Assembly: GCA_023474345.1 (NCBI GenBank)
Contig: JAMCXS010000019.1
Location: 1 to 64,000, forward strand
Length of the DNA: 64,000 nucleotides
Source of the DNA: Acidobacteriota bacterium
GTDB lineage: Bacteria > Acidobacteriota > Terriglobia > UBA7540
Direction of reading: 5' to 3'
Below, in pieces: positions 1 to 64,000 of this stretch. The position numbers and the translations under genes were made by a program. Positions within the stretch are counted from its first letter, which is position 1. Each line of letters begins with the position of its first letter. The notes below the pieces were generated by a model. That model was not told the DNA's origin. It ran no database searches and was given only the letters and a program-made list of their open reading frames with translations.

Positions 1-195
1 ACGCCCCACAAAACAAGCAGGACCAATGACATCCAGGGTGCGCGCCATGTAGCGTACCTACGCATTCACGCACCTTCCTCGGGTCCAGTCCAACACGCAA
101 CACCCCTCTTTGAGCGCCGTACCTGACAGAACCCATGGTTATTTTAACACACCCTTTAGATGCAAGATCAATGCTCCTCGGCGGCCGATTTGTCG
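1..195. other. Left-edge non-coding stretch
   Basis: No gene is called here. On the minus strand an ATG near base 49 opens a short frame (MARTLDVIGPA...) that leaves the window, so the first bases could hold the start of a divergent gene. Its upstream ribosome site is weak and too little is visible to name it. Confidence 0.3.
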
Positions 196-225
196 TTGAC
201 AAGAATTCGCGGGAAAACTCATAAT
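196..225 (+). promoter_or_regulatory. Sigma70-type promoter of pyrG-kdsA
   Basis: A consensus -35 TTGACA (196-201) is followed after 18 bases by CATAAT (220-225). Transcription would start near 232, leaving a leader of about 117 nt before the pyrG ATG. The leader has AAAGGAG just before the start codon. Confidence 0.6.
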
Positions 226-348
226 GGCGGGTGTCATCACCTTCCAGAATTATTCGAATGAGCGCAGCGATAGAGAGATCTGAATATTTCAGGAGAGCCG
301 CGGAGTGGATAAGTCTGGTTTCCTGCGTCGGCGGCTCAAAGGAGCAGC

Positions 349-2043
349 ATGAGTGCTAAGTATATTTTTGTAACCGGGGGCGTCGTCAGTTCGCTGGGAA
401 AGGGCCTTGCCGCAGCGTCCATCGGATGCCTGCTGGAGGCCCGCGGTCTCAAGGTTAACCTGTTGAAGTTTGACCCCTACCTGAACGTCGATCCGGGAAC
501 GATGAGTCCTTTCCAGCATGGCGAGGTTTACGTTACCGACGACGGCGCCGAGACCGACCTCGACCTCGGTCATTACGAGCGGTTTACTCATGTTCGCATG
601 CGCCGTGAGAACAACTGCACGGCGGGACGAATCTATGAAACCATCATCACCAAGGAGCGGCGGGGAGATTATCTGGGGAAAACCGTTCAGGCGATTCCCC
701 ACGTCACCGATGAGATCAAAGCCGCAGTTCGAAAAGTTGCCTCTGACGTCGATGTTGCAATCGTCGAGGTCGGAGGAACAGTAGGCGACATCGAATCGTT
801 ACCTTTCCTTGAGGCTATGCGGCAAATGCGGCAGGAACACGGGCGCGAGAGCGTCGTCTTTGTCCATTTGACCCTGGTTCCGTTCATTAGCGCTGCGGGA
901 GAACTGAAGACGAAGCCCACGCAACATTCGGTCAGGGAACTGCGAGAAATTGGTATTCAGCCGGATATCCTTCTTTGCCGGACGGACCGCTATCTTTCGC
1001 CGGAGTTGAAAGCCAAGATTGCGCTATTTTGCAGCGTCCCCCGCGAGGCGGTGATTACCGCAAAAGATGTGAAAAACATCTATGAGGTGCCGATTGTTCT
1101 GGGGGGTGAAGGACTGGATATCCAGATTCTTCGCTGCTTGGGAATGAAGGCAGGCGAACGCGATATGACTTCCTGGGCCGATCTGGTCGAGCGCCTTCGC
1201 CATCCCGGCCGGGAGGTTTCAATCGGCATTGTGGGCAAGTATGTCGAGTATCAAGACTCTTACAAAAGCCTGCACGAGGCTCTTGTGCATGGCGGCATTG
1301 CCAATGATGCCCGGGTCAACGTGGTCTGGGTTGAGGCTGAAGGCCTCGACGCCGAGAACTGGGAACAGCAGTTGGAAGAGTTCGACGGAATCCTGGTGCC
1401 GGGAGGATTTGGCAAGCGGGGTATTTCCGGAATGCTGCGGGGAATTACTTATGCCCGCACCCGCAAGGTGCCGTATTTCGGAATTTGCCTGGGGATGCAA
1501 TGCGCGGTGATCGAATACGCGCGCAACGTCTGTGGGCTGGAGGGCGCGAACAGTTCCGAGTTTGACCCTTCCACAGCTCATCGGGTGATCTATAAGCTGC
1601 GCGAATTAAGGGGAGTCGATGAACTGGGCGGAACGATGCGCCTGGGGGCCTGGACGGCCCGGCTCAAGGAAGGCTCTTTTGCGCACCAAGCCTACGGGCA
1701 GCTTGAGATATCCGAGCGCCATCGCCACCGGTATGAATTCAACCGCGAGTATGAGACCACGCTGGTGGCACACGGCTTGGAGGTTGCCGGTGAGACTCCG
1801 GACGGCACTTATGTTGAGATTGTTGAGCTTCGGGATCATCCCTGGTTTTTGGGGTGCCAATTCCATCCTGAGTTCAAGTCGCGTCCGCTTGATCCTCACC
1901 CCCTGTTCAAGGCGTTTATTCGGGCGACGCTCGACTACCACGAGAGGCGCCAGGCCGGGAAAGCGGCAGCCTCGAATTCCGCGCAGGAGTTGGTTGAGGA
2001 TGGCTCCGAAGTTCCCCGCCAGGCGGTGCCTCCCGACCGCTGA
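349..2043 (+). CDS. pyrG: CTP synthase
   Basis: CTP synthase makes CTP from UTP, ATP and glutamine, the last step of pyrimidine nucleotide synthesis in the cytosol. The N-terminal synthetase domain (about residues 1-270) starts with the family P-loop region ([10 protein letters not shown]). The C-terminal class I glutaminase domain (about 295-540) has its nucleophile Cys near residue 380 in GICLGMQ and the His-Glu pair in QFHPEF near 506-508. The length, 564 aa, is normal for the family. AAAGGAG precedes the ATG. kdsA follows 68 bases downstream on the same strand, so the two are probably cotranscribed, which couples CTP supply to CMP-KDO formation. Confidence 0.97.
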
Positions 2044-2111
2044 AAACATGGGCGCGGATGTTTCCGAGCCGAATTCGGCCCCGGCTTCCTTGTAGTGGCC
2101 GCACGCAATTT

Positions 2112-2939
2112 ATGAATCGCTTGGTTCGCATTGGCAAGCTTTCGCTAGGACCCGGTCGGCCGATCTTTCTTATAGCCGGTCCGTGCGTCATTGAAAGCGA
2201 AGCGCATGCCCTGATGATGGCCAAGCGGCTGCGCGCCTATACTCACCGGCTCGGCATCCCGTATATCTTCAAATCATCCTTTGACAAAGCCAATCGAACT
2301 TCCGCATCGTCCTATCGCGGTCCCGGACTCAAGCGGGGTTTAGAGATTCTGGCACGAATCCGGAAAGAAGTAGGCGTTCCGGTGCTCACGGACGTTCACG
2401 ATGTCCGGCAGGTAGGCCCGGTGGCGGAAGTCTGCGATGTGCTGCAGATTCCGGCTTTCCTCTCCCGACAAACCGACTTGCTCGCGGAGGCTGGGCGCTC
2501 CGGCGCGGTCGTCAATCTCAAGAAGGGACAATTCCTGTCCCCGTGGGATTTTCGCCATGCTGTTGAGAAGATCGAGAAAACCGGGAACCACCGCATCCTG
2601 CTCACAGAGCGCGGAACGACGTTCGGGTATAACAATCTGGTGGTGGATATGCGCGGGCTTGCCATTATGCGCGAGTGGGGCTACCCGGTGGTTCTGGATT
2701 GTACCCACGCCTTGCAGTTGCCGGGCGGGGGAGGCCAGAGAAGCGGCGGCCAGCCTCAATTTATCGAGACGCTGGCTCGGGCGGGCGTAGCGGTGGACGC
2801 CGACGGCATTTTCATGGAGGTCCACGATCATCCCGAGAAGGCATTGTCCGATGCAACGACGTCGCTGAGCCTTCAACGCTTCCCGACGCTGGCCAGGAAG
2901 CTTCGGGACCTCGGCAGTTTCGTGAGAAAGCTGGGATGA
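2112..2939 (+). CDS. kdsA: 3-deoxy-8-phosphooctulonate (KDO-8-P) synthase
   Basis: KdsA condenses phosphoenolpyruvate with arabinose-5-phosphate to give KDO-8-phosphate for the lipopolysaccharide inner core. Its presence argues for an LPS-bearing outer membrane. The start was moved from the track (2058) to the ATG at 2112, because the extra 18 residues are Arg/Pro-rich and unlike the family; the resulting 275 aa is the usual length. Family motifs are AGPCVIES, FKSSFDKANRTS, LTDVHD and QIPAFLSRQTDLL. Cys25 in AGPC is at the position that distinguishes metal-dependent class II KDO8P synthases from class I enzymes, which carry Asn, so class II is inferred. It lies directly downstream of pyrG. 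Confidence 0.95.
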   Translation: MNRLVRIGKLSLGPGRPIFLIAGPCVIESEAHALMMAKRLRAYTHRLGIPYIFKSSFDKANRTSASSYRGPGLKRGLEILARIRKEVGVPVLTDVHDVRQVGPVAEVCDVLQIPAFLSRQTDLLAEAGRSGAVVNLKKGQFLSPWDFRHAVEKIEKTGNHRILLTERGTTFGYNNLVVDMRGLAIMREWGYPVVLDCTHALQLPGGGGQRSGGQPQFIETLARAGVAVDADGIFMEVHDHPEKALSDATTSLSLQRFPTLARKLRDLGSFVRKLG

Positions 2940-3130
2940 TCCTGGACGTGCTCTGCAAGACGACTGGCAGAGGGCCGGGTAAGGGTTCCCGTTTCGGTAC
3001 CCGCTGCCGTGCTTTTCTGCAAATTTCCGCCATGTCATGAATTATTCAGCCTGGGCGTCGGTGAAGCCGGTTGACGCAGGGCGCCAAGTGCGTTACGTTT
3101 GGCGGCGTACAGGAAGCTTTCGAGGGATCG

Positions 3131-4924
3131 ATGGCGTTTCGACTGAGCAACCTCAAAATCAGAGACCAGATCCTCCTGCTCACCGTGCCTCCGCTGTTCG
3201 CTCTGCTTACGGCTGTAGGCCTTCTGTTCTACGGCTATTGGCTGGTGGCGCAAACCACGAATTCCGTCGAGAAAGCGCAAGAAAGCGTGGTCCGTACGGA
3301 AACGCTTTTGCGGCACGCAACCGAGATGCGGATGGGGATTCGTAATTACTTGCTCACCGGGCAACCTTCCTCTTTTTTAACCGATTACCATTTATCGGCA
3401 CGCTCTGTGGCCGACGACCTCGCCGCGCTGCGCGCTCTTGAGTCACCATACCCTTCCAAAATCGCAGCCCTTGAGGCAATCCAGGCGGAGATCGCCAGGT
3501 GGAAACAACAGTGGGTGGCGCCGCTCCTTGAGGGCGGGGCAGAAAGCAAAGCGCGAGCGAAGATGGCTGGGGAGAAAGAGGAAAATCGGCAGTTCCGGAT
3601 GGTTCGGGATTCCCTGTTGCAATTGCTGCGGCAAGAACAAAAAGCCACGGAAGGCCGAATCGCCGGTGCAGAGCGGATGATGCACGGCGCGCTCGCGCTG
3701 GGCGTCCTGGTTTCTTTATTGTTTGGCGGAATGCTCTTTGTCCTGGCGCGCATCGTGGGCCGTATGATCGAGCATCCCGTGCAGCAGCTTATTGATGCTT
3801 CGGAGCGGGTCACCCGCGGTGATTTCCATTCTCGCTTGCCGCTCGAGGTCCAAAACGAATTCGGCACGCTGGCAGGAAGCTTCCTCCACATGACCCAAGC
3901 TCTCCGGCACGAGGGCGAGGAACTCTCCGCGCTCAAGCGATTTTCCGAAGCGGTTACTCAGTGCACTTCTGAAAACGAAGTCTACGATCATATTCTGCAT
4001 TCCTTACAGGAGCGCTTTCATCCCAGCCAAGTCATCATTTTCCGCTTGCGCCCGGAAGAGGATCTGCTCGAAGCCGTGGCGACCCTGGTTCCGTTGCCGA
4101 AGGAATTGCGGGATTGGCCGGTGATGGAGGGCAAGCATAGCTGTAAAGCGGTGCGGATGGGCCGGCCGTTCCGCGTTAACGACGTCACCCTGGAGCCGCT
4201 GTGTCCCGGAAAATTCGCTCTGCCCGGCGAGGGCAGCTATTATTGCGGACCCCTGATCGCCGGCGGCATCATCATCGGTGCCGTGCGCCTGGAGGGTGCG
4301 CGCGACTTCTGGACGCCGGAGCGCGAAAGTCTTCTGGAGAGCTATCTCAGCGGTGCCGCGTCCGTCCTCTCCAACCTTCGCCTTCTGCAGACCATGCGCG
4401 AGCAGGCGAATATCGATCCGCTCACCGGGCTTTATAACCGCCGGTTCTGCGAAGATTATGCTCGCAAGTTGATGGCGATGGCCCGGCGCAAAGACACGCC
4501 TTTGGGTTTCATCATGATGGACCTCGACCACTTCAAAAGCTTCAATGACATTTACGGGCATGAGGTCGGGGACCGCATCCTGCGGCATTTCGCCAAGACC
4601 GTCACCCAGGCCATGCGGGAAACGAACCTTACCGCGCGGATCGGCGGGGAAGAGTTTGTGGTCTTGCTTCCCGATACCGGACCCAAGGCCTGCCAGATGG
4701 TCGCGGAGCGCATTCGCAAAGCCGTGGCGCACATGACCGTGCCGTCAGGCACCGATAAGCCTCTGCCGCAAATTACGGTCAGCCTCGGAGTGGCTGTTTA
4801 CCCCAGCCACGGAACTTCCCTCGAAGAAGTTTTGCAGGCTTCTGACCGAGCTCTCTACGAGTCTAAGCGCGGCGGCCGCAACCGCACCACCCTTTACGTC
4901 GAAGAAACCGAAACCGCCGGGTAA
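3131..4924 (+). CDS. Membrane diguanylate cyclase (HAMP-GAF-GGDEF)
   Basis: This protein likely makes cyclic-di-GMP from two GTP. The start is placed at the ATG at 3131 (597 aa) rather than 3071. A first membrane segment (about 11-38) and a second (about 183-205) enclose a roughly 140-residue periplasmic helical sensor region of CHASE3-like size. A HAMP linker (about 206-258), a GAF-like domain (about 270-420) and a C-terminal GGDEF domain follow. The catalytic signature is GGEEF at about 505-509. The inhibitory I-site position upstream reads RETN instead of RxxD, so product inhibition at the usual site is doubtful. The substrate or signal is unknown. It is separated from kdsA by about 190 bases and could have its own promoter. 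Confidence 0.93.
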   Translation: MAFRLSNLKIRDQILLLTVPPLFALLTAVGLLFYGYWLVAQTTNSVEKAQESVVRTETLLRHATEMRMGIRNYLLTGQPSSFLTDYHLSARSVADDLAALRALESPYPSKIAALEAIQAEIARWKQQWVAPLLEGGAESKARAKMAGEKEENRQFRMVRDSLLQLLRQEQKATEGRIAGAERMMHGALALGVLVSLLFGGMLFVLARIVGRMIEHPVQQLIDASERVTRGDFHSRLPLEVQNEFGTLAGSFLHMTQALRHEGEELSALKRFSEAVTQCTSENEVYDHILHSLQERFHPSQVIIFRLRPEEDLLEAVATLVPLPKELRDWPVMEGKHSCKAVRMGRPFRVNDVTLEPLCPGKFALPGEGSYYCGPLIAGGIIIGAVRLEGARDFWTPERESLLESYLSGAASVLSNLRLLQTMREQANIDPLTGLYNRRFCEDYARKLMAMARRKDTPLGFIMMDLDHFKSFNDIYGHEVGDRILRHFAKTVTQAMRETNLTARIGGEEFVVLLPDTGPKACQMVAERIRKAVAHMTVPSGTDKPLPQITVSLGVAVYPSHGTSLEEVLQASDRALYESKRGGRNRTTLYVEETETAG

Positions 4925-4931
4925 CGCGTCT

Positions 4932-6323
4932 TTAAATCCGCTTAGGGTGAAATAAAAACAAGCGCGCGTCTCCGGCGCCCAGCCATATGGGTACGCCCCC
5001 TGGGTTCGCCGCGTCGTGCCGGACGGGTATTTCCTTCCCGCTGGCCGGGTCCACTTCGCGGACGTTTTGGGGATCGGCGGCGAAGCTAACCGCCGGCCAG
5101 GCGGTGTAAGCGTAACTGTAATTGGTCAGGAGCACCGCGGTGCGGCTGTCGGCGTGTTTGAAGACGCCGATCAAATAATTCCCGGGCGTCAATCCGGGTC
5201 GCAGTTGCAGCGGGGCGCTTCGCAGGATCGGCGCTGGGTCGGCGCCGCGCGGTACGCGGTAAATCGCCGTGCTGGTCAATTGCATCAGGGTCGGCCCCCA
5301 GTTTTTCAGGCGGGCGTTGATGCGCTGCGCCTGGGCGTAATGGTGGGTGGGCCGACCCGTCTGGGTAAGGAGGGCCCCCGCCTTGAAACTCGGTGGTGAC
5401 CAATAACAGAAATAAAGCACTCCTTTGGCCCCGTATGCCAGCGAGGTGTGGATCTGCCAGCGGATTTGCTCCTCGGTGGGGTCAAAGTGCGAATCAAAGG
5501 CCATATCATTAAAGAAATTCCAAAAGGGAATCTTCCGGGCCAGGGCGTATTTGCGCAGCACGGCCAGATTCGCGCCATAGGCGTCGCGCGTATCCCGCCC
5601 CGGTTGCATAAAGGGGTAGTGATCCATACAGAGCACGTCGGGGTTCACTTCCCGCACGAACCCCGCGACGTATTTTTCATACGGCTGTTCGCCCTGTTCG
5701 CCCAGTTGCTGATCGTTCGCGTAAGTAGGAAGCAGGTTGATAAAGCCCAGCTTGCCGGGGCGTGTCTTTCTGAGATGCTTCACCATGAAGCGCAGATAAG
5801 GAAACAGCGCCGTGCTCGGTTCGTCCCAGATGCGATAACCCCAGCAGGCCGGATGATCGGGAAATTGGTCCGCCTGTTTGATCCGGTCCTCCGTGGCCAC
5901 GATGCCCGGGGTGCGAGGGCCGCCGTAGCCCGGTAAATTCGCGAACCGCCCCGCGGCGTTTTCACCTGGGATGCTGCCGGCGGCGGGCAGGCCGGAATAA
6001 CCCGGCAAATTTACCAACGCTTTCAAGCCGTACTTGCCGCACAGGTCCAGTTGGCGCGAGGCGGCTTCCGGCGTCGCCGCACCAAACCCGCCCATTACCA
6101 CCGTGAAGTTCGCCGCAGCGATCTGCGCGTAGTATTCGTCCATGCGCGAGTCCGCCGGCGGGTCAACCCAGAAACTGATGGCGAAACGGTCCTGCCGGAA
6201 TCGCGCTGGTTCCTCGGATGGGCCGGCGAACGCGGCGCTCCACGCCCTCAGCCGCGCAAGCGCGAGCGTTGCCAAAGCGGACGTGACGAATTGCCGCCGG
6301 CCAAACAAATTTGCTTTATCCAT
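4932..6323 (-). CDS. Tat-exported TIM-barrel glycosidase-like protein
   Basis: The protein has 463 aa and begins with a twin-arginine-type signal (FGRRQFVTSALA, then a hydrophobic stretch and AFA), so export in folded form is likely. The rest resembles a (beta/alpha)8 glycoside hydrolase-like fold: repeated strand-helix blocks, a WDEPS motif that could supply an acidic catalytic residue, and CMDHYP further on, followed by a beta-rich C-terminal part. No precise GH family could be assigned by eye. The ATG at 6323 overlaps the stop of the upstream cupin gene (TGATG), implying translational coupling; the track's GTG at 6326 is the alternative start. It ends 8 bases from the converging diguanylate cyclase gene. 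Confidence 0.72.
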   Translation of the reverse strand: MDKANLFGRRQFVTSALATLALARLRAWSAAFAGPSEEPARFRQDRFAISFWVDPPADSRMDEYYAQIAAANFTVVMGGFGAATPEAASRQLDLCGKYGLKALVNLPGYSGLPAAGSIPGENAAGRFANLPGYGGPRTPGIVATEDRIKQADQFPDHPACWGYRIWDEPSTALFPYLRFMVKHLRKTRPGKLGFINLLPTYANDQQLGEQGEQPYEKYVAGFVREVNPDVLCMDHYPFMQPGRDTRDAYGANLAVLRKYALARKIPFWNFFNDMAFDSHFDPTEEQIRWQIHTSLAYGAKGVLYFCYWSPPSFKAGALLTQTGRPTHHYAQAQRINARLKNWGPTLMQLTSTAIYRVPRGADPAPILRSAPLQLRPGLTPGNYLIGVFKHADSRTAVLLTNYSYAYTAWPAVSFAADPQNVREVDPASGKEIPVRHDAANPGGVPIWLGAGDARLFLFHPKRI

Positions 6324-6752
6324 CACCTTTCCCTCGCAATCTTTATTTCACTACCTGTTCCCGACGGTCGGCCGCTATGGCCCGTCAACCTGTACGGCCT
6401 CGTCCTCCCCGGCCACGGCAGCATCGTCACGCCTACGGCGGCGAGCGGTTCCTGCCCCTGACATCGGAACTGGAAACGCGTGCCCAAGGGTATGCTCAAG
6501 CACGCGCCGGGATAGACATCCACGAGCTGCGCTATCCGGTTTTGCTCGCGCCACATCTTACCCCGGCCGGCCATAAAGAACCAGATTTCCTCCACGGTCC
6601 GGTGCGTGATTGCCCGCGAAGTCTGGCCCGAGCTCAAAATGAGCCATGCTCCCGCCTTTCAGCTTGAGCAAAACCCTGACGTCCGACCCGTCCGGCGCCA
6701 CCGCATCGCGCTCCAACGGAAGGCGTTTGGTCTCAAACTTTGCCATCGTCAT
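6323..6752 (-). pseudogene. Cupin-domain protein, frameshifted
   Basis: Two track ORFs, 6558-6752 and 6323-6637, together form one cupin. The first gives the N-terminus through MAHFELGP, and the second continues with GQTSRAITHRTVEEIWFF, a typical cupin metal-binding strand with His and Glu ligands. The break is near 6620-6630, where the frame jumps within CTCGGGCCAGACT. A loss or gain of one or two bases would restore a single protein of about 140 aa. It could be a real pseudogene or an assembly error. GAGGAGA precedes the ATG pair (6752/6746). Its stop overlaps the next gene's start. The cupin role is unknown; small cupins often act in sugar binding or isomerisation. Confidence 0.7.
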
Positions 6753-7300
6753 TCTCCTCTCCGGGAACGTAGACTCCCCGGCCCCCGGAACCGAAGCGCG
6801 TAACGCGGATCATCAGATCCGCGGTTCTTGATTATATCCGCATCTGCAAATCAGACGGCAATTTGTGCATTGCATTGTCAGTGGCTAGCCGGGGTATAAG
6901 TATCCAGGCCGCCAGCCTGATCGGGAACGTTTTCAAGCCCGGCCGTGGGGTGTAGACTGAAGCCAGCCGAAAACTCCAAGACAGAAATCTTCGGTTGAAA
7001 GGCGGTAAACGACCATGATTTCTCCCTCCGCTCACGCGCCAGCGGGCTACGCCTTCTCGAAGGGACACTTGCTGGCTGGGAAGCAAGAATTTTTCGAAAC
7101 GAAATATGCTGGCTTTGGCGACCCCGGACAAGAAAAGCTCTGACAAAAACAATTCGCCATGCGGGATTACAAACGCTACAATTCAAGCGCCTGATGCCGT
7201 AGATGAACCGGTTGGCGTTCGGGTTGGTCGCTGCGGCCGAAGGCGTCGGACTCAATTTGTAACGATCTCTATTCTCAGGAGACAAGGAGTGGGCGTGGCC
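6753..7300. other. Intergenic region, no gene seen
   Basis: This stretch separates the divergent cupin and GH27 genes. Short ORFs on both strands lack ribosome sites and family resemblance. No clear promoter pair was found. Confidence 0.5.
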
Positions 7301-8584
7301 ATGAAGCATCAGGAAGAAAATCTCATATCAAGTGCGCGTGATTCTCAAGCGGTACCCATGCGATCTTTTAGGGCTCGCAGGCTGGGATTAGCCGTTTTTC
7401 TCATGTTGACGCTGGCAAGAGTTGCCGGAGCTTGGCCGCCCAGCAATCGAGTGCCTCCCATGGGGTGGGAACCCTGGAATTTTGACCATTGCGGCACGAT
7501 GTACAAATGGGATGAACAATATTACAAAAGACTTGCCGACTTCTTTGTGACTTCCGGCCTGAGGAATCTGGGGTACAAGTACCTGACCATTGAGTGCAAC
7601 GATCACTACCGGGATCAGAATGGCCAGATTCAGCCGAACCTGCATCTTTTCCCTCACGGGTTTCAGGCCATAACCGAATACATTCACAAAAGAGGGTTAA
7701 AGGTGCGAACTTATACGGACGCGGGGAAAGGGAAATGTGGCAATACCTTTCAGGGCGCAGGATCTTTAGGCCACTATGATGACGATGTCCATCAGTGGAT
7801 AAAATTTGGTTTTGACGGAGTGAAGATCGACTGGTGCGGTGGAAATAGCCTGCACCTGGATCCCAAAACTCAATATCTGCAGTTTGCTGACGCAATGAAA
7901 AAGAGCGGCCACACCTTTTGCGTGGAAATCTGTTCCTGGGGCAGAGGAGACCCCTGGGAGTGGGGAAGAGATGCCGGGACCTTTTGGCGAACCAGCGATG
8001 ATATTGATAACTGGGATCGCAAGTCCACGATCGGCGGGACTTGGCAGGGCTTACTGAGGAATATCGATGCCAACCGGCATCCTGACCCGAAATACGTGGG
8101 ACCCGGGAAAGGGTGGAATTACCCTGACATGCTCGAGGTTGGGGTTCCGGGTGGACTCAATGAAACCGAAGAAAGAACTCAGTTCAGCATGTGGGCCATA
8201 ATGGCCGCGCCGCTCTTCCTTGGCAACGACGTCTTCAACATGCCGCGCTATGCCAGGGAAATTGTCATGAACAAGGAAGTGATCGCGGTCGATCAGGACC
8301 CGCTTGGCATCCAGGGCAACGTCGTGAAGCAGTCCGACAATGGCGAACTTCAAGTGTGGGCCAAGGAACTCAAAAACGGCTCCAAAGCTGTCGCCCTTTT
8401 AAATCGGGACGCCACAGTTCACCTGATGACAGTCAACTGGATCGACCTTGGCATATCCGGAAAATGGCGTGTCCGCGACCTGTGGGAGCACCGGGATAAA
8501 GGGACGTTCGCAAGTCAATACAGCGCCCCGGTCCCATCGCACGGGACGGTCCTGCTGGAGCTCTCTCCTCTGAACAGGGATTAG
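7301..8584 (+). CDS. GH27 alpha-galactosidase, exported
   Basis: This is a family GH27 retaining enzyme expected to cleave terminal alpha-galactose (or alpha-N-acetylgalactosamine) from oligosaccharides outside the cytoplasm. The track start at 7106 is unlikely. AAGGAG at 7284-7289 points to ATG 7301 (427 aa), with a GTG at 7295 as the alternative. A long signal peptide ends near residue 44 (LTLARVAGA). Diagnostic motifs are MGWEPWNFDHCG, DGVKIDWCGG with the nucleophile Asp near 177, and RTSDDIDNW with the acid/base Asp near 234. A beta-sandwich C-terminal domain completes it. It stands alone on the plus strand between minus-strand genes, in a carbohydrate-degradation neighbourhood. Confidence 0.93.
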   Translation: MKHQEENLISSARDSQAVPMRSFRARRLGLAVFLMLTLARVAGAWPPSNRVPPMGWEPWNFDHCGTMYKWDEQYYKRLADFFVTSGLRNLGYKYLTIECNDHYRDQNGQIQPNLHLFPHGFQAITEYIHKRGLKVRTYTDAGKGKCGNTFQGAGSLGHYDDDVHQWIKFGFDGVKIDWCGGNSLHLDPKTQYLQFADAMKKSGHTFCVEICSWGRGDPWEWGRDAGTFWRTSDDIDNWDRKSTIGGTWQGLLRNIDANRHPDPKYVGPGKGWNYPDMLEVGVPGGLNETEERTQFSMWAIMAAPLFLGNDVFNMPRYAREIVMNKEVIAVDQDPLGIQGNVVKQSDNGELQVWAKELKNGSKAVALLNRDATVHLMTVNWIDLGISGKWRVRDLWEHRDKGTFASQYSAPVPSHGTVLLELSPLNRD

Positions 8585-8646
8585 CGGGTAGTGGTGTGTG
8601 GTTGGCGCACCGCGGCTTTTACCGTAGTGCCGGCCTATGACCGTGC

Positions 8647-8680
8647 TGTAGCGTCGAGCTGTGCTCGACGCCGCTGACTT
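8647..8680. repeat. Short TGTAGCG palindromic repeat
   Basis: TGTAGCGTCGAGC...GCTCGACGCCGC forms an inverted repeat. Related TGTAGCG(C/G)CG...CACCGCYGCC elements occur near 46995 and 54289, always between genes. It sits just after the GH27 stop. Confidence 0.45.
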
Positions 8681-8696
8681 TGTCGCAAGGAAATCG

Positions 8697-9731
8697 CTAG
8701 CTAGCATACGCGCCGTACTTCTTGGCGGATTCTACGAGCGCGTGAATATTTTCGGCGGGCGTTTCAGTGCCCATAGCGCAACCGGGGCCGAGGATGAATC
8801 CGCTATCCGGCTTCCAGATTTCAATCAACTCCCGGCAGGCGTCTTCAACTTCAGCCGGCTTGCCAAACGTCAGCAAGCGCGTATCGATATTCCCCAGCAG
8901 GCAGGTTTTGTGCCGTGCCGCCTGCTTAATCTTAGCCGGGTCGGTCTTGTGATCCACTTCGAGCACCTGCGCGCCCGTGGCGATGAAGTCATCCGTGATG
9001 GCGCCGGTGTTGCCGCAGATGTGGTTGTGCAGGATTATGCCGTGTTCCTTCAGTTCCTCTGCCATCTTTCTCTCATGCACCCACGGGTACTTGCGGTAGT
9101 GCTGGGGTGAAATCAAATCCGGCCCGGCGGCGGGTTCGCCGATTGAGGTGGAATGGCCTCCGCACTCGATGAGCGCATAGGCGTAACGCGTCGCCACCCG
9201 CCGCGCGTAATCGAGCAGCCCATGAATCAACTCCTCTTGCTCGCCGAGAGCGATATCCGTCATCAGTTCGCTCATGCCGCGCAGTTGCGTTGCCAGGTCC
9301 ATCGGCCCCTGATCCGCCCGTGCGCAAATCCAAACCTTGTCCCCGATTTCTTTTGACAATATCCGCGTGGCCTTCAAAATCTCCGACATCGGGAAAGTCG
9401 TATAGGGGTCCGGAACTTCCAGGTCCGAGACCTCCTCAAGGCTTCGCAGTCGAGGCTTACCGGTGGCGGGAGCAGCATCGTCGCGGTAGATCACCTCCAC
9501 GCCGCACGCCTGGGCGTTGCAGGCCGTGCCGTTCTCCAGCAGGATCATGTCATGGCCAAATTCCCGCCACGCCTTCAGCATTGCTTCGGCCAGCAGTCCG
9601 CCGTCCCGAAAAACTTCCCGCATCGGCAGTCCCGTGGCGTAGGCGGCGGGTTGGAAGTTGTGAAGGTCCACCGGCACGCGGTCCGGTGGCCGCAGTTCGA
9701 TGGCAGCTTGCACACGTTCGATGGAAGTCAT
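8697..9731 (-). CDS. URO-D family cobamide-dependent methyltransferase-like protein
   Basis: The protein (344 aa) belongs to the uroporphyrinogen decarboxylase fold family, which includes heme decarboxylase HemE and corrinoid methyltransferases such as MtaA, MtbA and CmuA. It begins with the family pattern MTSIERVQAAIELRPPDRVP. It carries a putative zinc ligand set, HNHICGNTG and later GPGCAMG, matching the H-x-C...C motif of the methyltransferase branch rather than HemE. The true methyl donor is unknown. GAGGGG lies next to the ATG. A second paralogue is at 35398-36618. Placement in a sugar-degradation region is typical of such genes in soil bacteria, but no corrinoid protein gene is visible nearby. 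Confidence 0.82.
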   Translation of the reverse strand: MTSIERVQAAIELRPPDRVPVDLHNFQPAAYATGLPMREVFRDGGLLAEAMLKAWREFGHDMILLENGTACNAQACGVEVIYRDDAAPATGKPRLRSLEEVSDLEVPDPYTTFPMSEILKATRILSKEIGDKVWICARADQGPMDLATQLRGMSELMTDIALGEQEELIHGLLDYARRVATRYAYALIECGGHSTSIGEPAAGPDLISPQHYRKYPWVHERKMAEELKEHGIILHNHICGNTGAITDDFIATGAQVLEVDHKTDPAKIKQAARHKTCLLGNIDTRLLTFGKPAEVEDACRELIEIWKPDSGFILGPGCAMGTETPAENIHALVESAKKYGAYAS

Positions 9732-9768
9732 ACCCCTCGCTTTCTGATTCGAGCATCAGGATAAATTG

Positions 9769-11091
9769 CTACGCCAGAATCGCAACGCTTTTAGGCTTCG
9801 CGCAGTCATTACCCTGGTCAAGCCACGTGCGGGCCAGGTTCCGGATGGATTCCAGGTCGTGGCTCATTCCCGTCAGAGTGTAATAGACATGCCGCTCCGA
9901 CCATCGGTTGAGCTTCATATCGCGTGCCTCAATGGCGTAGTCATGTTTGACATCCTTCAGAGGCTCGTCCACGATGTAGTGCGAAAACGGGCCAAAACTA
10001 TAAGGGTAAGGCGAGCCGGGCTTGTAAAAGTGGGTTTGGGAGTTCAGCCAGCCGACGGGCCAGTGGTCCCACCGTGCCGCGCCCCATCCCCAGCCACCGG
10101 TATCCGTGAAGGAGTGGTCAACCACCTGGCTTTTTTCCGGCGGGAACCCGCCCGCGCCTCCCAAGACAGCGAACAAGTATCCCGCCTTGAAAGGCATCAC
10201 CATGGCGAATCCCGGCGAATGGGAGATTTCCAACAGGAGCTCGGCGTTACCTCGTCGCCGCGGCTTGCCCTCGTCGCTCCAGTACACGTCATACTGCAAG
10301 TTCCGGTAGGCGGCAATCACGGAGCCTACGTGGTAATCCCCGTGCTGAGGGTCCTGGGGAAACAGATCCTTCCACGTGGTCCCGCTCGGCGCCAGCGCAA
10401 AAAAGTCGATTGGCTGCCAGCTATAGCCGTCCGGATTATCCGGCATTAAGGTTTCATACGTCAGGCGGCGCCAGACGTGACCGTTGGGCAGGGCCACGTA
10501 ATCTTCCGTCCCGCGCAAGGCAGGATTGGAATCATCCCACAGGTTCACGCAGCAGTAGTTCCAGCGAACCCACACCTGCTCCGGCCCGCTCTCGATGATA
10601 TCCACGGAGCTATTGTGTTCCTTCCGGCCGTTCTGGTTGAAAAGCTCCGCCCAGCCGTTGTTTCCCTCGAAAAACTGATTGCAAAGGCCCACGCCGTTCG
10701 GAAGCTCCATCCAGGGACAGTAGCTTGCCTCGTGGCTGAAAACAAACCGGTGCGACCCATCCTTCCAGATGACGATGATGGCTTTTCTGGGGTTCAGATC
10801 CGCGTGGGGCGGGCTTGGTTCAAGCGGGCCTTTATAAAGGCCCGGGGCATAATCGTTGACTTCATACGCCGAGACGCCCGCGGTCTCGCGCTTGGCCAGT
10901 TCCGCCACCGTGATGGGAGCAGGTTTTTCATAGAGCGGATCCGGCGCCGCGCCTTGTGGAGAGACGGATTCGCCCGCCGCGGGAGCGCCCGCAGCGAGCG
11001 AGTCCGAAGCTTTCAGACTACCGACTCCTCCCAGCAGCAGGCTCGAGCCCGCGACGGCTTTGTGCATAAAATTACGGCGTGTGATGGACAT
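9769..11091 (-). CDS. Tat-exported protein of unknown function
   Basis: The 440-aa product starts with a clear twin-arginine signal (TRRNFMHKAVAGSSLLLGG), so it should be exported folded. After a Pro/Ala-rich linker (about 30-60) comes a beta-rich body with many Trp and aromatic residues. This could be a carbohydrate-active or binding fold, but I do not recognise a family. It lies downstream of the URO-D gene's start with a 37-base gap and may be transcribed with it. Its upstream region shares palindromes and a TATAAT-containing segment (near 11177-11182) with the region upstream of the DUF2961 gene. Confidence 0.7.
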   Translation of the reverse strand: MSITRRNFMHKAVAGSSLLLGGVGSLKASDSLAAGAPAAGESVSPQGAAPDPLYEKPAPITVAELAKRETAGVSAYEVNDYAPGLYKGPLEPSPPHADLNPRKAIIVIWKDGSHRFVFSHEASYCPWMELPNGVGLCNQFFEGNNGWAELFNQNGRKEHNSSVDIIESGPEQVWVRWNYCCVNLWDDSNPALRGTEDYVALPNGHVWRRLTYETLMPDNPDGYSWQPIDFFALAPSGTTWKDLFPQDPQHGDYHVGSVIAAYRNLQYDVYWSDEGKPRRRGNAELLLEISHSPGFAMVMPFKAGYLFAVLGGAGGFPPEKSQVVDHSFTDTGGWGWGAARWDHWPVGWLNSQTHFYKPGSPYPYSFGPFSHYIVDEPLKDVKHDYAIEARDMKLNRWSERHVYYTLTGMSHDLESIRNLARTWLDQGNDCAKPKSVAILA

Positions 11092-11159
11092 CCTTACTCC
11101 TTCTCTCCGACGGAATTTTCTCAGGCCCCCCCGCCAGCCACGGCGCTTTAGCGGTGGTT

Positions 11160-11450
11160 ACCAAATCACCCCGCGCATTATACACCCGTGCGATGGACGC
11201 CTGGATAATCGGATGTAACCATAATCCTGGCCCGCCGCGGGGAGCGCATAGAGCGCGCCGTCTTGATGATATGTGCGATCAGAAGCGGACAATCAAAATT
11301 CTTTCGCGGCTGCCGGGACATGCGCCTGCGTTGTAGTGTCCGCGATCTCGCGATGCAGGGCGGTTCATGAATTGCCCTTCCGTGCCAACCTGACCCGTCC
11401 TTTCGGGAAACCGCAGACATCTAAAACCCGGATCTCGGTCAGGGCCGGAG
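11160..11450. repeat. Intergenic block, copy 1 of a diverged repeat
   Basis: The block contains GCGCATTATACACCCG (a TATAAT box on the minus strand), an imperfect palindrome centred on TTCATGAATTGCCC at 11355-11380, and a tail (CCAACCTGACCC...CGGGAAACCGCAGAC). All of these reappear in the same order and orientation at 12795-13045. It sits upstream of the 9769-11091 gene. Confidence 0.5.
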
Positions 11451-11489
11451 CTTCAGAGCAACTCGGACTTACCTGTCCTTTTGCCTGCG

Positions 11490-12620
11490 TTATTTGACAC
11501 CCGGATTCACGGCTTCGGAGACCGTTGGCTCTCGTTCGGCGGCGGGAGGCATCGGGGGCAAAGGCGCGTGGGGCTCAACTTGGTACCAGTAAACGGTAGA
11601 AGAAAATTGCAAGCTCCTGCCGGGCTGGGAGAAAACTTTCCGGAAGTACGGATCTTCGTGCAGACCGAACCCGATAGCCACGCGGAGCGATTTGTCAAAG
11701 GTGATTGCATCCTGGGTGAAGAAGCGATACGCCGCGGCGCCGTTAAGAAATTTGAAATATCCCGTCAGCGGAAAGAAGTTGGCGGTTTTGGGAAATCCCC
11801 AGCTAAAGCCGAAGGAATCTTCCAGTCCCTGAAACTCCACTGACGCTTTCGTTTCTCCATCAACATAGAATTTTTCGTTTTCATCCACCGGGTACGAGGG
11901 GCCCTCTAGGCTGCGCACCGTGACATTCCAGCCGATGAACTTTCCTTTGCCCCGCGCTTCGAGAGCGACATAGTCCTGTTTGCCCAGCAACAAGGTTTCC
12001 TGCCGCCAACAGGCGTGGAAGTATGCGGCGTCGCGGGGAACCTTTTTTAAGCTCCGCCAGAGCACATAGCTGTAGCAGGGCATGGTTGACCATAGCTTCT
12101 TGCCCGGTTCGAGTGGGCCGTCATATACCAGTTCAATTTTCGCCGAGCGCCGGAACGGCATGGGGAAATACGCATTGTAGCCGCGGCGTTTGTTGACCAG
12201 AGCCGTATTGACCCTATCACGCAGACCATCCGGGTCGCAAAAGAAATCCACGAGCGGAACGTCCACGCTGGGCGAGGTTTCGCCGTCCCAATACATGCGC
12301 AAGCAGACATCACGGTTTAGTTTGAGTGCCTGCGGCAAGGCGAAATGGATCATCGTGATAACGCCTGGACCTTTCAGGTCCGCCACCACGACGGTCTTCG
12401 AAGAAGTGAACTGGACGTTACGCGCGTTCTCGATCCACAGGGCGTTTTCGTCCTGGGTGCGTCCCGGCGTCAGTTTATCCAGACCTTCAAGGCCGGGAGT
12501 TTGTGCGCGGGCAAGGCCGGCGCACAAGGTGAAAAAAAGGCAGAGCAGCGCGACCGTAATTGGAGAGGAGTTGTTTCTCAGCCGAGACTGATGATGACAG
12601 GCGTTCCGGAGTCCTCTCAC
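11490..12620 (-). CDS. DUF2961 / GH172-like exported protein
   Basis: The core (LDKLTPGRTQDEN..., PGVITMIHFALP, MYWDGETSPSVDVPLVDFF) is the DUF2961 domain, now also GH172. Characterised members of that family act on fructofuranosyl and arabinofuranosyl linkages; the substrate here is unknown. A signal peptide (ITVALLCLFFTLCAGLARAQ) marks it as secreted. The track start (a TTG at 12833) is improbable. The last good candidate before the signal peptide is the GTG at 12620, giving 376 aa; a CTG closer in is possible. A TTGCCT-N18-TATAGT promoter lies about 180 bases upstream. The gene is flanked on both sides by related repeat blocks. Confidence 0.8.
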   Translation of the reverse strand: MRGLRNACHHQSRLRNNSSPITVALLCLFFTLCAGLARAQTPGLEGLDKLTPGRTQDENALWIENARNVQFTSSKTVVVADLKGPGVITMIHFALPQALKLNRDVCLRMYWDGETSPSVDVPLVDFFCDPDGLRDRVNTALVNKRRGYNAYFPMPFRRSAKIELVYDGPLEPGKKLWSTMPCYSYVLWRSLKKVPRDAAYFHACWRQETLLLGKQDYVALEARGKGKFIGWNVTVRSLEGPSYPVDENEKFYVDGETKASVEFQGLEDSFGFSWGFPKTANFFPLTGYFKFLNGAAAYRFFTQDAITFDKSLRVAIGFGLHEDPYFRKVFSQPGRSLQFSSTVYWYQVEPHAPLPPMPPAAEREPTVSEAVNPGVK

Positions 12621-12794
12621 TGCGGGATAAAATTCGTTGTTCCGTGACGACTGCTGCGGGGCGTAGAACAAGGCTGGCTCCTTTCTCGACTTTTCATCTG
12701 CGTGAGTTTCCGGTCCGTCATCCAAGACGCCCGGATGGCGCAGATATCGTGCCGTCAGCCATCTGTGCGATGTCCGATTACCGCGATATTCAAC

Positions 12795-13045
12795 GCCAAC
12801 TATATACACCCGCGCGCATCGAAGGCAAGGCAACAGCTTGGAAATTGGTGATTCTCATCTGCGGCGGGCGGCAGACATCGCAAATTTTGTGACATGCGCG
12901 GTCTGCTGTAGGGGATGTGCTCTCACGGCCCGGTCGTTGTTCCCGTGATTCGGGCGCCGAGATGTAGGGGCAATTCATGAATTGCCCCTACGAGCTAACC
13001 CGCCATTTCAGGGAATCGCCGACCTTACAAAACGGGGTCAGCGCC
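12795..13045. repeat. Intergenic block, copy 2 with a 28-bp perfect palindrome
   Basis: At 12964-12991 the half-site GTAGGGGCAATTCA is followed directly by its exact reverse complement. The surrounding order (TATACACCCG, GACATGCGC, palindrome, CTAACCCG...CAGGGAATCGCCGAC) parallels copy 1 at 11160-11450. The block lies between the DUF2961 gene and the divergent GH28 gene. Confidence 0.55.
12799..12828 (-). promoter_or_regulatory. Putative promoter of the DUF2961 gene
   Basis: On the minus strand TTGCCT (12823-12828) is followed after 18 bases by TATAGT (12799-12804). The GCGCGGGTGTATA context recurs upstream of the 9769-11091 gene and near 46905. Confidence 0.4.
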
Positions 13046-13159
13046 GGCCTCGCTCTCTGGTTGCGGAACATGGGGGCGGGCGATATGATCCTAGCTTTGT
13101 AAAATGCAACCCGGGGCAAGCAAATCTAAATCCCCACTACAATTCGCAAAGGATAAATA

Positions 13160-14794
13160 ATGACTAATAAGAATCATGAAGGCATCAGTACCAGCAAGCG
13201 TCAAGCCTTACATAAGATGTTTGGAATTGGGGCGGGACTGGTAACTGCCGACCTCCTGCTTCCCAACGCGAGCCCGGCGGCCGGACTAGGCCTTCCGCAA
13301 ATGCCCGGCGCCACAGTTGATCCCTCAGCCAAGGGCGTCTATAACGTGCGGGCGATGGGAGCTACCGGCGACGGCAAAACGGTCGACACGCCTGCGATCA
13401 ACAAGACAATCGAAGCGGCTGCGCGCGCGGGCGGCGGCACGGTGCTTTTCCCGGCGGGCACTTATTTGTGCTTCTCGATTCACCTTAAGAGCAACGTCGC
13501 TTTGTATCTTGATCGGGGCGCCACGATCCTGGCCGGTGAAACCGGTCAGGGAGGAAACTACGATGCGGCAGAGCCCAATCCCGAGGCGGGCCACTACGAG
13601 GATTACGGCCACCGGCACTGGCACAATGCCTTGCTCTGGGGCGTGGGACTGGAGAACATCTCGATCCTCGGTCCGGGGCTCATCTGGGGCAAAGGCTTGA
13701 CACGCGGCCCGGGCCAGGAGAATCCGGGAGTGGGAGACAAGAGCATCAGCTTGAAGAACTGCCACAACGTAACGATCCGCGATGTCTCCGTTCTACAAGG
13801 CGGGCACTTCTGCATTCTGGCCACCGGCGTAGACAACTTTACGATCGAAAATGTGATATTGGATACGAATCGCGACGGCATCGATATCGACTGCTGTCAT
13901 AACGTGCGGGTCTCGAATATGACAGTGAACTCGCCGTGGGATGATGGAATCTGCCTGAAAAGCTCATATGCGCTCGGCTATCCCCGCTCCACGGAAAATC
14001 TGACCCTCACCAACTGTTTTGTCACCGGTGGCTATGAACTAGGCACAGTGCTCGACGGTACTTTCAAGCATTTTCCTGCTGGCCAGCGTCCTTTTCCGAC
14101 CGGTCGAATCAAGTTCGGGACCGAATCAAATGGCGGCTTCCAGAACATTACCATCTCGAACTCTGTTTTTGACAACTGCCGGGGATTGGCGCTTGAGACA
14201 GTGGATGGCGCGCTGCTTGAAGATGTTTCGATCAGCAACATCACGATGCGCGGCATCTCCGATTTGCCCATCTTCATGCGGCTTGGCAGCCGGATGCGCG
14301 GCCCTGCGGGAAGGCCGATTGGCCAGTTGCGGCGCGTGAGTATCAGCAATATCGTAGCTTCCAACACCAATGGCCGCTACTGTTCCATCCTGAGCGGTAT
14401 CCCCGGCCATGAAATTGAAGATGTAAGGCTAAGCGATATCATCATCCTCAGCCAGGGCGGCGGTACACCGGCAGACGCTGCCATCAAGCCTCCGGAGAAA
14501 GCCAATGGCTATCCCGAACCTACGATGTTCGGTCCCATGCCCGCTTACGGGTTCTACATCCGGCACGTGAAGGGCCTCCAGATGAACAACATCGAGGTGC
14601 GCACGATGAAGGAAGATACCCGGCCCGCATTCATTCTTGACGACGTCGAGCGTGCGGACTTCATCAACATCAAGATGCAACGGGCTCCGGCCGGACGTGC
14701 TTTCAGGCTCGAAAACGTCCAGGACTTCAGCATCTACCTGAGCAGGCCGATTGCTGACACCCACCTTGAAAACGTGAAAGAAAAGAATATCTAA
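13160..14794 (+). CDS. GH28 polygalacturonase-like enzyme
   Basis: This 544-aa protein is a right-handed beta-helix of family GH28, expected to hydrolyse pectin-type galacturonan or rhamnogalacturonan. The N-terminus opens with a Tat-like leader (TSKRQALHKMFGIGAGL) and then the family start VYNVRAMGATGDGKTVDTPAINK. Asp residues expected in catalysis are visible: DGIDID near 239-243 and DDG near 261-262. The RIK motif is present in TGRIKFGTESNGG. The usual GHG segment is replaced by GGYELGTVLDG, so the conserved His is missing at that place; substrate or mechanism may differ from classical polygalacturonases. A strong hairpin terminator follows. Confidence 0.9.
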   Translation: MTNKNHEGISTSKRQALHKMFGIGAGLVTADLLLPNASPAAGLGLPQMPGATVDPSAKGVYNVRAMGATGDGKTVDTPAINKTIEAAARAGGGTVLFPAGTYLCFSIHLKSNVALYLDRGATILAGETGQGGNYDAAEPNPEAGHYEDYGHRHWHNALLWGVGLENISILGPGLIWGKGLTRGPGQENPGVGDKSISLKNCHNVTIRDVSVLQGGHFCILATGVDNFTIENVILDTNRDGIDIDCCHNVRVSNMTVNSPWDDGICLKSSYALGYPRSTENLTLTNCFVTGGYELGTVLDGTFKHFPAGQRPFPTGRIKFGTESNGGFQNITISNSVFDNCRGLALETVDGALLEDVSISNITMRGISDLPIFMRLGSRMRGPAGRPIGQLRRVSISNIVASNTNGRYCSILSGIPGHEIEDVRLSDIIILSQGGGTPADAAIKPPEKANGYPEPTMFGPMPAYGFYIRHVKGLQMNNIEVRTMKEDTRPAFILDDVERADFINIKMQRAPAGRAFRLENVQDFSIYLSRPIADTHLENVKEKNI

Positions 14795-14804
14795 TAGAGC
14801 AATC

Positions 14805-14853
14805 AATCCGTCCTGCCAATGGCACTCTGCCGGAGGGCAGGACGGATTTCATT
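14805..14853 (+). terminator. Intrinsic terminator after the GH28 gene
   Basis: A 13-bp perfect inverted repeat (AATCCGTCCTGCC at 14805-14817, its complement at 14835-14847) is followed by TTTCATTTC. It begins 10 bases past the GH28 stop and lies between two converging transcripts. Confidence 0.75.
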
Positions 14854-14870
14854 TCAGCGAAACAAAGAAG

Positions 14871-14947
14871 TGGGGTGAGCGACGGGGTTCGAACCCGCGA
14901 CGTCCAGATCCACAGTCTGGCGCTCTACCAGCTGAGCTACGCTCACC
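14871..14947 (-). tRNA. tRNA-His (GTG anticodon)
   Basis: The minus strand folds as a full cloverleaf. The acceptor is GTGAGCG/CGCTCAC, with the extra G-1 paired to C73, the hallmark of tRNA-His. The anticodon arm is CCAGA-CTGTGGA-TCTGG (anticodon GTG), the T arm is GCGGG-TTCGAAC-CCCGT, and a CCA end is encoded. The length with G-1 and CCA is 77 nt. Confidence 0.97.
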
Positions 14948-14985
14948 ATACGTATCTGCCTGCAGCAAGCGAAGGCCTTCTCATT

Positions 14986-15015
14986 TTTCTAACATCGACA
15001 GGGCGAAAGTGTCAA
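14986..15015 (-). promoter_or_regulatory. Putative promoter of tRNA-His
   Basis: A consensus TTGACA (15010-15015, minus strand) is followed after 18 bases by TAGAAA (14986-14991). Transcription would begin about 30 bases before the tRNA. Confidence 0.45.
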
Positions 15016-15030
15016 TGTTAAGCGGCCCTT

Positions 15031-17172
15031 TCAGCTCCTCTCGTGAGAGTGTTCAACCTGCCCAGGTTGTTGGGTTTCCCGTCCGCTTTTCTTGCGCTGG
15101 TCCCGCAAGACTGCCTTACGACTCAGCCGAATCTTGTTGCCGTCAATCGAAATAACCTTTACTAGAAGCTGGTCACCTTCTTTGAGCTCGTCGCGAACGT
15201 CCCTAATTCGGTGCTCGGCAATCTCACTGATATGAAGCAGACCATCCGTACCAGGAAAGATTTCGACAAAAGCTCCGAAGTCAGCCAAACGAACAACCTT
15301 GCCAAGGTACGTCTTCCCAAGTTCGGCCTCTGCCATCATGTCTTTGATAATCTTGAGCGCCTTGCTGGCCGAGGCCTCATCAACGGCAGCCACATTCACG
15401 CGGCCATCGTCCTCGACGTCGATTTTTGCCCCTGTTTGCTCCACGATTCCACGAATAACTTTTCCACCCGGTCCAATCAGTTCACCGATCTTCGCAGGGT
15501 TGATATGGATCGTGTGGATATGCGGGGCGTAAGAAGAAATGCTGGTACGAGCTTCAGGAAGCACTGCCAGCATTTTGCCTAGAACGTGCAACCGCGCGGC
15601 TTTCGCCTGGGAAAGCGCCTCCGCCATGATTTGCGGAGTAACACCGGTTATCTTAATATCCATCTGAAGAGCCGTGATTCCGTCACGTGTGCCCGCAACT
15701 TTAAAGTCCATATCACCGTAATGATCTTCAGCACCGGCAATGTCAGTCAGAATCGCATAACGGTCTCCCTCTTTGACCAGTCCCATGGCAATACCCGCGA
15801 CGGGCGCCTTGATAGGAACTCCAGCGTCCATCAAGGCTAGGCAACCCCCACATACCGTCGCCATGGAAGATGAACCGTTGGATTCGAGAATGTCGGAAAC
15901 AACTCGCACCGTGTAAGGAAAGTCCCCTTCTTCAGGGACTACAGAAGATAGCGCACGTTCAGCGAGAGCGCCGTGGCCAATCTCCCGCCGTCCCGGACCT
16001 CGCAAAAATCCCACCTCACCTACACTGAAAGGAGGAAAATTGTAGTGGAGCATAAAGCGCTTGAAAGATTCGCCTTCCAGCACATCAAGACGCTGCACGT
16101 CTTCGGCTGTTCCGAGCGTAGCTGTTACCAGAGCCTGTGTTTCGCCTCGCGTGAACAGTGCCGAGCCGTGAGTTCTCGGCAGCATACCCACCTCACATGT
16201 AATCGAACGTACTTCATCAAAAGCCCGCCGGTCCGGCCGCTGGCGCTTCAGCAGAACGTCATCCCGGAACAACCGTTCCTCAAGCCGTTCAAAAACTTCG
16301 GCCGCTTTACGACGTGCTTCTTCATCAGATTCAGGGTAACTGGCAATGAGTGTGTCCCGAAGTTCAGTTATCCGTTGCTGGCTTTCAAGCTTGGGATACT
16401 TCGAGGTACCCATTGCATCGTGAAGACTCGCTTCCACTTTCAGCCTCACTTCGTTCTCGAACTCCTTATCACGAGCGGGGCCTTCGAAAACCTGCTTCTT
16501 GAGTCCCAACTTTTCAAACAATTCTTTCTCAGCCGCAATGATCTTCTTAATTTCGCCGTGGGCGTACTGGATGGCATCGTTGACAACCTCTTCGGAAACC
16601 TCGTTGCCCGCTGCTTCCACCATCACGATTGCGTCTTCACTTCCCGCAACGATCATGTTGAGAGCGCTCGCCCGAGTTTCCGAATAGGACGGATTCGTCA
16701 CAAAACTGCCTTCAACCAATCCAACGCGTACAGCGGCGACGGGTACTGGGAACGGAATATCGGAAAGGTAAAGGGCCGCGGCACCCGCCACAAGCCCAAT
16801 TACGTCCGGGTTATTCTCCGTATCCGCCGAGAGAACCATCGCAATCACCTGGGTTTCGTCTTTGTAGCCTTCGGGAAACATAGGTCGAACGGGCCGATCA
16901 ATCAAACGGCTGCTGAGAATCTCTTTTTCTGTGGGACGTCCTTCCCGCTTGAAAAACCCGCCGGGAATTTTACCTGCTGCGTAGTTGTATTCGCGGTAAT
17001 CCACCGTGAGAGGGAAGAAATCTATTCCCTCCCGCGGCTTTGTCGAACATGCTGTCGCTAATACGACCGTGTCTCCGTAGCGGACATAGGCCGAACCCTT
17101 CGCCTGCTTGGCAAGCTTGCCCACTTCAATAGTAAGTGTGTTTCCACCTAATGGAATACTAACTTGTTCCAT
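15031..17172 (-). CDS. pnp: Polynucleotide phosphorylase
   Basis: PNPase degrades RNA from the 3' end using phosphate and is a core part of the RNA degradosome. The 713-aa protein shows two RNase PH-like domains, with the IAGAEDHYGDMDFKVAGT signature in the second. A KH domain (HIHTIHINPAKIGELIGPGGKVI, about 545-605) and an S1 domain (about 620-690) follow, with a short charged tail. The start was set at ATG 17172, because AAGGAG lies just upstream inside the longer track ORF. rpsO is upstream with an intrinsic terminator between them, the usual rpsO-pnp order. Confidence 0.97.
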   Translation of the reverse strand: MEQVSIPLGGNTLTIEVGKLAKQAKGSAYVRYGDTVVLATACSTKPREGIDFFPLTVDYREYNYAAGKIPGGFFKREGRPTEKEILSSRLIDRPVRPMFPEGYKDETQVIAMVLSADTENNPDVIGLVAGAAALYLSDIPFPVPVAAVRVGLVEGSFVTNPSYSETRASALNMIVAGSEDAIVMVEAAGNEVSEEVVNDAIQYAHGEIKKIIAAEKELFEKLGLKKQVFEGPARDKEFENEVRLKVEASLHDAMGTSKYPKLESQQRITELRDTLIASYPESDEEARRKAAEVFERLEERLFRDDVLLKRQRPDRRAFDEVRSITCEVGMLPRTHGSALFTRGETQALVTATLGTAEDVQRLDVLEGESFKRFMLHYNFPPFSVGEVGFLRGPGRREIGHGALAERALSSVVPEEGDFPYTVRVVSDILESNGSSSMATVCGGCLALMDAGVPIKAPVAGIAMGLVKEGDRYAILTDIAGAEDHYGDMDFKVAGTRDGITALQMDIKITGVTPQIMAEALSQAKAARLHVLGKMLAVLPEARTSISSYAPHIHTIHINPAKIGELIGPGGKVIRGIVEQTGAKIDVEDDGRVNVAAVDEASASKALKIIKDMMAEAELGKTYLGKVVRLADFGAFVEIFPGTDGLLHISEIAEHRIRDVRDELKEGDQLLVKVISIDGNKIRLSRKAVLRDQRKKSGRETQQPGQVEHSHERS

Positions 17173-17372
17173 AACTCGCTCCTTCACAATTTCGTCAGCC
17201 CCTCACTCGAGCCCCTTCGCGCTCTAAAAATAGACCGGGTTTGTGCCCCGCTACCAGTCACTTGCGTCAGGGACCTCAGATAGACCTTGAATTTTTAAGT
17301 AGGGGATCGTGGATCGAGGCAAGCGCCCAAGATCAAGAGTAGCTTTCACTTGGACATGGCCACTTTCAACCT

Positions 17373-17410
17373 AAACAAAAACGACCCGAGGCACAAAATG
17401 CCGAGGGTCG
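17373..17410 (-). terminator. rpsO-pnp intergenic terminator
   Basis: On the minus strand the stem CGACCC/GGGTCG with an inner GGCA/TGCC stem (separated by tandem G-A mismatches) and a short loop is followed by TTTTTGTTT. It sits 58 bases past rpsO, so part of the transcripts probably stop before pnp. Confidence 0.8.
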
Positions 17411-17467
17411 ATTGAGCCTAAGAGACAGTTTGAACCGGCCTCGCCTGGTTCCTCTTTCACAACCGGT

Positions 17468-17737
17468 TTACTTGCGGATCCCTAACCGCTCGATCACTTG
17501 TTTGTAACGCTCGGTATTGTGGCGCCTTAAGTACTCAAGCAAGCGCTTTCTCTTCCCAACCATGGTCAAAAGCCCGCGTCTTGAGGCGTGATCTTTACGG
17601 TACACACGAAAATGCTCCGTCAGGTAGGAGATGCGCTCTGTCAACAGAGCAATTTGCACCTCCGGCGACCCCGTGTCTGAAGCATGCACTCTGTAAGTTT
17701 CTATTAGTTTTGACCTTGATTCACGGGTTAACGCCAT
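17468..17737 (-). CDS. rpsO: 30S ribosomal protein S15
   Basis: S15 is a primary 16S rRNA binder in the central domain of the small subunit. The 89-aa product starting [15 protein letters not shown] is full length, with the expected [19 protein letters not shown] and [18 protein letters not shown] segments. The track start at 17851 adds 38 unrelated residues; ATG 17737 with a GAGGAG upstream is right. A good promoter lies at 17788-17816. Confidence 0.98.
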
Positions 17738-17787
17738 CCGCCCATTCTCCTCGTTTCCAACAGATTCTCCCTCTTTTATCGACATGT

Positions 17788-17816
17788 AGCATAACATTTT
17801 CGCATTATTTTGGCAA
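17788..17816 (-). promoter_or_regulatory. Promoter of rpsO
   Basis: On the minus strand TTGCCA (17811-17816) is spaced 17 bases from TATGCT (17788-17793). This gives a leader of about 45 nt. Confidence 0.55.
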
Positions 17817-18357
17817 AGGAATTGCGCTGCCTGTCGGACTTCGTTTTTCAAGCCTCTAAAGCGAACGTATGCTGCAACTTGTATAGCTTAGACTACCCCA
17901 CTTGCTGGCATCAAGAGAATCTCTTCCATCGCCGTTCGAACAAGCTGCCTCAACACAGCAAAACAGCGTCAGCAAAGTCCTCCGGCTACATCACTCGCCA
18001 GGAGAAATCTCAAGACCAAATTTCATCAAGCACTTGGGTATTCGGTAATCCCGGGCAGAATAGCCATCACGCGCACCCCCCTGATGCCGAAAAGTTGGGG
18101 AAAGCGCGACAACTTGAAATCGAGAGGATGTTGACAACATGCAGGTGCTCGGTATGAGTCAACAAAAGAAGTGCCCCCTCTGTAGTTACCGCTTTCCCCG
18201 AAGCACCGGTCGGCCAGCAGGCAGCGCTTGCCTCATCGTGGAAGGACGCGGGTCATAGATCGACGCGCGAGCGACTCTCCCCATCACATTCTGCAGGGAT
18301 CCGCGAAAAGTGCACTGGAAAGGCTTTTAAGCGACTGGACGTCGGCCACCTCTTCTT
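17817..18357. other. Intergenic region, no gene seen
   Basis: The stretch between the folE stop and the rpsO promoter holds only short ORFs without ribosome sites (for example 17810-18157). I tried to read it as an RNA gene (RNase P, SRP RNA, tmRNA) and found no matching conserved segments. Confidence 0.5.
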
Positions 18358-18966
18358 TCAGCGTTCCCGCGCCAGACGCAAAAACTCGGCTCGCGTCTGC
18401 TCGCAATCCCGAAAGGCTCCCAGCATCGCCGATGTTACGGCGACGGAATTCTGTTTTTCTACGCCGCGCATGATCATGCAGAGGTGCCGGGCTTCGATAA
18501 TGACACCAACACCCTGTGGGCTGATGGCTTCCATGATGGTTTCTGCAATCTGATTGGTCAGGCGCTCCTGAATCTGAAGCCTGCGCGCAAAGACATCCAC
18601 CAGCCGGGGGATTTTACTCAACCCGATTACTTTCTTGGTTGGAATATAGGCTACGTGGCAACGCCCAAAAAACGGAAGCAGGTGGTGCTCGCAAAGGCTG
18701 AAAATTTCGATGTCCTTCACTATGACCATCTCATCGTATGCCACCGAGTAGACTGCGCCGTTCAGAACTTGGTGGATGTCCTGCTTGTACCCACTAGTGA
18801 GAAACCTCAGCGAATCAGCCACGCGTTGCGGTGTTTTGACCAAGCCTTCCCGGCCCGGATCTTCACCAATTTCGCGAAGCACAGAAAGCACCGCTTCCTG
18901 GAAACGGTCGCGCCTCGTTGCGCGTTCCGGTTCGCTTCGTGTGGATGTAGAGTTTGTTTTCATCAT
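18358..18966 (-). CDS. folE: GTP cyclohydrolase I
   Basis: FolE converts GTP to 7,8-dihydroneopterin triphosphate, the entry to folate, biopterin and queuosine-type pathways. The 202-aa protein has the zinc site ([12 protein letters not shown] and HLCMIMRG), and [10 protein letters not shown] and EARHLCM segments typical of type I enzymes. Its ATG overlaps the stop of the upstream pterin synthase by four bases (ATGA), so it is the last gene of a tightly coupled operon: GT2, two PTPS-family genes, folE. The product of FolE is the direct substrate of those two enzymes. Confidence 0.97.
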
Positions 18967-19415
18967 TTCTCGCTTATCACCCCTTTTACAGGGTTTGGGG
19001 ACTGCCCCATATATTCAACAAAATTAGAACTTGTCTCCTCGAGTCGCACTTTCTCGAGACGGGCTAACCCGCGTCCATTGAGTTTGTCCCAGAGCAAATT
19101 GAAGATCTCAACACACAGATTCTCGGTGGTGGGCACTCGCCCTTTGAAATTCGCGACATCCAGGTTCAAGTGAGCATGATCGAACCGCTCCAGGATCTCC
19201 TGCTCAACGATCCGGTCCAGTGTCTCCAAGTCGATCAACATCCCGGTAGACGCATCAATGGGGCCGCACACCGTAACCTCAACGGTGTAATTATGCCCGT
19301 GCCCGTAAGGATTGTTGCACTTGCCGTAGAGACGCGCGTTCTCCTCCGTGCTGAGCGCTTCGTTGTGCAGGCGGTGCGCTGCAGAAAATCGGTAGCGGCG
19401 TGTCAGAAAAACCAT
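18963..19415 (-). CDS. 6-pyruvoyl-tetrahydropterin synthase family protein, copy 1
   Basis: This 150-aa enzyme should act on dihydroneopterin triphosphate. The zinc ligands are in FSAAHRL and YGHGHNY. The catalytic Cys lies in [13 protein letters not shown], and the Glu motif is [11 protein letters not shown]. The CNNPxGHGHNY form resembles the PTPS branch (tetrahydrobiopterin synthesis) more than E. coli QueD. QueD activity (6-carboxytetrahydropterin) cannot be excluded. It overlaps folE by four bases and the second copy by one base. A Pro-containing C-terminal tail (about 130-150) is absent from copy 2. Confidence 0.9.
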
Positions 19416-19822
19416 TATTCCCCGTAATAATCGACGTATAGGTCCTGCGTCTCGTACAGACGTATACGATGCAGTCGGCCGGAAGGAAGTTTTTCTGCAA
19501 GAAGATTCCAGATTTCCACGGCGATATTTTCCGTGGTCGGAATCCTGGTCGCAAATATCGGGACTTCCCGGTTCAGGAATCGGTGGTCCATAACCCGCAG
19601 GACTTCGTTTTCGAGCACGTTTTTCAACTCCTTGAGGTCGAGGACCATGCCGGTGGTTTCATCTATCTCGCCGGCCACGGTAACTTCAAGCGTGTAATTG
19701 TGCCCATGGCCATGAGGGTTGTTGCATTTGCCGAAAATCCGGCGATTTTCCTCGGCGCTCAACTGCGGATTCTGGTAAAAGTGTGAAGCCGAAAACTCAG
19801 CGCGCCGCGTAAGATAAATCAT
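19415..19822 (-). CDS. 6-pyruvoyl-tetrahydropterin synthase family protein, copy 2
   Basis: A paralogue of the adjacent gene, 135 aa, with the same zinc (FSASHFY, HGHGHNY), Cys (GKCNNPHGHGHNY) and Glu (IPTTENIAVEIW) motifs, so both copies look catalytically intact. Stop and start of the two copies overlap by one base. Two active-looking tandem copies with folE suggest either a heteromeric enzyme or two different pterin products (for example biopterin and a deazapurine precursor). No sepiapterin reductase, queC or queE is present in the window. Confidence 0.9.
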   Translation of the reverse strand: MIYLTRRAEFSASHFYQNPQLSAEENRRIFGKCNNPHGHGHNYTLEVTVAGEIDETTGMVLDLKELKNVLENEVLRVMDHRFLNREVPIFATRIPTTENIAVEIWNLLAEKLPSGRLHRIRLYETQDLYVDYYGE

Positions 19823-20931
19823 CCTGTTCTCCGTCCCTGCCCCGATGCCTGATATTTACGGCCCTTCCAGCGAACTCCGCCCGCCACGCCGTAGGCCCAC
19901 ATCGAATTCAGCAGAAGCAGGCCGTAGAGCCCCGACCCCAGGAATTCGTAGGCCGAAAGCCTGCTATCAAAACCCAGCCGACGCAGTTCCCGGTGATAGT
20001 TCCATTGTCGCAGAATCGCGCTGGCAAAGCATAGCACAGCAGCAATAGGCGTCGTCCGGCCTCCCACACGCGCCGCAGCCAGAGCCGCAAAAGCCACGAA
20101 TGCCAGCGGAAGAAACACACCCAGAATTAATGTTCTGGCCAGTGCTTTTAACATCGGCCATCGCTTCCGCCCGTACAGCAAATAAAGATTCTTGCTCCAG
20201 CCCTGCCACATCTCGCGGAAAGTGCCGTACATGCGCGTCCGGACCCATCGGGCGCCCGGCAGGAAAACAAGCTTCCCGCCCGACGTTTTCACGAGCCGGG
20301 CCAGTTCAACATCGTCCAGGATTTCACCCCGCACCTCTCGGTGCCCACCAACCCTATTGTAAACGCTTCGCCGGACCAGCAGGTATTGTCCGTTCGCGGC
20401 GGCGCGCGGCGATGCCGGATCGGACACTTCTTCAAATGGGAAAAGTTTCGCCAATTGCACGAAGACAAAAGGAATGATCGCCTTTTCCCACCAGGTCGGC
20501 GTCTGCTGGCCCGGGGAAAGCGAAAGCAGATCGGTATTTTCAGCCCTGGCGCGAGAAAGCAGCGCCTCCAGGCTGCCTGGCAGATGTTCTGTATCAGCGT
20601 CGGTAAAGAGCAGCCACTCGCCCTTAGCTGTTGCCGCTCCCGCCGCCGACGCGTGGTTCTTCCCCACCCAACCCTCAGGCAAGTAGTCAAGTCGGATGAC
20701 GCGAAGCAGCGGAATCTCCTGCCCAAGCGTAGCCAGTATCTCACTCGTCCGGTCGTTCGAGTCGTCGTCAACCACGATGATTTCTCGAACTCCTTTTTGG
20801 GTGGCAATCGACCGGACGGCGCGCTCGATATTCTGTTCTTCGTTTCGAGCTGGGACGATTACGGATACGCTGCCGGAATCGTTCCCATCCCTTACCAGAT
20901 GCTCTTTTTTGTGATTGAACGCTGCGGTCAC
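19819..20931 (-). CDS. Family 2 glycosyltransferase, membrane anchored
   Basis: The GT-A fold starts with SVIVPARNEEQNIERAV and has DDDSNDRT, the DxD-type FTDADTEH, and GEILDDVELARLVK, followed by WQGWSKN. C-terminal hydrophobic segments (from about 285) anchor it in the membrane. The arrangement is similar to glycosyltransferases of the hopanoid and carotenoid type (HpnB/CrtQ-like); the acceptor is unknown. The track start at 21054 would run antisense through the tlpA start, so the GTG at 20931 (370 aa) is preferred, though it lacks an obvious ribosome site. Its stop overlaps the next start (ATGA), making it the first gene of the pterin operon. Confidence 0.83.
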   Translation of the reverse strand: MTAAFNHKKEHLVRDGNDSGSVSVIVPARNEEQNIERAVRSIATQKGVREIIVVDDDSNDRTSEILATLGQEIPLLRVIRLDYLPEGWVGKNHASAAGAATAKGEWLLFTDADTEHLPGSLEALLSRARAENTDLLSLSPGQQTPTWWEKAIIPFVFVQLAKLFPFEEVSDPASPRAAANGQYLLVRRSVYNRVGGHREVRGEILDDVELARLVKTSGGKLVFLPGARWVRTRMYGTFREMWQGWSKNLYLLYGRKRWPMLKALARTLILGVFLPLAFVAFAALAAARVGGRTTPIAAVLCFASAILRQWNYHRELRRLGFDSRLSAYEFLGSGLYGLLLLNSMWAYGVAGGVRWKGRKYQASGQGRRTG

Positions 20932-20967
20932 GGGTGCAACAAAGCGATTATAATGGAGCTTGGCATC

Positions 20968-21504
20968 ATGAGTAAAATCACGATCGCAAAGTGGGTTGTA
21001 GTTGGGCTCGCTGGGGTGGTTATTCTGTGGCTCGTTTTGCGTCCCCATTCCCACGGCCCCGTTGTCCTGGGTGATTCCGCCCCTGCCTTTACTCTGCCGC
21101 GCCTGCCGTCGGGAAATCTATCGCTTCGAGATTTTCGTGGCAAAGTTGTCATTCTAAACTTCTGGGCCACCTGGTGTCCGCCCTGCGTCATGGAAACACC
21201 CAGCCTTGAGAAATTTTACTCTGAGCTGAAATCCGACGGGGTTAGCGTCATCGGTGTCAGCGTCGACCAGAGCGGGCAGCAACTTCGGCAATTCGTTAAA
21301 GAATACCATCTCACTTATCCCATCGCTCGCGACCCCAACGCCGCACTCGCCCACCGCTACGGCACCTACAAATTTCCTGAAACCTACATCATCGGCCGCG
21401 ACGGCCATGTCGCCGAAAAGATCATTGGCACAACGGATTGGGTTGACCCGCGCATGATCGCCTTCGTCAAATCGCTCACCAACAACCGCCAAGCCTCGCG
21501 GTGA
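20968..21504 (+). CDS. TlpA-like thiol-disulfide oxidoreductase
   Basis: An N-terminal membrane anchor (about 5-25) precedes a thioredoxin-fold domain with the redox motif WATWCPPC near residue 71, followed by GVSVDQSG and FPETYIIGRDG. Such proteins reduce or shuffle disulfides in the periplasm, for example in cytochrome c maturation. The track ORF starts far upstream inside the antisense GT gene. ATG 20968 with GGAG nine bases upstream gives 178 aa. A perfect TATAAT occurs at 20949-20954 but no good -35 accompanies it. The gene is divergent from the pterin operon. A hairpin terminator lies downstream. Confidence 0.87.
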   Translation: MSKITIAKWVVVGLAGVVILWLVLRPHSHGPVVLGDSAPAFTLPRLPSGNLSLRDFRGKVVILNFWATWCPPCVMETPSLEKFYSELKSDGVSVIGVSVDQSGQQLRQFVKEYHLTYPIARDPNAALAHRYGTYKFPETYIIGRDGHVAEKIIGTTDWVDPRMIAFVKSLTNNRQASR

Positions 21505-21573
21505 TCATTGGCACCAGACCGACACCGTGCCGTGAACATTTTATGCGTGGGCTGGCGCGGATCCCTAACAATT

Positions 21574-21654
21574 GGTAGCCGCGACGGTGGGTTCCCCGTC
21601 GCGGGCCTTTTTGCCATCAAAAACCCGCGACACAAAAACCAGTGTCGCGGCTAC
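21574..21654. repeat. GTAGCCGCGAC inverted repeat pair with back-to-back terminators
   Basis: GGTAGCCGCGAC (21574-21585) reappears as its exact complement at 21643-21654. Each arm carries its own hairpin: CCGCGACGG...CCGTCGCGG followed by TTTTT on the plus strand (21579-21612), and CCGCGACAC...GTGTCGCGG preceded by AAAAA, which terminates on the minus strand. A related unit follows the P-type ATPase at 44754-44841. Confidence 0.65.
21579..21612 (+). terminator. Intrinsic terminator after tlpA-like gene
   Basis: A 9-bp GC-rich stem (CCGCGACGG/CCGTCGCGG) with an 8-base loop is followed by GGCCTTTTT. It is 75 bases past the stop codon and forms one half of the inverted repeat pair above. Confidence 0.6.
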
Positions 21655-21687
21655 CACTAACCCCAAAGCCGCGGAGCGGCGACAGCG

Positions 21688-21846
21688 GGTAGCGCAGAGT
21701 CTCGTTGTCCAGAGACTCTGCGGTTTATAAGGCATGCAATAATATGTAAGAAAGAGCGTGCGTTCGGAGTATGCTCACAAAGGCAAAGGCAGCTAGTGTG
21801 CTCGGCGGAAATGCCGCAGAGTTTCAAAACTCGAAGTTCTGCTACC
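21688..21846. mobile_element. MITE-like element, copy 1
   Basis: This 159-bp unit begins GGTAGCGCAGAGTCTC and ends TTCTGCTACC, an imperfect terminal inverted repeat. Just inside the left end is a perfect 11-bp hairpin (CGCAGAGTCTC, 8-base loop, its complement; 21693-21722). A second unit with the same architecture is at 55855-56025. No coding capacity is present and no matching transposase lies in the window. Confidence 0.45.
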
Positions 21847-22012
21847 AGCTACCTGCCGGGTTCACGCATCGCGCCAGCAATTGAGCGGCGCCGAACTGGC
21901 GGTTTTGGCTGAGGCGACCCACGGGCGGCGGCTGGCGCGGGTGTCCTACACCGCAGTCCTTGTACGGGTGGCGCAGAGACGCCACCCTCCGTTTCCTCTC
22001 CGGGAAGCGGAA

Positions 22013-22861
22013 TCACCGGCTTTCAACCAAAGCGGCGCTGTAAATGCGCGCCGGGCTGCCCGTCTGAGAACGCGGCGCTGCTTGAGGCGAAGCGACGCGT
22101 ATGACCGGAGCAGGCTGGGAGCCGAAATGGTGCCATTGGCCGTCCGCGCCAGAGGCGCTGTAAATGCGCGCCGGGCTGCCCGTCTGAGAACGCGGCGCTG
22201 CTTGAGGCGAAGCGACGCGTATGACCGGAGCGGGCTGGGAGCCGAAATGGTGCCATTGGCCGTCCGCTACGTAGGTTCCGGGCGTTGCCGGCGATGTACT
22301 CCTTTGGGAATATATCGAAGGATCTGCTCCAACCGGCGTCGGGTCGGGCGGACCATAAGCAGCGCCATACCCAAGCATCGGGTAATTGTACGGACCGTAA
22401 GGGTACCAGGGGTAAGCCGAGTAGCCAGGATAGTACGAATAGTAGGGGTAGTAGGAATAGTAGGGATATCCGTAACTACCATACGCCCAATAAGGCCAGT
22501 AGGCCCATGGCCCCCATCCTAACCCGAAGGAGATCCCCCAACCGCCCCCGTAGCCGTAACCCCGTCCATATCCCCAGCCACCGTATCCGCCTGAGAAACC
22601 CCCATAACCACCGCGGAACCAGCCGCCACCGTAACCACCGTGAAATCCTCCGCGACCATAGCCATACCCGCCGTGGAAACCGCTGCCATGGAAGCCACCG
22701 CCGTGGAAACCGCTGCCATGGAAGCCTCCACCACGGAAACCGCCGCCGTGGAAGCCTCCGCCATGGAAGCCTCCGCCTCTACCACCTCGGGCCCAGGTGT
22801 TTATGCCGGCGGCACAGAAGGCAATTGCCAACGACAATAGAACGATATCCAACCTGCGCAT
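22013..22861 (-). CDS. Secreted Gly/His/Phe-rich repeat protein
   Basis: A signal peptide (about 1-29, ending TWA) is followed by repeats of GGGFHGG/GSGFHGG, then a long Gly/Tyr-rich low-complexity part, then a C-terminal region with a perfect 38-40-residue duplication (units starting ADGQWHHFGSQP). AGGAGG precedes the ATG with good spacing. No catalytic motif is seen. Gly/Tyr/His-rich exported proteins can be surface or matrix components or metal binders through the many histidines; which applies here is not known. The antisense ORFs over it arise from its base composition. It has no operon partner. Confidence 0.75.
   Translation of the reverse strand: MRRLDIVLLSLAIAFCAAGINTWARGGRGGGFHGGGFHGGGFRGGGFHGSGFHGGGFHGSGFHGGYGYGRGGFHGGYGGGWFRGGYGGFSGGYGGWGYGRGYGYGGGWGISFGLGWGPWAYWPYWAYGSYGYPYYSYYPYYSYYPGYSAYPWYPYGPYNYPMLGYGAAYGPPDPTPVGADPSIYSQRSTSPATPGTYVADGQWHHFGSQPAPVIRVASPQAAPRSQTGSPARIYSASGADGQWHHFGSQPAPVIRVASPQAAPRSQTGSPARIYSAALVESR
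22034..22267. repeat. 120-bp tandem duplication inside the Gly-rich gene
   Basis: A segment starting GGCGCTGTAAATGCGCGCC at 22034 repeats at 22154, a period of 120 bp (40 codons, frame kept). Over the 114 bases compared only one base differs (GAGCAGGC versus GAGCGGGC), so the duplication is recent. Confidence 0.9.
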
Positions 22862-23073
22862 ATGCCCCTCCTGTTTGGAAGCGTAGCACCCTTTCTGGCC
22901 TAAACCAACCGGTGATGAGTGACCCTACAGGAGCGGATTTCCTCAACTCACCTATCCCAAAAGTGCTCGTTTTCGACACCCGCGAAAAACATCGCTGAGC
23001 CGGACTCCACAGTTGCTCCCTATGCGATGCATTTTAGGGCAGAGAACCGGCGCTCATGGTACGGAATTGCTTG

Positions 23074-24219
23074 TTAGAGGCGGCCATCGCCCAAAGGGAA
23101 GGAGGCGTGAGCTGTGAGGGAGTGGTCGGCCTGTTCGCCCCTCACCAACTTATAGTATCCAGCCGCGGCAATCATGGCGGCATTGTCAGTGGAAAGCGTC
23201 GGGGAGGGGAAGAAAACCCCGAAGTTGTGTTCCTGCGCTGCCTGAGAAAAACGTTGCCGCAGAAGGGAATTACATGCCACTCCGCCCGATACGAAAATGG
23301 TGTTGACTTTTGTCTCCAACGCAGCCGCGATTGTGCGCTGAACCAAATCGGTGATTGCCGCCTCCTGAAAACTTGCCACCATGTCGAGGGTCGCCTGGGA
23401 GCAATGGGCTCGGAGGTCTTCACTATTTAGCTGATTCCTGAGGCTCTTACGCCATGCCTCGCGTTCTTCCGCTTCCGAGGCCAACGGCGTTCCCCGCACG
23501 CGATACAGGACCGCCGTTTTCAGACCCGAAAAGCTGAAATCGAGAGGGTTGCCTTTCATGCGGATACGCCCCAAGTCGTAGGCATGCGGATTGCCGTAAC
23601 GAGCCAGACGGTCGATAACCGGTCCTCCTGGATAGCCCAGGGCAAGCAGCTTGGCGACCTTGTCGAACGCCTCGCCGGCTGCGTCATCTCGCGATTGTCC
23701 CATGCGATGGTAAGAGAACAGCGGGGCGATGGCACCCTGGGAGGCACTAATTTCGACTCGGAACAGGATTGTATGTCCGCCGGAAACAACGAGAGTTACG
23801 TTTGGGAAACTGGAGCTGAGAACCGATGGGCCTGCCTGCTTTTGCGCGGCGTTGTGGAGTAGTACGGCGTGAATGTGGCCCTCCAGATGGTTGACTCCGA
23901 CCAGTGGTTTCTTCAGAGAGAGAGCCAACGCCTTACCATACACTAGCCCGACCAGCAGCGAACCGATCAGGCCCGGCCCTTCCGTGACCGCGACGCCTTC
24001 GATTTCCCCGAGGCTGACGCCGGCCTGGCGGCATGCTTCATCAACTACCGGAACGATTTTCCTCAGGTGTTCGCGGGACGCAAGTTCAGGCACAACCCCG
24101 CCGAACTTTTCGTGAATTGGAATCTGCGACGCGACCACGCTTGAGAGGATGCGCGTGCCGTCCGCTACCACGGCGGCTGCCGTCTCGTCGCAACTGGATT
24201 CGATGCCCAGGAGCAACAT
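23074..24219 (-). CDS. tsaD: tRNA N6-threonylcarbamoyladenosine transferase TsaD
   Basis: TsaD transfers the threonylcarbamoyl group to A37 of tRNAs that read ANN codons, together with TsaB and TsaE. The 381-aa protein begins MLLLGIESSCDETA and has the metal-binding NHLEGHIHAVLL (HxxxH), the nucleotide-binding VSGGHTILF and SGGVACNSLLR segments, and DNAAMIAAAG near the end. The length is slightly above the usual 335-345 aa, because of an insertion around 120-160 and a C-terminal tail. It is divergent from galU. Confidence 0.96.
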   Translation of the reverse strand: MLLLGIESSCDETAAAVVADGTRILSSVVASQIPIHEKFGGVVPELASREHLRKIVPVVDEACRQAGVSLGEIEGVAVTEGPGLIGSLLVGLVYGKALALSLKKPLVGVNHLEGHIHAVLLHNAAQKQAGPSVLSSSFPNVTLVVSGGHTILFRVEISASQGAIAPLFSYHRMGQSRDDAAGEAFDKVAKLLALGYPGGPVIDRLARYGNPHAYDLGRIRMKGNPLDFSFSGLKTAVLYRVRGTPLASEAEEREAWRKSLRNQLNSEDLRAHCSQATLDMVASFQEAAITDLVQRTIAAALETKVNTIFVSGGVACNSLLRQRFSQAAQEHNFGVFFPSPTLSTDNAAMIAAAGYYKLVRGEQADHSLTAHASFPLGDGRL

Positions 24220-24343
24220 GCGTCTAACCTATTGAGGTATCTTAGCATGCTTAAGCAAAACGATGTTTTGACTGCAGTGTAACATTGGCGATAGACTGAA
24301 GACTTTCAGGGACAATGCATCGACAATCTTTAGAGAGATGACC

Positions 24344-25222
24344 ATGAAGATTCGTAAAGCTGTGCTACCCGTGGCCGGACTGGGGACGAGATTTCTGCCG
24401 GCGACCAAGGCGCAACCGAAAGAAATGCTTCCCATCGTAGACAAGCCCCTCGTGCAATACGCAGTTGAAGAAGTGGCTGCATCCGGCATTCCCACAACGA
24501 TATTTGTGACAGGCCGCGGCAAGACGGCCATTGAAAATCACTTTGATGTTTCTTTCGAGCTGGAGCACGAACTTGCCGGCCGCGGCAAGGAGGACCTGCG
24601 CAAGCAAGTGCGCGAAATCTCGAAACTGTGCGACGTTGTCTATCTCCGCCAAAAGCACCCACGAGGGTTGGGGCATGCAGTTCTGATGGCGCGCCATCTG
24701 GTCGGGGACGACTCGTTCGCGGTTGTGCTCTCCGATGACGTGATCGATAGCCGTGTTCCCTGTTTGAAGCAAATGACCGACGTTTTTGCGGAACTCAACG
24801 GCTGCATCCTGGCGGTTGAGCGGGTTGAAAAATCAGCCGTGGGAAACTATGGGATTATTGATGCCGAGCCCGTTCCAAACTCAAAGTGGCATGGGCGTTT
24901 ATTCCGAATCAGAAACATGGTCGAAAAGCCTTCTCCCGCAGAAGCTCCTTCGAATTTGGCCATCATTGGCCGGTATATTTTGACTCCCACGATCTTCAAA
25001 AAGCTTGCTGCAACTCGGCGAGGCAAGGGAGGCGAGGTGCAGTTGACAGACGCACTCAAGAGCTTGCTCGACGACGAACCGGTCTACGGATTGATCTTCG
25101 AAGGGAAACGTTACGACGCAGGCGACAAGCTCGGCTTTCTTAAGGCCACAGTCGAGTTTGCCCTGAAGGAACCGAACCTCGGAAAACATTTTCGCAAGTA
25201 CCTCAAATCGCTCGATCCTTAG
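24344..25222 (+). CDS. galU: UTP-glucose-1-phosphate uridylyltransferase
   Basis: GalU makes UDP-glucose from UTP and glucose-1-phosphate for cell-surface glycans. The nucleotide-binding start KAVLPVAGLGTRFLPATKAQPKEMLPIVDKP is typical. VLSDDVI and EKPSPAEAPSNLAIIGRYIL carry further active-site residues. ATG 24344 (292 aa) is preferred to 24338 because GAGAG is better spaced for it. Upstream, TTGACT (24268-24273) with TAGACT (24292-24297, 18-base spacer) could be its promoter. Confidence 0.95.
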   Translation: MKIRKAVLPVAGLGTRFLPATKAQPKEMLPIVDKPLVQYAVEEVAASGIPTTIFVTGRGKTAIENHFDVSFELEHELAGRGKEDLRKQVREISKLCDVVYLRQKHPRGLGHAVLMARHLVGDDSFAVVLSDDVIDSRVPCLKQMTDVFAELNGCILAVERVEKSAVGNYGIIDAEPVPNSKWHGRLFRIRNMVEKPSPAEAPSNLAIIGRYILTPTIFKKLAATRRGKGGEVQLTDALKSLLDDEPVYGLIFEGKRYDAGDKLGFLKATVEFALKEPNLGKHFRKYLKSLDP

Positions 25223-25341
25223 GCAAGAGGCGACGATGCCGTTCTTGTATTTGAGCCAAGGCGGCTTACCCTGCTAATGCACTGTTTTCTACTGTCGAGG
25301 GGAAGAACTCCAGGGCATCGGAAGCCACGGCAGGAGGAAAG

Positions 25342-25827
25342 ATGAAGGATGATCAAGCGTCCTTACGCAAGCACTTAGCTTATTTACTCCAAGGCGGCGG
25401 CGCGCACGTCGATTTCGATACGGCTGTTGCCAAGTTTCCTGCAGCGCTGCAAGGAGTAAAGCCGGCAGGGATTCCACACACAGCATGGCGATTGCTTGAG
25501 CATATGCGGATCGCCCAATGGGATGTCCTGGAATTCAGCCGAAATCCCAAACACGCATCTCCCGAATTCCCGGAGGGATACTGGCCCCGGGGAGATGCGC
25601 CTCCCAGCAGGAACTCCTGGGCGCAATCCGTGAGAGCCTTTCGCCGGGATCTTAAGGAAATGCAAGACCTGGTGGCTGACCCTGCGACCGACCTTCTTGC
25701 GAGAATTGCCCACGCAGACGGGCAAACCATTTTACGGGAGGCGTTGCTGGTCGCCGACCACAACGCATATCACTTGGGAGAACTCGTTACGGTCCGGCGC
25801 TTGTTGGGGGCTTGGCCGGAAGGCTGA
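25342..25827 (+). CDS. DinB-fold (DfsB-like) metal-dependent protein
   Basis: The 161-aa protein is a four-helix DinB/YfiT-type bundle. Three His expected to bind a metal are visible: one in HTAWRLLEH (about residue 51) and two in HNAYHLGE (about 138-142). Members of this superfamily include thiol-dependent S-transferases and many uncharacterised proteins. No partner is obvious. GGAGGAAAG precedes the ATG. It follows galU on the same strand at a 119-base distance. Confidence 0.8.
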   Translation: MKDDQASLRKHLAYLLQGGGAHVDFDTAVAKFPAALQGVKPAGIPHTAWRLLEHMRIAQWDVLEFSRNPKHASPEFPEGYWPRGDAPPSRNSWAQSVRAFRRDLKEMQDLVADPATDLLARIAHADGQTILREALLVADHNAYHLGELVTVRRLLGAWPEG

Positions 25828-25901
25828 AGGATCCTTGAAACACAAGCGGACGGCTCGCCAGCCGATGGCACAGGATTTTCTTCCCGTTATGGCGCCAGGT
25901 T

Positions 25902-26204
25902 CTATTTGCTCGAGGACGATGTGGGCTCGACCGATTTGCTAGCGGACGAGGAAGATGTTTCCCCAGACTTTGCGGATTCCGTTGCCGATGACCGGTTGGA
26001 TCTTCGGCCCCCCTCGCTCGATGACTTTCGGGCATAGTCAGTCACATACCATCCTGTCCCCTTGAACTGAATCGCAGGGGCGGAAATGATGCGGGCCAGC
26101 TCACCGCCGCAAGCTTCACAAGTTGTTAAAGGGGAATCACTGAACTTCTGTATCTTCTCGATTCGCGAACCACACTTGCCACACTTATATTCGTATAGAG
26201 GCAA
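25902..26204 (-). CDS. FmdB-family zinc ribbon protein
   Basis: The first 45 residues form the FmdB zinc ribbon, with CGKCG and CEACGG Cys pairs. The rest is a Ser-rich low-complexity tail. The start is decided by the sequence: AGGAGG lies 5 bases before a TTG at 26204, which yields MPLYEYKCGKCG, the standard family start. The GTG at 26210 in the track overlaps the ribosome site. The 100-aa product probably binds nucleic acid or a regulator; its role in general is unsettled. Confidence 0.88.
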   Translation of the reverse strand: MPLYEYKCGKCGSRIEKIQKFSDSPLTTCEACGGELARIISAPAIQFKGTGWYVTDYARKSSSEGGRRSNRSSATESAKSGETSSSSASKSVEPTSSSSK

Positions 26205-26524
26205 TGCCACCTCCTAATTACAGCAAAAATAAATTATAACAACGCATTCAAACGGCAGTCAAAAAAGAACACGCGCTACGCTCCCTTTTTCAGATGCAAA
26301 TCCCATTGTTTCAGGGCATTGGTGTGTGCAGAGACGAAGATCCCATCAACGAAGAGGAAATTTCATCTGGCTGAGTTTCAAAAAGCTGAGGCAGCCGGAA
26401 ACCTGCCGTAGCATACAAAGAAGTAAGCGAAAAACTCCCTCAGACTGACGGCCAGGCTCCGTTTCAGGAAACAGCAGAGCCTGTTTTTGGACAATGTTAG
26501 GGATTACTTTATCCCGGAAGATTT
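26205..26524. other. Intergenic region between fmdB and tamB
   Basis: No gene was seen. It contains one imperfect hairpin (GGCTC...GAGCC near 26453-26483, followed by TGTTTTT) that could terminate plus-strand transcription. Confidence 0.4.
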
Positions 26525-26550
26525 GAAGCGTTTCTTACCTGAAACGCTTC
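26525..26550 (-). repeat. Perfect hairpin around the tamB stop codon
   Basis: GAAGCGTTTC (26525-26534) and its exact complement (26541-26550) enclose a 6-base loop that contains the tamB TAA stop (26535-26537). There is no U-tract, so it is not a standard terminator; it may protect the mRNA 3' end. Confidence 0.6.
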
Positions 26551-29500
26551 CGGAATTTCAGTTCAAGACCGAAGATTCCGTTCTGGTCGCGAAAGCCGCG
26601 CACCGCCATACGCGGATTGACAGTCCATTCAAACTCGAAAATCCGGTACTGCGAGTTTGCCGTGGTGGTTTCGTACGTAATAGTGAGCTGTGGCGAGACT
26701 TGCTGTTCAATGGTTAAGACAGGTCCTCCCAACGTTCCGAGCTCAGCTGAGTACGGAACAAGCTTTACGCGGCTCACGCCAAACAGGCGCTGAACTCTGC
26801 CCGTAAACTGACTGGAAAGTGCCTGGGAAAGCAGGGCGCTAGCACCCATAGAGGAGAAGGAGTTTCCGCTGGCAGGAGCAAATTCATTCAGTCGTCTGGA
26901 GTATCCGAACGCCAGCAGCGAGAGGATATCCTCGGTGGGTAACGGGGGATCAGAGCGGTAGGAGAGTCGAATTCGGTCGGGCGGACCAGAGACTTCCAGG
27001 GTTAACTCGTACTTGTCGATACGCGTCTGGACCTGGAGGTCAACGACAGGTTCAGTCTGAAAGGGGTTCGTCATCGATATCTCGCCGCGCGAAAGCGTGT
27101 AGCGATTGCCGCGGAAAATTGCATCTCCGCTCCGCAGATACACATTTCCCACTGCTACCGGGTTGGCCAGCGTTCCTTGCAGGCGCGTATCGATATCCGA
27201 AACGACGCGCAGGTTATGCGTCTCGATCCGCACAGGCCGGGTTGAGGCGACACGGACGTTCAGATTGATCCTGGAGGCGAAGGGCAAAGCGACCCCGAGG
27301 GAAGAATTTTCAAGGGGCTTATTGCTTCCCGTGATCAGGTCGATAAGACTCAGGTTTTCGCTCGCGAAAATATTGCGGATTGTAATCTCTCCGTTCAGTT
27401 GTCCGCGGGCTGGCGTTCCTCGGAGTACCAAGTCCCCATCCAACAGAGACGTGAAATCCGAAGGGAAGCGCACACGCACTTGGGAGAGCTTGGTCCGAAT
27501 CGTGTATCGAAAAATATCCTGCAGCGCGACGTAACCGGCGAAACTTACCGTTCCTCCGCCAATCGTGCCTTTCAAGGAAGAGATGATTCCTCTTTCTCCT
27601 TCAAGTTTGATCGTGCCGTTCAGCGCATTCACACGGAAGGGGAGATCCCCGTATCCCAAATTCACGTCGTGAATTTCGACCATCCCCGCCATTCGCGGCT
27701 GCGCCAGTGTCCCTCCGACATGCACTTCCAGAGTTGATCCTCCCGTCGCCTGTATTTTGGCTGCCACCATGCTCAGGAGGGTTGCAGCCGTCGTTCCCTT
27801 GGCTGTCAAGTCAAGTGCGGGAGGGTGGGCGAAATGGATAGAGCCGCCGACTTCGAGGTTCGTCGCCGGTCCTTGCATTCGAAACCGGTTAAACTCCAGC
27901 CGGCGGCCGGCATATTGAACCTGGATGGGGTTTTCATTCGCCATCTTGATGGCGGGAAAATTCACTTCCAAACGTCGCACTTGGCCGCTTGCCGTTATAC
28001 GGCTTGCCTGCCTGACGGGTCCCTTTAGGGTGAAGGATCCGCTCGCGACAACCTGTGCGCCCAGCGTGCGCGCTACAAACTGCTCGATCCACGGGTCCAA
28101 GTGAAAATCCGTGTACTGGCCGGACATCTGCATAGGCCACTCGTTGCGCGTCTCTATATTTCCGCTAAATTGAACCCTGCCTCCTGTTCCTACCCCCTCG
28201 ATTTGCAACTGGATTTGATGTCCTTGCCAGTTGGCGTTGCCGTGAATGCTTCCAAATGATTGTCCTTTCCAAGCGAGCTGGTTTATGTCCAGAGTGGAAC
28301 GGACTCGCGCATCATCGAAAGTCCCTTCGCCGTTCACGTCAAAATTGACAAGGCCCAGGACTGCTCCGGCAGAGTCGGAGACGGCTCGTTCGGGATGGAG
28401 GAGTTGGAGTTTGCTGAGAGGGAAATCCCGTCCATGCAATTGGGCGGAGAAGGTTCGCTGGGCAGGATCAAGACGCAGTTGGCCGCTGGCCTGACCGCGT
28501 CCTTCGACGATTTTGAGCTTGTCAACTTCCCATGCGGAGCCGCTGACGCGGACTTGCGCGGATAGCGAATCGAATGGAAAACCGGCAAAGTCGCCGTTGT
28601 GAACCGTGAACGTACCTACCCCCGAAAGGTTTTCCAGCGTGCCCCCGGCCTGAACCTGGCCTGTCAAAAAACCTTGCATGGCAGGCTTCAGATTCAAGGC
28701 AGCGCGCAGCCCCGCGATCGGAGTCTCCCGCGCTGCGGCCTTAAGATGGATATGGCTATTACTATGGAGTGTCCAATTATCCAGGCTTGCTTGGGCGTCA
28801 AGCGTCAAAGTGCTTGTGCCCAGTTTCAAGCGACCTGAGCTTATGCTCGTGCGGTCCGGGGCTCCGAAAATATTTGCCTGGAAACCATCCCAGGGCCACC
28901 CGCCGTAATCGAAAGGTCCGGTTTCCAGATAACCGTCAATTTCCGGATGGCTGAAGGTTCCGGATATCTTGCCGGCAAAAATTGCCTGGCTTCTGAGGAC
29001 AAGGGACAACGGTTTCTTAGTTTCGATAAGAATCCTTGCCAGAGGACGCCATTCATCAAAATCTGAAGTCACCACCTTGACTGCCAACGATGTTTGAGGG
29101 GCACCGAATGCACCCTGAGCTTCTAAGGTGGAATGAGGGGTGGAAATTCTAGCATCCTCGAGATTCACCAGGGTTTCGCGCCCTACTGCGACAGATCCTT
29201 GCGCCAGGCCGTTGAGCGGAAGCCCGCCCCGAGCAGCTACCGTCGGGGCACGGAATTGAAGATCAAATTGGCCTTGGAATCCGGAGCGTTGCTGCCAACT
29301 CGCCTGTACCTTCCCATGGATCTGCGCCAAGGGGTGCAAAACCGCGATTACGCCGGAAGCTTCTGGAATTGATTCGAGAAGGGTATGAAGGTTCAAATCC
29401 TCGACCTGACCGCTGAAATCGAGGCTGGGATAAGAATTCTGCAAGGAAACGGTCGCTTCGCCTTGCGCTCTTCCTTCAAGTCCGGCAAAAACGACGTTGG

Positions 29501-30500
29501 TCAGCTTCAGGTGCTGTTGCTCAAATATGTAACGCGACGAAAGGCTTATCACACCGGGCTTGAATCGAGGAATGGTCAACTCAAGTTCGCGCGCCTCGGC
29601 ACGGCCGCGGACCTTCAGTCCCGCCTCGCCGTAAGAGCCCTTTCCTTCGACATACAGGTACCCCTTTTGCACTGCGGTGATGCGCAGATCCCTTGTGAGT
29701 TGCTCGAGGCCGCCATTGCTCCGAAATTCGAAGTTGCCGGTGAGTTGAGGCTCCCAGTGGAATGAGCCGCTTGCCTGGCCCCGAAGGTTCGCTATTTGCC
29801 AGCTTAATGAAGATACCTGGACGTGATTGCCCGAGAGCTGAAATGTGGTGGCGAATGATAGAGGTGGCAACTCTCTAGACTTCCAGTTGAGGACCGTATT
29901 CGAGGAAGCGATTGTCCCCAGATAATGTTGATCGTGACTCAGTCGCAACTGAATTGCTACATTGCGGGCCGCAACTTCAAAAGGCAAACGACGATTGTTC
30001 CAGTTCAGGGTGGTGTGGGCTAACGTTAGTTGGCGAATTTTGAGGTCCATTAAATCCTTGATGGTTCGCCTGTTCTCTGGCGTGATTCGAGCCCCTGGCA
30101 GGTTGGTTGAGCCATCGGGGTAGCTTATTAGCCGGATCTCCGCCTGTTGCCACTCGAGGACTCGCAATAGCAGCCGAAATCGGAGCAAAGAAGCAGGACT
30201 AATCTTGACAACGACCTCATGTGCAGAAAAAAGGGGCTGCCCGGAGTTCGTCTCGCGGCCGTGAATGATGAGTTGCCGGGCACTGACCCTGAGGTCCAGG
30301 GGGCGGAAACCCATTCCGACGATTTCAACTTTTCCGCCTGTGATCTCTTCCAGGCTTCCCTGGATGCGATGTTCAAGGGCGTGCCGAAACCTGGGAGTGC
30401 TTGCCAAGCCTATCAGCACTCCAAATACGACGAGGGTAATTCCCATCGCACGGATGAGCCAATCAACAAGTTTCGGTACCCCTCGGATTCTGAATTCCAC
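26535..30500 (-). CDS. tamB: TamB/YtfN-like translocation and assembly protein
   Basis: TamB-type proteins span the periplasm as a long beta-taco and move phospholipids or outer-membrane proteins together with an Omp85 partner. The roughly 1321-aa product has one N-terminal membrane anchor (GITLVVFGVLIGLA, about 15-30), then extended repeated beta strands. The conserved C-terminal DUF490 domain follows (about 950-1320: GDAIFRGNRYTLSRGEISMTNPF and DILSLLAFGYSRR), ending in an aromatic/basic tail. The start is uncertain: the track TTG (30515) lacks a ribosome site, whereas GTG 30500 has GGGGGAAG at the right distance. It is last in the Omp85-SurA-TamB operon, only about 20 bases after the SurA-like gene. 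Confidence 0.92.
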   Translation of the reverse strand: MEFRIRGVPKLVDWLIRAMGITLVVFGVLIGLASTPRFRHALEHRIQGSLEEITGGKVEIVGMGFRPLDLRVSARQLIIHGRETNSGQPLFSAHEVVVKISPASLLRFRLLLRVLEWQQAEIRLISYPDGSTNLPGARITPENRRTIKDLMDLKIRQLTLAHTTLNWNNRRLPFEVAARNVAIQLRLSHDQHYLGTIASSNTVLNWKSRELPPLSFATTFQLSGNHVQVSSLSWQIANLRGQASGSFHWEPQLTGNFEFRSNGGLEQLTRDLRITAVQKGYLYVEGKGSYGEAGLKVRGRAEARELELTIPRFKPGVISLSSRYIFEQQHLKLTNVVFAGLEGRAQGEATVSLQNSYPSLDFSGQVEDLNLHTLLESIPEASGVIAVLHPLAQIHGKVQASWQQRSGFQGQFDLQFRAPTVAARGGLPLNGLAQGSVAVGRETLVNLEDARISTPHSTLEAQGAFGAPQTSLAVKVVTSDFDEWRPLARILIETKKPLSLVLRSQAIFAGKISGTFSHPEIDGYLETGPFDYGGWPWDGFQANIFGAPDRTSISSGRLKLGTSTLTLDAQASLDNWTLHSNSHIHLKAAARETPIAGLRAALNLKPAMQGFLTGQVQAGGTLENLSGVGTFTVHNGDFAGFPFDSLSAQVRVSGSAWEVDKLKIVEGRGQASGQLRLDPAQRTFSAQLHGRDFPLSKLQLLHPERAVSDSAGAVLGLVNFDVNGEGTFDDARVRSTLDINQLAWKGQSFGSIHGNANWQGHQIQLQIEGVGTGGRVQFSGNIETRNEWPMQMSGQYTDFHLDPWIEQFVARTLGAQVVASGSFTLKGPVRQASRITASGQVRRLEVNFPAIKMANENPIQVQYAGRRLEFNRFRMQGPATNLEVGGSIHFAHPPALDLTAKGTTAATLLSMVAAKIQATGGSTLEVHVGGTLAQPRMAGMVEIHDVNLGYGDLPFRVNALNGTIKLEGERGIISSLKGTIGGGTVSFAGYVALQDIFRYTIRTKLSQVRVRFPSDFTSLLDGDLVLRGTPARGQLNGEITIRNIFASENLSLIDLITGSNKPLENSSLGVALPFASRINLNVRVASTRPVRIETHNLRVVSDIDTRLQGTLANPVAVGNVYLRSGDAIFRGNRYTLSRGEISMTNPFQTEPVVDLQVQTRIDKYELTLEVSGPPDRIRLSYRSDPPLPTEDILSLLAFGYSRRLNEFAPASGNSFSSMGASALLSQALSSQFTGRVQRLFGVSRVKLVPYSAELGTLGGPVLTIEQQVSPQLTITYETTTANSQYRIFEFEWTVNPRMAVRGFRDQNGIFGLELKFRKRFR

Positions 30501-30518
30501 TTCTTCTTCCCCCAAGGC

Positions 30519-31166
30519 TCAGTTCGAATGAATCGTGACCCGGTTAACGGATTTCAACCGTTCCAGCCACTGCTCGAGCAGTTGATTTATTTTTCTTTGC
30601 ACAACAATTTCCTGGATCTTGTCGCGAACATCGGCAAGCGGCGGCGGGGGCGTGCTATGACTCCTGGCATACTCCGGAACAAAAGTCTCTTTGTAGTAAG
30701 TTTCGACTTCATTCGGGTCGGGGTACGCGCCGGGCCTCAGCCGTTCATCGATCATTCTTAGCGTCCGTTGGTAAACCTCCAGCCGCTTCAGCACCTGCTG
30801 CTCGGTCATGCCAAGCGCCTGGAGTGCTGATCGGTATGCTGCGTTGCTGGGAAATTCCTTGCGGACCTGGCTCAAGGTGTTCTCGGCCGCTTTTTTAGAG
30901 TTTGCTGATCCCGTGGCTTCAACGCTCATCTGCTCTGCAAGCAGCTTTTGACTAATCAATCTGTTCAGGACGGCTTTACGGACGGCGGGGTCGGGCGAGC
31001 CTGTCGGAGGCTGGCCCTGAAGGAATAGTTCAAGGTGGTATTCCTCTTCGACATCACGCTGGGTGATGGCGACATGGCCGATGGAGGCAACTACCCGGTC
31101 CAGAGTCTCTCCTCCGGCGGGCCTGGGCAGCAGCGTCAGTGTGCAAGCTACTATCCAGGTGATCAG
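30519..31166 (-). CDS. SurA-N-domain periplasmic chaperone without PPIase domain, non-canonical start
   Basis: The track shows only 146 aa from an internal TTG (30959), but the frame stays open upstream and encodes more of the domain: a hydrophobic leader (ITWIVACTLTLLP), then RVVASIGHVAITQRDVEEE and AVRKAVLNRLISQKLLAEQM, the classic start of SurA/PpiC N-terminal chaperone domains. No ATG, GTG or TTG lies in frame before the leader. The CTG at 31166 overlaps the upstream TGA as CTGA, mimicking the usual ATGA coupling. With it the protein has 215 aa. There is no parvulin domain, so it should act as a chaperone only. Its place between the Omp85 gene and tamB fits a role in outer-membrane protein delivery. 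A sequencing error near the start is the alternative. Confidence 0.75.
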   Translation of the reverse strand: MITWIVACTLTLLPRPAGGETLDRVVASIGHVAITQRDVEEEYHLELFLQGQPPTGSPDPAVRKAVLNRLISQKLLAEQMSVEATGSANSKKAAENTLSQVRKEFPSNAAYRSALQALGMTEQQVLKRLEVYQRTLRMIDERLRPGAYPDPNEVETYYKETFVPEYARSHSTPPPPLADVRDKIQEIVVQRKINQLLEQWLERLKSVNRVTIHSN

Positions 31167-34102
31167 AAGCTTTGTCCGATGCTCAAGAAATATTGTACGT
31201 GTGATAGCTGGCGGACCTCCGTTCCGCCCGGTACCGCGACCTGGTAATTCGGCGGATTCAGGGCATAACCGACATCAAAGCTCAGCGGTCCCACGGGTGT
31301 CGTGTAAAGCAGTCCCACGCCGACCGCGTGAACGGTATAGTCAAAGTCAGTGGGCGAATTTTGCGTGACCTTGAACAGCCGCATCTTTCGAATTGACGAA
31401 TATACGTTTCCCATGTCGTGGAAAAGCACCACTCCAAAACGGTCATTGTCAAAGGGCATGCGCAGTTCGAGTGAATTCAAAAACAACGCGTTGCCACCAA
31501 TGGGAAAGCCGGTTTCAGGATCGCGCGGCCCCGCTTGATTGATGGAAAACCCTCGGTGAGAATCACTCCCACCCATGAAAAAGCGCTCCGGCAGCGGAAT
31601 GTCATGGGTCAGGACTACCTGTTTCTGACCGTTAGCATCGGTAACGACGACGCTTCTGAGCCCGCCGTATGGTGACTCAACGGCGAAGCGAGTATCGCGG
31701 GCAAAAATCAAATGTGGGCCCAATCGGTAATAGGTCGAATTCTGGGCCGAAAAGCGGAGGAAATCCGCTTCAGACCCGAAGCCGGACCAGGAAACACCCG
31801 CGTCAGCCATTGAATACGAACCCCGGGTGGGATTGACAGGGTTATCCCGGTGGTCGTTGACGTAACTTAATGCAAACATGCCGATCCGGGCGGGAAGGCT
31901 GAACAGCGGAATTTGGTTGGCCGAAATGCGGTTCGACAAATCCAGTGCCTGGACATTGCGAAAAGAGTACCGGGCCGACAAAAATGTTGCCGGACTCCAG
32001 CGCTTTTCAACCAGAAAGGAAGCTTCTTCGCGCTTTGCCGTAAAGGTCAGAACGTTCCGGCTGTATTCTGCCGATGCGTTGAAGCGGACGCTGATGTCGC
32101 GGTGGGAAGGGAGCATCGGGATGAGATACCCGAGGGTAGCGGCTTTATCGAGAGCGGAAAATCTGCCTTGAAAACTCGCCGTCTGGTTTCGCCCGCCTAC
32201 ATTCAGGCGCGAAAGGTCAAGGGAGACGCGTGGGCTGGCTTTCAACTGGCCTTGCGGTTCATTACTTCCCAGGCGTTGCACTTCGAGCCCGCCCCCGTAA
32301 CCAAGAGTCCAACGGCGCGCTTCTTCCATATTGACCAGGATCGATTTCTTTGTCTCGGTCGTGCCGGGGTTTTCAGGTGCAATCTGTACTTGATTAAAAA
32401 GTCCCAGGTCATAAAGCCGTCGCTGGGACTCGAGAAGGTTGCTCTCGTTGGCGGGCTCGCCCGGACGGAATGAAAGCTCGCGCTGGACGACCCCGTCGCG
32501 CGTATGCGTATTGCCCAGCAGGACAATGCGCTGAATGTACTCTTCACGGCCTGGTTCAACTCTATAATCGACATCAACAACATGGCTCGTGGACGATGGG
32601 GAACTGCTTGTGTCAACTTTGGCGTGAGTATATCCGTGGTTCGCGAAATACTGAAGAATGGTGTTGCGATCCTTCTGTTCGTTTTGAGGAGAATAGGGAT
32701 GTCCGGGTCTATTGGCCAGGTGGGGCAAAAGCTCTTTTTGTCGATCTGCGGTAACGCCCTGCAGCGTGAGGTTTCCGACCAGTGTTTGTACTCCTTCCTG
32801 GATGTCCAGCGTCACGAAAAGGTGATTGGGCTGGTCACGGTAGTAGTAGTCGAAATGGGGAGTGATGGTCGTATCCAAGAAGCCTCGCGATTGATAAAGT
32901 GCCTTCAGCGAATCGATATCCTGTGCGAGTTGTTTCTCGCTGAAAGCGGCGCTTTCGAAAAACAATCCGGCGGGGTGGATGGTCATCGCGGGCAGAAGAT
33001 CAATATCTGGAAGATAATGGTTGCCAACGAATTTATACCCTACATATTCGCCCCATGCTCCCCGATTCACCGTATAGGTGATCTGGAGTTGGTTCGGTTT
33101 CGGACGAGTGATGGGTGCCACGCTGACCGAGGCATGGAAATAGCCCTTCTGTTGGAAAAAATCCCTCAGGGCTTCGGCTCCTCTTCTTAGCGCTGGTTCG
33201 TCAGTCACGCCGTCCTGATACAGCGGGAGAACATTCCGCAGTTTTGAGGTTGAAATTTTAGCTCCACGCACGCGAACCAGGATCATAGGACCGGCTTCTG
33301 ATTCTATGTGAAGCTCTTCTGTGTTGGTTTTAGGTTCGAAGACTCGTTTTCGAATAGTGGTATTGGCCTGAAGATAGCCCCGCTTCATGTAGAACTCGTG
33401 GATCTTGAAGAGCCCTTTTTCGACTTCGGATGAGGTGAGATGATCACCTGCCTTCCATCCGGCTACCCGATTCAAGCGCGCCGCAGGGTAGACGGACTGG
33501 CCTTCGAATATGATCTTGCTGACGCTGGCTTGCGGACCGGAATTAATGGTGAACAGGACATTTGCTACTTGGTTCACTGGATCGCGAACAATCCTGGTCT
33601 GAATCTCAGGCCGGTAGTAACCGTTGTCCGCCAGGACGCGTTGCATGCTGATTTTTGCGCGGGCAAGAACTTGTTCGTTTAGAGGATTCCCCAGAGGCAG
33701 CCGCGCCGCTGCGACAAGACTACTCGGGCCAAGCGGCTTGAATGTTCCGGCAACCTGCACAAGTCCGACAAAATACTGTGCTTTTCCAACAAAAACCAGC
33801 TCAACGCCACCGGGAGCGGGTTCGGCATCCGCTCGGAGATCGGTAAATCGGCCTGTGGCATAAAGCTCTTTAAGGCTCTCATCGACTCTGGCAGGATCCA
33901 GGGGCTTACCAATCTGCTGGACGATTTGTTTTTTGAATTGGGAGAGATCCAGTTCGGCGTCGCTCTTAAGGTCTACCCGAGTAACAGTGCGGCCCCATTC
34001 CGGCGAAGAGCCCAGAACCAGTCCCGCGCATCCAAGCCATGCAAAAGCCAGCATGATACCCGCACGGCCAAGAAGCATAGCTACGAACGCACACCCCTTC
34101 AC
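31163..34102 (-). CDS. BamA/TamA-family outer-membrane assembly protein (Omp85)
   Basis: The 979-aa protein has a signal peptide (about 1-30), several POTRA domains (about 40-560; repeated blocks such as GNHYLPDIDLLP, LGNTHTRDGVVQREL and YSPQNEQKDR) and a C-terminal 16-strand barrel. The barrel has the lid-lock motif as SHRGFSINQAGP and ends in Phe (YFLSIGQSF), the outer-membrane targeting signal. The POTRA region is longer than in E. coli TamA. With tamB downstream it is probably the TamA-like partner, but a BamA-type role cannot be excluded. The start is GTG at 34102; an internal ATG eight codons in is possible. The stop overlaps the next gene. Confidence 0.93.
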   Translation of the reverse strand: MKGCAFVAMLLGRAGIMLAFAWLGCAGLVLGSSPEWGRTVTRVDLKSDAELDLSQFKKQIVQQIGKPLDPARVDESLKELYATGRFTDLRADAEPAPGGVELVFVGKAQYFVGLVQVAGTFKPLGPSSLVAAARLPLGNPLNEQVLARAKISMQRVLADNGYYRPEIQTRIVRDPVNQVANVLFTINSGPQASVSKIIFEGQSVYPAARLNRVAGWKAGDHLTSSEVEKGLFKIHEFYMKRGYLQANTTIRKRVFEPKTNTEELHIESEAGPMILVRVRGAKISTSKLRNVLPLYQDGVTDEPALRRGAEALRDFFQQKGYFHASVSVAPITRPKPNQLQITYTVNRGAWGEYVGYKFVGNHYLPDIDLLPAMTIHPAGLFFESAAFSEKQLAQDIDSLKALYQSRGFLDTTITPHFDYYYRDQPNHLFVTLDIQEGVQTLVGNLTLQGVTADRQKELLPHLANRPGHPYSPQNEQKDRNTILQYFANHGYTHAKVDTSSSPSSTSHVVDVDYRVEPGREEYIQRIVLLGNTHTRDGVVQRELSFRPGEPANESNLLESQRRLYDLGLFNQVQIAPENPGTTETKKSILVNMEEARRWTLGYGGGLEVQRLGSNEPQGQLKASPRVSLDLSRLNVGGRNQTASFQGRFSALDKAATLGYLIPMLPSHRDISVRFNASAEYSRNVLTFTAKREEASFLVEKRWSPATFLSARYSFRNVQALDLSNRISANQIPLFSLPARIGMFALSYVNDHRDNPVNPTRGSYSMADAGVSWSGFGSEADFLRFSAQNSTYYRLGPHLIFARDTRFAVESPYGGLRSVVVTDANGQKQVVLTHDIPLPERFFMGGSDSHRGFSINQAGPRDPETGFPIGGNALFLNSLELRMPFDNDRFGVVLFHDMGNVYSSIRKMRLFKVTQNSPTDFDYTVHAVGVGLLYTTPVGPLSFDVGYALNPPNYQVAVPGGTEVRQLSHVQYFLSIGQSF

Positions 34103-34228
34103 ATTACCCAGCGCATAGGACCGCGGGCAAAAGACCTTGAGGCAGGATCGCTTGGCGTAAAGTTCTCTCCAAGAGATTGCGCTTCACCCCCGAATGCCAT
34201 AATCAATAAAGTCAATTCGGCCACACTC

Positions 34229-34258
34229 ATTATAGCTTTCATTGATGAATCCGTCGAA
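34229..34258 (-). promoter_or_regulatory. Possible promoter of the Omp85-SurA-tamB operon
   Basis: A perfect TATAAT (34229-34234, minus strand) lies about 125 bases before the Omp85 start. The -35 (TTCGAC, 18-base spacer) is poor. The rest of 34103-34423 has no gene that I can support. Confidence 0.35.
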
Positions 34259-34423
34259 GAAACCCGAACAACCCCGCCGTATGCAACCCAGGTTGCTCCG
34301 AATTCTTCGCCCGGCCCGAGTCCGGCTCAAAATACCTTCTAACCTCAAGGCCCCACCCGTCTCGGCTGGCCCCGCCAACGTCGCCGGACGAGTAAGTGGT
34401 CCGTTCGCGTCCCTCAACGCAGG

Positions 34424-35188
34424 CTATCGAGCCAATTTCCCGAGGACTCGCTTGAGGAGACTGTTTGAAGGAAATCCCTGGCCAAGGTGCTGTCGAAAAC
34501 CTTCCGCCCAACGAAACCCAATGCACTTTCCAACCTCTTGTGCCATCTCTCTCATGGTTGTGAGCGTTTCGGGGATTTCTTGTTGTGCTTTGAGCCACGC
34601 CTGCTGGCTCTTGTGGCAGGCCAGCATCTGTTCTTTACGTTCGAGGGTTTTGCTGATGTCGACATAGAGCCCGGACGCTATTTTGTTGCCCAGGATATCG
34701 CGTCTGCCGAAGGCATCGGCGTAGTAGAGATGCGGAACGTCGGAAAGGGCTGGCGCCGGACGTCGGATGCCGGTCTTATAGTTGGGAGCCATCGCACCGA
34801 AGCAAGCGGTCTGAGCGAGACGGCTTACAGTCTCATGATCGACCATGTAATCAGACGGGGAGTGCGTGAAAACGATGGACGGGCACACTTGGCGAACGAG
34901 TTCCATCACCTTGTTCAGATGGACACGATCATAAAAAATGAGCAGGTCTTTTCCCTTTAGACAATGGTATCTGGCCCCAATTAGCGAGGCGGCTTCCCTG
35001 GCTTCGCGCTGGCGTATGCCAGCGATTTTTGAGGCAGGGAGTGTCGTGCTCCCGCAGTCGCCTGCTGACATTGTTGCAATGTGAACACGTGCGCCGCCGG
35101 CGGCAAGATGAGCCAGTGTTCCGGAACAAAGGAATTCCGCATCATCCGGATGAGCAAACAGGGCAAGAACGCTAATGGAATTCACCAT
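34424..35188 (-). CDS. PIG-L/LmbE family deacetylase
   Basis: The Rossmann-like deacetylase fold begins SVLALFAHPDDAEFLCSG, whose HPDD motif binds zinc and supplies the general base. The second metal/substrate motif is HSPSDYMVDHE. Family members remove acetyl groups from GlcNAc-linked substrates (GlcNAc-PI, mycothiol or bacillithiol precursors, antibiotics, chitin oligomers); the substrate here is unknown. ATG 35188 gives 254 aa and starts the domain directly; the GTG at 35257 adds an unrelated leader. It is the last gene of a probable minus-strand operon beginning at 40522. Confidence 0.88.
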   Translation of the reverse strand: MVNSISVLALFAHPDDAEFLCSGTLAHLAAGGARVHIATMSAGDCGSTTLPASKIAGIRQREAREAASLIGARYHCLKGKDLLIFYDRVHLNKVMELVRQVCPSIVFTHSPSDYMVDHETVSRLAQTACFGAMAPNYKTGIRRPAPALSDVPHLYYADAFGRRDILGNKIASGLYVDISKTLERKEQMLACHKSQQAWLKAQQEIPETLTTMREMAQEVGKCIGFRWAEGFRQHLGQGFPSNSLLKRVLGKLAR

Positions 35189-35397
35189 GGTGTTAGAACC
35201 TGAATCTCCTTTCTGTGCTGATAGCGGCCGCCGCCCGGCGGTAGATTCGTGCCTCACTCCAGCGGACGTCCTTGATCGGAAACTCGAATACGTGCGACTT
35301 GTTGCCCAGGGCGGAAACTGCGGAAGGGCAAATCTCCGTGATTCCGCCGTATGGTTTTCATACTCCAGTTACGTTTAGGACCGCGACAGCCTTGTTG

Positions 35398-36618
35398 CTA
35401 ACGAACGGCCTCAAGCATCGCAACGATGTTTTCTGGAGGAACATCAGCCAGGATATTGTGTACCTGCTGGAAAACGAACCCGCCTTTAGGGCTGAAAATA
35501 TCGACCTGCTTTCTGACATGGCGGCGAATTGCCTCTGGTGTGCCCTTCGGTAAAATCTCCTGCGTGTTGCATCCTCCCCCCCAAAAGACCAGATCTTTCC
35601 CATACTCTCGTTTTAACTGCTCTGGATCCATTCCTGCGCAGGTAATCTGGACAGGATTAATGGCATCCAAACCTGCGTCAATGAGGTCAGGAAGAAGTTG
35701 TCGAACGCCGCCGCAGCAGTGAAGCATGACCTTTACGTCAGCCAATTCTTTAGAGCGCCTCCACATCAGGCTATGCCTGGGCTTAAAAAACTCCCGATAC
35801 ATGCCGGGAGAAATCTGCGGTCCAGATTGCATCCCAAGATCGTCACCGAAGACAATTATATCGATGTAGGGGCCGACCGCTTTCAGAAATTTCTCCAGAT
35901 TGGCAAGATGTATCTCCACCAGCCGGTCAAGAAACTCGTGAGCCTTTCGAGGTTCGCCGGCCAAGAGCAAATAGAAGTTGTCATTTCGATAAAGGAACTG
36001 TCCTGACTCGAGGAGATTTCCACCGAACAACCCCAGGATTGCTCGGTCCGTCTTAGCCCGGAGGCTTCTTGCCCCGTCGGCGAGGCGACTGAGGCCTTCT
36101 GGGCCATCCCCCAGAGGACCGGGAGGGCTTGCTATGGTGTGCCACATCGATTCTTCCATGGCCGCAACAACTGTCTTCGGACCTCGCTCGTCAGCGAACG
36201 GAAAATACGCCTGCTCAAAATACAATGCTCCATCCGGCATCCGGGCAATAACCTTTCCGCTCTTCGACCGGAACACCCATTGTCCCTCAGTTCGTTCAGG
36301 CAGAGCCCACACGGGCATTTGGCAAGGGGTCCCATCGGGCAAGACCCAATCCGCCCACGAGTCGTCCTGCAGGGCAAAGCCGCGGCCAAGTTCGATGGTG
36401 TCAACCCCGAATTGATCCAGGACATCCTCGTCGACGATGGCGAGTTGCTGAATAGGGTCATAGACGCGAATCGGTTTGCCCGGCAGTCCTAAGTGCTTGC
36501 GCAATTTTGCATAGCTTATAGCTGCGATTCCTGATGATCGATGTCCGGAAAGGTCGATGGGGACATGGTCGGATTCCTTATGATCGAATGCCGCGCGAAC
36601 TCGTTCTCTTGAAGTCAT
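35398..36618 (-). CDS. URO-D family methyltransferase-like protein, second copy
   Basis: This 406-aa protein starts MTSRERVRAAFDHKESDHVPID, the URO-D family signature, and has a Cys/His-rich metal site (VMLHCCGGVRQLLPDLIDAG) and FWGGGCNTQ. As with the copy at 8697-9731, the Cys-containing motif points to cobamide-type methyl transfer rather than heme synthesis. The two copies are distant relatives, not recent duplicates. The ATG at 36618 has GAGG eight bases upstream and is preferred to 36633. It lies in the operon with a LarA-like protein, esterase and TlpA-like protein, suggesting a shared catabolic role. Confidence 0.83.
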   Translation of the reverse strand: MTSRERVRAAFDHKESDHVPIDLSGHRSSGIAAISYAKLRKHLGLPGKPIRVYDPIQQLAIVDEDVLDQFGVDTIELGRGFALQDDSWADWVLPDGTPCQMPVWALPERTEGQWVFRSKSGKVIARMPDGALYFEQAYFPFADERGPKTVVAAMEESMWHTIASPPGPLGDGPEGLSRLADGARSLRAKTDRAILGLFGGNLLESGQFLYRNDNFYLLLAGEPRKAHEFLDRLVEIHLANLEKFLKAVGPYIDIIVFGDDLGMQSGPQISPGMYREFFKPRHSLMWRRSKELADVKVMLHCCGGVRQLLPDLIDAGLDAINPVQITCAGMDPEQLKREYGKDLVFWGGGCNTQEILPKGTPEAIRRHVRKQVDIFSPKGGFVFQQVHNILADVPPENIVAMLEAVR

Positions 36619-36718
36619 GTTTCCAATCCTCATGTTTGCACCGAAGTCTGTTTCGACGGAACGCGCCTAAAAACTACAAGCGGTGTCACCTTCCCGACGA
36701 AGACGCGATGGGTTAAGA

Positions 36719-37645
36719 TTACTGTTTCTCGGGCTGCTTCGCTACTGTTTTTGCAACCGCTTGCCGCAGCACCGCGGGAGCTGCATAGCCCACCCAATGG
36801 TCAGTAACAATACCCTTCTGGTTGATTAGAAACAGGCTTGGATAGATCGCGATGCCGCCGTAAGCGTCGTCCGTTTCGCGGGTCCATCGAACTACGGGGA
36901 AAGAAATTTTTTCTTCCTGGAGGTAGCGGCGGTGGGCCTGCTCGCTGTAACTCAATCCCAGCATGTCATCGGCGTTTGCTCCCAGGACTGTGAAACGCTT
37001 GGGACCGAACTCGTGCTGAAGGTTGACAAGCGCGGGCGTTTCCTTCATGCAGGGCGGGCAGCCTGTAAACCAGATGTAGAGCAAGATAACTTTTCCGCGC
37101 AGTTCGGCGGAGGTCAAGTGGCTGCTGCCGTCAAGTTGCACCAGGTCAAACGGCGGCGCAGAGACCCCTTGCCATCCCGCAAGGCGATGAGCTGCCCCCT
37201 GTCCGAAACGGGGATCGCCAAGAATCTTCGCGATATCAACACCCGTAATCTCACCTGTCTTGGGATTGCGGGTGATGAACTTCGGCACCCGGGGATCCGA
37301 TTCCATAATGCGTAGCAGGGTGTCGGCTTCCTCCGGGCTTTTCAGCGCGAACTGCTGTGCGATGATCTCCAGGCTGGGAGGAGTGGAGAATTTCTGTTGA
37401 TACTGGACGATAAACATCGGAATCCTGAAGAAGGCATTGTAGAGTTTGTTCAGCGCTTGTCGCTCGTCCGGTTTGGTAAATACGTTGTTATAGAGCTCAG
37501 TGATCTTGACCGGCTGGCCGGCCTTGAGATGGTCGCGAATATAGTTGAGAATGCGTGCTTCGGGATCGGACCCGGCAAGAGCCCAAGAGATACTTAACCC
37601 AAGAATCGTCACGGAAACCAGAACCAGTCTGCTCGCCTGCTTCAA
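36719..37645 (-). CDS. Exported TlpA-like thioredoxin-fold protein with N-terminal helical domain
   Basis: The 308-aa product has a signal peptide (about 1-24, ending WALA), a helical region of about 120 residues of unknown kind, and a C-terminal thioredoxin domain with FTGCPPCMKETP (redox CxxC near residue 201). The SLFLINQKGIV strand follows. The fold suggests periplasmic disulfide exchange. The start overlaps the stop of the esterase gene by four bases, so the two are translationally coupled. Confidence 0.83.
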   Translation of the reverse strand: MKQASRLVLVSVTILGLSISWALAGSDPEARILNYIRDHLKAGQPVKITELYNNVFTKPDERQALNKLYNAFFRIPMFIVQYQQKFSTPPSLEIIAQQFALKSPEEADTLLRIMESDPRVPKFITRNPKTGEITGVDIAKILGDPRFGQGAAHRLAGWQGVSAPPFDLVQLDGSSHLTSAELRGKVILLYIWFTGCPPCMKETPALVNLQHEFGPKRFTVLGANADDMLGLSYSEQAHRRYLQEEKISFPVVRWTRETDDAYGGIAIYPSLFLINQKGIVTDHWVGYAAPAVLRQAVAKTVAKQPEKQ

Positions 37646-38622
37646 TGACTGCCAGCCTCAGTAGAAAGGGTTGAATCCTGCTCGGCTTTCCGAAATATCC
37701 GCCACTCGAAAAGCAGAGAATACTTCATGTATTTGTCTAAGAAGCTCCACCCGTGCCCCCCCGGCCGAAGGACATACTCATGGGGATAATTTTCCTTATT
37801 GAGGATCTCATCGAGTAGTGCAGCCCCTTTTTCAAAACCGTAACGGTCGTGGTCTCCACAGTCAAAATAGATTTTTAATCCTTGGAACCGTTCAGGATGT
37901 TTGGCAAGGGTGAGGGGACTGTTTTCTTCCCAATACGCTTGGTTGAGAGGCGATCCGAAAGCGTGCTGAAGAATCCGCGCGTAAAACCCCCAGCGTCCTT
38001 CCGTGGGAATGGGATTCGGGAACTTAGGTAACAAGACGGCGCTATGGGCGCTGACGGAACCGAAAATATCCGCGTGGAGCATCGCGAGGTGCAGCGCGCC
38101 GTAGCCTCCCATCGAGAGGCCGCTGATCCCGCGCGCATCGCGTTTCGCAATGGTCCGATAGTGCTGATCAATGTAAGGAACGAATTCTTGGATGAAGAAA
38201 TCCTCGTAGCGAACGCGACCGTCTTCGGAATTGATATAGAACGTCTCGCCACCGTCAGGCATGACCACCAGGAAATGACCGATTCTACCCTTGGCGGTTA
38301 GCTCATCAAAGATTTCCTTTCCTCCACGATCTACCCAGCGATGATCGTTGCCAAACAAGCCGTGAAGGAAATAGAGAGTGGGATAGCGCCTCGGAGTTGT
38401 GGCAGAGTAATCAGCCGGGAGGTCAATGCAGTAACCCACGGAGCGACGAAGAATCGAGCTCGGCACGGAACCACACTCGACCGTAGTCGGAGAAGCCGCA
38501 AGCAGTGGACTAAAACAACTGAGATAGAAAAGAAGGAAAGTCGCCGCGAACGCAGGCAGGACATATGTCATTAGGCAAACGCGCACATGGCCTCCACTTC
38601 TTGAGCCCAAGCGAATCCTCAT
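37642..38622 (-). CDS. Exported esterase of the esterase D / feruloyl-esterase type
   Basis: The protein (326 aa) has an N-terminal hydrophobic signal (TYVLPAFAATFLLFYL, about 18-45), then an alpha/beta-hydrolase domain. The nucleophile Ser is in GLSMGGYGALHLAMLH; oxyanion-side residues sit in LYFLHGLFGNDHRW. A late acid (FDCGDHDRYGF) and His (PGGHGWSFLDKYM) complete the triad. Such enzymes cleave acyl or feruloyl esters of sugars, or act as S-formylglutathione hydrolase relatives. The exported location favours a polysaccharide or sugar-ester substrate. Coupled to the TlpA-like gene. Confidence 0.86.
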   Translation of the reverse strand: MRIRLGSRSGGHVRVCLMTYVLPAFAATFLLFYLSCFSPLLAASPTTVECGSVPSSILRRSVGYCIDLPADYSATTPRRYPTLYFLHGLFGNDHRWVDRGGKEIFDELTAKGRIGHFLVVMPDGGETFYINSEDGRVRYEDFFIQEFVPYIDQHYRTIAKRDARGISGLSMGGYGALHLAMLHADIFGSVSAHSAVLLPKFPNPIPTEGRWGFYARILQHAFGSPLNQAYWEENSPLTLAKHPERFQGLKIYFDCGDHDRYGFEKGAALLDEILNKENYPHEYVLRPGGHGWSFLDKYMKYSLLFEWRIFRKAEQDSTLSTEAGSH

Positions 38623-38625
38623 CGG

Positions 38626-39171
38626 TTAATGAGGAGCCGGAGTGCTTGCCTGGGAGTGCTGTGTTTCGACAAAAATGTTAAATTTTCCGTTACCCGAACC
38701 TGCACCGATGGCCCCGTCAACGGTGCGGTCCGCAGCACCCTGAGTGGTGGCAGTAGAGCCATAAACTGAACCGTGAATGCCCTTTAGTATGGTCTTTTTG
38801 TGACTCTTCAAAAGGACGGCCCCGGATTCAGAACTGGTGGACGATTTATTTTGGGCGTGATGAAACTCCAGCACGCCGCCGTTCCCTGGTTGCCCGAGCT
38901 TTGAAGTGCGCGGAGTTGAGGCGGATTGTCCTGGTTTCTTAGCTTCGGTTGTCTCGGCAGCTTCGCGGGCCGCCTCAGAGGTGCTTATGAATGTAATGTC
39001 CTTGAGCGGTAACTTAGCAGGAGTCTTTGCGGCTTTTGCGGCCTTCGCGCTTGCAACCGCTGAATCAGAAGGATTGGATCGTTGCGCTTTGGTCTGGGCT
39101 GTAGCGGCAATAGGCAGCCACAAGCCCACAGTTGCGGTAAATATCGCGGCCTGAAGTGACTTTCGGCTCAT
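38626..39171 (-). CDS. Small secreted protein of unknown function
   Basis: The 181-aa product has a signal peptide (about 1-25, ending TAQ), an Ala/Lys/Ser/Thr-rich disordered middle, and a more ordered C-terminal half (GAVLLKSHKKTILKGIHGSVYG). No family is recognised. Only 3 bases separate it from the esterase gene, so it belongs to the same transcript. Confidence 0.65.
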   Translation of the reverse strand: MSRKSLQAAIFTATVGLWLPIAATAQTKAQRSNPSDSAVASAKAAKAAKTPAKLPLKDITFISTSEAAREAAETTEAKKPGQSASTPRTSKLGQPGNGGVLEFHHAQNKSSTSSESGAVLLKSHKKTILKGIHGSVYGSTATTQGAADRTVDGAIGAGSGNGKFNIFVETQHSQASTPAPH

Positions 39172-39238
39172 GCCATCCCCCCGCCAATGTACCCTATTCT
39201 GAGCTAGATATTGGGACGAGTCAAGTTACATCGAAATG

Positions 39239-40522
39239 TCACCGCGAGCTAAAAAAAGAAGAGCTGAGATTACCCTCGTAGTCAAATTGGAGTGAACAAT
39301 CCTCAGGCGCAAGCCGCCAACCGCGGATCGCCGCGCTCTCCAGGGCAAGAGTTGCTGTAACCGCAATCCGGTTGAGGCCAAGAGTATTGTGAATCCAAAT
39401 AATGCGTTGCTCTCCCATGCCAGGGCTGCCCAGAGTTGCCAGGCTAAAATCGAGCGCACTGCGATCGGATGCCAAATACATGGGCAAACGGGCCATCTGA
39501 GGGTTCAGAGAAGTTTGAACGTTCACATAGGTCTTTTGGAGGTCGATTTTTCTGTACAAGCGTTCGTGCATGACGTCCGCCAACCCAACACCCACCGCGT
39601 TACCTGCGCTTTCCGGCGTCAAATCGCGGACGTAAATCAGGCCGATTTCGGGCGCCTCGCCCGGCTGAAGCTCCACCCCTCTTCCGATGATCTTGGTGTC
39701 CATGCCTGTTCCGCTGATGTTCTTCCCGATTTCATTCACAATGAGGAGCTGAAATTTTGAAAAAGGTAACCGAGGAACCAGCCTGCGCGCCACGGGCAGC
39801 ATTGCCTCTTCCATGGCGACAATGCCTTCCGGCGGGGCAGCTTGTACGTCCGCGATCTGGTGCGTTTCGTTTTCAACAACAGCCAAGCCGCACAGAATCT
39901 TTCCCTTGGCCAGGGTGACGCTTGAGAGGGCTCGAATAACTCGCTCGAATCCGAATTTTCGGCTCCAGCGATGAGTCTCACGGGCGCCCTCTCGTTTGCC
40001 CATGCCGACCGCTATCATCTTCAGCAAACCACTTTCAATATTTCCGGAAAAATCCGTGTGTGGTTTGACTCGATTCAACACGACCACGGCGTCCGCTTCC
40101 CAGGCGTTACGGTCTATGAACGCCTGAAAACCCTCGGGAGTCTGGCCCAGGCCGACAGTTGCCATGTCGGATTTGATCTCGACTCCAACACCTTCAGGGG
40201 TGACGCCGTAATCTGCAAGAACCGCAAGCTGGCCTTCGGCCGTTGCTCCACCGTGGCTGCCCATCGCTGGAATAACGAAAGGTCTCGCGCCTTGTTCTTT
40301 CAGCCACTCACAGACGGTTCTTACAATTGCTTTCAGGTTCGCAATGCCGCGGCTTCCTGTAGCGACAGCGATCCGGCGACCCAAAAGTCTTTCACGAGGA
40401 AGTCCAAGCCCCGTGAGCGATTGCCGGATTTTGCCGCTGAGATCGGCCACCTCGGGCATGCTTGCACCAACTCTCTCCAGAATCCTGAAGTGTTCTATTG
40501 GAATATGCCCATTATTCGCCAT
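39239..40522 (-). CDS. LarA-like DUF2088 protein (lactate racemase fold family)
   Basis: The N-terminal region (RIAVATGSRGIANLKAIV, AMGSHGGATAEGQ, VLNRVKPHTDFSGNIESGLLKMIAVGMGK) matches DUF2088, the domain of nickel-pincer lactate racemase LarA. The family also contains many sugar-acid racemases or epimerases and uncharacterised members. The 427-aa length agrees. No larB, larC or larE gene for the nickel-pincer cofactor is in the window. GAGG stands eight bases before the ATG. It heads the six-gene minus-strand operon and is divergent from a zinc alcohol dehydrogenase, which suggests hydroxy-acid or polyol catabolism. Confidence 0.8.
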   Translation of the reverse strand: MANNGHIPIEHFRILERVGASMPEVADLSGKIRQSLTGLGLPRERLLGRRIAVATGSRGIANLKAIVRTVCEWLKEQGARPFVIPAMGSHGGATAEGQLAVLADYGVTPEGVGVEIKSDMATVGLGQTPEGFQAFIDRNAWEADAVVVLNRVKPHTDFSGNIESGLLKMIAVGMGKREGARETHRWSRKFGFERVIRALSSVTLAKGKILCGLAVVENETHQIADVQAAPPEGIVAMEEAMLPVARRLVPRLPFSKFQLLIVNEIGKNISGTGMDTKIIGRGVELQPGEAPEIGLIYVRDLTPESAGNAVGVGLADVMHERLYRKIDLQKTYVNVQTSLNPQMARLPMYLASDRSALDFSLATLGSPGMGEQRIIWIHNTLGLNRIAVTATLALESAAIRGWRLAPEDCSLQFDYEGNLSSSFFSSR

Positions 40523-40862
40523 GAGTTGATCCTCTATCGGAGCTTAACCGCACAGTTCGCCGCGGTCAACCTAGGCTTTGGCAACGCTCAGCCTACAAAG
40601 CCCGCCGCAACTCTTGACCTTAAACCCAGCTTGAGTGTATACGCTAGAGAGTGAAAATCACGACCTTTAGGAGCCTGTGTGAGAACTCGGGTTTGACGCA
40701 TGGCCGATAATGCGGTGGAGAGGCCGCCGACGGGATTTTTTCCATACGGTCCGGGTCAGATCGGGTTGTTGCCAGCCGACATATGATATCTGCCGGGCGA
40801 AACCCACTTCTGCTTTTTCATCCATGTGACGGAACGGAGTTTACTTCAACTAAGGAGCTATT
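40523..40862. other. Divergent intergenic region (larA-like / adh)
   Basis: No gene and no clear promoter pair was seen. Being shared by divergent operons, it is the expected site for a common regulator. Confidence 0.4.
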
Positions 40863-41903
40863 ATGAAAGCGGCATTTTTAACGGGGTTACGACAGATAGC
40901 AATCCAGGAGACGGCACCGCCGGAAATCATGGATTCCCGCAGCGTCCTCTTGCGTGTGGGCGCGGTAGGCGTGTGCGGGTCGGACGTGCATTTCTACACC
41001 ATGGGGCGGATCGGATCCTCCGTGGCCAAATATCCGGAATGGACCGGACATGAATGTGCGGGGACGGTGGTGGCTACTGGGAAGGAAGTGAAGCGCCTGA
41101 AAGTGGGCCAACGCGTGGCTATCGATCCGCTGATCAGGTGCGGGAAGTGCGATCAGTGCCTGTCCGGGCGGGAACACACATGCCGCTACGAGAGATTCTT
41201 GGGCGTGGCCGGACGGGCCACGGGTGCGCTGGCGGAATATCTGGTGATGCCGGAGGAGTCTTGTTTTGCGATTTCTGACTCTATGACCATGGTGCAGGCC
41301 GTGGCGACGGAACCGCTTTCGGTTGGCGTATACGCCCAGCGACTGGCCGGAATGCAACCCGGAGCTAAGATCGCCATCCTGGGTAGCGGTCCGATTGGTT
41401 TGTGCGTGCTGCTCGCCAGCCGCGCGGCCTGCGATTGTAAGGCTTACCTTACAGATTTAGTTGATGAGCGCTTGGAAATGGCTCGGCAATGCGGAGCGAA
41501 TTGGGTGGGTAACGCAAGCAAAATCGACGTCGCGCGTGCCCTCCAGGAAATAGAGCCCCTGGGAATGGATTTTGTGTTCGAGTGCGCAGGCCAGCAGGAA
41601 ACCTTAGACCAGGCCGTCGAAATCCTGAAACCAGGCGGAACATTGCTCATCATCGGTATACCAGAGACAGACCGGGTGAGCTTCAATGCCCACGACTTGC
41701 GGCGAAAGGAAATCCGGCTGCAAAACGTGCATCGGCAAAACGAATGCACGGCTGCGGCAATAGAGCTGATTACGAGCGGGAAGATCAATGTGGACCAAAT
41801 CGTGACCCATCATTTCCCGCTGGTTGAGTCTCAGCGGGCCTTCGATCTGGTTGCGGACCGCCGCGATGGGGTGGTAAAAGCCATGATCCACGTTGCTGAC
41901 TGA
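40863..41903 (+). CDS. Zinc-dependent alcohol/polyol dehydrogenase
   Basis: The 346-aa enzyme is a medium-chain dehydrogenase of the sorbitol/threonine dehydrogenase branch. Catalytic zinc ligands are in GVCGSDVHFY and GHECAG. The structural zinc lobe is CGKCDQCLSGREHTC. The NAD-binding motif is ILGSGPIGLCVLLAS. Substrate is probably a polyol or sugar; the exact one is unknown. AAGGAG precedes the ATG. It is divergent from the LarA-like operon. Confidence 0.9.
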   Translation: MKAAFLTGLRQIAIQETAPPEIMDSRSVLLRVGAVGVCGSDVHFYTMGRIGSSVAKYPEWTGHECAGTVVATGKEVKRLKVGQRVAIDPLIRCGKCDQCLSGREHTCRYERFLGVAGRATGALAEYLVMPEESCFAISDSMTMVQAVATEPLSVGVYAQRLAGMQPGAKIAILGSGPIGLCVLLASRAACDCKAYLTDLVDERLEMARQCGANWVGNASKIDVARALQEIEPLGMDFVFECAGQQETLDQAVEILKPGGTLLIIGIPETDRVSFNAHDLRRKEIRLQNVHRQNECTAAAIELITSGKINVDQIVTHHFPLVESQRAFDLVADRRDGVVKAMIHVAD

Positions 41904-42286
41904 TCCCTTTTGCTGGCGGCGGTTGGCGGCAAGGTAGTCCCTGGTGCGGTGCAATCCGGATGTCTTGCGGCTGTTTGGCAAGACTTGGCGTGTTCTTATC
42001 TCCGTCCGTGTAACTTCCTACGAACTCTCGAATCTATTAGAGACGGCAGTCGCCAAATGCCGGATTTTGCGCTGTACCATCCCGGTTCTTTCAAACGGGC
42101 GTGCGGAAAAGTGTAAGCTGCAAATTGAATAGGGTAACCTGCTACGGGATGAATTGCCCATGAAGGAGCGTATCAGATCTGGTGGCGAGCAACTCAATGC
42201 TGAGAGCTATAATTGTGAGTACGACGATGGCTGGGTAACGAAACAATCCTAATAGCCACAATTTCCCGACGGGAAAGGGCTGAACA
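41904..42286. other. Intergenic region upstream of the copper ATPase
   Basis: No gene was seen. TATAAT occurs at 42208-42213 without a matching -35. A palindrome TTTCCCG-A-CGGGAAA (42262-42276) sits 10 bases before the ATPase ATG and overlaps the likely ribosome site; it could be an operator or an mRNA hairpin. Confidence 0.45.
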
Positions 42287-44749
<2,463 letters not shown>

Positions 44750-44753
44750 GCAC

Positions 44754-44841
44754 GGGTAGCCGCGACACTGATTTTCGTGTCGCGGGTTCGTAGGCGGTGT
44801 TGGTAGCCACGGTCAGCGCATTCCTGACCGTGGGCCTTTTT
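44754..44841 (+). terminator. Double hairpin terminator after the ATPase (GTAGCC repeat family)
   Basis: Two units start GTAGCC. CCGCGACAC/GTGTCGCGG (44760-44785) is followed by CCACGGTCAG/CTGACCGTGG (44807-44833) and then a T-run (44837-44841). The same GTAGCC-hairpin-GGGCCTTTTT layout follows the tlpA-like gene at 21574-21654. Confidence 0.6.
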
Positions 44842-44922
44842 GTGAAGGACAAGCCCACTACCGGCCCTTCGCTACCCGCTGAATGGTCAGCAACCGAGGA
44901 CAAGCCACTGTCCGTCCTGGTC

Positions 44923-45090
44923 TCACTCGTCTACTCGGCTAACTTCCTTGCCGCACTTGTAGCATGTCAGCTTATTGGTGAACGGAGATTTGGCCACGCA
45001 ATCCCAACAAAGATACCAACCATGCTGCGGGCAATAGTACACGTTCCGCGTGATGGTCTTGCTGCACCGCACACATTTGTAACTGGTCAT
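44923..45090 (-). CDS. Small zinc-ribbon protein
   Basis: A 55-aa protein starting MTSYKCVRC. The paired ligands CVRC, CPQH, CWDC and CYKC suggest two bound zinc ions. GAGGAGCAAGGA precedes ATG 45090; the track start adds 32 unrelated residues. Function is unknown. The TPR membrane protein gene lies 142 bases upstream on the same strand, so the pair may be cotranscribed. Confidence 0.65.
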   Translation of the reverse strand: MTSYKCVRCSKTITRNVYYCPQHGWYLCWDCVAKSPFTNKLTCYKCGKEVSRVDE

Positions 45091-45232
45091 TCCTTGCTCC
45101 TCTCCACATAAAGCGTCGTAGGAAGCGGGTGCTCGCCTCTGCGTCCGGTCACACCATACCTCATTCGCGGCGGGCTCTTCCCCCACGACCTCTGCCGCTC
45201 CTTCCCAGCCGTGAACCGGCCACTGCTCGCTC

Positions 45233-45955
45233 CTACTTGAACTTCTTGTGCCAATATAATGCCAGAATGCCGCCCCAGAATATGAAGCCGAACACTCCGA
45301 CGCCTGGTTTCTGGAACAGTAAGAAGAAGCTAGTCACGGTGAATAAGCCAAGCACTCCCAATACGATCCATGAGCCCGAGAACGCTTTTTTGCCAAGCTT
45401 TCCCGCTTTCAATTTCTCCAGGGTCTTTGCCGCCTCTATGCCGAGCCGACCTGTCGGTTCTAGCTCGATGACCTTGTGGAATGCGCTCATCGCGGATGCG
45501 GCCTCGTGCTTGTTCGTGTATGATGCCCCAATGTTGTAGTAGCATCCCGCGTCATCCGGGACATACTGGAGAGCTTGGTTGTATAGGTTAACTGCCTCCT
45601 CCCATTTTTCAAGCGCGAACTTCAGGTCTCCTCGGAGACTACAGACTGCCCCCTTAATTGTGTTTGGCGTGATAGTTCCTTCGGCGATCTGGATATGCCC
45701 GCTGCCGTCGAGCTCAGAGGCTTTCTCTGCCGACTTCCAGGCCATGTCCAAATTTTCGTTGAACTCGCCTTCCAGTTTTCCTTGCAAGGCTGTCATCGCA
45801 ATCGTGCCGCGAAATGTCCCCTCGTTGACCTCTCTGTCGCTTGCGTCTTTGGCCTTACGTATTTCATCAACTTTGCTTTCCACGTCTTTGAGACACGACC
45901 ATGCAACTTTTAGCTGTCGCTCAAATTCCAACTGGCTTGCTGCTGTCTGTGCCAC
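45233..45955 (-). CDS. TPR-repeat membrane protein
   Basis: The 240-aa product has a coiled-coil-like N-terminal part (about 5-80), tetratricopeptide repeats (about 85-185: LKFALEKWEEAVNLYNQALQYVPDD and CYYNIGASYTNKHEAASAMSAFHKVIELEP) and two C-terminal membrane segments (about 195-235). The start is fixed by a strong AGGGGAGG site five bases before GTG 45955; track ATG 45982 has none. It probably scaffolds protein interactions at the inner membrane. Codons and style differ little from neighbours. Confidence 0.78.
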   Translation of the reverse strand: MAQTAASQLEFERQLKVAWSCLKDVESKVDEIRKAKDASDREVNEGTFRGTIAMTALQGKLEGEFNENLDMAWKSAEKASELDGSGHIQIAEGTITPNTIKGAVCSLRGDLKFALEKWEEAVNLYNQALQYVPDDAGCYYNIGASYTNKHEAASAMSAFHKVIELEPTGRLGIEAAKTLEKLKAGKLGKKAFSGSWIVLGVLGLFTVTSFFLLFQKPGVGVFGFIFWGGILALYWHKKFK

Positions 45956-46088
45956 GATCCACCTCCCCTGATGTGTGCTCATACTCGAATTTCGAGCCGA
46001 CGACCCCAATGACCATATTGCTATCGAATGCCGCCACAACTTTCTGTGTAATGAGTGAACTCAGATTCTTAACACGAGGAACTCTCAT
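45921..46088 (-). CDS. Possible small ORF upstream of and overlapping the TPR gene
   Basis: A 55-codon frame starting at ATG 46088 after GGGGGGAAG reads like protein (SSLITQKVVAAFDSNMVIGVVGS) and ends 34 bases inside the TPR gene in another frame. It could be a real small protein coupled to the TPR gene or chance. No family is recognised. Confidence 0.3.
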   Translation of the reverse strand: MRVPRVKNLSSLITQKVVAAFDSNMVIGVVGSKFEYEHTSGEVDRGTDSSKPVGI

Positions 46089-46950
46089 CTTCCCCCCGAG
46101 TATCCGCTTGAAGCTTGAGGGTTCTGGACGAAACGTCGGGCGCAGATTGTGCCGCGCTCTTACGCTTGGCTTCCCGCGACCCCAACCCAATTTGACCGGA
46201 TTGGCTTCTATTTGTCCTTGAGACGTGAAATCCCGCGTTAATTGGTTTAGGCGGTTTTCCCCTCGTGGGCGAAATTCCGCCTCCCGGCCACCCCACACCG
46301 CCAGATGAAATGGAAAAAGGCCCAAGGCCGAAGGCGGATTTAAGGAAACAAACGCACCCTCTTGATCGAGCATATATGCTCGCAAGGCCTGCGTGCATCC
46401 GCGGCCACTCCCCTTGGAGAGCACGTTCGCAACTCCCACTTAGCTTCCCTACCCGCCATCAAATATACAGCCAATAAATATACAGCTTGCAAACCCCGTG
46501 TCAATAGATTTATTTCACAATTAGCTTCCCCCCTACCCATTCCGCTCGCTTCGTCTGGTTAGGCCTGGTGCCGCGCTTAGCAGGTAGCGCAAAGTTTCAG
46601 GTTTTTGAAACTCTGTGGGTTTTCGAGATTTCGATTGCAAACGCCGCAGACTTCGAACGGCCCGAAGCAAGGTTGCGCTCGTCTGCCTCAATTTCGCTTG
46701 ACAACGCCGACGACGTTATAGAAAGGTCCGCGGTTCTTCTGGGGATGCGTGCTCACAGTGTTGTATTCCAGCGGCATGTTGAGGCTGCGGCGCCCTTTTC
46801 TTTCTGACCGTTATTTCTTTGTGACAGATGGCAAGCCTGTAGGTTAGCGTTCTCGCTTCTTCCGGCTCGGGCGCCATGTGCCACACTTGCCTTCGCCGCG
46901 CATTATATACCCCGCGCGGCCCCGTTAAGCATGATCTGTCTTGAAAAAAC
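46089..46950. other. Gene-poor region with repeat debris
   Basis: No supportable gene. It contains a degenerate MITE-like left end (GGTAGCGCAAAGTTTC...GAAACTCTGTGG at 46583-46618) and, on the minus strand, a GCGGGGTATATAATGCGCGG segment (near 46900-46920) resembling the box upstream of the genes at 9769 and 11490. Confidence 0.4.
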
Positions 46951-46953
46951 GTC

Positions 46954-46982
46954 TTGACAATCATCGGCTATCGTGCTAGTCT
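46954..46982 (+). promoter_or_regulatory. Strong promoter-like site ahead of A-rich element copy 1
   Basis: TTGACA (46954-46959), 17-base spacer, TAGTCT (46977-46982), then AACT. The same arrangement with TAGCCTAACT is at 57904-57932. No ORF with a ribosome site follows either one. Confidence 0.5.
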
Positions 46983-46994
46983 AACTTCTGGGCT

Positions 46995-47084
46995 TGTAGC
47001 GCCGGTGTCTCCACCGCCGCCCGTGCGGTCCCCGTAGAGACGTTCCGCTGGAACGTCTCAGAAGCCCCAGCGGGGCGTCTCTAC
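46995..47084. repeat. Nested inverted repeats (TGTAGCG family and GTAGAGACG)
   Basis: TGTAGCGCCGGTG...CACCGCCGC is followed by a perfect hairpin GAGACGTTCC-GCT-GGAACGTCTC (47037-47059), and an outer pair GTAGAGACG / CGTCTCTAC closes at 47084. Confidence 0.5.
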
Positions 47085-47278
47085 AGCCGCCAATGTAGAT
47101 GGCCCGCGGTGGCTTGCTGAGGACGCAAAAGCCGCTTGCCGCAATTGATTGATACTAAATAACTTACTCGACAGTACGAACATGGGAAGGGAAAACACGA
47201 GAGCTTTGGCAAATTTCAAGATCAGGATAACGCGCTTTAGAATGAATGAGATATCCTGAGAATCGCGCAAAAACGCGC

Positions 47279-47446
47279 AAAAAAAGAATTCTTTTTTTTG
47301 CGAAAACGAAGCGAGGAAGTTGTTGAAAACAAAGGATCGCTGCGGAAAAAACGGGCAAAACGAACCGAAAACGAACCTAAAACGAAGCTAGCCAAGTTGT
47401 TGAAAATAAAGGATTGGCCAAAAAACGAAACCAAAACGAACCGAAG
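47279..47446 (+). repeat. A-rich dispersed element, copy 1
   Basis: It starts with a palindrome of seven A, GAATTC, and seven T, followed by A-rich, strongly strand-biased sequence built from CGAACC(G/T)AAAAC units. Two internal copies of AGTTGTTGAAAAYAAAGGAT lie 76 bp apart. About 168 bp align without net gaps to 58299-58467, with roughly 13 mismatches and 68 identical bases in a row (47347-47414). It lies just past the acs stop, unlike the surrounding GC-rich DNA. Confidence 0.85.
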
Positions 47447-47576
47447 ACCGAAGCACTCTCCCAAGGCCCGCCTGGCGTCCGCGCACTGCCTGGAAACCGT
47501 GAAAAGCTTCCAGGGCTTCCAGGCTCAAGCTGGCCGGCCAAGCGGAAAAATTGTGGCCTCACGGAAAATCTCTAGC

Positions 47577-49553
47577 CTAGTCTCCCTTCCCTTCCTCTTC
47601 GTACTGCCGCTTCAACCGGGAGGTCACGGCGGGGTCGGCGAGGGTGGTCGTATCGCCGAGAACTCTTCCTTCCGCGATATCGCGCAGCAGGCGGCGCATG
47701 ATTTTGGCGCTGCGTGTTTTGGGCAATTCCGAGGTGAAGAAGATGTCATCCGGCCGGGCGATGGGCCCGATCTTTTTGACGACGTGCTGCTTGAGTTCGT
47801 CCTTCAGCTTGGCGCTGGCGCGGATACCTTCCTTGAGCGTAACGAAGCCGGCGATGCCCTGCCCCTTGACTTCGTGCGTCTTGCCGATGACGGCGGCTTC
47901 CGCAACGGCCGGATGGTCCACCAACGCGCTTTCCACCTCATAAGTGGAAATTCGATGGCCCGCGACGTTCATGACGTCATCCACGCGGCCCAGCAGCCAG
48001 AAATAGCCGTCTTCGTCCACCTTGGCCCCGTCGCCCGTAAAATACTTGCCGTCATATTGAGACCAGTATTGCCGGACGTAACGGTCGGGATCGCCATAGA
48101 TGGTCCGGAACATGGCCGGCCAGGGTTTGCTGAGCACCAGGTATCCTCCGGCGCCGGGCCCCACCGAGCGGTCTTTGCCGTCCAGCACTTCCGCCTCGAC
48201 GCCCGGGAAAGGCTGCGTTGCCGAACCCGGCTTCGTCGCGGTCAGTCCCGGCAAGGGAGTAATCAGGATCATGCCGGTCTCCGTCTGCCACCACGTGTCG
48301 ACGATCGGGCAGCGCTCCCGCCCGATATTCTGGTGATACCAGATCCACGCCTCGGGATTGATGGGCTCACCAACCGTTCCAATCACGCGCAGCGAAGAGA
48401 GGTCATACTTGGCGGGCCACTCCGTACCCCACCGCATAAAGCTGCGGATGGCAGTGGGCGCCGTATAAAAAATGTTGACGCGGTATTTGGCCACAATCGA
48501 CCAGAAGCGTCCGCGGTCCGGATAATCCGGGCTTCCTTCGTACATCACAGTGGTGCAACCGTTCGCGAGCGGCCCGTAAACAATGTACGAATGGCCCGTC
48601 ACCCAGCCGATGTCCGCCGTGCACCAGTAAACGTCGTCTTCCTTGATGTCAAAGATCATGCGGTGCGTAGTGGAGGTTCCCACAAGATACCCGCCCGTGG
48701 TGTGAACCACGCCTTTGGGCTTTCCCGTGGTGCCGCTCGTATAAAGGATGTAGAGCATATCCTCGGCATCCATAGGCTCCGGATCACACTGGTCCGAGGC
48801 ATTTGCCACAAGTTCGTGCCACCAATAATCGCGTCCGGGTTTCATGGCAATCTGCGCCGCCTTGCCCACGCGCTCAACCACCACCACTTTTTCGATGGTA
48901 GGCGTGCCGGTAAGAGCCTCATCGGCGTTCGCCTTCAAGGGCACGACGCCGCCGCGCCGCCACCCTCCGTCGCAAGTAATCAGAATCTTGGCTTGGGCGT
49001 CGTTGATGCGTTCCCGAAGAGACTCGGCGGAGAATCCTCCGAACACCACGCTGTGCGGCGCGCCGATCTTGGCGCAGGCCAGCATGGCGATGGCGAGTTC
49101 CGGCACCATGCCCATGTAGATCGCCACCCGGTCGCCCTTCTTCGCTCCCAAAGACTTGAGGACGTTCGCGAACCGGTTCACCTCCCGCTCCAGAGCTTCG
49201 AACGTCAAAGTGCGCGAGTCCCCGGGTTCGCCTTCCCAGATAATAGCGGCCTTGTTGCGGCGGAAGGATTTCGCGTGCCGGTCAACACAGTTATACGTGG
49301 CATTGAGTTTGCCGTCCACAAACCATTTGGCCCACGGCGCGTTCCATTCAAGCACCTTACTCCATGTCTGGAACCAGTCCAGCCGCTTGGCCTCTTCCGC
49401 CCAGAACCCTTCGAGGTCTTGCCTCGCCGCCTCGTAAATCATCGGGTCGGAGACGTTCGCCTGACGCCGAAATTCTTCAGAAGGCGGAAAGCTCCGAGCC
49501 TCCTTCAACAAAGCTTCCAAACTTTCTTGTGCGGTTGCCGCTTTATCGCTCAT
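47577..49553 (-). CDS. acs: Acetyl-CoA synthetase
   Basis: Acs activates acetate to acetyl-CoA through acetyl-AMP. The 658-aa protein has the ATP/AMP signature [14 protein letters not shown] (about 268), WWQTETGM (about 413), and the C-terminal mobile domain with the catalytic Lys in [10 protein letters not shown]. The usual Gly before that Lys (RSGK) is Ala here, in the recognition context for lysine-acetylation control. The start was set at ATG 49553, with GGGAGAG upstream; the track's TTG lies two codons before. No acetate permease is adjacent. The 973-aa antisense ORF over it is an artefact of its codon pattern. Confidence 0.97.
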
Positions 49554-49727
49554 GGTCAACTCTCCCTTGACTTTGGTTCAGAAATCGAAAACCCAGCCAT
49601 GAAACATCCAAGGCGCCAGAGCCTCATTCCACCCGGGCGCTCTGGCGGGCGGCAGGCCAAGGCACAATCCCGTTGGGCTGCACCTCACCCTCGTATTCCG
49701 CGTACCCTTGGCAATGGAATCGATTTG

Positions 49728-50183
49728 TCAGGTTCTTCCGCCCCAGTTTATGTCTTGCCTGCCATAGGCTTCATCGAGCAACTCCATCACGCGCATCACA
49801 CGGCGTTTCTGCCCAGGCCGCGCCACACCGGCACTCAATTGCAAGAGCCAGCCAGGATTAGCAGTCAGGATCAATCCCGCGCCCGTCTCATCCACCCGCC
49901 GCATCTTCGCCTCGAGAAGCCGCTCACCCATTTCACTACGATTTACATTATAAATCCCCGCACTGCCACAACACACCTCAGATTCTTTCAGCTCGACCAA
50001 CTCGAGGCCGGAAACCACCGCGTTGGTAATGGTCGCTTCATAGCCGCCTTCCAGAAAGGTTTGAATGTTTCGCTTGGCAAGTTCACGGGCCACTTCGCGA
50101 ATGCCCGCATGCACGTGCAAAGCGCCGCAGCAACCCTGCGCCTGCGGAACTTTTTCCGGAAGCCGCCTTATCCTCAACTTCAA
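49728..50183 (-). pseudogene. glcF: Truncated glycolate oxidase iron-sulfur subunit (glcF remnant)
   Basis: The last ~150 residues of a GlcF-type protein remain: two CCG domains' Cys motifs (QGCCGALHVHAG and EVCCGSAGIYN), TGAGLILTANPG, and RRVMRVMELLDEAYG. Full-length GlcF is about 400-440 aa with two N-terminal 4Fe-4S clusters; these are missing. Just upstream, in other frames, are further scraps (GCLNMIEVEDKAA; RSRLLQNRIAEQAALKPVLPDLL), indicating several deletions or frameshifts. The 5' part is interrupted by the divergent rhomboid gene. No glcD or glcE is nearby. Confidence 0.75.
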
Positions 50184-50372
50184 TCATGTTCAAGCACCCG
50201 GGAACGGCCGCTGACATGACGCTATTTTCTTCAGATCACCGAAGGAGGTCGGGCAGCACCGGCTTCAGTGCGGCCTGCTCCGCAATCCGGTTTTGCAGAA
50301 GCCGAGAGCGCCGGGGGCCGTTTTCTGAATTTTCTTGGGCGAAAGAGGCCGTCAGGTTAGAATGCCTTCCGC

Positions 50373-51080
50373 ATGGTTCCAATTCCGCTCAACGACCATA
50401 TTCGGCGCCAGACTTTCTGGTTTATGACCCTGGCGCTCATTCTTGCCAATACTGCGGTGTTTGTGTACGAGCTATCGCTTGGTGCGCAGATCAACCGGTT
50501 TATTTTCCTCTTCGGACTCATTCCGGCGCGCTATACCACCGCGCACGGGATCGTCATCACAAGTCTTGCTGGCTTCCTGGTCCCGGTCTTTACCTCAATG
50601 TTCATCCACGGCGGCTGGTTGCATTTGATTGGCAACATGCTTTTCCTCTTTGTCTTCGGGCGAAGCGTTGAAGACCGTTACGGTCACACCAGGTTCCTGA
50701 TGCTCTATTTTCTTAGCGGGTTTGGGGCTGCGGTAACCCACATCATTTTCAACGCGGGCTCGCGAGTGCCCACGATCGGCGCCAGTGGCGCCATTGCCGG
50801 CATACTCGGCGCCTATCTGGTCAGCTTCCCCACCTCCCGCATCACCACCTTGATCCCTCTGCTCTTTTTCTTCTGGACGGTGCAACTGCCGGCCTTGCTG
50901 GTTCTCTTATATTGGTTCCTGATTCAGTTCATCGCGGGATTTCAGATGTTGGCCATTGAATCCGCCACCCGCGGCGGCGTAGCCTGGTGGGCGCATGTAG
51001 GCGGTTTCCTGTTGGGCATGATTCTGGCGGTTGTACTTCCCAAGCGCCGCCAAGTCCGGGCCGTCGCATCCTGGGCGTAG
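50373..51080 (+). CDS. Rhomboid-family intramembrane serine protease
   Basis: The 235-aa protein has six or seven membrane helices. The catalytic dyad is Ser near 138 (GASGAIAG) and His near 208 (WAHVGGF). The conserved FIHGGWLHLIGNMLFLF segment forms the loop and helix that hold the oxyanion site. It cleaves membrane-protein segments; the substrate is unknown. It has no clear ribosome site upstream and sits next to the glcF remnant. The C-terminal end runs antisense to the tail of the EamA gene. Confidence 0.92.
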   Translation: MVPIPLNDHIRRQTFWFMTLALILANTAVFVYELSLGAQINRFIFLFGLIPARYTTAHGIVITSLAGFLVPVFTSMFIHGGWLHLIGNMLFLFVFGRSVEDRYGHTRFLMLYFLSGFGAAVTHIIFNAGSRVPTIGASGAIAGILGAYLVSFPTSRITTLIPLLFFFWTVQLPALLVLLYWFLIQFIAGFQMLAIESATRGGVAWWAHVGGFLLGMILAVVLPKRRQVRAVASWA

Positions 51081-52035
51081 CAATTCCGCTCGGGAAGACG
51101 CGCGGCTTTTGTCTCTTTCCGGACAGGCTTACCTCCGGGATTGGGAGTTGCTCGGCGTCGCTGGACTCTTCGCCCTTCTCTCGCTCGGTAAAATAGACAC
51201 CGAAAAGAATCAGCGCGCCGCCGAACAACCCTTGAAAGCTGACTCTGTCGTTCAGCAACCAGATTCCCAGCGCCGTGGCAATGATGGGCTCAATAAACGT
51301 AAAAGCCGCTACGCGCGAGGCTGTAAGCCCCGCCAAAGCCGAGGCGAAAAGCAGATACGCGACCACTGATGAGAACACCACCATAAAGGCCAGCCCCAGC
51401 ACCGCCCGGACCGGAACGTGGGACCAATTCACGTGCCAAACAGCTTTGGCGCCTAAAGGAACCATCATCAACGCGCCCAATCCGAACACCAGCGTGTTCA
51501 GTGTCAAAACATCGTATTGGTCAGCCACGCCCTTCATCAGGATGGTGTAATAAGCAAAGACCAGAATCTGAGCCAGCAAGATCACGTCCCCCAACCAGTG
51601 AGCATGGCTTCCGATCCCCGGCCTGGCGTAAGTCAAAAGGACAACACCCGAAAACGAAATCAGCATGCCCAATAACTTGAGCAAGGTCAGCGGCTCGAGT
51701 CGCATCAAAACCGACAAGATCAGTACCATAACAGGTTCCATCGCAACGATGAGCGCCGCGTGGGGAACGCTGGTCCGGGACATCGCCTGAATAAATAGAA
51801 CTTGACCGACGGTGACACCGCACAACGCTATGAGCACAAAATTGAGCCACTCGCGCCGGGTGAGGCGCAGCGAAGGCGGGCGGCGAAAAATGATGAAGAG
51901 AAGCCCGAATAATAAAGCGGTAAAAATAGCACGGACCTGAGCCAGAGCCAAAGGATTGAAGCCCAGTAAAACTTCTTTGATGGCCACCATGTTGGCCGCC
52001 CAGCATAGGACAGCACCCAGCATCGCAAGGTGCAT
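50929..52035 (-). CDS. EamA/DMT-family transporter
   Basis: Ten predicted membrane helices in two EamA repeats (about 1-140 and 150-285) mark a drug/metabolite transporter. The pattern CWAANMVAIKEVLLGFNPLALAQVR opens the first repeat and AAFTFIEPIIATALGIWLLNDRV lies in the second. The C-terminal ~80 residues are basic, Pro-rich and antisense to rhomboid, so they may reflect an ORF that has lost its stop codon. The start is uncertain: the track TTG or GTG (52185) overlaps the MenC-like gene. ATG 52035 begins at the first helix. Cargo unknown. Confidence 0.8.
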   Translation of the reverse strand: MHLAMLGAVLCWAANMVAIKEVLLGFNPLALAQVRAIFTALLFGLLFIIFRRPPSLRLTRREWLNFVLIALCGVTVGQVLFIQAMSRTSVPHAALIVAMEPVMVLILSVLMRLEPLTLLKLLGMLISFSGVVLLTYARPGIGSHAHWLGDVILLAQILVFAYYTILMKGVADQYDVLTLNTLVFGLGALMMVPLGAKAVWHVNWSHVPVRAVLGLAFMVVFSSVVAYLLFASALAGLTASRVAAFTFIEPIIATALGIWLLNDRVSFQGLFGGALILFGVYFTEREKGEESSDAEQLPIPEVSLSGKRQKPRVFPSGIATPRMRRPGLGGAWEVQPPESCPTGNRLHAPTRLRRRGWRIQWPTSEIPR

Positions 52036-52087
52036 CAGGCGGTGGCGTTTACGTGCAGACGACGTCGCCGGCCGCTCGGCGCCAAGC

Positions 52088-53203
52088 TCAAGTACGGCTT
52101 TCAAAGAGATCCTTCCGCACGGTAACCGTCGCGATGCGCGCGAGGTTCGGCCTGTATCCGAGGCCCGGCTCTTTCGGGACGGCAATGGTGCCCTTGCCGG
52201 TGACCGTCACTTCGGGGTCAATGATGTCTTCTTTCCAGTAACGGCGGCTGGCAGAAACATCTCCCGGCAGGGTAAACCCCGGCAAAGAAGACATCGCGAT
52301 ATTGTGGGCGCGTCCGATGCCGGATTCGAGCATGCCCCCGCACCAGATGGGAACCTGCCTGGCCACACACACGTCATGAATCTCGCGCGCCGCCGTATAG
52401 CCGCCAACGCGGCCCAACTTTACGTTGATGATTTTGCACGCTTCGATTTCAATGGCTTTTCGAGCGTCTTCCGCGCTGTGGATCGATTCGTCCAGGCAGA
52501 TCGGCGTCTTGATTTCACGCTGCAACCGCGCGTGATCAATCAAATCGTACCAGCCGAGAGGCTGCTCGATCATCATCAGGCGGAATTGGTCCAGTAACCT
52601 TAGATGCGGTAAGCCTTCGAGAGTATATGCCGAGTTGGCGTCCGCCATCAGGTCAATATCAGGAAAGCGGTTGCGAATCCTCTCCAGGATTTCAATGTCC
52701 CATCCCGGCTTGATTTTGACTTTGATGCGCTGGTAACCCGCGTCAAGCTCCCGCTGAATCTTCTCGAGCAATTCTTCCGGTGAATTCTGGATGCCGATGG
52801 AAACGCCGCAAGGGATCTCTTCACGCGTCCCGCCAAGAAGCCGGGCAAGCGGCACCCTTTGCCGCTGCGCTTGAATATCCCAGAGCGCATTTTCCAGCGC
52901 CGCCTTGGCCATATTGTGGCCACGCACCGGCTGAAACCTCCGGGCGATTTCCGCTGGCGAGTTCCAGGGCTTTTCGAGAGCCCAGGGAATCAAGAAATCC
53001 CGCAGGATGTGCCAGGCCGTCTCGGGAGTCTCGTAGCTGTAAAAGGGCGCTTCACCGCACGTGACCTCGCCCCAACCCTCCTGGCCGCCCGCCTCCGCTC
53101 GAACAAGAACGATTCTTCGGTCGGCGGTGCGCCCGAAACTCGTCTCAAAAAAGTGCACCAGAGGCATGCGGAGTTCAAGCAATTCCACGCGCTCAATTTT
53201 CAT
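52088..53203 (-). CDS. o-Succinylbenzoate synthase / N-acylamino acid racemase-like enolase
   Basis: A 371-aa member of the enolase superfamily, muconate-cycloisomerase group. The barrel shows the KxK base pair (IKVKIKPGWD), metal ligands Asp-Glu-Asp (DANSAY, IEQPL, LDESI) and a second Lys in NVKLGRVGG. This arrangement fits MenC type 2 / NSAR enzymes, which can dehydrate SHCHC in menaquinone synthesis or racemise N-acylamino acids. No other men gene is in the window, so which activity is real is open. Its ATG overlaps a small upstream ORF by four bases, and that ORF follows mazG. Confidence 0.88.
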   Translation of the reverse strand: MKIERVELLELRMPLVHFFETSFGRTADRRIVLVRAEAGGQEGWGEVTCGEAPFYSYETPETAWHILRDFLIPWALEKPWNSPAEIARRFQPVRGHNMAKAALENALWDIQAQRQRVPLARLLGGTREEIPCGVSIGIQNSPEELLEKIQRELDAGYQRIKVKIKPGWDIEILERIRNRFPDIDLMADANSAYTLEGLPHLRLLDQFRLMMIEQPLGWYDLIDHARLQREIKTPICLDESIHSAEDARKAIEIEACKIINVKLGRVGGYTAAREIHDVCVARQVPIWCGGMLESGIGRAHNIAMSSLPGFTLPGDVSASRRYWKEDIIDPEVTVTGKGTIAVPKEPGLGYRPNLARIATVTVRKDLFESRT

Positions 53204-53370
53204 AGGAGATCCACGAGATAGCGTGCCTCCCCGCCCGCCTTCTCAAACCCCGCAATCGCAAGTTCCACCCGAAGCACTTCTGAAGCCGGTCGCGGACGGC
53301 TGCCTGCCATTCCCACGCCCGGGCCAGGCTCACTTTCTACCGGCGCATCAAGATCCGCCAGAATGGACAC
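53200..53370 (-). CDS. Possible 56-aa small protein between mazG and the MenC-like gene
   Basis: This frame is too short for the track. From GTG 53370 it encodes SILADLDAPVESEPGPGVG...LRVELAIAGFEKAGGEARYLVDLL and ends TGA overlapping the next ATG (ATGA). The reading frame is the same as mazG's after its stop, so it could be a lost C-terminal extension, a separate coupled small gene, or chance. No family recognised; the start has little ribosome site. Confidence 0.4.
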   Translation of the reverse strand: MSILADLDAPVESEPGPGVGMAGSRPRPASEVLRVELAIAGFEKAGGEARYLVDLL

Positions 53371-53397
53371 CTCTACCGCGGCGGCGAGTAACTTAGT

Positions 53398-54195
53398 TCA
53401 TCGATTTTCTCGCGCCTTGTGCAGTTCCCAAATATTGTCCAATTCTTCCGGTGTGCAAGCCCGGACGGACTTCCCGCGCCTTTTCACTTCTTCCTCAAGC
53501 GCCTGGAAGCGCCTGCGGAACTTCTGATTGGCCGCGCGCAGGCAACTCTCCGGATCCGAGCGAATCTGCCGGGCCACGTTTGCTACGGCGAACAGCAAAT
53601 CGCCAAGCTCCTCTTCGAGTTTTGGATGTTCTGCTGCGGGGTGCGAAGCAGCTTCTTTCCGGAACTCCCGCAATTCTTCTTCGACCTTATCCAGAACATC
53701 TTCAAGCTTGGCCCAGTCAAAGCCTGCCTCCGCAGCTCGCAATCCCAGTTCGTAGGCTTCCAGCGTGGAAGGGAGCGCCGGAGCGATGCCGTCCAGCACT
53801 GAGGCGCCTCGCGCGTTCGGTCCGCGCTCATTCTCCTTTACGGCGGTCCAGCTCTCCAAAGCCTCCTCGGGCGTGCGGGCGCGCTTCTCGCCGAAAACGT
53901 GCGGATGCCGCCGGATCAGCTTCTCATAAACGCCCTCGATGACGCGGTCGATATCGAACTTGCCCTCTTCCTCCGCCAGCCGCGAATAAAACACCACCTG
54001 GAAGAGCAGGTCGCCGAGTTCCTCTTCAACCCCTGCGAAGTCGCGCTGGTTGATCGCGTCAATAACCTCGTAAGCTTCTTCCAGCAACAGGCCCTTGGCG
54101 CTGTCATAATCCTGGGCCCGGTCCCAGGGGCAGCCCTCCGGACCTCTCAAATGAGCCATCAACTCCACCAGCTTCGGTAACGATTCTCCTGCCAA
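53398..54195 (-). CDS. mazG: Nucleoside triphosphate pyrophosphohydrolase MazG
   Basis: MazG hydrolyses NTPs to NMP and pyrophosphate, cleaning damaged nucleotides and lowering alarmone signalling. Two all-alpha MazG domains are visible: LRGPEGCPWDRAQ, LLEEAYEVIDAINQ and EELGDLLFQVVFYSRLAEE in the first (about 5-115), and KVEEELREF plus EELGDLLFAVANVAR in the second (about 160-235). The track start (54309) lacks support. GGGGAGG lies six bases before TTG 54195, giving 265 aa, the usual length. Confidence 0.93.
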   Translation of the reverse strand: MAGESLPKLVELMAHLRGPEGCPWDRAQDYDSAKGLLLEEAYEVIDAINQRDFAGVEEELGDLLFQVVFYSRLAEEEGKFDIDRVIEGVYEKLIRRHPHVFGEKRARTPEEALESWTAVKENERGPNARGASVLDGIAPALPSTLEAYELGLRAAEAGFDWAKLEDVLDKVEEELREFRKEAASHPAAEHPKLEEELGDLLFAVANVARQIRSDPESCLRAANQKFRRRFQALEEEVKRRGKSVRACTPEELDNIWELHKARENR

Positions 54196-54717
54196 CTTGC
54201 GCCTCCCCTTCCCGCTTCGCGTTAGGGACTGCAAAATAATTACTGTAACAAGCCAGCCGTGCGGAGGACAATAGGCGGAGCCGGCAGGCTGTAGCGGCGC
54301 TGTCCTCACCGCTGCCCTGGAATCTCGCCGCCTTTGTTATAGCTGGGTGGTGCATTTTGCTTTGGAGTGTCTGTTGTCTCGCGAAGCAGGCGGGCAGCGA
54401 GAACCTTTGGTTCATAGGCCCGCGGTTTTTCTGGCCATTGTTTTCGTGGGGTTGTATCCTATCGCCATGTCGCGGCTCCGGCGGCCGTCCTTTTTTCGCT
54501 ACCGGCTCAGCGAGAAGTGGCCAGTCTGGCATGACCGTCTGTCGCCGAAGACATCAGGTATCGAGCAACAGACGAATGCAAGCAAGAGCTCGACTTGATT
54601 TGTGGAGAAGAATCATCTAGGCGCGGGAGAAAGTCTTGTTGACGGGGCTGAGCTCCGAAATGGCATCTCCCGCTCAGGACGCAAGGCAATTCAATTAATG
54701 CGGAGCGCAAAAACAAC
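54196..54717. other. Intergenic region with two repeat types
   Basis: No gene is seen. It holds a TGTAGCG palindromic repeat (54289-54317) and a 60-70-bp segment (54443-54510: TTCGTGGGGTTGTAT...CGCCATGTCGCGGCTCC...CTTTTTTCG) that recurs at 57747-57803 (TTCGCGGGGTTTTTGTAT...CGCCATTTCGAGGCTCC...CTTTTTTG). Both copies lie upstream of minus-strand genes (mazG and the PLC). Confidence 0.5.
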
Positions 54718-55803
54718 ATGACCCAGCGTGAAATTACCCGACGTGGTTTCTTGACCTCGGCTGCAATTGGTGCGACGGCCCTGGCCGCCGGTGAGGGGCT
54801 CTCGGTGAGTGAGGCCAAGGCTCAGGCAAAACCGGACCAGTGCGAAGATAGCGAGTCACTAAAAGTTGCACTGTTGCAAATGACGTCCTCCATCATCAAT
54901 CCGGAGGCATCATCGCCGGGGAAGATGGTTGTAATGGACGCGGATGCGGTGAGGCAGCGGCAGAAAGCAAATGTCCAACACGCAGACGCCTGCTGCCGCC
55001 AGGCAGCAGCTCTGGGCGCAGACATCGCTCTCTTCCCGGAGATGTGGAACATCGGCTACGCCGGTTTTGATGTGAAGCAGAAAAATGCAAGAGAGCGCTG
55101 GCTCGAATTGGCCGTCGACAACGAAAGCGCCTATATACGCCACTTCACTGCGCTGGCTCGAGAATTGAATATCGCCATCGCCGTCACCTATCTGCAAAAG
55201 TGGAACCCGGCTCCACGCGATACTGTTTCCATCATCTCGCGCTCCGGAGAAATCGTGCTGACGTACGCGAAAGTTCACACTTGCGACTTTACTCCTACGG
55301 AAGCTTCGCTTACGCCGGGAGATGATTTTCCTGTCTGTGCTCTCGACACCAGGGTCGGCCCGGTTCAAGTTGGGTGCATGATATGTTATGACCGCGAGTT
55401 CCCCGAGTCTGCGCGCATCCTGATGTTGAATAACGCTGAGGTGATCCTGGTTCCCAACGCGTGTGTCATCGACCAGTTGAGAACTGATCAACTCAAAACG
55501 CGCGCGTTTGAAAATGCTGTGGCCGTTGCGATGACAAACTACGCAAGCCTTCCATTCGACGGGAATTCTCTAGCATACGATTCCACAGGCAAGAGTCTTG
55601 TCGATCCCGTTAGCGCGGGCGCTGAAAAAATACAGATTGCCCGGATTAACCTGCACGAGTTGAGAGAACATCGGAAGAAAACGATTTGGGGTAATGCCTT
55701 TCGGCGCCCACGCAAGTACAAGGCGATAATTTCGGAAAAGGTTGAACCGGTATTCGAGAGGAAGAATTTCTTCGGTCAACCCTTTGATCGCGAGACCCGA
55801 TGA
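54718..55803 (+). CDS. Tat-exported carbon-nitrogen hydrolase (nitrilase superfamily)
   Basis: The 361-aa protein begins with a twin-arginine signal (TRRGFLTSAAIGATALAAG). The catalytic triad is Glu near 108 (LFPEMWN), Lys near 185 (YAKVHTCDF) and Cys near 223 (CMICYDREFPE), all intact. Family members hydrolyse amides or nitriles; most are cytosolic, so export is notable. Substrate unknown. It stands alone between repeat-rich gaps. Confidence 0.88.
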   Translation: MTQREITRRGFLTSAAIGATALAAGEGLSVSEAKAQAKPDQCEDSESLKVALLQMTSSIINPEASSPGKMVVMDADAVRQRQKANVQHADACCRQAAALGADIALFPEMWNIGYAGFDVKQKNARERWLELAVDNESAYIRHFTALARELNIAIAVTYLQKWNPAPRDTVSIISRSGEIVLTYAKVHTCDFTPTEASLTPGDDFPVCALDTRVGPVQVGCMICYDREFPESARILMLNNAEVILVPNACVIDQLRTDQLKTRAFENAVAVAMTNYASLPFDGNSLAYDSTGKSLVDPVSAGAEKIQIARINLHELREHRKKTIWGNAFRRPRKYKAIISEKVEPVFERKNFFGQPFDRETR

Positions 55804-55854
55804 GTTCTCCCACCACACTCATTTTCCAGCGCCCCTTGTTCTCGCCGCCACAGC

Positions 55855-56025
55855 GTAGTAGGTAACGCAGAGTTTCGGGCTGGGAAACTCTGTGGCTTTT
55901 CCGTGGGACGATTCGCAGATGTTGTTTTTTAATGCATTAGATGTAAGACGAGCATTTGTAGATGACAAATTATTTGTAATATTACAAACAGCAGAGTCTC
56001 TGAAAGACGAGGCTCTGCTACTACC
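55855..56025. mobile_element. MITE-like element, copy 2
   Basis: This 171-bp AT-richer unit begins GTAGTAGGTAACGCAGAGTTTC and ends GAGGCTCTGCTACTACC, imperfect terminal inverted repeats matching those of 21688-21846. The left end carries a hairpin (CGCAGAGTTTC...GAAACTCTGTG). The interior has a perfect 16-bp palindrome TTTGTAATATTACAAA (55973-55988). It has no coding capacity. Confidence 0.45.
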
Positions 56026-56108
56026 AGCCCGGATCTGATGCCAAGCTCTCACCCTCTGCACACCTCGCGAACGCCGTAATGTACAACCCGCCGAAGGAGA
56101 AGCCAAGG

Positions 56109-57611
56109 TCAATCACAAGACGATTGACCGGGTCCGCATGGAGGATTTTCCACCAGCGTGGTCTTGGGATGAACTGGCAGGAGCAGTGGCGGCCGGGGCG
56201 GCTGGGAAAAATCAAAATCTTTCACCAGATTCCCGAGCATCGGGCTGTCTTCCCGCACATCCGGCCTGGGGTCCGGTCGGCCATCCGTCCTGGGGTTGAG
56301 CCGCTGACCATGGAGAAAAACGTCCTCGATAAATCTCAGGTAGGCGTCATAGCTCAGTGTCTGATGGTCTATATACCCGCGTTTCGCATAAGGACTGATA
56401 ACCAGGCCCGGAACGCGGATACCGTAGCCCAAGGAATCAACGCGAGGCGGCGGAACGTGGTCGTAGAACCCTCCCCAATCGTCCCAGGTGATGAAGATGG
56501 CGGTGCTCTTCCAGTCGGGGCTTCGCATCGCCGCATCCACAATCCTCGTCACGTAGGATTGCCCCACGCTCACCTTGGCGGGAGGGTGCTCACTGTCTTC
56601 GCCATTTGGGCAAATCCATGAAACGGAGGGCAGGGTTCCGGCTTTGGCCTCCTCATAAAAGCGGCTAAGGTCTTCGATGTTGGCCAGCTGATTATCCTGA
56701 TGGACGTCTGTAAAGCCGGGCAGTATGTTCCAGATGACAGGAACCCCCTTAACGGCCTCTTCGGCCTTCGGGTGGGCACGGGGCATTCGAAAGCGTCCGG
56801 CAACCCTCCGAGGCACGCCGGAAGGCGGCGGTAGCGCACCGTGGTCCAGGTAGTAAACCCAGCTCACATGATATTTGTGCAGCAGGTAGGTAATATCCGT
56901 CCACGCGAACGGGGTAGGATTTTTGAGAGTCCTATCCGGCGGCATGAGAGTGCTCACGCAGCTCATGGGGTTGTTGGTTTGACCGCAAGTCGCCGACCAC
57001 GCGGAAACAAGAAACAAATGCGAAGGAAAACTCCAGGAGTGAATTGATTCGAACATATGGTCCTGGAGCACAAAATTTTTCGCGTAGGCCCAGTAATTCG
57101 GGATGTCGCTACCATCGTGGTATCCCATGACTGGATCGGACTCTTTCGGGTCAGTGGGATGTTGACAATACTGGCGAGCCCACCCAAGAGGATATAAGCC
57201 GAATCCTCCCGCTGCCTGCACTTCTCCGATGAACCCATTCATCGCGCCGTTTGCCACATCCGCCAAAGACGCTTCTGCGGCGTGTGGGCCGCCGCAGTTC
57301 ACGTCGTTGTGATCGAGATAGGGCTTGACGCACTCGCCCGTCTTGGGATCGAGACTGCAAACCGTGGGCACTCCGTTCCGCATCGGAATGCCGTCCGCTC
57401 CCGGGTACGTGCCAAAGTAGGAATCAAAGGAACGATTTTCCTGAAATATGATAATGACGTGCTTGATAGGAATGTCCTTCTGGGCTGGTGCCGCTTGCCC
57501 TTTGCCCGCCGCTTCGGCTTGCGCGGCAGAAGCCATGAGCACCCCTGTCGCCAGCACCAGATACGCACAAACTCCAATCCGCCAACTGCAGCGATAAGCC
57601 TGCTTGTTCAT
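56109..57611 (-). CDS. Exported phospholipase C / acid phosphatase family phosphoesterase
   Basis: The 500-aa protein has a signal peptide (about 1-35) and the phosphoesterase-family opening [21 protein letters not shown]. Other conserved parts are [27 protein letters not shown] and [18 protein letters not shown], with Asp/His residues typical of metal or phosphate binding in this alkaline-phosphatase superfamily branch. It could cleave phospholipids or other phosphoesters outside the cytoplasm. AAGGAGG stands nine bases before ATG 57611; the track start is 15 codons earlier. Confidence 0.9.
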
Positions 57612-57903
57612 CGCGAGAATCCTCCTTGTTTTGGACGTTCTTCGCTCAGCAATCAAACATTAGAATATGCCGATGCTACATCTGTCCCGAAGGCAATACA
57701 AGCGCGACCCTCCGGTTTCGGGTCCGCAGTCCTTGTGGTGATAGCGTTCGCGGGGTTTTTGTATTCTAGCGCCATTTCGAGGCTCCGCCGCTTTTTTGTA
57801 GCCGTCGAAGCACATCACGTCCCGTGCCAGAAGGAAAACCGCGGACCGCAGCCGCGGCGGTCGGCGCTACCGGCTTGCTGCGCCAGCCTGCCGCGGAAAA
57901 AGC
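57612..57903. other. Intergenic region upstream of the PLC gene
   Basis: No gene is supported. It contains the second copy (57747-57803) of the repeat also found at 54443-54510. Inside it TAGAAT (57763-57768, minus strand) might serve as a -10 for the PLC gene, but no -35 fits. Confidence 0.4.
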
Positions 57904-57932
57904 TTGACACAGTAGGCTGTGTATGCTAGCCT
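57904..57932 (+). promoter_or_regulatory. Strong promoter-like site ahead of A-rich element copy 2
   Basis: TTGACA (57904-57909), 17-base spacer, TAGCCT (57927-57932), then AACT. It matches the site at 46954-46982 including GGCT in the spacer and TGC before the -10. Confidence 0.5.
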
Positions 57933-58298
57933 AACTAAAGTCGCGGCTGGCGCCTTTCCAGCCGTGAACGTTTCCCATTTGAGGAGCCGACGGCCAGTAA
58001 TTTCCTGACCGTCGCTATTGCCGGCGGGGCTGAGGGGCGCGCGAGGCAAAGCGAAAATGAAGCGGAAAGTTGCACGCGAATGCCACGTGCCTCTGAACAG
58101 TATCGGCAAGAAAACTTTTGCTGTCAGATATGTCTAGCCCAGTGATGTTTAACATGTGCGCCAACAAAAGCCGTAATCAATTGAAAAAAAGCTACTTAAT
58201 CGACACGCCCAAAAGGCTGCGCGCAATCAGTTGCCGCTCGATACAGGATAACTTATTGAAAAACAAGGAGAACGGAGGAGATGGACGAGGAAATGCAC

Positions 58299-58467
58299 AA
58301 AAAAAAGAATTCTTTTTTTGCGGAAACGAAGCTGGGAAGTTGTTGAAAATAAAGGATGGCTGCGCGAAAAACGGGCAAAACGAACCGAAAACGAACCTAA
58401 AACGAAGCTAGCCAAGTTGTTGAAAATAAAGGATGTCCCAAAAAACGAAGCTAAAACGAACCGGAGA
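58299..58467 (+). repeat. A-rich dispersed element, copy 2
   Basis: Second copy of the element at 47279-47446, in the same orientation, with the same poly-A/GAATTC/poly-T head. The two 76-bp internal units are clearer here: both contain AGTTGTTGAAAATAAAGGAT. A frame starting TTG just after the palindrome reads RKRSWEVVENKG...LAKLLKIKD in both copies, but 5 of 9 differing codons change the residue, so coding is not established. Confidence 0.85.
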
Positions 58468-58519
58468 TTTTGGAGCCCGCCTCTCGCCGCTCTTAAGGAG
58501 CTTTCTGCGACGCGCGTCG

Positions 58520-58900
58520 CACTATGACGACGTGCGATTTGTGGCGCGGGATATTCCGTCCGGTACAATGCTACCGCATCATCAAGAAGGAAGCATCCGA
58601 TCCTTTCGCGAAGGCGGATACTGCCTTGCCGATCAGCGACGTCATCGAAAACAAGTTCTATCGGGTTAAGGTGGACCCCGAGAGCGGAGCGATCAAGAGC
58701 ATCTATGACAAAGAGTTGCAGCGCGAACTGGTGGACACCGCAAGTCCCTGTCGCCTGAATCAGCACGTCTATGTGCCTGGAGACGGCCCCCTCACCATCA
58801 AAAGCGCTGAACACCACTCACTGGATACGAGTACAATCTCTAAGCTCATCAGCGTTTATCAGGGATGCAACGCGTTCAATTATGCGAATCCTGGAGGGGT
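58520..58900 (+). pseudogene. GH38 alpha-mannosidase remnant
   Basis: Two frames together give a stretch typical of the GH38 middle/C-terminal domain: DDVRFVARDIPS in one frame, then, after a one-base shift near 58560, VQCYRIIKKE...ISDVIENKFYRVKVDPESGAIKSIYDKELQRELVD and RLNQHVYVPGD. The N-terminal catalytic domain and the remainder of the C-terminus are absent. The full enzyme would be about 800-1000 aa. The fragment lies between the A-rich element and the intact GH2 gene. Confidence 0.75.
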
Positions 58901-58908
58901 AACAATCA

Positions 58909-61896
58909 ATGATGAATCGGAAGGTACGAGTGCCGCCGAAGCCAGTCGCCAGCGTTCTATTTTGTCTACTGTTCTTGATCGGCGTGTTTTCCGGTATGAG
59001 TGTGATGGCTGCTCCGCGACCGAGTGCTCGCAGTCAGTCTTTGGATGGCACATGGAACTTGTGGTTCGATACCAAGGCAAACTGGAAGCAGGAAAAACTT
59101 GTTGTCGATCTTAAGGACATCAGCCAAGTTCCCCAATATCCGCCTTCGGTTGGGTGGGATGAGATGCTGAAGCTGGGCCGGCCCTTCCCGGTTCCCGCAA
59201 CCTGGGATGAGGTCTATCCCCGGCATCACGGAGTCGGCTGGTACTGGCGCACTTTCCACCTCCCCAAGAGCGATAAGGGTAAGGTCATCCGCCTGAAGTT
59301 CGGGGCGGTTCGTCTTCGGGCAGAAGTCTACCTCAATCGGCGCCTGGTGGGTTACAGCCTGGAGGGCTCCACGCCCTTTGAGGTCAATATCACGCATTTT
59401 TTGCGTTTCGGGGCTGACAATCTTCTGGCCGTCCGGATCACTAATCCGGGAGGGGGTACGTCTTGGCATGATTTTGACGCTATCGCCTGGGGCAATGTCG
59501 ATATCCCCGATAGCCATGATTTCGGAGGTATCTGGCAGAACGTCAGCCTGTTGATCACCCCGCGCATCTATGTTCAGAACGTTTACGTAATGCCGCTCGA
59601 AGATCTCCGGACCATCCGGGTGATAGCCACTGTCGCAAACGAGACCCACGCAAGTCATGCCCGGCTCGTCTACAGGGTCTACGACAGCGCGACCCAGAAA
59701 CTTGTCGCCGCGGTTCACTCCCGCGTTTTACTCAAACCCGAAGGGCGGGAACAAGTCCCGACCGAAATCAGGATTCCTGATGCTCAGCCCTGGCTTCCCA
59801 GCTCGCCGCATCTCTACCGGCTTGAGACGAGCATAGCTGACGGCCACAATGTCGACACCGTGCACACCATCTTTGGCCTGCGCTTCTTTACGGAACGGGA
59901 TGGAAAGTTTTTTTTGAATGGCCACCGAGTCTTTATCCGATCCGCCATCAATTGGGGCTATTATCCCAACACGGTTGCCTTCCCAACTCCGGTGCTGGCG
60001 GAGAAGGAGGTCCGAACGGCCAAGGCTCTGGGCCTGAACATGCTCTCCTGCCATCGCACCGCCTGCACGCCCGCCTTGCTCAAGGCAGCGGACAGGCTGG
60101 GCCTGATGATTTACGAAGAGCCGGGAGGCGCCCCGAGGAACCAACCGCCCGAGCCTCGGTCCCCCGCCGAGGCCGCTGAACGCGACCTGTTTCTACAGAA
60201 AGTTTCCCGCCTCGTCAAACGTGACCGCGATCATCCGTCATTGATCTGGTGGAACATGGCCAACGAAGCCGGAGACATCTCGAATGATCCGGAGCACCTG
60301 AAGCCCTTTATCAATGCGATGATGCGGCTGACTCATCGCCTGGACCCTTCGCGATTCGTGACCTACACCTCGGCGAGGCGGGCAACGGTCATGCTGCTGC
60401 CCTATCAAAACACCTACGGCCTGACCTTCGACTACCACACCATTGACACCCTCCCGGGCGTTTGGCGCGACGTGCTGACCATTGAGCATTCCCATTTCAA
60501 GGCTCCTGATCCCCGGGAAGCGTTTTACAACGGCGAAAGCCGTTCCTTCACTGCTCTAAGCAACATGCCGGCTCTGGCGCGCCAGTTTGCTCACGCGCCC
60601 CAGGGATCCTACGGCGCGTTTTGGCCTCAGTGGAACAGAATGCTGACCAATAGTTTTCAGGAATATCACCTGGAGCGCTACTTTAAGGACCCGGAAGAGC
60701 TTTGCCGGCAGATTGGGATCGCGCAAGGAGAAAACGTCGCTCATGAACTCGAATCAATCCGGCTCTCTGACTCTGCCAGCGGGATTGCTTTTCAAGGGTG
60801 GGACTCCCATATCGGCAAGTTCCCGGCTTTTTGGCTTTCCGGGATTGTTGATCCCTTTCGAAATCCCAACTTCCCTCCCCAGATACTTGCCAAGGCATCT
60901 GAGCCCGTTCACTTGGCGGTGGTACCCCTGCCAAGCAAAGCTTTTGCCGGTGAAAGAGTTCACGTTCGAATTGCCTTAATCAATGAAAGACAAGTCCGTG
61001 GGCCGGCCGAGCTGGTCCTTGCGCTCATGAGTCCGGACGGGGCCACTCGAGTACTGGACACCAAGGAGGTGGAGATTCAAGGAAGCGAGATTCACTTTGT
61101 TCAAGACATCGACCAAGTCACGGTTCAGCCTGAGGAAGCAACTGGAAACTATCATTTGCGAGCGGAATTGGAGTTTCAAAATACACACAACGTCCTCAAA
61201 CAGGATCGTCCTTTGCTGGTCGAAAATCGTTCTGATTGGAGCCTGCCGAGGAGTGGCATCGAAGTCCAGGACCCCACCAATACGCTGAACAAGTATTTCG
61301 AGGCCAAGGACATCTTCTATCCCGACCCTAGCAGTCCCCGGTCGCTTTGGCAGCCTGTCGATCTGGTCTACAACCCCGGGGCGGCATTCCTCAAGACCCT
61401 CATGATGCAGTCTGTCTCCGAGCAGGGCCGGACGTTATTGATTCTGGCGCCGTCGGCGCGGAGCGGGCAGGCGATCGTTGAATTTATGAAAACACTGAAG
61501 GTGTTGCCTTCGAACGCTTCGATGGTTCCCCTGGTGATCAATTGGTTCGGAGGATGGGAATTCGATACTCCGCATCCGATCTTTTCCGGTTTGCCTGCGC
61601 CGGTGATTTACGGCCAGAATTTTTCCGGCGCCTTTGGCTACTGGGGGATCACGCCTTTTACCGGAACTCTCATCGCGGGCTTGATCAACGCGCCGCCACA
61701 GGTGGCGGCCACCATGGGCGAACTCGGGTATGGAAAAGGGAAAATACTCTTTTCTTCCTTGAACCTGGTCCCTTTTCTAGACAAAGATCCCGTAGCCACG
61801 CGGATCTTTGCCCAGTTGCTCACCTATGCAGTGAAGAACGCGAATGTTTCTACGGCAGAGTTGAAGCGGATAGCCGCCGGACATTTCCCGGACTAA
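58909..61896 (+). CDS. Large exported GH2-family glycosidase
   Basis: The 995-aa product has a signal peptide (about 1-34), a jelly-roll sugar-binding domain (SLDGTWNLWFD...GVGWYWRTFHLP), an immunoglobulin-like domain and a TIM barrel (from about 330: GLRFFTERDGKFFLNGHRVFIR). The acid/base Glu lies in WWNMANEAGD; a later Glu in NGESRSFT is a candidate nucleophile, less certain. A long C-terminal extension of about 350 residues contains two more beta domains. GH2 includes beta-galactosidase, beta-mannosidase and beta-glucuronidase; the activity here is unknown. GGAGGGG precedes ATG 58909. A decayed GH38 gene just upstream suggests a former mannan- or glycan-degrading cluster. Confidence 0.9.
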   Translation: MMNRKVRVPPKPVASVLFCLLFLIGVFSGMSVMAAPRPSARSQSLDGTWNLWFDTKANWKQEKLVVDLKDISQVPQYPPSVGWDEMLKLGRPFPVPATWDEVYPRHHGVGWYWRTFHLPKSDKGKVIRLKFGAVRLRAEVYLNRRLVGYSLEGSTPFEVNITHFLRFGADNLLAVRITNPGGGTSWHDFDAIAWGNVDIPDSHDFGGIWQNVSLLITPRIYVQNVYVMPLEDLRTIRVIATVANETHASHARLVYRVYDSATQKLVAAVHSRVLLKPEGREQVPTEIRIPDAQPWLPSSPHLYRLETSIADGHNVDTVHTIFGLRFFTERDGKFFLNGHRVFIRSAINWGYYPNTVAFPTPVLAEKEVRTAKALGLNMLSCHRTACTPALLKAADRLGLMIYEEPGGAPRNQPPEPRSPAEAAERDLFLQKVSRLVKRDRDHPSLIWWNMANEAGDISNDPEHLKPFINAMMRLTHRLDPSRFVTYTSARRATVMLLPYQNTYGLTFDYHTIDTLPGVWRDVLTIEHSHFKAPDPREAFYNGESRSFTALSNMPALARQFAHAPQGSYGAFWPQWNRMLTNSFQEYHLERYFKDPEELCRQIGIAQGENVAHELESIRLSDSASGIAFQGWDSHIGKFPAFWLSGIVDPFRNPNFPPQILAKASEPVHLAVVPLPSKAFAGERVHVRIALINERQVRGPAELVLALMSPDGATRVLDTKEVEIQGSEIHFVQDIDQVTVQPEEATGNYHLRAELEFQNTHNVLKQDRPLLVENRSDWSLPRSGIEVQDPTNTLNKYFEAKDIFYPDPSSPRSLWQPVDLVYNPGAAFLKTLMMQSVSEQGRTLLILAPSARSGQAIVEFMKTLKVLPSNASMVPLVINWFGGWEFDTPHPIFSGLPAPVIYGQNFSGAFGYWGITPFTGTLIAGLINAPPQVAATMGELGYGKGKILFSSLNLVPFLDKDPVATRIFAQLLTYAVKNANVSTAELKRIAAGHFPD

Positions 61897-61942
61897 CAGA
61901 GGGTTGAAAGTTGACCGTGGCCCAGGTCTAAATTAAATGGGA

Positions 61943-62419
61943 CTATTTTTCCTCTTCCCTAGTATCGGGTGGGAGTTGCTGCTGCTGGGCGGCAGCCTCT
62001 TCAGCAGCTTTCTTTCGCCGCTCGGCCCTCTTGGCGCGAAGCTCGGCCCTTCGTTGAAGGACCTGAGTTCCAATGAGCTCCAACACCGCAGTGTCGGCAC
62101 CGTCACCGCGCCTCCATCCCGTTCGCACGATGCGCGTATACCCACCGTTCCGGGATTCATAGCGCTTGGCGACGTCCTCAAAGAGCTTCTTGACAGCCGC
62201 AGCAGACAAGCAGTAGCTTGCCGCAAGCCGCCGCGCGTGGAGGTCGCCCCGTCTACCCAGGCTGATAACCCGCTCAGCAACGGCACGGGCTTCCTTGGCT
62301 TTTGGAGCTGTCGTCTCTATCCGTTCATCGAGGATGAGGGAAGTTACCAGATTCCGCAAAAGCGCCCGGCGGTGTTCAGTATTCCTGCCGAGTTTTCTTC
62401 CATAGTTGCGATGGCGCAT
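61943..62419 (-). CDS. rplQ: 50S ribosomal protein L17
   Basis: L17 sits near the exit tunnel of the large subunit. The 158-aa product starts [23 protein letters not shown], as usual, and has a C-terminal extension rich in Arg, Glu and Gln (about 118-158) that short L17 proteins lack. ATG 62419 is two bases after the rpoA stop, so it is coupled to rpoA. The track start 62440 lies within rpoA. Confidence 0.97.
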
Positions 62420-62421
62420 TG

Positions 62422-63444
62422 TTAGCTTTCCTGTTCCCAAGTCTGTTGCTCAGAAGACGGTGGGGGCAGAGGAAGCGGATTGCCCCGCTCGTCAAACTTC
62501 ATGCCCAAACCCAAACCCATCGACTGAAGGATTTCTTTGATCTCGTTTAGAGATTTACGGCCAAAATTCTTGGTCTTCAGCATTTCCTGTTCGGACTTTT
62601 GAACCAGCTCGCGAATGGTAGAAATGTTGGCGTTCTTGAGGCAATTGTAAGAACGTACGGAGAGTTCCAGTTCCTCAACGGAGCGGTCGAGATTCTCATT
62701 GTAGACCACTGGGGCTTTTTCTTCGCTAACTTCCTCGGAGGTCGAGCCCTCTTCAAAGTTGATAAAAATGTTCATGTGGTCTTTGAGAAGCTTTGCCGCC
62801 AAGCCAACGGCGTCCTGAGGAGTGACTGCACCGTTGGTCCACACATCCATCGTGAGCTTATCGTAATCCGTCATCTGCCCTAGCCGCGCTGCTTCCACGC
62901 CGTAGTTTACCTTGCGAATCGGCGAGTGAACAGAGTCAACCGGGATATAACCGATGGGCAGATCTTCATCAAAATTCTTTTCTGCCGAAGTGTAGCCACG
63001 CCCGTTTTTAACCCGCATCTCGATCCGCAGGCTTCCGCCTTCACTCACCGTGGCGATATAGGCGTCCTTATCCAAGATTTCAATGTCGGCATTCTCCTGG
63101 ATCATACGGGAACTCACTTCGCCGGGCTTATCAACCTCAAGCACTAGAGTCTTGGGTCCCTCGACATCCATCTTCAAGGGAATTTGCTTGAGGTTCAAAA
63201 TGATGTCCGTCGCGTCTTCCACCACACCTGGAATGGAAGAAAACTCGTGCATGACCCCCTCAATCTTTACCGCGGTAATCGCTGCCCCTTCGATCGAGGA
63301 TAGCAAGACTCGGCGCAGCGCGTTGCCGATGGTTGTTCCGAAGCCGCGCTCGAAGGGCTGCGCCGTAAACTGACCGTACTTGTCGGTCAGAGTATCCGTA
63401 TTGCACACTAGCCGCTTGGGCTTTTGAAAACCTTTCCAGAGCAT
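62422..63444 (-). CDS. rpoA: DNA-directed RNA polymerase subunit alpha
   Basis: RpoA dimerises to start polymerase assembly, and its C-terminal domain contacts UP elements and activators. The 340-aa protein has the N-terminal domain (about 1-230: [29 protein letters not shown]) and the C-terminal helix-hairpin-helix domain (about 255-320: [32 protein letters not shown]). ATG 63444 is preferred to 63450 because GGAGG is better spaced for it. Gene order rpsD-rpoA-rplQ is the standard bacterial alpha operon. Confidence 0.98.
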
Positions 63445-63505
63445 ATTCATTTACCTCCCTGAAGCCGCTACGGCGATCTCCAGTGTCCTGAATCTTGGGT
63501 TAAGA

Positions 63506-64000
63506 TTACTTCGAATAAAGCTCGACGATCATCTGTTCCTGGATGGGGAAACTCACATCCTCTCGTTTGGGAACTGAAACCACCTGAGCCTTCAGGTTCT
63601 CCCGGTCAAATGCCAGCCAGGGGGGAACACCGCGGTTCCCTGCAAGGTCCAGCGCTTTCTGAATCGACTGCAAGTTGCGGCTTCTTTCACGAACCGCGAT
63701 TGTCTGCCCAGGAACCACCTGGAAAGAGGGGATGCTCACCTTCCTTCCCGACACATCGATGTGACCGTGCCGAACTAACTGGCGAGCTTCCGCCCGCGAA
63801 CTCGCGAGCCCCAGCCGGTAGACGACGTTATCGAGTCGCTGTTCGAGCATCATGAGCAGCGTTTCTCCCGTCACACCCTTTCGGCTGGCCGCCTTCTCAA
63901 AATAGTTGCGGAACTGATCCTCGAGAATCTGATAGAGGCGGCGGACTTTCTGCTTTTCCCTAAGCTGAACGCCATACCCTATGGGCTTCGGGCGCCGCGC
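63506..64000 (-). CDS. rpsD: 30S ribosomal protein S4, partial (cut by window edge)
   Basis: The reading frame continues beyond the track ORF start (63874) to the window end without a stop: [33 protein letters not shown] precedes it. This is the middle of S4; the first ~40 residues lie outside. The S4 RNA-binding domain ([30 protein letters not shown]) and C-terminal [12 protein letters not shown] are present. S4 is a primary 16S rRNA binder. Confidence 0.97.

Follow-up and report, generated by a model that had tools for sequence, protein, structure and literature searches.

The window analyzed here, a 64,000-nucleotide stretch of a contig from an Acidobacteriota bacterium, contains two copies of an A-rich element, at positions 47279 to 47446 and 58299 to 58467. 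Aligned with each other, the copies differ by 13 mismatches and 3 gap positions, in agreement with the roughly 13 mismatches counted in an earlier note on this DNA, and the 68-bp identical run reported there is indeed the longest that they share. Both are headed by the perfect 20-bp palindrome AAAAAAAGAATTCTTTTTTT, and their described contrast with the GC-rich surroundings is borne out by the composition (44 to 46% A in the copies; 56% GC in the window). The internal units, previously placed 76 bp apart, are spaced by 77 bp. As had been stated, no plausible gene contains either copy; a 973-amino-acid open reading frame starting in copy 1 is antisense to an acetyl-CoA synthetase gene. A stretch at 58524 to 58870, located after copy 2 and before the intact gene that follows (58909), resembles a fragment of a glycoside hydrolase and is possibly a decayed gene. 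The element is longer than previously described: both copies start ∼325 to 396 bp further upstream, at a shared promoter. The features of the two copies are as follows.

46954 to 46982, forward strand: promoter of copy 1, TTGACAATCATCGGCTATCGTGCTAGTCT (-35 box, 17-nt spacer, extended -10 box); 5' edge of the element, common to most copies
46999 to 47021, forward strand: predicted 5' hairpin of the putative copy 1 transcript; leaders are more structured than the upstream control
47115 to 47278, forward strand: conserved leader block of copy 1 (type A leader), from an alignment of 11 own-genome copies
47279 to 47298, forward strand: A/T palindrome of copy 1; A-U stem kept in 39 of 39 own-genus copies
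47307 to 47337, forward strand: putative recognition unit 1 of copy 1, motif match
47338 to 47446, forward strand: A-rich linkers (AAAACGAACCG type, 11-bp spacing) around unit 2 of copy 1, with the tail
47383 to 47414, forward strand: putative recognition unit 2 of copy 1, motif match
57904 to 57932, forward strand: promoter of copy 2, TTGACACAGTAGGCTGTGTATGCTAGCCT, with the shared promoter pattern
57942 to 57966, forward strand: predicted 5' hairpin of the putative copy 2 transcript (z of -2.5)
58300 to 58319, forward strand: A/T palindrome of copy 2, a perfect 20-bp palindrome
58327 to 58357, forward strand: putative recognition unit 1 of copy 2, motif match
58358 to 58467, forward strand: A-rich linkers around unit 2 of copy 2, with the tail
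58403 to 58434, forward strand: putative recognition unit 2 of copy 2, motif match

The palindrome is preceded by a sigma-70 promoter of the form TTGACA-N17-TGNTAGNCT, 325 bp upstream in copy 1 and 396 bp upstream in copy 2. This pattern occurs twice in the window, both times at a copy of the element, where 0.01 matches are expected. Across the aligned copies from the same genome, conservation begins ∼10 bp before the promoter and ends in the A-rich tail. When the 450 bp preceding each copy were searched on the sense strand, a strict promoter match was found for 16 of the 21 copies in this genome and for 54 of the 64 copies with enough flanking sequence in G011 and G024, two species from another genus of the same family; in controls on the latter set, none of the 64 copies had a match upstream on the opposite strand, and none had one downstream on the sense strand. 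The corresponding promoter in isolate 17 resembles TTGACA-N17-TACTAT. The first 55 nucleotides after the promoter are predicted to be more structured than the upstream control (mean z of -1.14 versus -0.34; P = 0.002), with the 5' hairpin being formed by different sequences in different copies. The leader of copy 1 also includes a REP-like inverted repeat, GTAGAGACGTTCCGCTGGAACGTCT/AGAAGCCCCAGCGGGGCGTCTCTAC (47034 to 47084), that is found in the leaders of other copies as well, and a short open frame in the leader of copy 2 (58118 to 58411), shared with L021, encodes the partly conserved LIDTPKRLRAI-CRS, unlike other leader types.

Downstream of the promoter and leader, the element consists of an A7/T7 palindrome and one to four units of CGAAGCC-N3-AAGTTRTTGAAAAYA, with A-rich linkers of the AAAACGAACCG type between them. 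The motif AAGTTGTTGAAAATAAAGGAT, with up to three mismatches allowed, matched the window four times, compared with 0.00 matches expected (shuffled sequences give none). The core motif is kept across genera, and the center of the palindrome differs between them (GAATTC, TTCG, or CACG). In isolate 17, an inverted half-unit, AACCTAGCGGCTTCG, lies between units 1 and 2 (L080, L082, L074, L101, L108, and L084), where it would close a long hairpin with unit 1; its sequence suggests that it could pair with either unit, giving alternative hairpins. The tetranucleotide CTAG, often as GCTAGCCTA, is found shortly 3' of the A-rich tail in many copies (L003, L008, L010, L014, L016, L019, L025, L045, L046, L048, L073, and L106) and also recurs in the promoter region of copies.

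The 172-bp element is present in 21 copies over many contigs of this genome (2 Mb assembled, 75% complete), in ∼36 copies in a congener (G001), and in at least 40 copies each in G011 and G024. Many copies sit at contig ends, and no near-identical ones were found among those of this genome. Confinement of the core to this contig, an objection anticipated in the earlier note, is not observed, because the core recurs elsewhere in this genome and in other genomes; an assembly duplication can likewise be dismissed, given that the copies are 76 to 92% alike and have unrelated flanks, and the repeat belongs to no conserved protein. A search of 84,980 species with the degenerate core CGAASCNRNNAAGTTRTTGAAAAYA returned 87 matching stretches, 85 of them from Acidobacteriota (Terriglobia and other MAGs) and the remaining two single cyanobacterial matches. 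With one mismatch allowed, the core was detected in 30 of 399 genomes of the class, and the reversed control pattern in none of the 399; the 30 genomes are nearly all from one family, and certain members of a second family contain a small number of copies. Neither the phage, plasmid, and viral collections nor the literature searched yielded a match to, or a description of, the A-rich repeat. Apparently, one group of soil Acidobacteria carries a so far undescribed family of dispersed elements, with about 20 to 50 of them in each genome.

More than half of the copies compared between G011 and G024 agree in position and orientation. The downstream flank was kept in 21 comparisons and the upstream flank in 11, with the orientation always kept; only the downstream side was shared in 13 cases, and only the upstream side was shared in 3 (P = 0.02). 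In eight element pairs (L206 to L221), chosen for their matching downstream flanks, synteny extends over 1 to 8 kb downstream, but immediately before the promoter it is lost, inverted, or interrupted. For example, at L216, this genome has an additional gene of 2.5 kb right in front of the element (-2948 to -462 relative to the element); G001 lacks this gene at the orthologous site, where the flanking synteny resumes. The 5' edge of the element looks like a rearrangement border in these eight pairs. Between species, conservation is often lacking in the DNA just 3' of the element. In a phylogenetic tree, copies at orthologous positions group by genome, not by position, and are 0.73 to 0.85 alike, compared with 0.84 to 0.94 for the best paralogues. 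Because copies are nearer to their paralogues than to their positional counterparts, the family evolves in concert within genomes.

The neighbors seen next to the copies are ordinary, unrelated genes; a type III antitoxin RNA, by comparison, would be a tandem-repeat RNA beside a toxN-like gene. In G011 and G024, the downstream gene is co-oriented with the element in 54 of 74 copies (P = 1e-4), at a median distance of 273 nt, and the upstream gene shows no clear orientation bias; the gene calls used for the orientation counts come from a simple hexamer-based script. The downstream genes conserved together with the element in these two species, recognized by eye, look like housekeeping or metabolic genes, e.g., serine hydroxymethyltransferase-, RuvC-, dihydroorotase-, and MnmG-like. 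Counts by hand gave a co-oriented downstream gene in ∼19 of 22 copies in isolate 17 and in 12 of 12 copies in isolate 21. In the latter, the units lie between codirectional genes, and several end at the next start codon or at most ∼30 nt from it; at L112, for example, the motif ends at the GTG start of a gene for a UvrD-like helicase. Such direct repeats shortly upstream of start codons were seen in isolate 21 and not in this genome, where the downstream gene is co-oriented for 11 of the 21 copies, that is, without bias. In SRVP_29 and SJ613, the downstream gene mostly runs in the opposite direction. Given the lack of bias in this genome and the mostly opposite genes in these two, a role as a leader is not general.

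Several explanations of the family can be weighed against these observations. The earlier note had offered three, a small basic-protein gene, a structured RNA, and a non-autonomous mobile element. A gene for a Lys/Arg/Glu-rich peptide would fit the open frames found in some copies and the RTG codons in some leaders, but the units are in different frames, copies are separated by single-base indels, change is not limited to one codon position, and the candidate start codons of some leaders are absent from, or substituted in, leaders of another type, making this reading barely conceivable. The structured RNA survives in part: an RNA is likely, but a folded body lacks covariation support, with RNAalifold predicting no covarying pair in 23 copies of genus g11 and no body stem in 39 own-genus copies. 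What it did predict in the latter was the A/U stem of the palindrome, which is formed in every own-genus copy; in 5 of the 39, both partners of one pair are changed. This stem, the hairpin tendency of the 5' leaders relative to their control, and the long hairpin open to unit 1 of isolate 17 are the features expected of a classically folded RNA, either riboswitch-like or a hairpin-loop sponge. However, left/right unit chimeras between copies did not significantly weaken the predicted pairing (P = 0.09 and 0.27), and the Rfam covariance-model search yielded no family matches, Acido-1 and Acido-Lenti-1 included, so that a folded RNA of this kind is very unlikely. A candidate stem around GGGACAAAAAA in genus g11 (ACGAAT/ATTCGT, ACAAAT/ATTTGT, and CGTG/CACG) seemed compensatory and was rejected after failing in several copies. 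What is conserved in the body is its primary sequence, which would probably be single-stranded if transcribed.

The element could also act as double-stranded DNA, as an array of binding or bending sites with phased A-tracts for a nucleoid protein or a transcription factor. The A-tracts at 11-bp spacing, the perfect A/T palindrome, and the spacings between certain units that approximate whole helical turns (52 and 42 bp) are compatible with such an array, but the 10- to 11.5-bp periodicity of A4-tracts is not significantly above that of shuffled sequences, the motif is asymmetric and ∼25 bases long, and the element is strictly oriented after the promoter and, in several genomes, toward the gene; we consider this explanation unlikely. 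If the family were instead a non-autonomous mobile element, either a mobile promoter or a MITE-like unit, it would have spread with its promoter and be carried without a cellular role. The dispersed family implied by this third proposal is confirmed, and its many copies, unrelated flanks, and sharp 5' edge at the promoter are what mobility would produce, as are the frequent location at contig ends, usual for repeats, and the finding that just 4 of the 21 copies of this genome matched the neighborhood of a copy in the fragmented assembly of G001. Present-day mobility, however, is unsupported, because neither target-site duplications nor inverted ends were found in 12 copies with approximate edges (shared words, 5.25 for own versus 5.61 for cross-copy comparisons, and 4.83 versus 5.45) and because most positions compared between G011 and G024 are kept, together with the orientation. 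The absence of near-identical copies and the lack of a match in the phage, plasmid, and viral collections also argue against a mobile element, and on balance we regard this explanation as doubtful.

We give an even chance to a different reading, in which the elements are self-promoted, largely unstructured noncoding RNAs or leaders with repeated sites for a putative trans-acting factor. That an RNA is likely follows from the promoter carried by most copies, the fixed orientation, and the placement of the motif at start codons in a relative; the oriented promoter and this placement, together with the ∼25-nt motif shared across genera and the unstructured A-rich body, point to an RNA-level element with a motif recognized in trans. 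From these features of the sequence, we infer transcription, a binding factor, and a regulatory effect. The sigma-70 promoter would drive a leader with a short 5' hairpin followed by the A7/U7 palindrome, and the A-rich, mostly single-stranded stretch after it would display one to four copies of CGAAGCC-N3-AAGUURUUGAAAAYA. The repeated motif would most likely be the recognition site for a putative RNA-binding factor acting in trans, either a protein or another RNA. Where the element precedes a co-oriented gene, as it does in several genomes, the RNA would serve as a leader or intercistronic element that sets the expression of that gene. In this genome, with no preferred orientation of the neighbors, the copies may be free-standing decoys that titrate the same factor.

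CsrA was found in none of the 25 family genomes searched, with positive controls, which excludes it as the factor and led to the rejection of a CsrA sponge. Hfq is present in all family genomes searched, and its ARN motif is depleted, not enriched, in the elements. Complementarity to rRNA was not above that of shuffled sequences in eight of nine comparisons, with one marginal value for 16S rRNA. More tentatively, and with a less than even chance in our judgment, bacteria of one Acidobacteriota family may possess a genome-wide posttranscriptional network, in which a ∼25-nt single-stranded motif for a putative global RNA-binding regulator would be common to many mRNA leaders and to tens of unstructured RNAs with their own promoters, the copies being kept uniform by gene conversion. 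Should the motif be a recognition site shared in this way, an undescribed global RNA regulator would come to light in soil bacteria that are abundant, mostly uncultured, and devoid of CsrA; with the exact motif, promoter, and loci defined, this idea is directly testable.

Repeated protein-binding motifs, a possible counterpart of the units described here, are characteristic of the noncoding sponge RNAs of the CsrB/RsmY type, and some of the A-rich units carry AAAGGAU. Unlike in those systems, CsrA is missing from the family genomes, and GGA is neither kept across genera nor enriched. REP/REPIN and MITE elements are dispersed short intergenic repeats as well, but the A-rich element is not palindromic overall, has no inverted ends or target duplication, and is oriented and promoter-led. 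Among the noncoding RNAs of Acidobacteria, Acido-1 (RF01686) and Acido-Lenti-1 (RF01687) have been described (PMC2864571), from which the element differs in having no covariance-model match. The TAACTGA direct repeats of marine Beggiatoaceae are dispersed in sets of two to six, mostly close upstream of the start codons of unrelated genes (MacGregor 2015, PMC4679880). The A-rich elements likewise contain dispersed direct repeats, which lie near start codons in isolate 21 and not in this genome, but differ in sequence and phylum; instead of a 7-base unit, they have units of ∼25 bases with linkers, their own promoter, and an A/T palindrome, and the units are free-standing in most genomes. The family would be a further case of dispersed, candidate-regulatory intergenic repeats of bacteria, set apart by sequence, length, promoter, palindrome, and inheritance.

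Mobile promoters, so far as the account in PMC8049555 describes them, are related promoter-bearing intergenic sequences located before unrelated genes (Matus-Garcia et al. 2012; van Passel et al. 2014; both as cited there). The A-rich family resembles them in the copying of a promoter and its placement before unrelated genes, the diversity of which was judged by eye. Recent mobility, which is also expected of mobile promoters, is not seen, as flanks and orientation are kept between G011 and G024. Unlike the mobile promoters of that account, the family conserves a long, putatively transcribed body along with the promoter, and its positions are largely inherited. Dispersed intergenic repeats that combine a promoter with such a conserved body are unusual among bacteria, and even if they are old mobile DNA, they constitute an oriented, promoter-carrying family that evolves in concert within genomes.
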